From Pirellulales bacterium (GTDB lineage Bacteria; Planctomycetota; Planctomycetia; Pirellulales; DATAWG01): a stretch of DNA of 34,144 nt. The notes below the pieces were generated by a model. It did no database searches. It saw only the letters and a program-made list of their open reading frames with translations, and was not told where the DNA came from. Shown here in pieces: positions 1 through 34,144 of the stretch. The position numbers and the translations under genes were made by a program. Numbering within the stretch: position 1 is the stretch's first letter; every line of letters starts with the position of its first letter. The DNA is taken from the NCBI GenBank assembly GCA_035939775.1, contig DASZFO010000356.1, forward strand, positions 1-34,144. Direction: 5' to 3'.

Positions 1-500
1 CGGAGGAGCTGGATAATCCACTGGTCCGCATGTATCGCCGCAGCCGTGCCGAAGGCTTTGGCGCCGAAGTAAAGCGGCGAATCATGCTCGGCACGTACGC
101 CCTGAGCGCCGGTTATTACGATGCCTATTATTTGAAGGCGCTCAAGGTGCGCCGCCTGATCCGCCAAGACTACGACGACGCTTTCCGCCAGGTCGATCTG
201 ATCGCCGGCCCGGTGACCTCGACCCCGGCCTTCAAGATCGGGGAAAAATCCGACGACCCGCTGGCGATGTACCTCGTCGATCTGTACACGGTGACGGCCA
301 ATCTCGCCGGCGTCGGCGGGATCGTGTTCCCGTGCGGATTCAGCTCCGGCAACCTCCCGATCGGCCTGCAACTTCAGGCGCCCCCGCTGGCCGAAGACCG
401 CCTGCTGCGGGCGGCCCACATGTTCCAATCCGCCACCGACTGGCACAAGCGGCGCCCAGAGCCGCCGACGACCGGGGCGACCGCAGATGGACGCAGTTGA
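1..500 (+). CDS. gatA: Glutamyl/aspartyl-tRNA amidotransferase subunit A, C-terminal part
   Basis: This is the 3' end of a gene that begins before the window; reading is open from base 3 to the TGA at 498-500. GatA is the amidase subunit of the GatCAB complex. It releases ammonia from glutamine so that Glu-tRNA(Gln) or Asp-tRNA(Asn) can be amidated in the cytoplasm. The visible tail contains the family's C-terminal core: [17 protein letters not shown], the [19 protein letters not shown] segment, and the [14 protein letters not shown] and PIGLQLQAP segments. The Ser-cisSer-Lys catalytic part lies outside the window. The last residues (TGATADGRS) and the stop codon are encoded by a dispersed repeat that begins the next gene, so the original C-terminus may have been altered. 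gatB follows after one inserted gene, which supports the call. Confidence 0.93.
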
Positions 501-509
501 ACGCGGATG
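479..509 (+). repeat. Left arm of inverted repeat flanking the GxxExxY gene
   Basis: The arm starts GACCGCAGATGGACGCAG. Its first 11 bases are identical to the reverse complement of the right arm at 918-948, and the remainder matches imperfectly. It overlaps the gatA stop codon and the start codon of the GxxExxY gene. Related CGCAGAT-rich repeats occur at 11431-11522 and 13200-13305 of this window without such a gene. Confidence 0.7.
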
Positions 510-879
510 TGCGCCGATTGATCCGATTTCGGAAAAAGTGATAGGCGCGGCATTTAAGGTTGCGAATGTACTTGGGTGTGGGTTCTTGGAGAAGATCTAT
601 GAGAATGCATTGGCTCATGAACTTCGAAAACTAGGGATCAAGGTTGAACAGCAGAAATCAATCGACGTTTACTACGATGGAGTGCTGGTCGGATTCTACA
701 TTTCAGATTTGTTCGTTGAAGATCAGTTGCCCGTGGAACTGAAAGTCGCCAAGGCCCTCGACGACGCCCATTTCGCTCAAGCATTAAACTTCCTCAAATC
801 GTCGGGATTCAAAGTCGGACTTCTGATCAACTTCGGCAAAAGCAAAATCGAAATCAAGCGCATCGTCAACAGTTATTAA
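487..879 (+). CDS. GxxExxY family protein (PDDEXK_3-like)
   Basis: A 130-residue protein of the GxxExxY family (Pfam PDDEXK_3). Its cellular role is not established; the fold is thought to resemble PD-(D/E)XK nucleases. The naming motif is present as GFLEKIY at residues 32-38. A nuclease-like acidic pattern follows: D74 in YISDLF and E84-L-K86 in VELKVAK. The length is typical of the family. It overlaps gatA by 14 bases, and its first residues (MDAVERG) are encoded by the flanking repeat, so the true start could lie further in, although no better ATG is visible. Local base composition is more AT-rich than gatA and gatB. Together with the flanking inverted repeats, this suggests it was inserted between two genes that normally adjoin. 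Confidence 0.85.
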
Positions 880-907
880 TCTATTCACTCAGCCAATAAT
901 GTCGTGG

Positions 908-948
908 CATCTGCGATCATCTGCGTCAATCGGCGTTCATCTGCGGTC
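908..948 (-). repeat. Right arm of inverted repeat flanking the GxxExxY gene
   Basis: Read on the minus strand it begins GACCGCAGATGAACGCC and continues with three CGCAGAT-like units. It mirrors the left arm at 479-509 and fills most of the spacer between the GxxExxY stop codon and gatB. Confidence 0.7.
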
Positions 949-972
949 CTGTCCTCGTCTGCCTGAAGTTCC

Positions 973-2445
973 ATGAGTGAGTTATACACCGTCATCATCG
1001 GCCTCGAGGTCCACGTGCAGTTGCTCACGCGGACGAAGCTGTTCTGCGGATGCAGCACGCGGTTCGGCGCGCCCGCGAACACCCAGACCTGCCCGATCTG
1101 TATCGGAATGCCGGGCACCTTGCCCGTGATGAGCCGTCAGGCCTTCGAGCTGTCGCTCAAGAGCGCCATCGCTCTGAATTGCGACATTGCCCCGTTCACT
1201 AAATGGGACCGCAAGAACTATTATTATCCCGATCTTCCCAAGGGCTTTCAGATCAGCCAATACGACCTGCCGTTTTCCGACGATGGCTATCTGGCGATTA
1301 GCGATCCTAAGGGACGGTTCGAGCCGAAGCATATCGGCATCATCCGCGTCCATCTCGAAGAAGACGCTGGCAAGAGCATCCACGACGAGGTGGCGGGCAA
1401 GGCCGATAGCCGCATCGATCTCAATCGCACCGGCACGCCACTGATGGAAATCGTGAGCCAGCCCGACATGCGTTCAGCGCTCGAGGCGAAGGCCTATCTC
1501 ACCGAGTTGAAGCTGCTGCTCACGTATCTCGGCGTCTCCGATTGCAACATGCAGGAAGGGAGCCTGCGCGTGGACGCGAATGTCAATTTGCACATCGACC
1601 TCCCCGACGGCCACGTCGCCAAGACGCCGATCGTCGAGATCAAGAACATGAACAGCTTTCGGGCCGTCGAGCGGGCGCTGGATTTCGAGGTCGATCGCCA
1701 GTACGACGTTTGGCGCGAGACGCGGCAGGAACTGGGCACGGTGCCGAAGCAGACCCGCGGCTGGGACGACGTGGCCAATGTGACCCGCGCCCAACGGCAT
1801 AAAGAGGAGACGAGCGATTATCGCTATTTCCCCGAGCCGGATCTGGCGCCCGTCACTGTGACCGACGCGGAGATCGATCAGATTCGCTCTTCGCTCGGCG
1901 AATTGCCGGCGGACCTGCGAACCCGGCTCGAGGCGACCTACGGCATCAGCCCCTACGACAGCGACGTGCTCGTGAACCAGGGGCGCACGCTCGTCGAATA
2001 CTTCGTCGAATTGGCCCGCCTCACAAACGACGGCAAGACGGCCAGCAACTGGATGCAGCAAGACGTGCTCCGCACGCTCAACGAGCGAAACATCCCAATC
2101 GAGCAGTTCCCGATCACGGCCGCGGCGCTCGGCGAATTGATCTCGCGCGTGCAAGCCGGCGATCTCGACACCAGCCGCGGCCGCGAAGTCTTCGCCGAGA
2201 TGCTGGCCACCGGCCAATCCGCCGCGCAGGTGATCGCCGCCAAGGGAATCGCCCGCGTCGATGAATCCGAACTCATCGCGCTGTGCCAAGAAATCGTCGC
2301 GGCCAATCCCAAGATTGTGGCCGACATCAAATCCGGCAAACTCCAAGCCGCCGGCAACCTCGTCGGCCAAGTAAAAAAGCGGAATCCGAATGTCAACCCA
2401 GGGCGCGTGCGCGAGATTTGCTTGGAGCTGGCCAGTAGGACTTGA
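973..2445 (+). CDS. gatB: Glutamyl/aspartyl-tRNA amidotransferase subunit B
   Basis: A 490-residue GatB, full length for the family. GatB binds the misacylated tRNA, activates the glutamyl or aspartyl carboxyl with ATP, and transfers ammonia delivered from GatA. N-terminal landmarks are IGLEVHVQL (9-17), a zinc-binding Cys set (CGCST and CPIC) and PVMSRQAFELSLKSAIAL. The core shows WDRKNYYYPDLPKGFQISQY, followed by EEDAGKS and DLNRTGTPLMEIV. The C-terminal half contains the GatB/Yqey domain ending KKRNPNVNPGRVREIC. The ATG is the start seen in homologues (MxxxYxxVIGLEVHVQL). The ribosome-binding site is weak, and the gene lies 93 bases after the inserted GxxExxY gene, so coupling to gatA has probably been lost or weakened. 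Confidence 0.97.
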   Translation: MSELYTVIIGLEVHVQLLTRTKLFCGCSTRFGAPANTQTCPICIGMPGTLPVMSRQAFELSLKSAIALNCDIAPFTKWDRKNYYYPDLPKGFQISQYDLPFSDDGYLAISDPKGRFEPKHIGIIRVHLEEDAGKSIHDEVAGKADSRIDLNRTGTPLMEIVSQPDMRSALEAKAYLTELKLLLTYLGVSDCNMQEGSLRVDANVNLHIDLPDGHVAKTPIVEIKNMNSFRAVERALDFEVDRQYDVWRETRQELGTVPKQTRGWDDVANVTRAQRHKEETSDYRYFPEPDLAPVTVTDAEIDQIRSSLGELPADLRTRLEATYGISPYDSDVLVNQGRTLVEYFVELARLTNDGKTASNWMQQDVLRTLNERNIPIEQFPITAAALGELISRVQAGDLDTSRGREVFAEMLATGQSAAQVIAAKGIARVDESELIALCQEIVAANPKIVADIKSGKLQAAGNLVGQVKKRNPNVNPGRVREICLELASRT

Positions 2446-2508
2446 GACTCGCCACTTTACGTCGCGAAGACTTGGTCCGTGAGCCCCGCCTGAACGCTCA
2501 TAGCGGGC

Positions 2509-2537
2509 TTGCCTCGGCGCAGGCTCGGTGTCATGAT
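2509..2537 (+). promoter_or_regulatory. Possible promoter of the toxin-antitoxin pair
   Basis: TTGCCT at 2509-2514 and CATGAT at 2532-2537 are separated by 17 bases, about 26 bases upstream of the antitoxin start. The -35 is moderate and the -10 is weak. It is proposed mainly because the pair follows gatB after a 118-base gap. Confidence 0.3.
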
Positions 2538-2563
2538 TTGAGTATTGAAGAGGGGCCTTGCGT

Positions 2564-2806
2564 ATGACTCAAATGACGCCGGAGCTATCGCAAGCAATCC
2601 AGCAAGCTGGCGGAGAGCCGTTGCGTATCGTCGATCCCGCGACGAAAAAGACGTATGTCGTGATGCGGGAGGAGGTCTTTGATCGAGTCAGGATGCTCCT
2701 TGATGTCGACGAAGACGATCCCCGGGCTTTCTACCCCCTATTAGCCGACTTATCGCCTGAGGATTGGGAGGACGGTTCCGTTTACGGCTTGCCGGAATCG
2801 CCGTGA
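2564..2806 (+). CDS. Small antitoxin-like protein upstream of PemK/MazF toxin
   Basis: An 80-residue acidic protein (MTQMTPELSQAIQQAGG...). The segment PLRIVDPATKKTYVVM followed by EEVFDRVR resembles the small antitoxins and regulatory partners that precede PemK/MazF toxins in planctomycetes and cyanobacteria. The ATG at 2564 is chosen over an upstream TTG because AGGGG at 2551-2555 sits eight bases before it. Its TGA overlaps the toxin's GTG start (GTGA at 2803-2806), an arrangement typical of co-translated toxin-antitoxin genes. The expected role is to bind and neutralise the downstream ribonuclease and possibly to repress the operon. The call rests on position and general likeness; no clear DNA-binding fold was recognised. 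Confidence 0.7.
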   Translation: MTQMTPELSQAIQQAGGEPLRIVDPATKKTYVVMREEVFDRVRMLLDVDEDDPRAFYPLLADLSPEDWEDGSVYGLPESP

Positions 2807-3162
2807 AGGCGCGGCGCGGCGATGTAGTGATCGTCGACTACCCTTACAGCGATGCCAGCGGGTCCAGGGTTCGGCCGGCCTTGGTCGTCCAAGGTGATTT
2901 GAACAACACTCGGTTGACGAGCACGATCGTTGCGATGATTACCAAGAACATCCAATTTGCGGCAACCGAACCGGCGCACCTATTGATTAACATTGACTCG
3001 CCCGATGGTAAGCGGTCAGGGTTGCACGTCACGTCGGCTGTCAGCTTCAACAATCTCTTCACCGTTCACGAGCAGCTCGTTCTCAAGACCATCGGCCGCC
3101 TGCCGCCGCCGTTGATGCTCCAGGTGGATGAATGCCTCAAGGCTGCCCTCGGAATTGCGTGA
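2803..3162 (+). CDS. PemK/MazF-type toxin (endoribonuclease family)
   Basis: A 119-residue protein with the N-terminal signature of the MazF/PemK/CcdB fold: RRGDVVIVDYPYSDASGSRVRPALVVQ at residues 4-30. It then shows a strand-rich body (TSTIVAMITKNIQ), a HVTSAVSFNNLFTV segment in place of the usual SxVxxxxLxTVxxxxL, and the terminal LQVDECLKAALGI helix. MazF-family toxins cut mRNA at short sequences when the antitoxin is lost. The GTG at 2803 is preferred because it gives the normal family N-terminus and overlaps the antitoxin stop; an in-frame TTG further upstream would add residues unlike the family. The SAM hydrolase gene starts nine bases after its stop. Confidence 0.88.
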   Translation: MKARRGDVVIVDYPYSDASGSRVRPALVVQGDLNNTRLTSTIVAMITKNIQFAATEPAHLLINIDSPDGKRSGLHVTSAVSFNNLFTVHEQLVLKTIGRLPPPLMLQVDECLKAALGIA

Positions 3163-3171
3163 GGCTGGCGT

Positions 3172-3957
3172 ATGAGCCGCATCATCACGCTGACCACCGA
3201 TTTCGGTCTTGGCAGCCCGTATGTGGCGGCGATGAAGGGGGTGATTCTTTCGATACATCCGGCGGCGCGGGTGGTGGATATTGCGCACACGATTGGGGCG
3301 CAGAATGTTCGGCAGGCGGCGGTGCTGTTGGCGGAGGCGACGACTTGGTTTCCCGCCGGGACGATTCACGTCGCGGTGGTCGATCCGGGGGTCGGCACCG
3401 AGCGGCGAATTATTTATGCCCAGATCGGCGATCAGCAGTATCTTGCGCCCGATAACGGCCTGCTGAGCCGGCTGGCGCTCAAGACCCGCCCGTCGCGGAT
3501 CATCACTCTCGAGAACCCCGAGCACTGGCTGCCGTCGGTCTCGAACACATTTCACGGTCGCGACATCATGGCCCCGGTCGCGGCGCAGCTCAGCTTGGGT
3601 ATGGAGCCGGACCGGCTCGGCCCGAGCATTGCCGAGCTTGTGGAACTGAATTCGCCAGCGCCGCGAATCGGCGCGAATGAAATCAGCGGCTCGATCCTCT
3701 GGGTCGACGGCTTTGGCAACCTGATCACCGACATCACAGCCGGAATGCTGGCCGGGATCCCGGATCGCAGCCGCGCAACGGTCGAAATCGCCGGCCGCGC
3801 GATCCACGGCATCGATCGAACCTACGGCGACCGTCCTGTCAATACGCTCATGGCGCTCGTCGGATCAAGCGGGTATCTTGAAATCTCCACCGCAGGCGGC
3901 GACGCTCGCTCGCAGTTGAACTCTGATGCCGGCGGGCCGGTCACCGTGCGCTGGTAA
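3172..3957 (+). CDS. S-adenosyl-L-methionine hydrolase (adenosine-forming), DUF62 family
   Basis: A 261-residue protein of the SAM hydroxide adenosyltransferase family, related to the chlorinase and fluorinase enzymes. Family members split SAM into adenosine and methionine using an activated water. Diagnostic motifs in order are LTTDFG (7-12), DPGVG (71-75), APDNGLL (92-98) and TFHGRDIMAP (126-135). The Asp-Arg-His set that distinguishes the water-using members can be placed at D71, R78 and H128, so halogenation is unlikely. The C-terminal barrel domain contains WVDGFGNLITDI. The gene starts nine bases after the toxin gene and is followed at 32 bases by a membrane protein gene. It may therefore be transcribed with the downstream run that includes a SAM-consuming radical enzyme. 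Confidence 0.92.
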   Translation: MSRIITLTTDFGLGSPYVAAMKGVILSIHPAARVVDIAHTIGAQNVRQAAVLLAEATTWFPAGTIHVAVVDPGVGTERRIIYAQIGDQQYLAPDNGLLSRLALKTRPSRIITLENPEHWLPSVSNTFHGRDIMAPVAAQLSLGMEPDRLGPSIAELVELNSPAPRIGANEISGSILWVDGFGNLITDITAGMLAGIPDRSRATVEIAGRAIHGIDRTYGDRPVNTLMALVGSSGYLEISTAGGDARSQLNSDAGGPVTVRW

Positions 3958-3989
3958 CGAATTCGTCATTCTCAGTCGCTATTTCACCT

Positions 3990-4664
3990 ATGAACAACGA
4001 CCCGAAACTCGGCACAGCGGCAAGCGACCGGCAGTGGTTCATCGTGAGCCGCTGGCAGGAATACGAAGGGGAAGCCCGCGCGAACCTGCTGCGTACGATC
4101 GGCATCGGGGCGTTTTACATCATTGAGTTGATTAACCACGGCGTGCAGATCGGGGCATTGCAATTGCCGCCCGTGGTCGGCGACCGGTTTCATCAGTCGG
4201 TAACGGCGCTGGCGGTGGCTTGGACGATGGTGGCTCTCGTGACGCTCGTCTGCCTGCGAACGCACGTGTTTCCCGCCGCGCTCAAATTCGCGACGACGGC
4301 CTGCGACATTGTCCTGCTGACCGCGGTGCTGCTGATCGCCGACGGGCCGCGCAGTCCGCTGGTGGTCGGCTACTTCTTGATTATCGCCTTGGCGGCGCTG
4401 CGGCTCAGCCTGAAGCTCGTTTGGCTGGCGACACTTGGTTCGATGACCGGTTACATTTTTCTGCTGGGTTATGTGAAATACTATGCGGCCGCGGAACGGG
4501 CCACGGCGATGAGCGTGCCGCGCTACTACCAGATGATCGTGTTAGTGGCCTTGGCGCTGGAGGGGGTCATCCTCGGGCAAGTGATCCGCCGCGTGCGGAC
4601 GATGGCCGAGGATTTCGCCCGCCGCTTGGCACGGAAGGACGTGATCGGCGACAAGACGCCGTGA
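3990..4664 (+). CDS. Multi-pass membrane protein of unknown function
   Basis: A 224-residue protein with about six predicted membrane segments: residues about 37-52, 70-88, 95-115, 125-142, 147-163 and 178-196. It ends in a basic cytoplasmic tail (RRVRTMAEDFARRLARKD). The helical bundle followed by a charged helix resembles the membrane sensor part of adenylate cyclases or diguanylate cyclases (MASE-like), but no catalytic domain follows. It may be a stand-alone or decayed sensor module. No specific family was recognised. It lies between the SAM hydrolase and the zinc-ribbon genes with short gaps of 32 and 28 bases. Confidence 0.75.
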   Translation: MNNDPKLGTAASDRQWFIVSRWQEYEGEARANLLRTIGIGAFYIIELINHGVQIGALQLPPVVGDRFHQSVTALAVAWTMVALVTLVCLRTHVFPAALKFATTACDIVLLTAVLLIADGPRSPLVVGYFLIIALAALRLSLKLVWLATLGSMTGYIFLLGYVKYYAAAERATAMSVPRYYQMIVLVALALEGVILGQVIRRVRTMAEDFARRLARKDVIGDKTP

Positions 4665-4692
4665 CTTCGATGCTGTCCGCGAGTTCGCTCCG

Positions 4693-5352
4693 ATGGAAAG
4701 AATGAAAGTTGCGGGCGCGCCGAAGAGTTGTTCCGAGTGCGATGCCCCGCTGAAGATTGGCGATAACAAATGTTGGCTGTGCGGCGAGAAATTCGAGCGG
4801 CCTGTCGGTTCTCCTGCGCAGGAGGAGGAGCGATCCGGCGAAATTCGAATAGCGCCAGTTGCCGATCGGCGTGAGCTGTACAAAACAAATCCGCTGGAGT
4901 TGTCGGGACCTAGGCCTGCTCGCACCGACCTCGACCGGACTTTCAGCCTGAGCACGGTATTCCTCTGGACGACGTTGGTTGCCGTGGTCACGGGCGTGGC
5001 GAGAATTGCACCCGGAGCGGGCGTATTGTTGGCCCTGCTGAGCGTGCCCGCGGCGCTGCGCACCATTGGAACCGCTCGTCACCGAATGAGAGCAACGGGA
5101 GAATCGATGAATACTCTCGAAAAGATCGAAGTGTTCGCAAGTTCCTTTGCGCTCGTCATCGCGATCATAGCCGCCGCGGCCGCCGCATTCGTGGCCGCGT
5201 GTACCACCGCGGCGGTGGGATCCGCGCCAATTCGGTTAATCGACGGCTCGCCTGCTCGCGTCGCGTCCGCCATAGTAGTAATCGCGATCGGAATCATTGG
5301 TGCATACCTGGCCGCGAAAAAGCTTATTCAAGATAATTGGCAAAAGGATTGA
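4693..5352 (+). CDS. Zinc-ribbon membrane protein, first of a tandem pair
   Basis: A 219-residue protein with an N-terminal zinc ribbon, C13-x2-C16-x10-C27-x2-C30, then a variable linker and the block FSLSTVFLWTTLVAVVTG. That block is a planctomycete-type membrane segment usually seen as FSLxTLxxxxT. About four hydrophobic helices follow (roughly 78-95, 98-115, 150-175 and 190-212). The protein probably exposes the ribbon in the cytoplasm and anchors in the inner membrane; its biochemical role is unknown. Its downstream neighbour at 5394-6014 is a close paralogue with identical cysteine spacing. The ATG at 4693 is followed nine bases later by a second in-frame ATG, which could also serve. Confidence 0.85.
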   Translation: MERMKVAGAPKSCSECDAPLKIGDNKCWLCGEKFERPVGSPAQEEERSGEIRIAPVADRRELYKTNPLELSGPRPARTDLDRTFSLSTVFLWTTLVAVVTGVARIAPGAGVLLALLSVPAALRTIGTARHRMRATGESMNTLEKIEVFASSFALVIAIIAAAAAAFVAACTTAAVGSAPIRLIDGSPARVASAIVVIAIGIIGAYLAAKKLIQDNWQKD

Positions 5353-5393
5353 CGTCCGCGACTTCGCGCGGCGAGGCCATCGCAGGACCGACC

Positions 5394-6014
5394 ATGGATA
5401 CAACCGTCCCTTCTGACTTGCCGACCACTTGCCCCGAGTGCGGCGCTGCACTTGTGCCGGGCGCAGCGAGATGTTGGCTCTGCGCGTTGAGACACGAGCG
5501 GCCGATCGCCGGCGATCATGTCGCGGCAACGCAATCGCTCCAAGAATCGCCGGTTGCGCCGAATCCGTACGCCTCGCCCGCTCCGCCGACCGATGTGCAT
5601 TTGAACCGGACATTCAGCCTGAGCACGATGTTTCTTTGGACGACGTTGGTTGCCGTGGTCATGGGGGTCGCCGGAGTCGCGCCGGGGCTGGCCATCTTGC
5701 TGGCGATTCTGAGTTTGCCCGCCGCATTGCGAACGATCGGAATGGTTGGCCGCCGGACGCGTCAGTCTGGCCGCTCGCCAACCGTTGGGGAGAAGGTTGA
5801 ACTGTTCGCCGCGTCGTTGGGAATCGTCTTCGTGATTTTCATCGGCGCCGCGGCCGCCTTTACGGCAACCTGTTTTCCGCTCGGACTGGCCGGTTTCGCC
5901 GCCAATGGCGAAAACATGAGCGGAGCCTTCATTATCGCGATACTCGTCGGAATTGTGGCCGGCGCCATCGCCGCGTATTTTCTGATTCGGGCACTGTGGC
6001 GCACTGGGAACTGA
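5394..6014 (+). CDS. Zinc-ribbon membrane protein, second of a tandem pair
   Basis: A 206-residue paralogue of the preceding protein. The ribbon is C13-x2-C16-x10-C27-x2-C30 (CPEC and CWLC), and the membrane block FSLSTMFLWTTLVAVVMG is followed by PAALRTIGM as in the first copy. DNA identity across that block is visibly high, which points to a fairly recent tandem duplication. The ATG at 5394 is chosen because the protein then aligns with its paralogue residue for residue at the ribbon; an in-frame TTG further upstream would overlap the first gene. It stops three bases before the radical SAM gene, so the two are probably co-translated or at least co-transcribed. Its function is unknown. Confidence 0.85.
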   Translation: MDTTVPSDLPTTCPECGAALVPGAARCWLCALRHERPIAGDHVAATQSLQESPVAPNPYASPAPPTDVHLNRTFSLSTMFLWTTLVAVVMGVAGVAPGLAILLAILSLPAALRTIGMVGRRTRQSGRSPTVGEKVELFAASLGIVFVIFIGAAAAFTATCFPLGLAGFAANGENMSGAFIIAILVGIVAGAIAAYFLIRALWRTGN

Positions 6015-6017
6015 ACC

Positions 6018-7514
6018 ATGCAACTTCGCGACCATCGCTTCTTAGGCGTGACTCAGAGCCTCTGTCCCGAGTGTCTGGCCGTCGTGCCGGCGAAGATCAT
6101 CGTGAAGGACACGGGACGCGTCTACTTTCGCAAGCGTTGTCCCGCGCACGGCGTGCGCGAAGATTTTGTCTGTTCCGATATCACGCAGTACGACCGGATG
6201 GAATTCAGTCTGCCGGGAAAGGCGCCACTGTTCGGTGTCGAGCCGGAAAAAGGTTGCCCCCTGGACTGCGGTCTTTGCACCGAGCATGAACAGCACACGT
6301 GCATCGGGCTGGTCGAGATCACGGCGGCCTGCAACCTCACCTGCCCGATCTGCTATTCGGCGAGCGGGCCAGGACAAAAGCACCTTTCGGTCGACGAATG
6401 TCGCCGCGCCATCGATCGGCTAGTCGAAGTCGAGGGTCGGCCGGAGGTGCTCCAGCTTTCCGGCGGCGAGCCGACGATCCATCCCGAATTCTTGCAAATT
6501 CTCGATTACGCCTGCGCCCAACCGATCGACATCGTGATGATCAATACCAACGGGATTCGGCTGGCTCACGACGCCGCGTTTGTCGAACAGATTGCCCGTT
6601 ACAAGCATCGGTTGGAGATCTACCTGCAATTCGACGGCCTCAGCGACGCGACCTATCAGGCGTTGCGCGGCGAGCCGCTGGCCGACATCAAGCGGCGAGC
6701 GGTCGAGACTCTCGGCCGCCATGGCCTGCGCACGATCCTGGTGACGACGCTGCAAATCGACGTGAACGAGCCGGAAATCGGCGGCATCGTCCGCTTTGGG
6801 CTGGAGCGGCCTTGGATCACGGGGATCAGTTTTCAACCGGCCACGTACTCGGGTCGGTTCGTGCTGCCCGAGAGCTTGGAGCGGCGGATCACGTTTCCCG
6901 ATGTGATTCGCGAAGTCGCGCGGCAGACCGACGGGCTTTTTCGGGAGGACGACTTCTTGCCCCTTCCCTGCGCTCATCCCAATTGCCACAGCCTCAGCTA
7001 CGCTTACCGCAGCGGCGGACGAATCGCGCCGCTATCGCGATTCATCGATGCCCGGAATCATCTGGACTTGCTGGCCAACGGAATCACGTTCACTCGCGTT
7101 CGCGCGCGGGAGTTGATCGAGCAGTATTTGGGAAGCGCCGGTTGTTGCGGCGGAAAGTGTGGACCTGAAACGGCGTCGCCGATCGTTCAAATCGGCGCGA
7201 CGAACGGCGGCGATCGCGCGACCACGTTGCGAGCGGCCGACGCCGCCGAAACGGAGTCGCTCGCCGCGGAGTTCTTTGCGCGAGCGATGGCCGAGCAATT
7301 ATCGCCTGCCGACGTATTCCGGATCACCATCACCTCGTTCTTGGACGCCTACAATTTCGACGTGCGGCGACTGATGAAATGCTGCATCCATCATGTGCTC
7401 CCCAGCGGGCACGTGATCCCGTTTTGCGCCTACAATGTGCTCTACCGCGACGGTCATGTGCCGCTTCCGCTGCTCCGCGCGGCGGCAACGATGCATGCAA
7501 CCAGCACCCGATGA
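6018..7514 (+). CDS. Radical SAM protein of the Tes/MJ0619-like family
   Basis: A 498-residue multi-cluster radical SAM protein. The N-terminus has a CxxC pair (C16, C19) and CPAHG at 41-45. Next comes GCPLDCGLCTEHEQHTC (79-95), then the radical SAM cluster motif C105-x3-C109-x2-C112, and SGGEPTIHPEF (148-158) for SAM binding. Further cysteine sets are PCAHPNC (317-323), CCGGKC (376-381) and C455, C456 and C470 near the end, suggesting auxiliary Fe-S clusters. This architecture matches the archaeal tetraether synthase (Tes) and MJ0619-like family. Known members couple lipid chains by C-C bond formation or act in related lipid or cofactor chemistry; which reaction this one performs is not known. 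An Lgt-like integral membrane gene overlaps its stop codon. Confidence 0.88.
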   Translation: MQLRDHRFLGVTQSLCPECLAVVPAKIIVKDTGRVYFRKRCPAHGVREDFVCSDITQYDRMEFSLPGKAPLFGVEPEKGCPLDCGLCTEHEQHTCIGLVEITAACNLTCPICYSASGPGQKHLSVDECRRAIDRLVEVEGRPEVLQLSGGEPTIHPEFLQILDYACAQPIDIVMINTNGIRLAHDAAFVEQIARYKHRLEIYLQFDGLSDATYQALRGEPLADIKRRAVETLGRHGLRTILVTTLQIDVNEPEIGGIVRFGLERPWITGISFQPATYSGRFVLPESLERRITFPDVIREVARQTDGLFREDDFLPLPCAHPNCHSLSYAYRSGGRIAPLSRFIDARNHLDLLANGITFTRVRARELIEQYLGSAGCCGGKCGPETASPIVQIGATNGGDRATTLRAADAAETESLAAEFFARAMAEQLSPADVFRITITSFLDAYNFDVRRLMKCCIHHVLPSGHVIPFCAYNVLYRDGHVPLPLLRAAATMHATSTR

Positions 7515-8272
7515 CGATGATCGCGTGGGCCACTCGCGGCCTTCCTGCCATGCCTTGGACCTATCCCGCCCTGATGCTGGTGGCAATCGCCGTCGGCGCG
7601 GCGATCAGCCGGCGCACTCAGCGAGCGCTATCCCTATCGGCAATGGAACGACTCGGCATCGGGCTCGGCGCGTTCTGCGGGGCGTTCATCGGAGCGCGGC
7701 TGCCGTTTGTGCTCTCGAATTGGAATGGATTGATGAGCGGAGCGGCGTGGTTCGGCGACGGCAAGACGATCGTGGCCGGGATCGTCGGCGGCTATTTCGG
7801 CGTGGAGTTGGCCAAGTGGGGGCTGCACATCCGCGTGAAGACCGGCGACAGCTTTGCCGTTCCGGTCGCGGCCGCGGTCGCGATCGGCCGACTCGCTTGC
7901 TTTTCCGCGGGGTGCTGTTATGGCACTCCCACCACGCTTCCTTGGGGGGTCGTATTCAGCACGGCCGACGCCCGTCCACGACATCCCACGCAACTCTACG
8001 AATCGGCTTTCCATATCGCTGCCGCGGCCATTCTAACCTTGTTATGGCGGCGCGGACTGCTTCGCGGGCAACTAATTAAGCTGTACATCATTTCGTATCT
8101 CATATACCGTTTTTTCAGCGAGTTTATCCGTCCCGAGCCGGAGATTTGGCTCGGCTTGACGGGTTATCAATGGGCTGCCGCAGCAGTTGCGCCAGTTTTT
8201 ATTTGGCTCTGGATTTGCGATGCTCGGTCGTCGGCCGGCGGCTTGGCAGCGGATTCGAACCTCGGCATTTAG
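7511..8272 (+). CDS. Lgt-like (prolipoprotein diacylglyceryl transferase family) membrane protein
   Basis: A 253-residue integral membrane protein of the Lgt superfamily. Family marks are KTIVAGIVGGYFGVELAKW (about 87-105), RLACFSAGCCYGTPT (about 128-142), RHPTQLYES (about 158-166) and YRFFSEFIRPEP (about 197-208). Lgt moves a diacylglyceryl group from phosphatidylglycerol to the lipobox cysteine of prolipoproteins. This member has the CCYG variant seen in divergent Lgt-like proteins, so its acceptor may differ. The ATG at 7511 overlaps the radical SAM stop (ATGA), a strong sign of translational coupling; an earlier in-frame start would overlap that gene by 130 bases. It is unlikely to be the housekeeping Lgt. 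Handling of a glycerolipid for the radical SAM partner is a reasonable but unproved inference. Confidence 0.85.
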   Translation: MTMIAWATRGLPAMPWTYPALMLVAIAVGAAISRRTQRALSLSAMERLGIGLGAFCGAFIGARLPFVLSNWNGLMSGAAWFGDGKTIVAGIVGGYFGVELAKWGLHIRVKTGDSFAVPVAAAVAIGRLACFSAGCCYGTPTTLPWGVVFSTADARPRHPTQLYESAFHIAAAAILTLLWRRGLLRGQLIKLYIISYLIYRFFSEFIRPEPEIWLGLTGYQWAAAAVAPVFIWLWICDARSSAGGLAADSNLGI

Positions 8273-8365
8273 GCCGGGAGAAGGGGACAGTCCCCGTTTC
8301 GCTGCCGACCGTCGCGGCGATGGTGCCCGCTCCGCAAAAGGGGGACAGTCCCCGCCGGATTTGTC
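8273..8365 (+). repeat. GGGGAC-core dispersed repeat, copy A
   Basis: Two GGGGACAGTCCCC palindromes (around 8283 and 8341) separated by a GC-rich spacer, flanked by GCCGGGAG on the left and GCCGGATTTGT on the right. It begins directly after the stop codon of the Lgt-like gene. The outer arms are less symmetric than in copies B, C and E. Likely roles are a transcription terminator or RNA-stabilising hairpin. Confidence 0.85.
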
Positions 8366-8407
8366 GGTCGCCCTTGATTATTGTTGGCCTCGATCTGCGT
8401 CAAGAAT

Positions 8408-8436
8408 TTGCCCCCGCTAGCGGCGGCAATTATACT
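8408..8436 (+). promoter_or_regulatory. Probable promoter of the histone H1-like gene
   Basis: TTGCCC at 8408-8413 and TATACT at 8431-8436 with a 17-base spacer. This predicts a leader of about 45 bases before the ATG at 8489. Confidence 0.5.
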
Positions 8437-8488
8437 GCCGGTTCATCTTCCTTCGATCGACCTCCCGTACCGCCGCAAGGAGAACCTC

Positions 8489-9004
8489 ATGGCCAAGAAG
8501 AAATCCGCGAAAAAGGCCCCCAAGAAAAAAGCTGCCAAGAAGGGAGGCGCGAAAAAGCGGGCCAAGAAGAAGCTCCCGGTGAAGAAGGGGGCCAAGAAGG
8601 CAGCGAAGAAGAACGCCAAGAAGAAGGCCAAGGCAGCCAAGGCGGCACCCAAGAAGAAGCAAGCGGCAAAGATGGCGGTTGCCAAGAAACGGCCGGCCGT
8701 TAAGAAGAAGTCCGCCGCCAAGAAAAAATCCGCGGTCAAGAAGAAGGTCGCCGCCAAAACAAGGAAGGCCAAAGCCGCGCCGCCGGCGATGCCGCCGGCC
8801 GAGATCGCATTGGCAGCCGCTCTGGCGCTCGAGTCAGCTCCGCCGCCGGCTGAAATCATCGTCGAGGAAATCGTGACCATCCGCGAAACTGAAACGATCG
8901 TCGAGCCGATGCCGTCTCCTGAGATGCCGGACGATTCGACAAATGGCAACGGGTCCAGCAGCGACGCCGCCCCGGGGCCGAGCAGCTCGTCGATGCAATG
9001 GTGA
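8489..9004 (+). CDS. Lysine/alanine-rich histone H1-like protein
   Basis: A 171-residue protein. Its first 95 residues are almost entirely Lys, Ala, Pro and Val in KKxAKK-type repeats (AKKKSAKKAPKKKAAKK), like the C-terminal tail of histone H1 and bacterial H1-like proteins. The rest is acidic and Ala/Pro/Ser-rich (VEEIVTIRETETIVEPMPSPEMPDD). The basic part should be disordered and bind DNA or RNA, giving a role in nucleoid compaction; the acidic tail may temper binding. The ATG at 8489 is set by a strong AAGGAG six bases upstream. Codons are strongly biased to AAG. It is flanked by dispersed repeats on both sides and has its own predicted promoter. Confidence 0.85.
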   Translation: MAKKKSAKKAPKKKAAKKGGAKKRAKKKLPVKKGAKKAAKKNAKKKAKAAKAAPKKKQAAKMAVAKKRPAVKKKSAAKKKSAVKKKVAAKTRKAKAAPPAMPPAEIALAAALALESAPPPAEIIVEEIVTIRETETIVEPMPSPEMPDDSTNGNGSSSDAAPGPSSSSMQW

Positions 9005-9019
9005 CGCCCGCGCCTAAGA

Positions 9020-9115
9020 GCGCCTAACAAATCCGGCGGGGACTGTCCCCCTTTTGCGGAGTCCGCGGAGCAAAATGGGGACTGTCCCCTTCTCCCTGCC
9101 GGATTTGTTAGGCGC
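9020..9115. repeat. GGGGAC-core dispersed repeat, copy B, with perfect terminal inverted repeats
   Basis: A 96-base element with perfect 18-base inverted ends (GCGCCTAACAAATCCGGC at 9020-9037, mirrored at 9098-9115). Inside are two GGGGACTGTCCCC palindromes. It lies between two convergent genes (stops at 9004 and 9117), so it is well placed to act as a bidirectional terminator. The ends are the same type as copy E. Confidence 0.9.
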
Positions 9116-9116
9116 A

Positions 9117-9539
9117 CTAATCGGGCGCGCGCAATACGCCGCAGATTTCATCCCACAATCCGGGCGAGACGTCGGAGGGATGGGATTCCGTCACGGCCTT
9201 GAGACAATCGTGCAAGTCCTTCCGCTCTGCGAGCGAGATCGCGGCAGCGACGATTGCCGGCGATCGGCTCATGCCGCCGCCGCAACACACCAGCGCCGGG
9301 ATCGAACGCTCGATCATTGCCGCAACGGCGTCGATCGCCAGATGAATCAGATTAGGATCGTTGCCCTCTCCGTCCACCAGCGGAAATCGGTAAGCGATGA
9401 TTTCGCGCGGCAATGGTAGCGGCGGCTCTTCGATCGCCAATTGCACGACGGCGCGAATCTCCCGTTCAAGGATGCCCTGCAAATCGCGCCCGTCGCCGGA
9501 GTGACCGATCCAAAGCTGATGATCTCTGACTTGATTCAT
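9117..9539 (-). CDS. Dual-specificity-phosphatase-like protein with variant active site
   Basis: A 140-residue protein related to the dual-specificity protein phosphatase fold. The phosphate-binding loop is C86-GGGMS-R92 (C-x5-R) followed by SPAIVAAA, and an upstream FPLVDGEGND loop could supply the general acid (D56 or D61). The His that normally precedes the catalytic Cys is Cys here (CCGGGMSRS). This should alter the nucleophile's pKa or allow a disulfide. The ATG at 9539 is chosen because an upstream extension would run through a dispersed repeat. Substrates are unknown. It stops two bases beyond copy B of the GGGGAC repeat. Confidence 0.78.
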   Translation of the reverse strand: MNQVRDHQLWIGHSGDGRDLQGILEREIRAVVQLAIEEPPLPLPREIIAYRFPLVDGEGNDPNLIHLAIDAVAAMIERSIPALVCCGGGMSRSPAIVAAAISLAERKDLHDCLKAVTESHPSDVSPGLWDEICGVLRAPD

Positions 9540-9571
9540 GAGAGCGGCCCGCCGGAATGACGTGCAATGTA

Positions 9572-9672
9572 AGAGCCTATCCGAGAACCGCCGGGGACCG
9601 TCCCCTTTTGTGGAGTCTTCGGAACAAAAGGGGACGGTCCCGCTCTCCTCAGGCGGTTCTCGGATAGGCTCT
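9572..9672. repeat. GGGGAC-core dispersed repeat, copy C, with perfect terminal inverted repeats
   Basis: A 101-base element. The ends are 21-base perfect inverted repeats starting AGAGCCTATCCGAGAACCGC (9572-9592 and 9652-9672), a different end sequence from copies B and E. Two GGGGACNGTCCC palindromes lie inside. Its right edge supplies part of the stop codon of the next minus-strand gene (9671-9673). Confidence 0.9.
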
Positions 9673-9949
9673 AATGTTCGCGTCCGTCGGGGGCGAGATC
9701 TTTGAGGCAGGCCAGGACGATTATGCCGATGATCGACAGAAGACCCATGAGACACCAGGCGGGGTTTCGGCCTTTGGCGAGAGCGTAATAGGCGAGGCCC
9801 AACATAAGCAGCGCGGTGCCTGCAATGGCAACCAGCGCGCCGATCGCTTCGTGCGACGGGTTCGTTCGCATCACGACCTGACCGGCGATTTGGAGAATGA
9901 TGCCTGGCACACCCGCAAGTAGACTAATGCTATTGTAGCGCGCGATCAT
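9671..9949 (-). CDS. Small three-helix membrane protein
   Basis: A 92-residue protein with three hydrophobic segments: SLLAGVPGIILQIAGQVVM (about 9-27), ALVAIAGTALLMLGLAYYAL (about 38-57) and CLMGLLSIIGIIVLACL (about 66-82). It ends in a short polar tail, KDLAPDGREH. The layout resembles small uncharacterised proteins of planctomycetes in which KGRxPxxxLxGLLSxIGxIVLxxLKD forms the last helix. No enzymatic motif is present, and the function is unknown. Its stop codon is formed at the edge of repeat copy C. Confidence 0.75.
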   Translation of the reverse strand: MIARYNSISLLAGVPGIILQIAGQVVMRTNPSHEAIGALVAIAGTALLMLGLAYYALAKGRNPAWCLMGLLSIIGIIVLACLKDLAPDGREH

Positions 9950-10075
9950 GACGACATCCGACGGGATTTAGGAATTGGAAGAGATGATGACGATAGCAAA
10001 CTGCATCGCGCCGCAATTCGGCTATAGCTAGGATTCTCGTATGCCGTCAACAATCGCCATACGCTCCATGTGCGC

Positions 10076-10205
10076 GCGATTCCTCCGGAGGCCCTTCAGG
10101 CCGCCAGCGCACGGGTGATATCGGCTGTCCCAGGGTTCCGCTCCGTTCTCCTTGTGGAGAACTTCGCTCCACCCTGGGCTGGGCTCCGCCGGCCTTTCAG
10201 GCCTA
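10076..10205. repeat. GGCCTGAAAGGC-type dispersed repeat with hairpin potential
   Basis: The segment has GGCCTTTCAGGCC-like units at both ends (GGCCCTTCAGGCC near 10090, GGCCTTTCAGGCC near 10191). A central stem lies between CCCAGGGTTCCGCTCCG and TTCGCTCCACCCTGGG, pairing partly through GTTCTCC/GGAGAAC. It is a palindromic repeat of the kind widespread in planctomycete genomes. It ends four bases before the stop codon of the PDZ protein gene. The remaining bases from 9950 hold no gene that can be supported. Confidence 0.65.
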
Positions 10206-10208
10206 CAT

Positions 10209-11234
10209 TCACTCCTTTTTCTTCGCGATGAACTCGCGCAGCTCATTCAACTCGTGACGCATCTGCTCGACTTGCTTGCGCAGCTCCCCGACGGCCGGAT
10301 CGGGTTGCTGCGGCTGGATCAGGGAAAGGCTGCGGTTGAACTGAAGCGGAACGGCCGCCGGCGGTTCGATCGGGGCCGCAAGGTCCATGACGGTGAAAGT
10401 CCTTTGCGCAAGGCCATTCGGCGGCGCGGCGAGCATGCCGGGATTGGGGAAAACCATGGCGCCGCCGAGAGGGCCGCCTGGGCCGGCCTCTGTCGCCGCG
10501 TTTATTCTCTCGGAAAGCTCGCGCATTTCGCGCCGGAGCCGTTCGGCATCCTCGGTTCGGCCGGCTGCGGCCAACTCGTCGGCCGCGCGCCGCATCGCAG
10601 CAGCTTGCCGCATCATTTTTTCCAGATCGGGATTCGCCTGGCTAAGCTGGTCTAGCTGCGCTAGCTCGCGGTTGATCGCTCCGATCCGCTGCTGGACCCC
10701 CTGCAACTCGGCACGGATTCTTTGCAACTGCGCGCGGTGCAGTTGTTGCTCGGCGAGCGGGTTCTTCGAGATCGCGCCGCCGTCCAATTGAAGCCCCTCC
10801 GGCAATTCAAAGCCGCTCGGCCGGTTTACCGGCTTGATAACGACGTCGTAAGTCTTTCCATCCCGCAGAAATTCCAGCGCAAGACCGCTCTTCTTTGCGT
10901 CGCGGACCGCTTCGAGGATGTCGGTGTAAGTCTTCACCGGTTTGTCGCCGGCCTTGAGGAGAATGTCGTCCGGTTTGATGCTCGCTTTTGCGCCCGGGCT
11001 ATCCGGCACGACTTCGCGAACCACTAGCCCTTGTTCCTTCGGGAGATCGAGCTTCTGCCGCAAGTCGTCCGGCAGCGTGGTTACTCGCAGCCCCAGCCAG
11101 TCTTGGCCGAGCGACGAGGGTTCAGAAGTGAAGGTGAGCAAGGTCGTGTCGTAGTCCAATTCCTGACCGGACAAAAGGCGATTCGAGAAAAGAGCCAAAA
11201 CGAACGCCATCAGAACCGTTGTCAGCCGTTTCAT
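10209..11234 (-). CDS. Secreted PDZ-domain protein with coiled-coil tail
   Basis: A 341-residue protein with an N-terminal signal peptide (MKRLTTVLMAFVLALFSNRLLSGQ, cleavage likely near 22-24). One PDZ domain lies at about 45-135 (DWLGLRVTTL, VVREVVPDSPGAKASIKPDDILLKAGDKPV). A long helical region at about 160-248 rich in Gln, Arg and Glu should form a coiled coil, and the C-terminal helix (about 318-341) is charged. No protease domain is fused, so it is probably a periplasmic scaffold or a binding protein for C-terminal peptides. The ATG at 11234 follows a strong GAGGAGG seven bases upstream. An upstream alternative start would lack a signal peptide at the N-terminus. Confidence 0.82.
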   Translation of the reverse strand: MKRLTTVLMAFVLALFSNRLLSGQELDYDTTLLTFTSEPSSLGQDWLGLRVTTLPDDLRQKLDLPKEQGLVVREVVPDSPGAKASIKPDDILLKAGDKPVKTYTDILEAVRDAKKSGLALEFLRDGKTYDVVIKPVNRPSGFELPEGLQLDGGAISKNPLAEQQLHRAQLQRIRAELQGVQQRIGAINRELAQLDQLSQANPDLEKMMRQAAAMRRAADELAAAGRTEDAERLRREMRELSERINAATEAGPGGPLGGAMVFPNPGMLAAPPNGLAQRTFTVMDLAAPIEPPAAVPLQFNRSLSLIQPQQPDPAVGELRKQVEQMRHELNELREFIAKKKE

Positions 11235-11545
11235 AACCCGCCTCCTCAAGGGCACGTTTTGCAATTCCCCCGGCGAGGCCCTGTTTCGCCGGGGCGTCCG
11301 AATCTCCCAGTTCGCCGCGCGAGACGAGCGCGGCCGCCACCGCCGAGTTAGTCGCTGGCCACCATCCCATTGTTCACGACGGGCGAAAAAAACACAACGT
11401 CGTAACGATCAGGCGGCATTCAGACGAGCAATCCGCAGATTACGCAGATTGACGCAGATTTTGAGAGACGAGCCGTCCGCTCGGATTGTCGTTTAGAATT
11501 GAATCTGCGGAAATCTGCGGATGAAATTGGGCGTGAACCCGTATC
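11235..11545. other. Gene-free stretch between PDZ gene and ABC permease
   Basis: No open frame here can be supported. The stretch holds the upstream region of the PDZ gene (no convincing promoter seen) and, near 11431-11522, the inverted repeat listed separately. Confidence 0.6.
11431..11522. repeat. ATCCGCAGATT inverted repeat, gene-less
   Basis: The left arm ATCCGCAGATTACGCAGATT (11431-11450) and the right arm, on the minus strand ATCCGCAGATTTCCGCAGATT (11502-11522), flank about 50 bases. They are the same CGCAGAT-type repeats that border the GxxExxY gene at 487-879. The element lies 24 bases beyond the permease stop codon. Confidence 0.7.
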
Positions 11546-13120
11546 TCAACGAGTTCTGTTCCACGACAGGGCCAGCGGAACGGCGGCTAGCGGCGCGACC
11601 GCCAGAGATAGCAGGCCGATGAAGAATAAGTTGAGGATTAGCGGCAATCGCGGATTGAGCACGCCGGTCAGCGCAGCCAAGGCTAAGATCGCCAAAAGTC
11701 CGAATAGCCCGACAAGCATCGTCGGCAGTCCGATGAGCGACCTACGCCAAGCCACGATGAACGTCCGAGCGTTGCCCCAGATGAGGATGATTCCGCTTGC
11801 GGCGCCGATGCCGGTATAGAATACTTGCTCGACTGGTCGAGGCAAAACAAAGTGCGGCAAGGTCATTGTTGCAACCCAGGCCACGACGATGCCGCCGAGC
11901 AACAACACGGGCCGCGTTCTTCCGGTAAGACCGACCGAAATCATCACTGCCATAACAATCCAAGGCCCGAGCAACGTCGCGGGAAAGTACCATGCCTCCA
12001 GATGATGGAGAATTTCGGTCTGGCGAATGATTCTCATCCCCGCGATGGCACCGACGAGCAGAAACGCGAGGACCCAGATTCCCCAGGCAATCAGAGTGCT
12101 CTTCGCCGCGGTCTTGAGAATGGTTTTCGACAGGTCGCGATTGGTAATCGGCCGGGTCGCCAGGAACTGCCCCATTTTGTAATCCTTGTCGCTCGGACCG
12201 ACGTTGCCGATGACTACGCCGCCGATGAATCCCGCCATCGAAAGCATCCCGCCGCCGGCAATGAGTCCGCCGAATAGATCGCGTAGATCGCGATTGAAGA
12301 TCAGCCAGAGGATAAAGCCCCCGACGATAACCAACCCGACGGTCCCTGGCATGACCCATCCTTTCCGCCGCCACTCGCACCAATGTTGCGCCTCCGCGGG
12401 GCTGCGAAACGGGCGGCGAGTTTCAGGCGAGGAGTCGAATAAGCGGTCAATCCAAGCGACGATCCCCAACACTGGCAATGGATCGCCGCGGCGATTTCGC
12501 GCCACCGCGATCACGGCGACCGCATACGCGGCGACGGCGAAGCCCAGCATCATCGCGGCTTCCCCCAATGTCACTTCGGTCCAAAGGCGCGTCGGCTGAG
12601 AAAACACCGGGCCGAATCGCGATTTGAACCAGAGACCCAACAGGGCCGCGACCGGAGCGAGTCCGATGACCATCCAGACCGTTTTCTCTGTCAGCCACAA
12701 AAGGGCGTTGACCGCGGCCAGCATGACCGCCAGAAAGATCGCCGGACCCCAGATCGGCCAGCCGAGACCAAACGTAGCGTTTGCCGCCGCGGTGCTAACG
12801 ATCGATTCCAGCGCCATCAGCGCCATCGCCGGAAACAAATGCCAGGCGACGATCGTCGAAGTCGGCACCGGCATCACGAACAACCGCGATGGATGCCCTT
12901 GCACCGCAAATATGGCCACGCCGAAGGCGAACATGTTGATCTCCATCATCATGAAACTGATGAGGAAGAAGCTCTTATCGTGCGGCAGGAGGGCCCGTTG
13001 ATGCCGCAACTCCCCGAACATGATCATCGGCAAGGCATTGGCGACCACGAAGCCCACGATCAGCCACGACCGCCCGCGGCGGAGCAGTTCCCACGTCATC
13101 GCCAGGGGAATTGATCGCAT
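11546..13120 (-). CDS. ABC transporter permease (multi-pass)
   Basis: A 524-residue integral membrane protein with about twelve hydrophobic segments, for example WLIVGFVVANALPMIMFG near the start and LIGLPTMLVGLFGLLAILAL near the end. A soluble stretch in the middle contains WCEWRRKGWVMPG. It is the membrane partner of the ABC ATPase encoded just upstream in the same direction, under the GntR regulator. Such YtrABC-like or Nat-like exporters move antibiotics, lipids or peptides out; the substrate here is unknown. The ATG at 13120 follows a good GAGGAGAG site eight bases away and gives a normal cytoplasmic N-terminus. An upstream start would run through the repeat at 13158-13341. Confidence 0.82.
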   Translation of the reverse strand: MRSIPLAMTWELLRRGRSWLIVGFVVANALPMIMFGELRHQRALLPHDKSFFLISFMMMEINMFAFGVAIFAVQGHPSRLFVMPVPTSTIVAWHLFPAMALMALESIVSTAAANATFGLGWPIWGPAIFLAVMLAAVNALLWLTEKTVWMVIGLAPVAALLGLWFKSRFGPVFSQPTRLWTEVTLGEAAMMLGFAVAAYAVAVIAVARNRRGDPLPVLGIVAWIDRLFDSSPETRRPFRSPAEAQHWCEWRRKGWVMPGTVGLVIVGGFILWLIFNRDLRDLFGGLIAGGGMLSMAGFIGGVVIGNVGPSDKDYKMGQFLATRPITNRDLSKTILKTAAKSTLIAWGIWVLAFLLVGAIAGMRIIRQTEILHHLEAWYFPATLLGPWIVMAVMISVGLTGRTRPVLLLGGIVVAWVATMTLPHFVLPRPVEQVFYTGIGAASGIILIWGNARTFIVAWRRSLIGLPTMLVGLFGLLAILALAALTGVLNPRLPLILNLFFIGLLSLAVAPLAAVPLALSWNRTR

Positions 13121-13157
13121 ATCCAAATCTCTCCTCGTCGCGAGTCGAAGGGTTTTA

Positions 13158-13341
13158 TTTATGAGGAGGCCAGGAAGGCAGGAGACAATAACAATTAGCC
13201 GGAAATGGACGGAAATGAACGCGAATGAAGAACGAGGCAAGGTAATTTTCGTGTCCGAACAAATTCAATCCTGATTTCCGTCCATCTGCCCATCTGCGTC
13301 CATTTCCGGCTCTTCTCCTGCCTTCCTGGTCTCCTCATAAA
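13158..13341. repeat. Long inverted repeat TTTATGAGGAGRCCAGGAAGG
   Basis: The arms at 13158-13185 and 13314-13341 match over 28 bases with one mismatch (TTTATGAGGAGGCCAGGAAG). They are followed inside by AGCCGGAAATGG (13197-13208), mirrored at 13300-13311, and by CGCAGATG-like units. The 90-base centre has no supported gene. It lies between the ABC ATPase stop (13414) and the permease start (13120), so transcripts would carry a large stem-loop between the two cistrons. Confidence 0.85.
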
Positions 13342-13413
13342 AAAATCCGTTTCGTAGTTGTCGATGATCGTGTTATCCAGTTCGTCGTAATAACTCAGGT
13401 CGCACTGATTTGT

Positions 13414-14325
13414 TTAGTTGGGCTGGGGCGCGATGCGGGTGACAAAAATCTCATCGAGCGACAGGGCCGAGTCGCTGACCACGGTGGCTCCGATCGCCTC
13501 GGCCGCCCGCCGCAATTGGTCGCTCTCGCCGCTGCATGTGTAAGTCCACTCGACTCCCTCGCCCGTGCAGGAGAGCATTCCCACGAGCGACGGCGGGCGT
13601 TCGACCGATTGGCCGAACCGCAATGTCAGCCGCCGGTGCGTCTCTTTGATTTCATCCATCGCCGCGGTGAGCACGATCCGTCCCTTGTGGATGATCGCCA
13701 CGCGATCGGCCACCCGCTCTACCTCATCCAGCAAATGTGACGAGAATAAGACCGTCCGCCCCTCGTCGGCGATCGTGCGGATGATGGCCCCCAGGATGTC
13801 GCGGCGCACGACCGGATCGAGCCCCGACGAGGGTTCATCCAAGACGAGCAGGTCAGGACGATGGGCGAGCGCCACGAGCAATCCGGCTCGCGCCCGCTGC
13901 CCGCGCGAGAGGTTCTTGATTTTCGCGGCGGCGTCGAGGTCGAAGGCCCGCCGCAATTCCTCGGCGTAGGCTTCATCCCAATTCGGGAAGAAGGCCTGCG
14001 TGTAGCGCATCAATTCGCCGACGCGCATCCAGTTCGGCAGATCGCGGTCTTCCGAGAGGTAGCCGATGCGGCCGAGCGTGCCGACCGGGTTCTCGACCGG
14101 ATCGAGTCCGAACACGCGGACCGCGCCGAACTGCGGCTTGAGCAAGCCGAGAAGATGCTTGATCAGTGTCGTCTTCCCGGCGCCGTTGCCGCCGATCAGG
14201 CCGAACACTCCGCCGCGCGGGATCGTGAGCGAAACATCGTCGAGCGCAGTTTGGTCGCCAAACCGCCGGATCACATGGCGAATCTCGACGATCGACGGGG
14301 CCGTTGAATCGTATGGAGCGAGCAT
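13414..14325 (-). CDS. ABC transporter ATP-binding protein
   Basis: A 303-residue ATPase. The Walker A is GGNGAGKT (45-52), the signature LSRGQ (139-143), the Walker B LLVLDEP (159-165) and the switch His H197 in FSSHLLDEVERVADR. It has the general form of the YtrB/CcmA/NatA-type exporters, with a C-terminal extension (about 215-303) that ends LSLDEIFVTRIA. It should power the permease encoded at 11546-13120. The ATG at 14325 is chosen over an upstream GTG; an AGGAA about ten bases upstream supports it. It follows the GntR regulator gene, but a 60-base hairpin repeat lies between them. Confidence 0.92.
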   Translation of the reverse strand: MLAPYDSTAPSIVEIRHVIRRFGDQTALDDVSLTIPRGGVFGLIGGNGAGKTTLIKHLLGLLKPQFGAVRVFGLDPVENPVGTLGRIGYLSEDRDLPNWMRVGELMRYTQAFFPNWDEAYAEELRRAFDLDAAAKIKNLSRGQRARAGLLVALAHRPDLLVLDEPSSGLDPVVRRDILGAIIRTIADEGRTVLFSSHLLDEVERVADRVAIIHKGRIVLTAAMDEIKETHRRLTLRFGQSVERPPSLVGMLSCTGEGVEWTYTCSGESDQLRRAAEAIGATVVSDSALSLDEIFVTRIAPQPN

Positions 14326-14386
14326 GGGAGCGTTCCTGACGGGAGAGACTTTTTGTGGCACGGGACCGTGCCGCCGCGTTTCAGTC

Positions 14387-14446
14387 GTAGGTCAGGCTTC
14401 TAGCCTGACGAATCTCGGCAAAAGTCAGGCTGGAAGCCTGACCTAC
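14387..14446. repeat. GTAGGTCAGGCTT hairpin repeat, copy 1
   Basis: A 60-base element with 23-base inverted arms (GTAGGTCAGGCTTCTAGCC... pairing with the mirrored right arm, one mismatch) around a short centre (GAATCTCGG). Each arm also contains the small palindrome TCAGGCTTCTAGCCTGA. It lies between the GntR and ABC ATPase genes. A second copy in the same orientation lies at 14979-15038. Confidence 0.9.
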
Positions 14447-14458
14447 ATACTTGCTTCC

Positions 14459-14881
14459 TCATTCCGCATTGGCAGCACTCCGCACCGGCAGCGCCGCGCT
14501 CCGCTGCTCGACGAGCTTGATGAGATCTTCGAACGAAACGTCCATCTGCCGCGCTTCGGCCAGCAGGGCATCGATCCGCTGCGTGAGGATTTTGATCCGC
14601 TCGCGGCGGGCCAGCGGCGAACCCTGATCGGAGATGTAGGTCCCGGCCGTGCGCCGCTTCTCGACGATCCCGGCCAATTCGAGTTCGCGATAGGCTCGGG
14701 CTACCGTGTTCGGATTGATGATTAGCCGCTCCGCCAAAACGCGAATCGGCGGCAATTCATCCCCCGGATTCAACCGGCCGGAGGCGACCAGGTATTTGAT
14801 CTGATTGACGATCTGCAAATAGATCGGCAGGCCGTCGTTGGGAGCGATGTGAATTTGCACGGTCAGTTCTCGCCGCGGCAA
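14459..14881 (-). CDS. GntR-family transcriptional regulator, YtrA type
   Basis: A 140-residue regulator with an N-terminal winged-helix domain: GLPIYLQIVNQIKYLVASG, then LPPIRVLAERLIINPNTVARAYRELELAGIV, then KRRTAGTYI. The C-terminal helical part is short, as in the YtrA subfamily, which has no large ligand domain. Family members repress adjacent ABC exporter operons. The start is uncertain: the TTG at 14881 gives MPRRELTVQIHIAP, while the GTG at 14860 would give MQIHIAPNDG, the usual YtrA beginning. The gene is followed on the same strand by an ABC ATPase and a permease. It is preceded by a sigma70-like promoter overlapped by a perfect palindrome, so autoregulation is likely. Confidence 0.9.
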   Translation of the reverse strand: MPRRELTVQIHIAPNDGLPIYLQIVNQIKYLVASGRLNPGDELPPIRVLAERLIINPNTVARAYRELELAGIVEKRRTAGTYISDQGSPLARRERIKILTQRIDALLAEARQMDVSFEDLIKLVEQRSAALPVRSAANAE

Positions 14882-14916
14882 GGCTTCGACAATGGAGATG
14901 CCGACCTCGGAGTCAC

Positions 14917-14938
14917 TTGTATTAACTCAATAATACAA
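14917..14938. promoter_or_regulatory. Palindromic operator of the GntR/ABC operon
   Basis: TTGTATTA-ACTCAA-TAATACAA: two perfect 8-base arms with a 6-base spacer, 36 bases upstream of the TTG start of the GntR gene and overlapping its -10 box. YtrA-type regulators bind short AT-rich palindromes in their own promoters, so this is the best candidate binding site. Confidence 0.7.
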
Positions 14939-14957
14939 ACTGCGGCGAGCGTGTCAA
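14930..14957 (-). promoter_or_regulatory. Sigma70-type promoter of the GntR/ABC operon
   Basis: Read on the minus strand: TTGACA (14957-14952), a 16-base spacer and TATTAT (14935-14930). The -35 is a perfect consensus. The -10 lies inside the palindrome at 14917-14938, so a bound repressor would block polymerase directly. Confidence 0.7.
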
Positions 14958-14978
14958 GGGGTGGTATATTGAGAATCA

Positions 14979-15038
14979 GTAGGTCAGGCTTCTAGCCTGA
15001 CGAATCTCGGTGGAAGTCAGGCTAGAAGCCTGACCTAC
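14979..15038. repeat. GTAGGTCAGGCTT hairpin repeat, copy 2
   Basis: A 60-base element. Its 23-base arms, beginning GTAGGTCAGGCTTCTAGCC, are perfect inverted repeats. It has the same orientation as copy 1 at 14387-14446. The two copies bracket the GntR gene and its promoter. It also lies in the leader of the downstream plus-strand Rieske gene. Confidence 0.92.
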
Positions 15039-15079
15039 GCGAAACGGCCGCTTTACCACGGCTGTCGCGAGGAGAAATG

Positions 15080-16846
15080 ATGTCCGCCCAACAGCCAGCC
15101 ACTGACCGCTTGATCTTTGTGGCCGATCTAGCGGAACTACGAGAGCGGAAGGTTGTGGTCGTGCAGGGGCCTGACCGCCCGATTGCCGTCTTTGCGCATG
15201 GAGACACAGTTTCGGCCGTGGACAACCGCTGCCCGCATCTTGGCTTTCCGCTGCACCGCGGGACGGTGGAGGACGGCATTCTCACTTGCCATTGGCATCA
15301 TGCCCGGTTCGATCTGGCGAGCGGCTGCACGTTTGATCTCTGGGCCGACGACGTGCAGCGATACGAGGTCGTGGTTCGCGGCGGGCGGGTCTTCGTCGAT
15401 GTCGGCGGGGCGCGTCTCGATCCCCGCAGCCATTACGAGCGCCGCCTCCGCGAAGGGCTGGAACAGGACATTGACCTCATTCAATCCAAATCGGTCATCG
15501 GGCTACTGGAAATGGGAGTCGAGCCGAGCGCGATCGTCCGCGAGACGGCGCTCTTCGGCGTGGCCAACCGCGATGATTGGGCCTCGGGGCTCACTTCGCT
15601 CACGGCCCTGGCGAACCTCGCGCACCATCTCGACCGACACACGGCCTTCCTGGCGATCTGTCAGGGCGCGCGCCGCGTTGCTTCCGATTGCGATGGCCAG
15701 CCGCCGCGCCGCGAGCGCCGGCCGCTCGAAACGGCCGACCTCGAATTCGCAACGCTCAAGCGCTGGTTCCGCTATTGGACGCTGGTGCGCCATCGCGACG
15801 GCGCGGAGCGCACGCTGCTCACGGCGATCCGCAACGGCGCCTCGCCGGCCGATCTGGCCGATATGCTCTTCGCCGCAGCCACCGACCGCTTTTACGCCGA
15901 CAGCGGCCACGTGCTCGATTTCGCCAACAAGACGTTTGAGCTGCTGGACCTGATCGGCTGGGAGCATGCCGAGGCCGTGCTGCCGGCGATCGTGCCGCAA
16001 TTGGTCTCGGCCCGCGGCGGCGAAGAGCAGAACGCCTGGCGGCATCCGCAAGACCTCGTGCCGGTGCTGCGCGGCGTCGAGCAGCAACTTTCAGAATTGG
16101 TCGAGCGCGGCCGCGGCAAATCGTGGGACGACGTGCTCGGCCTGTCGAGCGCGCTCTGGGATGACGATCCGCTGAAGATCATCGAAGCTCTCAAGCAGGC
16201 GATTGTTGGCGGTGCTCGCCCGGAGCAGCTTTCGCAGGCCTTGGCCCATGCCGCGGCGTTGCGGATTGCGCGGTTCGGCACAGCCAATGAATTCGGCGAT
16301 TGGATCACGGCGCTGCACAGCTTCAGCTTTGCCCACGCGCTCGATTGCGTGCTCCGCCGCGCGCCGTCGCTGGAAATCCTGCGCGGCGTGTTTCACGGGG
16401 CGATCTCCGTCTATCTCGACCGATTTCTGAACATCCCGCCGGCGCCCATGCCCGGAGAGCGGCGGCCGCTGGACGACGAGCCGAGCGGCGCCGACGAGCT
16501 GCGGCAGCGTTTCCTTGATCTGCTCGACGAGCGGCACGAAGTGGAGAGTGCCGCGCGAGTGGTTGCTCGCTATCTGCACCTCGGCCATCCGGTTGGGCCG
16601 CTCATCGACACGTTCACTCTCGCCGCCGTGCGCGAGGATGCTGATTTTCACAGTTTCCAAGTGCTCGAGGCCGCCGTCCGGCAGTACGAGCGCTGGCCGA
16701 ACGGCTCCGAGCGCGACCACTTTCTGATCGCGGCCGCCCGTTTCCTGGCCGCCCATTCGCCGACCCAACGCACGCAATTGCAAACGGCGGAGGTCGCACT
16801 GCGGCTGCATCGCGGCGACGGACTCTACGAGGCGGATTACGAGTAG
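15080..16846 (+). CDS. Rieske [2Fe-2S] domain protein with large C-terminal helical region
   Basis: A 588-residue protein. An N-terminal Rieske domain occupies about residues 10-110, with ligands C51-x-H53 (CPHLG) and C70-x2-H73 (CHWHH), in the ferredoxin-like arrangement found in dioxygenase ferredoxins and nitrite reductase small subunits. The remaining ~470 residues are mostly helical and rich in Ala, Leu, Arg and His (for example SLTALANLAHHLDRHTAF and DRFYADSGHVLDFANKTFELL). They match no catalytic family I can name, though similar Rieske fusions are common in planctomycetes. The ATG at 15080 is preferred to the one at 15077 because GAGGAG at 15069-15074 then has normal spacing. An oxidoreductase gene follows after seven bases, suggesting an electron-transfer pair. 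Confidence 0.85.
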   Translation: MSAQQPATDRLIFVADLAELRERKVVVVQGPDRPIAVFAHGDTVSAVDNRCPHLGFPLHRGTVEDGILTCHWHHARFDLASGCTFDLWADDVQRYEVVVRGGRVFVDVGGARLDPRSHYERRLREGLEQDIDLIQSKSVIGLLEMGVEPSAIVRETALFGVANRDDWASGLTSLTALANLAHHLDRHTAFLAICQGARRVASDCDGQPPRRERRPLETADLEFATLKRWFRYWTLVRHRDGAERTLLTAIRNGASPADLADMLFAAATDRFYADSGHVLDFANKTFELLDLIGWEHAEAVLPAIVPQLVSARGGEEQNAWRHPQDLVPVLRGVEQQLSELVERGRGKSWDDVLGLSSALWDDDPLKIIEALKQAIVGGARPEQLSQALAHAAALRIARFGTANEFGDWITALHSFSFAHALDCVLRRAPSLEILRGVFHGAISVYLDRFLNIPPAPMPGERRPLDDEPSGADELRQRFLDLLDERHEVESAARVVARYLHLGHPVGPLIDTFTLAAVREDADFHSFQVLEAAVRQYERWPNGSERDHFLIAAARFLAAHSPTQRTQLQTAEVALRLHRGDGLYEADYE

Positions 16847-16853
16847 CCTCTTA

Positions 16854-17903
16854 TTGATTTATGGCGCGAATGGCTACACCGGCGAGTTGATCGCGCGGGA
16901 GGCGGTGCGGCGCGGGATGCAGCCGATTCTCGCAGGTCGCAGTTCAGAGGCGATCGGCCGCCTCGCCGCCGAGTTGAATTGCCCGAGCCGATCATTCGCG
17001 CTAGGGTCCGCCGCGGCGACTGCAGCGCATCTGGCCGGAGTCCGCGTGGTGCTGAATTGCGCCGGGCCGTTTTCGGCCACCGCCGGGCCGATGATCGAGA
17101 CTTGTCTGACCGCCAAGGTCAATTACTTGGACATCACCGGCGAGATCGATGTCATTGAAGCAGCGGCCCGGTTGCACGAGCGGGCTGTCGCGGCCGGGAT
17201 CGCGATCATCCCGGCCGTCGGTTTCGACGTTGTGCCGAGCGACTGCCTGGCGGCTATGCTCGCGGCGGCTCTTCCCTCGGCCACGCACCTGCAACTGGCC
17301 TTCACCGGTGGGCCGATCAGCCGCGGCACGGCGAAGACCCTGCTGGACGTGCTTCCGCACGGTGGCCGAGTGCGCATCGATGGCCAGATTCGCCGCGTGC
17401 CCATTGCGTGGAAGACTCTTGAAGTGCCGTTTCCGAAGCGAAAGCGTTCCGCGGTCACAGTCCCCTGGGGAGACGTGGCCAGCGCATTTCATTCGACCGG
17501 CATCCCGAACATCGAGGTCTATGTGGCGATGCCACTGCCAGAGATTCGCCGAATGCGGCGGATGAAGTGGCTCCTGCCGCTATTGAGGTTTGGTCCGTTT
17601 CGTTGGATCTTGCAACGCGTAATTGAGTCGCGAATCACCAGTCCGTCGGCTGCCCAGCGCGAGGGGCAACAAGCGTCGCTGTGGGGTCGAGCCAGCGATG
17701 CGGCCGGCAGATCGGTCGAGGCAACGCTCGTCGTTCACAGCGGCTACAAGTTGACCGCGCTTACCGCGCTGGCCAGCGCCGATCGCGTTCTCGCGGGCAA
17801 TGTTCCCCTCGGATTCTCGACGCCATCGCGTGCTTTTGGGAAAGAGTTCATCCTGTCGATTGCCGGAACAGAATTGAAAAGGAGCGATCGACTCACCAAG
17901 TGA
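16854..17903 (+). CDS. Saccharopine dehydrogenase-like NAD(P)-binding oxidoreductase
   Basis: A 349-residue protein with an N-terminal Rossmann motif GANGYTGELIAREAVRRG (4-21), then AGRSSEAIGRLAAEL and the FVLNCAGPFS-like segment VVLNCAGPFSATAGP. Next come YLDITGEIDVIE and AVGFDVVPSDCLAAMLA. This is the pattern of saccharopine-dehydrogenase-family trans-acting enoyl reductases and similar lipid or sugar oxidoreductases. The substrate cannot be inferred. The TTG at 16854 is the only start near the glycine motif, and reading is open upstream into the Rieske gene, so a slightly earlier non-ATG start is possible. The gene converges with the sugar transporter gene and overlaps it by 11 bases. Confidence 0.85.
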   Translation: MIYGANGYTGELIAREAVRRGMQPILAGRSSEAIGRLAAELNCPSRSFALGSAAATAAHLAGVRVVLNCAGPFSATAGPMIETCLTAKVNYLDITGEIDVIEAAARLHERAVAAGIAIIPAVGFDVVPSDCLAAMLAAALPSATHLQLAFTGGPISRGTAKTLLDVLPHGGRVRIDGQIRRVPIAWKTLEVPFPKRKRSAVTVPWGDVASAFHSTGIPNIEVYVAMPLPEIRRMRRMKWLLPLLRFGPFRWILQRVIESRITSPSAAQREGQQASLWGRASDAAGRSVEATLVVHSGYKLTALTALASADRVLAGNVPLGFSTPSRAFGKEFILSIAGTELKRSDRLTK

Positions 17904-20043
17904 CGGCGTCGATGTTGTCCTTATTGAACGCGACCGGGGCGCCGAGAATAATGTTGTCGCCTTCGATTTCGAGCTTGCCGAGGCGGCCGGCGGCGAACGA
18001 TTTGTCCCCCGGCTTGAGCGCGCCGCTGGCGAGCGCGTCGGCTGCCAAGACGGTCGCGTAGCCAAGGTCCATCGTGTTCCAGAGGATCACGGTCTCGGTG
18101 ATCCCCTCGTGGACATAGGTCTTGTTGTCCCTGGGCAATCCCAGTCCGACGACTTTCACGTCGGTGCGGCCCGATTGCTTCACCGCCTCGGCCGCGCCGG
18201 GCACGGCAGGGGAGCAGATGGCCATGATCAGCTTCACTTTCGGGTAGGCGTTCAAGATCGCCGTGGCCTCCTGCTTCGCCTTGTCTTGCTTGTCGTCGCA
18301 AGGGCGGAGCACGGCCATCTTGATCTGCGGATACTTTTCCGCCCGCCGGGCTTCGATCCGCTTCTGCCATTCGATCATGTTCGCCGCCGTGAGCGAGGCC
18401 GTGATGATCGCAAACTCCCCTTCGCCGTTCATCACTCGGGCCGCATTATCCATGAGGGCTCGGCCGATGCCGTCGGGCGTGGCCTGGTTGACGAAGAAAT
18501 CGCGAGCGTCGGGATCGGCGTCGGAATCCCAGGTGACGATTTTGATGCCGCGGTCGCGAGCGCGGCGCAGGGCGGTGGAAATCCCCTCGCGGTTTTCGAC
18601 TGCCACGGCGATCACGTCCACGCCGCGGGTGATCCAAGTCTCGACGATCTCGTTCTGCTTGGCGGGGTCCGGCTCGCGCGGGCCGTCCCACAACAGCTTG
18701 ACGTTTAACTGCCGAGCCGCCTCCTCGGCGCCCGCTTGGCAGGCGATGAAGTAGGCATTTCCCTTGCTCTTCGGCATCATCGCGATCGTGAGCGGCTTAC
18801 GTTTGGCCGAGTCGCCCGCACGTTCGGTTGTTTCGCCATTCTGCGGCTTCGCGGAATCCGTGGCGCCCGGCGAAGAACTTCCCGATTCCTTCGGCAGTGA
18901 ACGGACCAGCAGCCAATTGCTCGCGGCAATGATCACGGCTCCGAGCAAGATCACGCAACTCAACGCAGCCACTTGTGAGTTCTTCATCGACGATTCCTCG
19001 GGGATGATTTTGGATTGTGGATTGTGGATATTGGATTGTTGTGCCGTGCCGCCTTGCGAAGTCCTTGCCGTCGAATCCAAAATCCGTACCACGATCGTAA
19101 CCAACAGCAGCACGCCCGTCATGATCCCGGCCAATTCCGACGGCAGGTCCGAAAGCTGGAGGCCTTTCTTGAGGACCGAGATGATTAGCAATCCGAGCAG
19201 CGTGCCGGGCACGGTGCCGCGGCCGCCGAAGATCGACGTGCCCCCCAGCACCACCGCCGTGATCGCCAGCAATTCATAGCCGGTGCCGGCGTCTGACTTG
19301 GCTTGGCCCAGGTGGGCGACATAGACGATCGACGCCACGCCGGCGGTCACTCCGCTGAGTAGATACACGAGAACAATTCGCCGCTGGACCGGAATCCCGG
19401 CGTAGCGGGCGCCCTCGGGCGAAAAGCCGATGGCAACGAGAGCCCGGCCGATGATCGTGCGGTGCATCAGCAACCAGAAACCGGCGATCGCGAGAAGAAA
19501 CAGCGGGAGCTGAGCCGGAAGGAGATCGAAAACGTAGCCGTTGCCCAAGAACAGAAATGGGTGCTTGAGCGGGACGGTGAAATTCTGCACTCCGCCGGTG
19601 ATACCTTCCGCCAGCCCGCGAAATAGCGACATCGACCCGAGCGTCACGATCAGCGGTGGGATCCTAAGCCGCGTGATCAGCAGGCCATTCAGCAGGCCGG
19701 CGGTGGTTCCCACCGCGAGCGCCCCAATGATCGCGCCGGCCAAACCGGGCGCGAAGCCGATCGCGCTATGAAAGTCTTTGTCGAGCCACAGCTTTCCAAA
19801 GACCACGGCGCATAGCCCCATCAGCGAGCCGACGGAAAGATCGATTCCGCCGCTGATGATCACCGGCGTCAGGGCCAGCGCCAGCAACCCGATCTCGACG
19901 CTCACGCGAAGAACTTCAAATGCGTTTTCACTGCGCAGAAAGTTCGTGCCGATGGCAGAGAACAAAGCGATCTCGAGCGCCAGCACCATGATCAACATGA
20001 GTTGCTGACTCGATGCGCCGCGCGAGTTTGATTTCGTCAACAT
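17893..20043 (-). CDS. Sugar ABC permease fused to sugar-binding protein (rhamnose-type)
   Basis: A 716-residue fusion. Residues 1-352 are an RbsC-type permease, with about ten helices, the ISGGIDLSVGSLMGL motif near 63-77 and GGTSIFGGRGTVPGTLLG. Residues 353-716 are a complete periplasmic binding protein of the RhaS/LsrB type: a membrane anchor (SCVILLGAVIIAASNWLLV), a polar linker, then LTIAMMPKSKGNAYFIACQAGAEEAA and VDVIAVAVENREGISTALRRARDRG. The joint is encoded by an AATCCACA-type repeat with no stop codon. An internal ATG at 18987 has a GAGGAA site six bases upstream, so the binding protein could also be made alone. Topology allows the fusion: a cytoplasmic permease C-terminus, then the anchor, then the periplasmic domain. 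It is the last gene of the rhaA operon. Confidence 0.85.
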   Translation of the reverse strand: MLTKSNSRGASSQQLMLIMVLALEIALFSAIGTNFLRSENAFEVLRVSVEIGLLALALTPVIISGGIDLSVGSLMGLCAVVFGKLWLDKDFHSAIGFAPGLAGAIIGALAVGTTAGLLNGLLITRLRIPPLIVTLGSMSLFRGLAEGITGGVQNFTVPLKHPFLFLGNGYVFDLLPAQLPLFLLAIAGFWLLMHRTIIGRALVAIGFSPEGARYAGIPVQRRIVLVYLLSGVTAGVASIVYVAHLGQAKSDAGTGYELLAITAVVLGGTSIFGGRGTVPGTLLGLLIISVLKKGLQLSDLPSELAGIMTGVLLLVTIVVRILDSTARTSQGGTAQQSNIHNPQSKIIPEESSMKNSQVAALSCVILLGAVIIAASNWLLVRSLPKESGSSSPGATDSAKPQNGETTERAGDSAKRKPLTIAMMPKSKGNAYFIACQAGAEEAARQLNVKLLWDGPREPDPAKQNEIVETWITRGVDVIAVAVENREGISTALRRARDRGIKIVTWDSDADPDARDFFVNQATPDGIGRALMDNAARVMNGEGEFAIITASLTAANMIEWQKRIEARRAEKYPQIKMAVLRPCDDKQDKAKQEATAILNAYPKVKLIMAICSPAVPGAAEAVKQSGRTDVKVVGLGLPRDNKTYVHEGITETVILWNTMDLGYATVLAADALASGALKPGDKSFAAGRLGKLEIEGDNIILGAPVAFNKDNIDAVTW
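18985..18999 (-). promoter_or_regulatory. Internal ribosome-binding site and start for the binding-protein half
   Basis: On the minus strand, GAGGAA (18999-18994) precedes an in-frame ATG (18987-18985) by six bases. The ATG begins MKNSQVAALSCVILLGAV, a normal lipoprotein-free signal or anchor sequence. This is what a separate binding-protein gene would look like. Confidence 0.65.
19011..19041 (+). repeat. TGGATTGTGGATTG-type short repeat inside the fusion gene
   Basis: About four copies of TGGATTGT or TGGATATTGG in 31 bases. On the coding strand it reads as CAATCC/AATCCAC units and encodes QSNIHNPQSKI in the linker between the permease and the binding protein. The low-complexity sequence probably removed or replaced an original stop codon. 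Confidence 0.7.
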
Positions 20044-20085
20044 GCTGGGTGCTTCACCGCGTCACGATCTCCGCTCGCTCACGCT

Positions 20086-20105
20086 CCGGTTCGCAAGCGA
20101 ACCGG
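20086..20105. repeat. Palindrome CCGGTTCGC-AA-GCGAACCGG
   Basis: A perfect 9-base inverted repeat with a 2-base loop, between the two permease genes of the sugar transport operon. The rest of this 165-base gap holds degenerate GACCTCC repeats (about 20166-20202). Both are dispersed-repeat types; the hairpin could attenuate or stabilise the transcript of the distal gene. Confidence 0.75.
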
Positions 20106-20208
20106 CTAACGCGAGTCCTCTGGCCTCCGACACGATCCATTCCGCCGCAAGCGGCGAAGCTAACACGACCTCCGACCTCCAATTTCTGACCTCCGATCTC
20201 CGGCCATT

Positions 20209-21135
20209 TCACCGTTTCCGCCCGAGCCCGCCGGTCGCAACGGCCAGGAGGATGATCACCCCTTGCAGGGCCTTTTCCCAGGCGGCATCGATTTGTAGAA
20301 ACACGAATGCACTTCCGATCGTGCCGAGCAGCAACACTCCCAACAGGCTGCCGATCAGATTGCCGCGGCCGCCCGAAACCGTCGCTCCGCCGACGACCAC
20401 CGCGGCGATCACCTTGAACTCGAAATCTCGCCCAATGACCGGCTCGACGGTCGCGTCTTGGACCGCGCTCAGCAAGGCGGCTAGCCCGGTGAGCGCACCC
20501 ATCAGAACAAAGACGTTGAATACGACGCGTCGCGGCCGAATCCCCGCCAGCCGGGCCGCCTCCTCGTCGGAACCGGTCGCGTAGACAGCCCGCCCTGCCG
20601 CTAAATAGTTCATCGCAAGCAGGAACACCGCTAACACGCCGACCGCCAATTCCACGATTACGCGCTCGCCGCGCTGTTGCCCGAAACCCAGCCATTGGAA
20701 CTGATCAGAAAGATTGCGGACCTGCTCGCCGCTGCGACTCCAACCGAGCGATTCGCGCAGGATCACCATCGTGGCCAGCGTGACGACGATCGAAGGGAGC
20801 TTCAGCCCGGCCACCAGCGCGCCGTTCACGGCCCCTAATGCCATTCCGACCGCGATCGCCGCGGCGGCCACGAGCGGCGTCGGCCAGCCGCGCTCGGCCA
20901 AGAGCGCCGCCACGATCGCCGAAACGGAAAGCTGCCAGCCGATGGAAATGTCGATCTGCCGGGCGACGATCACGAGCGTCATCCCAACCGCCGCGACCAG
21001 GACGGGCGCGGAATAGACCAGCGTATTCCAGAACTGCCCGGTCGCATAGAAATCGGGGCGCGCGATCCAGAGCACCAACAGCAAGAGGGCATAAGCCCCG
21101 GCCACCGACAATTCGCGAAGGTGACGATGCATCAT
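20209..21135 (-). CDS. Sugar ABC transporter permease (RbsC/RhaP type)
   Basis: A 308-residue permease with about nine or ten helices. Family motifs are VARQIDISIGWQLS (about 58-71), GLKLPSIVVTLATMVILR (about 111-128) and VVGGATVSGGRGNLIGSLLG (about 252-271). It pairs with the permease half of the following fusion gene to form the heterodimeric membrane channel of a carbohydrate-uptake (CUT2) transporter. Its ATG overlaps the stop codon of the ATPase gene (ATGA at 21132-21135), so the two are translationally coupled. The company of rhaA makes L-rhamnose the likely substrate. Confidence 0.92.
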   Translation of the reverse strand: MMHRHLRELSVAGAYALLLLVLWIARPDFYATGQFWNTLVYSAPVLVAAVGMTLVIVARQIDISIGWQLSVSAIVAALLAERGWPTPLVAAAAIAVGMALGAVNGALVAGLKLPSIVVTLATMVILRESLGWSRSGEQVRNLSDQFQWLGFGQQRGERVIVELAVGVLAVFLLAMNYLAAGRAVYATGSDEEAARLAGIRPRRVVFNVFVLMGALTGLAALLSAVQDATVEPVIGRDFEFKVIAAVVVGGATVSGGRGNLIGSLLGVLLLGTIGSAFVFLQIDAAWEKALQGVIILLAVATGGLGRKR

Positions 21136-22739
21136 GCCGCCGACACTCCTTCGGTGTGCCCGAGCGCCTGGGCCAGCAGCTTCTCTTGCGTCGCCTCGGC
21201 CCGATCCAATGTGGCCACGATGGTGCCGGCGTGCATCACCGCGATCCGGTCGCTCATGCCGAGGATCTCCGGCATTTCGGACGAGATCATCACGATCGCC
21301 AAACCCTGCTGGGCGAGTTCACATAGTAGCCGATGAATCTCCGCCTTCGATCCGACGTCGATCCCCTGCGTCGGCTCGTCGACGATCAACACTTTCGGCT
21401 TGGTGGCCAGCCAGCGCGCGAGCGCTACCTTCTGCTGGTTGCCGCCGGACAGGTTTTCGACCGGGGCCTCGATCGACGCGGTCTTGATCCCGAGGCGGCT
21501 TACGAAAGTCTCCGCCACGGATCGCTCGCGCGACGAATCGAGCCAGCCCAGCGTCGAGATTCGCCGCAAGATGGCGAGCGTCGCGTTCGCTGCCACGGGC
21601 ATTTCCAGGATCACGCCATGCCGCCGCCGGTCTTCCGGCAGATAGGCGATCCCGAGTTCGACCGCCTGGGCCGGAGACGAAATCCTCACCGGTCGGCCGC
21701 CTAAGAGAATCTGCCCACGGTCGGCCGGCGTGATGCCAAATAGCACTCGCGCTAACTCCGTGCGTCCCGCGCCAACCAGACCGGCCAATCCGAGAATTTC
21801 ACCGGCCCGAACTTGAACCGACACGTCCCGCACTCCGGACTCGCGGCAATTCACTCCCCGCGCCTCGAAGAGCACTTCGCCCTGCGTTACTTCAATCTTC
21901 GGAAACACGGCGGACAGTTCGCGCCCGACCATCATTTGGATCAACTCGCCGCGGGAAACGTCCTTCATCGCGCGGGTGCCGACGAGCGCTCCATCGCGCA
22001 GGGCCGTCACGCGGTCGGCGATTTGCGCGAGTTCTTCCAATCGATGGGTGACATAGATGATTCCGACCCCTTGCGAGCGCAATTGCCGGATCACGCCGAC
22101 CAGATGCTCGACCTCGCGCTCGGAGAGCGAAGCCGTCGGCTCATCCATCACTAGAATCCTGGCGTCGGCCCCAAGCGCTCGGGCGATTTCGACCAATTGC
22201 TGCTCGGGCATCGAGAGCGTGCGGACATCGGCATCGGGACGAATCCGTGCCCCAATCCGCTCAAGCAATTCAGCCGCCCGCCGTCGCCGCCGGCCCCAGT
22301 TGATCCATCGCCACGCCCCGCCAAACCGCCGGGGACTGTCCCCTTTTTTGAAGCGGGCACCATCGCCAGATGGTCGGGAAAAAAAGGGGACTGTCCCCCT
22401 TTTCCCAGGCGGTTTTCGACCAGGCTCCAAGCCAATTGCAATATTCTCCGCAACCGACAGATCAGGAAACAGCGCCGGCTGCTGATAAATGGCCGCAATG
22501 CCAAGCCGCCGCGAAATGAGCGGATCGTTCGCTGCGACGAGCCGGCCACTGACTTCAAGCTCTCCGGCGTCCGGAGCTACGGCGCCGGTGATGATCTTGA
22601 TCAGCGTCGATTTGCCGGCCCCGTTCTCGCCGATGAGCCCGTGCATCTCGCCGGCGAATAGCTCGAACGAAACCCCCTTGAGGGCCCGCACGCCGCCGAA
22701 TGATTTGGCAATGCCGGTTGCCCGGAGCACGACATCCAT
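21132..22739 (-). CDS. Sugar ABC transporter ATPase (two-domain, RbsA/RhaT type) with in-frame repeat insertion
   Basis: A 535-residue CUT2 ATPase with two nucleotide-binding domains. First domain: Walker A GENGAGKST (37-45), signature LSMPEQ (175-180) and Walker B ILVMDEPTAS (195-204). Second domain: the degenerate Walker A LVGAGRTEL, LSGGNQQKV and VLIVDEPTQGIDVGSK. Residues about 105-139 (LEPGRKPPGKRGTVPFFSR...) are encoded by a GGGGAC-core dispersed repeat lying inside the gene. The normal family sequence resumes at WINWGRRRRRAAELLERIGARI. The insertion falls between the Q-loop region and the helical subdomain, a surface-exposed place, and the frame is intact, so the protein may still work. 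It starts four bases after the rhaA stop. Confidence 0.9.
   Translation of the reverse strand: MDVVLRATGIAKSFGGVRALKGVSFELFAGEMHGLIGENGAGKSTLIKIITGAVAPDAGELEVSGRLVAANDPLISRRLGIAAIYQQPALFPDLSVAENIAIGLEPGRKPPGKRGTVPFFSRPSGDGARFKKGDSPRRFGGAWRWINWGRRRRRAAELLERIGARIRPDADVRTLSMPEQQLVEIARALGADARILVMDEPTASLSEREVEHLVGVIRQLRSQGVGIIYVTHRLEELAQIADRVTALRDGALVGTRAMKDVSRGELIQMMVGRELSAVFPKIEVTQGEVLFEARGVNCRESGVRDVSVQVRAGEILGLAGLVGAGRTELARVLFGITPADRGQILLGGRPVRISSPAQAVELGIAYLPEDRRRHGVILEMPVAANATLAILRRISTLGWLDSSRERSVAETFVSRLGIKTASIEAPVENLSGGNQQKVALARWLATKPKVLIVDEPTQGIDVGSKAEIHRLLCELAQQGLAIVMISSEMPEILGMSDRIAVMHAGTIVATLDRAEATQEKLLAQALGHTEGVSAA
22323..22428. repeat. GGGGAC-core dispersed repeat, copy D, inside the ATPase gene
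   Basis: Two GGGGACTGTCCCC palindromes (about 22331 and 22387) flanked by AACCGCC on the left and a full arm on the right (minus strand GGAGCCTGGTCGAAAACCGC). The left outer arm is truncated compared with copies B and C. It is translated in frame on the minus strand. Confidence 0.9.
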
Positions 22740-22743
22740 CGGG

Positions 22744-24024
22744 CTATCTTTCGCTTGACTCGCGTTTGGACAATACGGCGTTCTCGTATGCCTTGACTTC
22801 GTCGAGCCACGCCGGCCCGATCGGAACGTTTTGCCGTAGGCAATAATAGTCCCAGATCGCGCCGAATGGCATCGACATTAGCTCTTCTAGCATGGCCAGC
22901 CGAGCGGTGAAATCGCCGGCGACCTCGAACTCCCGCAGCGATTGGATCGGCTCGATCAGCGCGAGCAAGAGCGATTTGAGAATCGCGCGGGTGCCGATCA
23001 CCCATGCGGCCACGCGATTGATGCTGGCGTCGAAATAATCCAAGCCAATATGGACGCGGTCGAGATAACCGCCGCGGACGATTTCTTCGGCGAGCGATCG
23101 CAGATCGTCGGACAGGATCACGACGTGGTCGCTGTCCCAGCGCACGCCGCGGCTGACGTGCAGCAGGATTTCGTCGAGATGGGTGAGCACGGAGCTGATC
23201 TTGTCGGCGATGCTTTCGGTCGGATGATAATGCCCCGCGTCGAGGCAGAGCAGCTTTTTGTTTTCGATCGCGTAGCCAAGATAGAACTCGTGCGAGCCGA
23301 CGACGTAGCTTTCCGAGCCGATGCCGAACAGCTTCCCTTCGACTGCATCGCGCTGATGTCGTGAATCGAACGGCTCGCTGAAAACTTCGTCGAGCGATTG
23401 TTTGAGCAGCTCTCGCGGCGTTTTTCGATCCACCGGGACGTCTTTGTATCCATCCGGAATCCAAAGGTTCGTGATGCAGGGGGAGCCGAGATCGCGCCCC
23501 ATCCGTTCGGCAATCTGGCGGCAGGCGATCCCGTGGCGGATCCAGAAGCGGCGGATGCCTTCGTCGCGATGGGCGAGCGTGAACCCGTCGGCAGCGAGCG
23601 GATGAGAAAAGAACGTGCCGTTGAAGTCCAAGCCCAGTGTCCGGGATTTGGCCCAGTCGATCCAACCCGCGAAGTGCTCGGGCGCCAATTCATCGCGCTC
23701 GACGTGCCTGCCGTGCGTCTCGGCGTAGATAGCGTGTAGATTCACGCGATGCCGGCCGGGAATCAGCCGCAGCGCTCGGTCGATGTCGGCCCGCAGTTCG
23801 TCGGCCGTGCGGGCTTTGCCGGGATAATTCCCGGTGGCTTGGATTCCGCCGCCCGTCAGTCCGACTTCCGATTCGAAGCCGCCGACGTCATCCCCCTGCC
23901 AGCAGTGCAAGGAAATCGGCACTTCGCGCAACACGGCGAATGCGGCATCGACGTCAACGCCCAAGTCGGCGTATCGTTGGCAAGCCGACTCATAGGCCCG
24001 CTGAATCTGCCCGTCGTTCATCAT
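22744..24024 (-). CDS. rhaA: L-rhamnose isomerase
   Basis: A 426-residue enzyme, close to the 419 residues of the E. coli protein, that converts L-rhamnose to L-rhamnulose in the cytoplasm. Landmarks are [14 protein letters not shown] (38-51), [14 protein letters not shown] (57-70), [80 protein letters not shown] and [17 protein letters not shown]. Metal and sugar ligands of the family lie in these blocks. Two adjacent ATGs (24024 and 24021) can start it. It is the first gene of an operon continuing into the sugar ABC ATPase and permeases. The downstream rhamnulose kinase and aldolase are not in this window. Confidence 0.96.
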
Positions 24025-24083
24025 GAGTTAGCCCGACTGCGCTTGAACCGCGTCCATCGATAGTTCGCGACGATCGAACGATT

Positions 24084-24097
24084 ATCGTCCTGACGAT
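24084..24097. promoter_or_regulatory. Possible operator upstream of rhaA
   Basis: ATCGTC-CT-GACGAT, a perfect 6-base palindrome about 60 bases upstream of the rhaA start, next to related CGATCG and ATTATCG words (24071-24087). A local sugar-responsive regulator could bind here. No promoter boxes for rhaA stood out. Confidence 0.3.
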
Positions 24098-24145
24098 TGC
24101 CGCATACAAGTGACAGGAACTATGTGCTACAAGCCTCGCCATCCG

Positions 24146-24173
24146 TTGACGGCGCGACTCCATGCGGTAGATT
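24146..24173 (+). promoter_or_regulatory. Probable promoter of the secreted hydrolase gene
   Basis: TTGACG at 24146-24151, a 16-base spacer and TAGATT at 24168-24173, about 40 bases upstream of the ATG at 24213. The bases after the -10 (GAGAATC) recur after TATATT at 14965-14970, upstream of the Rieske gene. Confidence 0.5.
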
Positions 24174-24212
24174 GAGAATCGTAAATCAAGCGACTTTCAT
24201 AAGGGATTTCGC

Positions 24213-25301
24213 ATGCGAGCCGCGTTCCGACCGAAGTCAGCGATTCTCGTCGGCGTCTTGTTGATCGCGGCCGCAGCGCTCGCGCGGGCGGCCGACTATC
24301 CGCGCCCCGAGCAGGCGGACTATCTGATTCGCGACTTTCACTTCCGCTCCGGCCAAACCCTGCCCGAGCTTCGCATGCACTATCGCGCGCTCGGCCAGCC
24401 GAGGCGCGACGCGCAGGGCATCGTCCGCAACGCCGTGCTGATACTGCACGGCACGACCGGCAGCGGCGCTCAATTCATTCGCCCGGAGTTCGCCGGCGAA
24501 TTATTCGGCAAAGATCAGCTTCTCGATGCCGAGCGCTACTTCATCATTCTGCCGGACGACATCGGTCATGGGAAATCGAGCAAGCCGAGCGATGGCCTGC
24601 ACGCCAAGTTTCCCGCCTATGGCTATCTCGACATGATTGAGGCCGAATACCGGCTGGTGAGCGACGGCCTGCACGTGAACCATCTGCGGCTCGTCATGGG
24701 CACTTCGATGGGAGGCATGCACACCTGGCTGTGGGGCGAGCAGCACGCCGATTTCAGCGATGCCCTGATGCCGCTGGCCAGCTTACCGACGCAGATTTCT
24801 GGCCGCAATCGGATGTGGCGCAAGATGATCAGCGAGGCGATCCGCACTGATCCCGAATGGCGCGACGGCGAATACACGTCGCAGCCGCGCGGCTTGAGAT
24901 TCGCCGCTGAGATGCTGCTCTTCATGGGGAGCAATCCGCGGCTGCGCTATGAGCAAGCGCCGACGCTGGAAAAGGCCGACAAGCTGTTGGCCGACGATGC
25001 CGCCAGGGCGACGAAAGCGATGGACGCCAACGACGTGCTGTATGCCGTGGAAAGCTCGCGAGATTACGATCCCGGCCCGGCCCTGGAATCAATTCAAGCG
25101 CCGCTGGTAGCCGTGAATTCTGCCGACGATCTGATCAATCCGCCTGATTTGGGCATTCTCGAGCGCGAGATCAAACGCGTCCCTCACGGCAAAGCGATTC
25201 TTTTGCCCGAGAGCGAAGCCACCCGCGGCCACGGCAGCCACACGATTGCCGTTCTCTGGAAGCAATATCTCGAAGGGCTGCTAAAGCAGACCGAGCGTTA
25301 G
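24213..25301 (+). CDS. Secreted alpha/beta hydrolase, homoserine acetyltransferase (MetX)-like
   Basis: A 362-residue alpha/beta-hydrolase with a signal peptide (SAILVGVLLIAAAALARA, cleavage near 26). The fold follows MetX: FHFRSGQTLPELRMHYRALG, LILHGTTGSG, the nucleophile S165 in GTSMGGMH, D305 or D306 in NSADDLINPP, and H343 in RGHGSH. MetX proper acts in the cytoplasm on homoserine. A secreted member with altered surroundings is more likely an esterase or acyltransferase acting in the periplasm. An AAGGGA site eight bases before the ATG fixes the start. It is divergent from rhaA and ends at repeat copy E. Confidence 0.85.
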   Translation: MRAAFRPKSAILVGVLLIAAAALARAADYPRPEQADYLIRDFHFRSGQTLPELRMHYRALGQPRRDAQGIVRNAVLILHGTTGSGAQFIRPEFAGELFGKDQLLDAERYFIILPDDIGHGKSSKPSDGLHAKFPAYGYLDMIEAEYRLVSDGLHVNHLRLVMGTSMGGMHTWLWGEQHADFSDALMPLASLPTQISGRNRMWRKMISEAIRTDPEWRDGEYTSQPRGLRFAAEMLLFMGSNPRLRYEQAPTLEKADKLLADDAARATKAMDANDVLYAVESSRDYDPGPALESIQAPLVAVNSADDLINPPDLGILEREIKRVPHGKAILLPESEATRGHGSHTIAVLWKQYLEGLLKQTER

Positions 25302-25303
25302 AG

Positions 25304-25358
25304 CGCCTAACAAATCGGGCGGGGACTGTCCCCTTCTCCCGGCCCGATTTGTTAGGCG
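25304..25358. repeat. GGGGAC-core dispersed repeat, copy E (short), likely bidirectional terminator
   Basis: A 55-base element with perfect 17-base inverted ends (CGCCTAACAAATCGGGC) and only one GGGGACTGTCCCC core. It lies between convergent stops at 25301 and 25362 and fills almost the whole gap. The long stem makes it a plausible bidirectional terminator. Confidence 0.9.
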
Positions 25359-25361
25359 TTC

Positions 25362-27338
25362 CTAAACGATCGACGTCGTCTCCTGCAACGAGCAATCTCG
25401 ATCTGCTCGCAGCAGCACCTGCCAGAACGCGCGGACGTGCTCGGTGCTCGATGCCGGCAGGGTGCGCGGGGAGTAGGCAGCCCAACTGTAAAGCTCGGCC
25501 AAAGTCCGGGCCGGCGACGCGAGCTGCTCGACGTGCCCGGCTATTTGCACCGCGAATTCATAGACGGTTTGGTCCGGCTCGCGCGGCCAGTCGTGATCGC
25601 GGGCCCACGCCTCGAAGGCCTCGAAGCTGTAGCGCACTAATTCGCCGGGCGACCAGCGGCCGGCCAGCCCGCTGGCAAACGGATCGAGATACTCGGCGAA
25701 GGATTTGCGGCGCGACTCGGCGGAAGCCGCATCCTCCGCGGCTTGCCTTCTTCCGAACAGCATTTGCCACAAATCGCGCCAGCCGTTCAAGAGCGCTTGC
25801 AACCAATCGAGCACCGTTCGCCAATGGAAGAACAGCCACACTAAGGCGGCGACAACAACCGCGCCGTAAAACACCCATTTCAACAAATCCGCCACCGTGT
25901 TGAAGGCGAGGCTCAGATTTGGCTTCGGCGGCGTACCAGGAGGCTCGAACGATTTCGGGGCCGGCGCATTGCTTCGACCGCCGTTGCCTTGCGAGCGATC
26001 CTTGCTGTCGTCCGCGGACTTGTTGGACTTGGCGCTATCAGGCTTCGACTCGCCCGACTTGGGTTCATTGGATTTCGATTCCTCGGATTTTGATTCGCCA
26101 GATTTCCCGGCGGCGGGCTTCGGATCGTCGGACTTCGATTCGCCAGAGCTTGATTTGTCTGATTTTGAGTCGTCCGATTTCGACGCCTCCGTTTTGGATT
26201 TTCCCCCATCCGACTTGGGGTCTTTTCCATCGGCAGAGCCGTTTTGATTTTGGCTCTTGTCCGGCTGCGAGTCTCGGTTCGTACCGCCCGTGTGGTCGCC
26301 GGTGGCGGATTTGGCGTTCTCGTCTTTGACGCCTTCATTGCCGACGGCGACCCGCGAGGAATCGTGCTGCTCCGAAGTCATCTCGAAGGGCAACTGAGAA
26401 ATCTCATACTCGGCATTCGGCCGCGGCAAGAGGGCGGTCAACAGCAACAGGCAAACGATCAGCACGGCGCCAATGGTCAACCACACGCCGGCCATCGGGG
26501 CCGGCATTTCCAGTCGCCGCTGTCGCAAGTAGCGCCGCAAGCTGAGAAAGCTCGTCGTGAGCAGCAACCCGAGCGCGCTCGCCACGTAGACGCACAACAG
26601 CGCAAACGCATACCGCCGGCTCCCCGAGTTCGACGTGGGGATGAACGCTTGCCCCAGCCCAAACATCGGCAATGCGGCCAACGAATAATACACGACCCAC
26701 ACCCCGGGCGCATGCGGCCGGCGACGGCGCTCGACGAACCGCTGCCACCACGATTCGCCGGCTTTGGAATCGGGCTCCGGCGGCAGGATGGAATCGGCGG
26801 GAGGTGTCGTCGGCGTCGATTTCGGTTTCTTCCGCGTTTCTCCGCGTGGCTCGCTCCTGGCGGACCCGTCTTCTTTCTTGTTTTCAGCAGTTTCTTTCTC
26901 CGCTGAATCCAGCCCGACGGTTTGCAGCAATCCTTCGCCGGAAGCGTCCTGGCTTTCATCGATCAGGGTGCAGTCCCAGGTCAGTTTAGCAGCGCACCAC
27001 CACGCCAGCGCAATCAGCCCGCAGTTGATCAGCCAACCGATCGCGGCCACCTGCGTGCCTTCGTAGTGAACGAACCGTTGCATCGCCAGCAGAATGGCGA
27101 CGGTGAGCACGATGCCAAACATCGCGGCACGGTCCCACCCCTCTTCCATCGAGATCCGCGAAACCAGCACCGCGGCAAAGATGAACAATGTCAGGCAATA
27201 GTGCAGACGCTCCGGATACTGCCCCTGATAAAACATCTCGAGCAGAAAATAAACCAGGCTGCCGATCAGCACCATGATCAGCGCCGGATTGATGGCGATC
27301 ACCACATAATCGATCAGCGTTGGACGAAGCCGGGCCAT
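25362..27338 (-). CDS. DUF4129-domain membrane protein with long Ser/Lys/Asp-rich linker
   Basis: A 658-residue protein. There are four or five N-terminal helices (about 10-120), a charged cytoplasmic segment, further helices at about 220-310, and then a periplasmic or cytoplasmic linker at about 375-455 built of SKSDD, GESKS and SEESKS units. Another helix at about 485-505 precedes a C-terminal DUF4129-like domain (SPGELVRYSFEAFEAWARDHDWPREPDQTVYEF). DUF4129 proteins occur with DUF58 proteins, MoxR ATPases and transglutaminases, in a system thought to handle membrane or cell-wall protein assembly. The DUF58 gene is directly upstream on the same strand, which supports the call; no MoxR gene is adjacent in this window. 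A repeat lies eight bases upstream of the ATG, and no clear ribosome-binding site is visible. Confidence 0.8.
   Translation of the reverse strand: MARLRPTLIDYVVIAINPALIMVLIGSLVYFLLEMFYQGQYPERLHYCLTLFIFAAVLVSRISMEEGWDRAAMFGIVLTVAILLAMQRFVHYEGTQVAAIGWLINCGLIALAWWCAAKLTWDCTLIDESQDASGEGLLQTVGLDSAEKETAENKKEDGSARSEPRGETRKKPKSTPTTPPADSILPPEPDSKAGESWWQRFVERRRRPHAPGVWVVYYSLAALPMFGLGQAFIPTSNSGSRRYAFALLCVYVASALGLLLTTSFLSLRRYLRQRRLEMPAPMAGVWLTIGAVLIVCLLLLTALLPRPNAEYEISQLPFEMTSEQHDSSRVAVGNEGVKDENAKSATGDHTGGTNRDSQPDKSQNQNGSADGKDPKSDGGKSKTEASKSDDSKSDKSSSGESKSDDPKPAAGKSGESKSEESKSNEPKSGESKPDSAKSNKSADDSKDRSQGNGGRSNAPAPKSFEPPGTPPKPNLSLAFNTVADLLKWVFYGAVVVAALVWLFFHWRTVLDWLQALLNGWRDLWQMLFGRRQAAEDAASAESRRKSFAEYLDPFASGLAGRWSPGELVRYSFEAFEAWARDHDWPREPDQTVYEFAVQIAGHVEQLASPARTLAELYSWAAYSPRTLPASSTEHVRAFWQVLLRADRDCSLQETTSIV
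26005..26225 (-). repeat. Degenerate tandem repeat encoding SKSD/ESKS units
   Basis: The coding strand is made of GAATCGAAATC/GACGATCCGAA-like units that translate to about fifteen (E/D)SK(S/P)-type units. The repeats are imperfect at the DNA level. The segment gives a long, flexible, highly charged linker in the DUF4129 protein. Confidence 0.7.
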
Positions 27339-27346
27339 ATTGGAAA

Positions 27347-27438
27347 CAGTTTCAAAACCGCTGGGAGAGGGGGACAGTCCCCATTTTACTCCGAAAGACT
27401 GCGCAAAATGGGGACAGTCCCCGGCGGTTTCGAAACTG
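27347..27438. repeat. GGGGAC-core dispersed repeat, copy F
   Basis: A 92-base element with 15-base inverted ends (CAGTTTCAAAACCGC at 27347-27361 and, with one mismatch, at 27424-27438) and two GGGGACAGTCCCC palindromes. It lies between the DUF58 stop (27449) and the DUF4129 start (27338), where it would form a stem between the two cistrons. Confidence 0.9.
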
Positions 27439-27448
27439 CACCTATTGT

Positions 27449-28756
27449 TTATCTTAACGCAAACTCGCGGCAGATTTCGGGGACGGACGTTTCGTCTTTC
27501 AATTGTCGGGCCGTGATGCCGGAGGCCGACAGAATCGCGGCAGCGAGGCCGGAGTCGTATTCATCGTAGAAATTCAGGATCGCCGTGACGGCGTAGCCGC
27601 GGCGGCGGAGCATTTGCAGGGTCAGAATCGTGTCGGGGTTGGCTTGCGGCAAGATGGCCACCACGGTGGCGTCGCGCGGCAGGCGGCTCATGGTTTCCGA
27701 GACGAGTTGCGCGAAATCGAGGCCGTCGGTCAGCTCGGCCCGCGCGAGAGATTGGAATATCTGCATGAGCTGATCCGGGCCGCGGCGCGTGGGGATCACC
27801 ACCGGCCGCAGGCGATCGCTGCGGTCGAGCATGCTCGCGGCGCGGCGAGCGGCCTCGCGGTTGCGCAAATCGTATGACCAGCCTTCCTGGCGAATCCGAT
27901 CGGCGGCGTCCCGGCAGTTGCTGATCAGGCCAAATTGTTGCCCCATTTCATAAACGGCATTGGCCAACGAGGCGGCGGCAGTGACCGCCAGTTCCGAACG
28001 ATACGGCTCGTCCTTGGGATCATAGGCCGATTGATGAAAGTCCAAGAGAATCGTGGCCCCGGCGATGGTCGAGGCTTCGTACACTTTGCTGTGCAACACG
28101 CCGGTCCGGGCGGTGGCGCGCCAATGGACTCGATTGAGCGGATCGCCGGCTTCGTATCGCCGCACGCCGGCAATCCGCGTAGGGTCTTCGTAGAGCCGAT
28201 GTTGGAGGCGAATTTCGCCGATCGGCCGCCGCGACGCGATATCGTAGCCGGCCAGCGGAACCACCTGCGGATAGACCAGCAAGAAGTGTGGGTCGGTCGC
28301 CACGCGATATCGCCGGTGCAGGCCGAACAGGTCGCCCGTCTCGAGCACCAGCGGGCCGATTTGATAGTAGCCGCGGCGATTGCACTGCAACTGATAGAGG
28401 ATGGAGCTGCGTCCGCGGCTGCCGAGCATCTTCAGTTGGATCCGGCGACCTTTGACGCTCAGGTTTGGCGGATCGTAAATCAGCGCCGTTCTTGGCAGAA
28501 CGTCTTCCAGCAGCAGCCAGGCGACCGGGAGCGTTCCTTCATTTTGAATGTTGATGACCACGGCAATCCGCTCGCCGATGCTGGCCGAGAGCCGATTGCA
28601 TTCGCGCTCGGCCGAAAGGTTCGTGATCCAGACGCGGCTCATCACCCGGCTGGCCAGCATCAAGCCAAGCAGTGCATACATGGCATAGGCCAACAGACCC
28701 AGCCCGAAACAGAGGGAGATCGCCAACAACAAAAACACCCCAGCAAACCAGCGCAT
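27449..28756 (-). CDS. DUF58-domain membrane protein
   Basis: A 435-residue protein with two N-terminal helices (AGVFLLLAISLCFGLGLLAYAMYALLGLMLA), then a beta-rich extracytoplasmic part (about 50-180). A DUF58 domain with the hallmark GDPLNRVHWRATART motif follows, leading into a von Willebrand A-like region (ATILLDFHQSAYDP). DUF58 proteins work with MoxR-type AAA ATPases as chaperone-like modules, often in envelope maturation. The ATG at 28756 is preferred because it starts directly before the first membrane segment; an in-frame ATG at 28816 would extend the protein through a GCCGACGCT hairpin repeat. The DUF4129 gene follows on the same strand. Confidence 0.87.
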   Translation of the reverse strand: MRWFAGVFLLLAISLCFGLGLLAYAMYALLGLMLASRVMSRVWITNLSAERECNRLSASIGERIAVVINIQNEGTLPVAWLLLEDVLPRTALIYDPPNLSVKGRRIQLKMLGSRGRSSILYQLQCNRRGYYQIGPLVLETGDLFGLHRRYRVATDPHFLLVYPQVVPLAGYDIASRRPIGEIRLQHRLYEDPTRIAGVRRYEAGDPLNRVHWRATARTGVLHSKVYEASTIAGATILLDFHQSAYDPKDEPYRSELAVTAAASLANAVYEMGQQFGLISNCRDAADRIRQEGWSYDLRNREAARRAASMLDRSDRLRPVVIPTRRGPDQLMQIFQSLARAELTDGLDFAQLVSETMSRLPRDATVVAILPQANPDTILTLQMLRRRGYAVTAILNFYDEYDSGLAAAILSASGITARQLKDETSVPEICREFALR

Positions 28757-28777
28757 AGCTTTGAGTTTACCCGAAAT

Positions 28778-28798
28778 GCCGACGCTAGCAGCGTCGGC
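28778..28798. repeat. Hairpin GCCGACGCT-AGC-AGCGTCGGC
   Basis: A perfect 9-base stem with a 3-base loop, 21 bases upstream of the DUF58 start. It is the type of short palindromic repeat scattered through planctomycete genomes, and it could also fold in the DUF58 leader. Confidence 0.75.
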
Positions 28799-28947
28799 CA
28801 CGAACGACGCCGTCATCGCAATACGTCGCTAGTCCCGAACCCCGAATCCCGGCCTTGTCCATGCTAGCACCGCAGCGACCAAGAAAAAACTGATCTTGCC
28901 GCGATTTCGCCATTCATCTACAAACGCCGTTCGATCAATAGGCCGAC

Positions 28948-28968
28948 GGTCGGGAAGGATTCCCGACC
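28948..28968 (+). promoter_or_regulatory. Hairpin with AGGAT loop upstream of the CsrA-receiver gene
   Basis: GGTCGGGA-AGGAT-TCCCGACC: a perfect 8-base stem with a 5-base loop. CsrA proteins prefer a GGA in a hairpin loop (consensus core ARGGAU), which this loop matches. It lies about 195 bases before the ATG at 29162. It could equally be just a dispersed palindrome; no transcription start is known. Confidence 0.4.
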
Positions 28969-29161
28969 AGGGCTGCCAAATTCGGCATGGAAGTCGAGAT
29001 TGTCTCGTCACGACCCGCGAGCAAGTGGGCGGCAGTGAAGTTCGCCGTGGAGCACTCGGCCGCGGCGCGTCACGCCCAAGGATGCCTTCGGGTGGATGCA
29101 TACGTGGCGCCATGGAACGGTTCCGGCGCCGGCACCGAACTGCTGACGAGGAGACCCAGCC

Positions 29162-29938
29162 ATGCTCGTTCTATCCCGTCGCCCTGGCGACAAGATCGTG
29201 TTCCCCGACTTGGATATACTGGTCGAGATTCTGCAATCGACCGGTAAAAACGTGCGCGTCGGCATCGATGCGCCCTCGGACGTGGCCGTCTTACGGCATG
29301 AATTGACTCGCACGGACGAACATCGGCGGGAAGCATCGCCGCGGCGAAAATCCCCCGACAATCACCGGCTGCGAAACAAGCTAAACACCGCGCGGCTGGC
29401 GCTATGCTTGCTCGAGAAGCAGATGGAGGCAGGCCTGCCAGATGCGGCCAAATTGACGCTGGCCCGTGCGCTCGAGGAATTTGCGGCCGCGGCCAACGAG
29501 CTTCAGCCCGCAGAAGATCGTCACGAGCAGGCCGCGAAACTGCCTCGGCTGCGTGCCCTGCTGGTCGAGGACGATGCGAATGAGAGTGAACTGCTGGCGG
29601 GCATCTTGCGGATGAGCGGGATCGTCGTCGATACGGCCGGCGACGGCTGGCAGGCGCTCGATTACCTGGCCCATCACGAGCGGCCGGACGTGGTGTTGCT
29701 CGATATGCGGATGCCGCGGTTCGATGGCCCTTCGACGATCTCGGCCATTCGGCAGAACCCAGAGTTGCAAGGGCTCAAGGTCTATGCAGTCAGTGGCAGC
29801 ACGCCGGACGAAGTGGGCCTGCCAATGGGCCCCGGCGGAGTCGACCGCTGGTTCTCGAAGCCGCTCGATCCGGGCCGACTGGTGCGCGAGATGAAGCACG
29901 AACTCGATATGCCGCACGCGTCGGCCTTGGCGACGTGA
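29162..29938 (+). CDS. CsrA RNA-binding domain fused to a response-regulator receiver domain
   Basis: A 258-residue two-domain regulator. Residues 1-48 are a CsrA/RsmA domain (MLVLSRRPGDKIVF ... VRVGIDAPSDVAVLRHEL), including the RNA-contacting N-terminal strand and R45 (R44 in E. coli). Residues about 65-125 form a helical linker (NHRLRNKLNTARLALCLLEKQM) that may dimerise. Residues about 130-250 are a complete receiver: acidic pair D137/D138, phosphoacceptor D181 in VVLLDMRMP, S211 and K233 in WFSKPLD. CsrA controls translation and stability of mRNAs by binding GGA sites; phosphorylation of the receiver should switch RNA binding. GAGGAG eight bases before the ATG sets the start and contains a possible CsrA site (ACGAGGAG). 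No kinase gene is adjacent. Confidence 0.92.
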   Translation: MLVLSRRPGDKIVFPDLDILVEILQSTGKNVRVGIDAPSDVAVLRHELTRTDEHRREASPRRKSPDNHRLRNKLNTARLALCLLEKQMEAGLPDAAKLTLARALEEFAAAANELQPAEDRHEQAAKLPRLRALLVEDDANESELLAGILRMSGIVVDTAGDGWQALDYLAHHERPDVVLLDMRMPRFDGPSTISAIRQNPELQGLKVYAVSGSTPDEVGLPMGPGGVDRWFSKPLDPGRLVREMKHELDMPHASALAT

Positions 29939-29975
29939 TCGTGCGCGTCGGCGCGGACTCCAGCCGTTTCCTTGT

Positions 29976-30108
29976 GGGTGCCACTGCTGGCTTGTCCAGC
30001 AGTGACGCACTTTCGCAAATTCTTGATCTTATCTTCGAAGGACCTGTGAACGCACGGTTGTAAATCCAGCGGTGCGGCTCACTGCTGGACAAGCCAGCAG
30101 CGGCACCC
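29976..30108. repeat. GGGTGCCACTGCTGGCTTGTC inverted repeat pair
   Basis: The 29-base arms at 29976-30004 and 30080-30108 are reverse complements with one mismatch; each contains the smaller palindrome-like CTGCTGG...CCAGCAG. The 75-base centre has no gene. The element lies between convergent genes (stops at 29938 and 30160), so it may act as a terminator. Confidence 0.88.
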
Positions 30109-30159
30109 GAAACCGCCTTCCCGGTTCATCGGCGGCGACATTTGCGCACTAACTGGCGC

Positions 30160-30615
30160 TCATTCGGCGCGGCGATCGCGAAGCGCTCGCAGCAAGCCAT
30201 GCAGATCGTCGGCCTTGAGCGGCTTGACGAGATGTTCGTTGAAGCCCGCTTCTAGGGAGGCACGGCGATCATCCTCGTCGCCGTAGCCGGTCAACGCCAC
30301 GAGATAGATATCACCTTTGGGCAACTCTTCCCGAATGTGGCGAGCGACCTGATGGCCGTCCAGGTCGGGCAGCCCAATATCGATAAAAGCTACGTCCGGC
30401 CGCTCTCTCAGAATCATCTCGACTCCCGCGACTCCATCCGCCGCCGCGGTTACGAAACTGCCGTCCAACTCCAAGAGCATTTTCATCAATTCGCGGGCGG
30501 CCGAATTGTCTTCGACGACGGCCACCCGCAGCGCCGTGTCTCGCGGCGAGGAATCTTGGGGTTTGTCGGATTGGCTACCGTTATGGCGATCCGAAGCGAT
30601 CATGAACTTGTCCAT
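30160..30615 (-). CDS. Single-domain response regulator (receiver)
   Basis: A 151-residue protein consisting of a disordered N-terminus (about 1-28) and a CheY-like receiver: E35/D36 acidic pair (VVEDN), phosphoacceptor D79 (FIDIGLPDLDG), T109 (VALTGYG) and K131 (LVKPL). It has no output domain. It should act by protein-protein contact or as a phosphate relay or sink. The ATG at 30615 follows AGGAG with a 9-base gap. It is convergent with the CsrA-receiver gene and divergent from the HtrA-like gene. Nearby receivers may share one unlinked kinase, but this is only suggested by proximity. Confidence 0.9.
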   Translation of the reverse strand: MDKFMIASDRHNGSQSDKPQDSSPRDTALRVAVVEDNSAARELMKMLLELDGSFVTAAADGVAGVEMILRERPDVAFIDIGLPDLDGHQVARHIREELPKGDIYLVALTGYGDEDDRRASLEAGFNEHLVKPLKADDLHGLLRALRDRRAE

Positions 30616-30860
30616 CAGGCCGTTCTCCTGCGGAAGTATCGGATGCGTTCGGTCGATTGGTCCCCTAAATCGATAGTTCGGTTTGCTCCAGCGCCGCCTG
30701 GCCATCATCCAATTGTTGTGAGGTGGCGTGCAAAGTCCATGCCGATTCGCCCGTAACGAATGAGGCGAACTGGCGAGTTTGGAGTGATCTGCGCCCGATG
30801 CACCAGTTGCCTGCGTCCATACGATACTTACGAGCGACACTCCTCAAGGTTGCCATCATT

Positions 30861-31946
30861 ATGAAGGATCCCCAGCTTATGACACGTTTTCAGAGCCGTC
30901 CGTTGTCCGATTCCGAGCCGACCGAGTCGTCCGGGTCCGCTCAGCAGCCCGCGGCGAGTCCGATCGACGCCAGCGAGATCGCCGCACTCGATGCTTATTC
31001 CCAGGTCGTAATCCGGGCCGCGGACATTGTCGGGCCGGCGGTGGTCAACATTGAGGTCCGGCATCGCGGCCGGCAGCAGCGGGCAGCCAAACAGGCGCAG
31101 GGTGGGGGCATGACCGGCAGCGGGTCGGGATTCGTATTCGCTCCCGATGGATTCATTCTGACCAATAGCCACGTCGTCCATAACGCCGAGCACATTGAAG
31201 CGACCTTCGCGGATGGCCGGCAGCTTCAGGCGGAAATGGTCGGTGATGATCCGGAAACCGACCTGGCCGTAGTGCGCGTTGCCGCAAACGGATTGGCGAG
31301 CGCCCAATTCGGTGATTCGAGGACGCTGCGGCCGGGGCAACTGGTTGTGGCGATTGGCAATCCCTACGGATTTCAATTCACGGTCACGGCCGGGGTCGTC
31401 AGCGCACTAGGGCGATCGCTGCGAGCCCGTTCCGGACGGCTGATCGACAACATCATCCAGACCGACGCCGCCTTGAACCCCGGAAACTCCGGCGGGCCAC
31501 TGGTCTCGTCGCGCGGCGAAGTCGTCGGCGTCAACACGGCCATGATCCTGCCGGCTCAGGGGCTTTGCTTCGCAATCGCTTCCAGCACGGCCGAGTTCGT
31601 TGCCTCGCGGCTCATCAAGGACGGCCGAGTGCGCCGTGCCTACCTGGGCCTGGCCGGTCAGAACGTTCCGCTGCCGCGGCATTTGATCCGCTTTCATAAT
31701 CTGTTGACCAACGGCGGCGTGCTCGTCGTCTCGGTCGAAGAGAAGAGTCCGGCGGAGCAGGCGGGACTGCAACAAGGAGACGTGCTGATCGAGTTCGCGG
31801 GAGAAAAGCTCACGACGATCGACGATCTGCACCGATTACTGACAGAAAGTCGCGTCGGCAGCCGTTTGCCGCTCGCGGTGATTCGCCACTCGGAAAAACG
31901 GATCGTCGAGATCGTGCCGGCGGAATCTCGGGGAGTCGATCCGTGA
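30861..31946 (+). CDS. HtrA/DegP-like serine protease with one PDZ domain, no signal peptide
   Basis: A 361-residue trypsin-like protease. The catalytic triad is H104 (LTNSHVVHN), D134 (DPETDLAVV) and S210 (LNPGNSGGPL), followed by VVGVNTAMILPAQGLCFAI and a C-terminal PDZ domain (about 262-352, VVSVEEKSPAEQAGLQQGDVLIEFAGEKL). HtrA proteins degrade or refold damaged envelope proteins. Residues 1-45 are polar and disordered (QSRPLSDSEPTESSGSAQQP) with no signal peptide or membrane helix. The enzyme is therefore either cytoplasmic or exported by an unusual route. The ATG at 30861 is used; a second ATG at 30879 with AAGGA ten bases upstream is nearly as good. Extending further upstream would not add a signal peptide. 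Confidence 0.9.
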   Translation: MKDPQLMTRFQSRPLSDSEPTESSGSAQQPAASPIDASEIAALDAYSQVVIRAADIVGPAVVNIEVRHRGRQQRAAKQAQGGGMTGSGSGFVFAPDGFILTNSHVVHNAEHIEATFADGRQLQAEMVGDDPETDLAVVRVAANGLASAQFGDSRTLRPGQLVVAIGNPYGFQFTVTAGVVSALGRSLRARSGRLIDNIIQTDAALNPGNSGGPLVSSRGEVVGVNTAMILPAQGLCFAIASSTAEFVASRLIKDGRVRRAYLGLAGQNVPLPRHLIRFHNLLTNGGVLVVSVEEKSPAEQAGLQQGDVLIEFAGEKLTTIDDLHRLLTESRVGSRLPLAVIRHSEKRIVEIVPAESRGVDP

Positions 31947-32018
31947 GCGGCGGCGGCGGAGTCAGGTCAACTCATGCCGCTGTCAAACACGAATCGCGCC
32001 TTGCACGATCCTGGCTCG

Positions 32019-33137
32019 TCAGCCTACTGGCGTCTCAAGTCGCGGCCGCAAAATGTCGCGCCAGGCTTCCAGCGAAAATAGCCCGCGATGGTGGAAGAAG
32101 ACCGTTTGAGCCAAATGTCGCATAGCTCGACTGCTGAGGGCCAAGTCATAAGCCCAGTTCGGCGGCGCGAGATCAAATGCCAATCGCAACAGCCGCTTAA
32201 AGCGGAACGACGGCCCTAGGCTACGGACGAGCCGCGCCGGATCCGGTCCGGATTCCAGAAGGTAGTCGCTGATGGCGATTCCCGCCGCACGTCCAAGTTG
32301 CATGGCCGGATGAATGCCCCCGGCCGTCAGGGGCGAGACCATTCCCGCGGCGTCGCCCAGCAGCATCACGCCATCGCGCTTGAACGGCCGCACCGCACCG
32401 CCGCAAGGAATTAGCCCGCCGCGCCGCCCGATGAGTCGCGCTCGATCGAAGTTGAACACTTTCGAAAGCTTCTTTACGAGCGGCCCAAGACGTGGCACAA
32501 TTGGCTGCCGTGCCGCTAGGCCGATCTGCGTAGCGCCCAAACCGGGCACGACCCAGGCGATGTATCCTGGCGCTAAATCGGAATCGAGGAAAACATGGAG
32601 GCGATCGTCGTCCAGATCGCCAACCCCTTCGAACTCTCCCTCGACGCCCGTCAAGAACCGCACGTTCCGTCCGAGCCGAAAATCGCGAGCCACTGCCGAC
32701 CTGGGGCCGTCGCAACCGACAAGAAACCTCCCCTCGATCTCGTGCCGTTCAAGGCGAACGCCGAACTCGCAGCGGCACGCGCCGACGTACGACGATTCCA
32801 GCCGAATTTCCGCCCCGGCCTCGCTCGCCTGGCTTGCCATCCAGCGCATCAACTCCGGTGTGTCGGTCGCGAGGAAGTAGTACCCAGGCGAGACGAAATC
32901 GAGCCATTGCAGGTTTGGTGCGTAAAGCCGCACTCCGTGAACCTTGCGGATCAATCGCCGCGGAAAATCCCAGGCATCGGCGACTTCTTTAACCAACAAC
33001 CCGGTCGTGTGGCAAGCATCTCCCGGCTGCTTCTTGCGTTCTAGCACGACAGAGTTCACACCCCGAGCGGCGGCGGCCTGAGCGCATGTCAAGCCCGCGA
33101 ATCCGCCACCCACGACGATCAGATCGTAACGTCGCAT
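32019..33137 (-). CDS. FAD-dependent oxidoreductase, geranylgeranyl reductase family
   Basis: A 372-residue flavoprotein. The N-terminal dinucleotide fold is VVGGGFAGLTCAQAAAARG (8-26) followed by VVLERK. A second FAD contact is GRFLVGCDGPRSAVAR, and the family's C-terminal motif is LLGDAAGMVSPLTAGGIHPAMQLGRAAG. Members reduce double bonds of isoprenoid chains in lipids, quinones or pigments, or act in other aromatic-ring or halogenase-like reactions; the substrate is not fixed by sequence. It begins three bases after the stop of the carbonic-anhydrase-like gene, so the two are likely co-transcribed. Presence in the same window as a Tes-like radical SAM enzyme is suggestive of lipid work but not evidence of a shared pathway. 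Confidence 0.85.
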   Translation of the reverse strand: MRRYDLIVVGGGFAGLTCAQAAAARGVNSVVLERKKQPGDACHTTGLLVKEVADAWDFPRRLIRKVHGVRLYAPNLQWLDFVSPGYYFLATDTPELMRWMASQASEAGAEIRLESSYVGACRCEFGVRLERHEIEGRFLVGCDGPRSAVARDFRLGRNVRFLTGVEGEFEGVGDLDDDRLHVFLDSDLAPGYIAWVVPGLGATQIGLAARQPIVPRLGPLVKKLSKVFNFDRARLIGRRGGLIPCGGAVRPFKRDGVMLLGDAAGMVSPLTAGGIHPAMQLGRAAGIAISDYLLESGPDPARLVRSLGPSFRFKRLLRLAFDLAPPNWAYDLALSSRAMRHLAQTVFFHHRGLFSLEAWRDILRPRLETPVG

Positions 33138-33140
33138 AGG

Positions 33141-33659
33141 TCAAGTACCGTTGCCAGTCGCGAATTGCCGCGCCGCCACCACATAGTGTTCCGACGCATG
33201 ACGAATTCGGATGACGTCTTCCGGCGTGACTTGCCGCGACACCTTGCCTGGCAGCCCGAGCACGACCGAGCCGGGCGGGATTTTTATTCCTTCAGTGACG
33301 ATCGCGCCGACGCCCACGACGCTCTCCTCGCCAATTTCGGCCCCATTCATTACGACGGCCCGCATTCCGATCAGCACGCGATTGCCGACGGTCGCACCGT
33401 GGACAATCGCGCCGTGGCCGACCGTGACCTCGTCGCCAATGGTGCAGGGAAAGCCCGGATCGGCGTGGAGGATGCAACCGTCTTGGATGTTCGTGCGCCG
33501 CCCGATGCGGATCGCCTCGGTGTCGCCGCGGACGACGGCGTTGAACCACACGCTCGATTGCTCGCCGATCGACACATCGCCGAGTACAACCGCGCCGCGT
33601 GCAAGAAACACGCTTGAGTGGATGAGTTCCGGGCGAAATGAAGTGGCAGGATCCGGCAT
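33141..33659 (-). CDS. Gamma-carbonic anhydrase-like hexapeptide-repeat protein
   Basis: A 172-residue left-handed beta-helix protein (VFLARGAVVLGDVSIGEQSSVWFNAVVRGD...). The putative metal ligands H65, H82 and H87 (HADPGF; GHGAIVHGA) and the accompanying R45 and Q59 match the gamma-class carbonic anhydrase family (YrdA/PaaY type), which forms trimers with metal between subunits. Activity towards CO2 is uncertain in this subgroup. The ATG at 33659 is preferred over an upstream alternative start that would add residues not seen in the family. It sits between the TPR-like gene (13 bases upstream) and the flavoprotein gene (three bases downstream). Confidence 0.9.
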   Translation of the reverse strand: MPDPATSFRPELIHSSVFLARGAVVLGDVSIGEQSSVWFNAVVRGDTEAIRIGRRTNIQDGCILHADPGFPCTIGDEVTVGHGAIVHGATVGNRVLIGMRAVVMNGAEIGEESVVGVGAIVTEGIKIPPGSVVLGLPGKVSRQVTPEDVIRIRHASEHYVVAARQFATGNGT

Positions 33660-33672
33660 TTGATTCCCGCGT

Positions 33673-33993
33673 TCATTCACCGGAATTTCCCAATCCAGCC
33701 AGAAACTCACTCATCTCGCCGGCGGCGTGGGCGTTCCCTTGATGCCGCGCCTGCTCGATTCCATCGCGCAGCACCGATCGCGCTTCATCAATCCGGCTGA
33801 GCCGGGCAAGTTGTTGGGCGGCCATGAAAAATGCCGGCACATACGGCGGAGTCCGCATTTGCAATTCGCGGAGGCGGGCGAGACTCCGTTCGTGGTCCGC
33901 TTCCTTTTCGAGTTCCAGAGCCAGAGCATAGCAAAGAAAGACATCGCCGGGATCGTCAGCCAAGAGCGCTTCGAGTTTTTCGCGGCGCGACAT
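33673..33993 (-). CDS. Small TPR-like protein
   Basis: A 106-residue, helix-rich protein with tetratricopeptide-like units (DPGDVFLCYALALELEKEADHERSLARL; TPPYVPAFFMAAQQLARLSRIDEARSVL). TPR proteins mediate protein contacts; no enzymatic motif is present. The ATG at 33993 is used, without a strong ribosome-binding site. Thirteen bases separate its stop from the gamma-carbonic-anhydrase-like gene, so it is probably the first or second gene of that run. Confidence 0.78.
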   Translation of the reverse strand: MSRREKLEALLADDPGDVFLCYALALELEKEADHERSLARLRELQMRTPPYVPAFFMAAQQLARLSRIDEARSVLRDGIEQARHQGNAHAAGEMSEFLAGLGNSGE

Positions 33994-34050
33994 GCGGGAA
34001 GCGAGGGGCGAGAGGAAAGGGATGAAGGATGTGAAGACGCGAACGCCAGT

Positions 34051-34144
34051 CTATAAATCGCCGGTGATTTTTATTAACTGTCCGGGCTTTTGTTTGGTTC
34101 CTTCTTTGGCTGTGCCGAGGAGCGTGACATAGAGCGCGCCGTCG
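34051..34144 (-). CDS. C-terminal fragment of a larger protein (possibly a sugar dehydrogenase or heme-binding type)
   Basis: A reading frame open to the window edge, ending at the TAG at 34051-34053. The visible tail is DGALYVTLLGTAKEG followed by KPGQLIKITGDL. Such an ending (DGxLYVT...PGxLxKI) is common at the C-terminus of beta-propeller glucose/sorbosone dehydrogenase-like or membrane-bound dehydrogenase proteins of planctomycetes. Only 30 residues are visible, so this is a suggestion. Confidence 0.5.
   Translation of the reverse strand, partial: DGALYVTLLGTAKEGTKQKPGQLIKITGDL

Follow-up and report, generated by a model that had tools for sequence, protein, structure and literature searches.

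In the window analysed here, a 34,144-nucleotide stretch of a Pirellulales genome (Planctomycetota), the gene at 29162..29938 (+) encodes a 258-aa protein in which a CsrA domain, a two-helix hairpin resembling the DHp domain of histidine kinases and a receiver follow one another. That this architecture exists and is conserved is near certain, and the CsrA domain is very probably under two-component control. The control is somewhat more likely than otherwise to run through a four-step phosphorelay (H1 - D1 - H68 - D181), where D1 is the C-terminal receiver of partner hybrid histidine kinases. The fuller version, in which the last two steps lie inside the CsrA protein and gate mRNA binding while H68 and the D1 of the partner are retained or lost jointly, is given even chances. 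These results suggest that in planctomycetes an outside signal is wired straight into an mRNA-binding protein.

The gene begins with ATG, 8 nt downstream of a Shine-Dalgarno-like AGGAG (29149..29153, +). GGA is found 5' of the start in 112/119 full-length family members, a count that takes in the Shine-Dalgarno sequence. An AlphaFold2 model of the protein, computed with 68 family members as input, has a mean pLDDT of 87.4 and shows in succession CsrA-like strands (11-36), a helix (46-54), two further helices (65-89 and 93-114) and a REC fold. Because the whole architecture is kept over 65 genera, a chance or frameshift fusion is excluded.

The CsrA domain (residues 1-50; 29162..29311, +) matches PF02599 with 55.4 bits against a Pfam cut-off of 27. 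Full-length members were aligned in two rounds, 72 first and later 119; in the alignment of 72, R6, G34, A37 and R45 are all invariant (72/72) and the loop carries a hallmark peculiar to the family, F14-P15. R6 and R45 are the equivalents of the CsrA residues that contact RNA, and since both are invariant the CsrA part of the fusion protein, judged by its sequence, likely binds RNA. Known CsrA proteins are dimers. The NCBIfam equivalogs for stand-alone CsrA, TIGR00202 and NF002469, scored 44.7 and 39.4 bits, under their cut-offs of 73 and 70.1; the CsrA domain is therefore present, but the protein is not a CsrA ortholog. Its own genome holds 11 CsrA matches, the fusion protein and ten others. 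Two matches stand in tandem at C350:30254-30746 and another is found at C372:26908-27458; the stand-alone csrA of contig C372 adjoins the only FliW of the genome. The ten other matches and the FliW beside csrA make the fusion protein part of a wider Csr network, as one of its branches.

The receiver (residues 131-249; 29552..29908, +) matches PF00072 (Response_reg) over residues 133-243 with 64.8 bits (Pfam cut-off 30.2). A Foldseek search with the model gave, at E <= 0.001, 558 matches in the PDB; receiver domains make up nearly all of the 50 listed. The phosphoacceptor aspartate D181 (29702..29704, +) is kept in 70/72 members, S or T at position 211 in 70/72 and K233 in 69/72. E136 and D137 form the metal-binding acidic pair (position 136 is E or D, and position 137 is D, each in 70/72), and position 138 varies (D 45, N 12, Q 9). 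The first-pass annotation, made from the sequence alone, had described an intact CsrA domain with R45 joined to a complete receiver, which is borne out by two Pfam matches at about twice their cut-offs. It named D181, S211 and K233 correctly and set the acidic pair one residue off, at D137/D138. Among the receiver helices, helix 1 is the best conserved and helices 4 and 5 the least. Helix 1 is the part of a receiver that docks on DHp in known complexes, and the conservation pattern would fit a receiver docking internally on its own hairpin, unlike the usual receiver dimer.

The segment between the two domains, taken earlier for a helical linker, is helical, but it has the look of a DHp-like signalling module with a near-invariant histidine. 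Its two predicted helices (65-89 and 93-114; 29354..29503, +) carry the near-invariant motif H68-x-x-R-N72-x-L. H68 (29363..29365, +), the candidate phosphotransfer histidine, aligns with the H-box histidine of kinases and is found in 69/72 members, N72 in 67/72 and L74 in 68/72, level with D181 and K233 of the receiver. The motif, H-x-L-R-N-x-L-N in the hairpin, is similar to the DHp H-box. In hhalign, the hairpin profile matched 58 DHp domains of the fetched loci with 97% probability and a score of 49.3 (controls: at most 18.1 over 100 column shuffles, 11.4 reversed), with the histidines in register and the asparagines too. When the profile was run against all six frames of its own genome, the hairpin itself came first and H-boxes from two genuine histidine kinases came next. 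The hairpin is thus akin to kinase DHp (HisKA) domains in its H-x-x-[RK]-N-x-L box, its two-helix form and its profile, and we regard it with high confidence as DHp-type. It differs from them in that single sequences stay under the Pfam cut-off: ten single hairpins gave three HisKA matches (best E 0.001), and the best single-member score for PF00512 was 19.6 bits against 26.9. The window protein itself has no Pfam match to PF00512 or to an ATPase (HATPase) domain, and the acid at H+1 is not conserved; the hairpin is therefore unlikely to be an autokinase.

Membership in the Spo0B family was considered and rejected. SPOB_a (PF14689) has no Pfam match in the window protein and only weak matches in 2/10 single hairpins (best 14.6 bits, cut-off 28.1), and the hairpin profile aligned to a single SPOB_a sequence with 5.5% probability, so that in the tests run the hairpin is nearer HisKA than SPOB_a. 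A search of the window protein for Hpt (PF01627) was negative at E up to 1, and the Hpt domains of the genome are located elsewhere. With 58 residues the hairpin is a short query: repeat proteins along with designed helices came up in a PDB sequence profile search, and Foldseek matched it to hairpins of other proteins, Rop and rubrerythrin among them.

A search for the architecture across planctomycetes, as the first-pass annotation had proposed, uncovered a family of 119 full-length members. A survey of 294 genomes from the whole phylum found full-length matches in the window's own class only. Within that class, 101 of 398 genomes, belonging to 65 genera, hold a match with E <= 1e-38; almost all of these matches are full length, and some genomes contain up to four members. 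A scan of 84,980 species used peptide patterns from the receiver part; of the best 80 loci, 42 span the protein from CsrA start to receiver end and all 42 are named Planctomycetota, and the loci of other phyla among these 80 matched the receiver part alone. Full-length examples include Bythopirellula polymerisocia, Adhaeretor mobilis, Lacipirellula limnantheis and Rhodopirellula rubra.

H68 is present in 103/119 members and missing from 16/119, 13 of which retain an intact receiver. Among the first 72 members the three without H68 all had a broken REC, but a tie between the two losses fails in the wider sample of 119 because of these 13. Two minimal members of ~190 aa (L241:13851-14432, -, and L245:5740-6309, +) have CsrA directly on the receiver with no hairpin, and each has a CheB-CheR kinase without a C-terminal receiver at most 1 kb away. 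Three others (L039:8450-9319, +; L117:131-976, -; L250:6927-7823, +) have lost both H68 and the receiver catalytic residues and, by their sequence, are apparently phosphorylation-independent or decaying copies.

Conserved partner kinases were looked for and found adjoining the gene in most relatives. The density of HATPase domains in the first kb around the gene is ~7-10x that at 4-7 kb. The nine partners scanned are of two types, CheB-CheR-PAS-HisKA-HATPase-REC (about 1300-1400 aa) and PAS- or DUF4118-HisKA-HATPase-REC (534-1079 aa). A D1-type receiver is encoded within 800 bp of the gene in 53/72 loci, and since all four relative orientations occur, the linkage is not simply one inherited operon. 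The acceptor D and the K are kept in 59/59 D1 receivers. No kinase was found within 1.2 kb of 29/103 H68 members, some of them at contig ends. At four loci (L088, L113, L255 and L258) the partner kinase and the D1 receiver occupy overlapping or adjacent frames, either through sequencing frameshifts or through real gene splitting.

This separation of kinase and D1 is at its most extreme in the window, where a D1-like receiver is kept and no kinase lies next to the gene. This receiver (30160..30615, -) stands alone, 228 bp from the CsrA-fusion gene and convergent with it; it has 151 aa from its ATG, in a frame open to 30840, and scores 78.8 bits with Pfam. Its identity to most partner D1 receivers of other genomes is 35-56%, and its best BLAST matches and nearest rows in a tree without branch support are D1 receivers. 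Because other receivers of its own genome reach 40-49%, its orthology with D1 is likely, not proven. It would, on that footing, be a member of the relay.

The presence of H68 goes with the kind of kinase nearby. Where a kinase lies within 1.2 kb, the nearest one has a D1 for 73/74 H68 members (69 fused, 4 with an adjacent or frame-shifted receiver) and has none for 8/9 members without H68; the exception, L252, has no H68 and a hybrid kinase nearby. One locus, L227, holds both kinds ~10 kb apart: its H68 member is beside a 1342-aa hybrid kinase, and its H-less member is beside a 1089-aa CheB-CheR kinase that stops after the ATPase domain. Fisher's test of H68 against D1 gives p 2e-9, uncorrected for phylogeny. 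When the linker columns are left out of the tree, about six changes of H68 are counted, three of them forced, but only two or three independent contrasts come with kinase data; nearly all ways of pairing them show none against the rule. With two or three contrasts a sign test cannot reach significance, so after phylogenetic correction the association is not significant, and it is the weakest joint of the relay argument.

From these observations we infer the following phosphotransfer steps, their direction and their effect on RNA. Phosphate on H1 of a hybrid histidine kinase would first move to D1, the C-terminal receiver of that kinase, then to H68 of the ATPase-less hairpin, the likely second histidine, and finally to D181 in the receiver that shares a protein with the hairpin. 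Phosphorylation of D181 would change mRNA binding by the CsrA dimer. In the window, the stand-alone neighbour receiver would serve the D1 step, taking the place that Spo0F has in its relay, and the gene of the kinase would lie elsewhere. Members lacking H68 would act as ordinary two-component regulators. The relay is the simplest way to account at once for a histidine conserved in an ATPase-less hairpin, for the additional receiver of the partner and for the fact that both are absent together. It is also favoured by H68 and N72 being as conserved as the receiver catalytic residues, by D1 retaining acceptor D and K in 59/59 and by the window keeping a D1-like receiver. The direct two-component control proposed in the first-pass annotation is thus upheld in part: for the CsrA domain it is well backed by the architecture and by the adjacent kinases of most relatives, but the linkage points to a multi-step phosphorelay and not to a simple kinase-receiver pair.

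The strongest alternative, which is possible but rather unlikely, is direct phosphorylation of D181 by the kinase, with the hairpin serving dimerisation and REC-CsrA coupling and D1 being a side branch or phosphate sink of the hybrid kinase. The 13 H-less members with an intact receiver, two of them with no linker, must indeed work without H68. However, a hairpin for pure dimerisation does not explain a histidine in 103/119 members with N at +4, nor does this scheme explain why H68 is associated with D1 kinases. Improbable is a built-in phosphatase, in which the H-x-x-x-N hairpin would reset D181~P and either the kinase or small phosphodonors would supply the phosphate. In HisKA kinases the H+4 position is linked with phosphatase activity, here it is N in 67/72 members, and the acid at H+1 is not kept; but such an activity does not predict that H68 is linked with the D1 of the neighbouring kinase. 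A CsrA part that binds no RNA and acts in dimerisation or as a protein platform with protein-protein output (as in FliW-CsrA contacts) could draw on the family's own F14-P15 hallmark, on the ten other CsrA matches of the genome and on the one FliW beside the stand-alone csrA of C372, but is very improbable with the RNA-contact equivalents R6 and R45 at 72/72.

The relay proposed here would resemble the four-step Kin - Spo0F - Spo0B - Spo0A relay in the order of its steps, in a DHp-like phosphotransferase without ATPase activity and, in the window, in a stand-alone receiver as intermediate; it would differ in carrying its third and fourth steps on the CsrA protein itself and in having RNA, not DNA, as output. 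ANTAR-type regulators such as EutV also combine a receiver with an RNA-binding output; the window protein shares this pairing but differs from them by its N-terminal CsrA output and the DHp-like hairpin in between. Decoy RNAs or FliW control stand-alone CsrA, a protein of ~60 aa, and the BarA-UvrY and GacS-GacA two-component systems reach this global regulator indirectly, via decoy RNAs. The window protein has the complete domain of CsrA/RsmA with R6 and R45, but there it stands alone, whereas here it is fused to hairpin and receiver. To our knowledge, Csr biology is almost unstudied in Planctomycetota.

As a widespread CsrA-hairpin-receiver family linked to hybrid kinases, it would be a direct signal-to-mRNA switch. 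Members with H68 beside D1 kinases and members without H68 beside D1-less kinases also form a natural comparison for the gain or loss of a phosphorelay step, in one case inside a single locus. A classification cited by PMC2222644 contains response regulators with a 'CsrA' output, catalogued by 2007, so the bare REC and CsrA pairing was already on record. A literature search that took in few subscription papers uncovered nothing about the hairpin, its partner kinases or a relay, and no paper pairing 'CsrA domain' with 'receiver domain'.

Two palindromes of nearly the same sequence, ccactgctggcttgtccagcagtg and cactgctggacaagccagcagc, lie between the CsrA-fusion gene and the convergent receiver gene, at 29976-30110; they may be terminators or a dispersed repeat. 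An Rfam search of the window found no known RNA. Further upstream, a cluster at 17893-24024 (-), named by eye from its translation, looks like a sugar ABC transporter with an ATPase and permeases. One of the permeases is fused in frame to a substrate-binding protein in a 716-aa ORF, and the cluster adjoins a probable rhamnose-isomerase-like protein, likewise named by eye from its translation.
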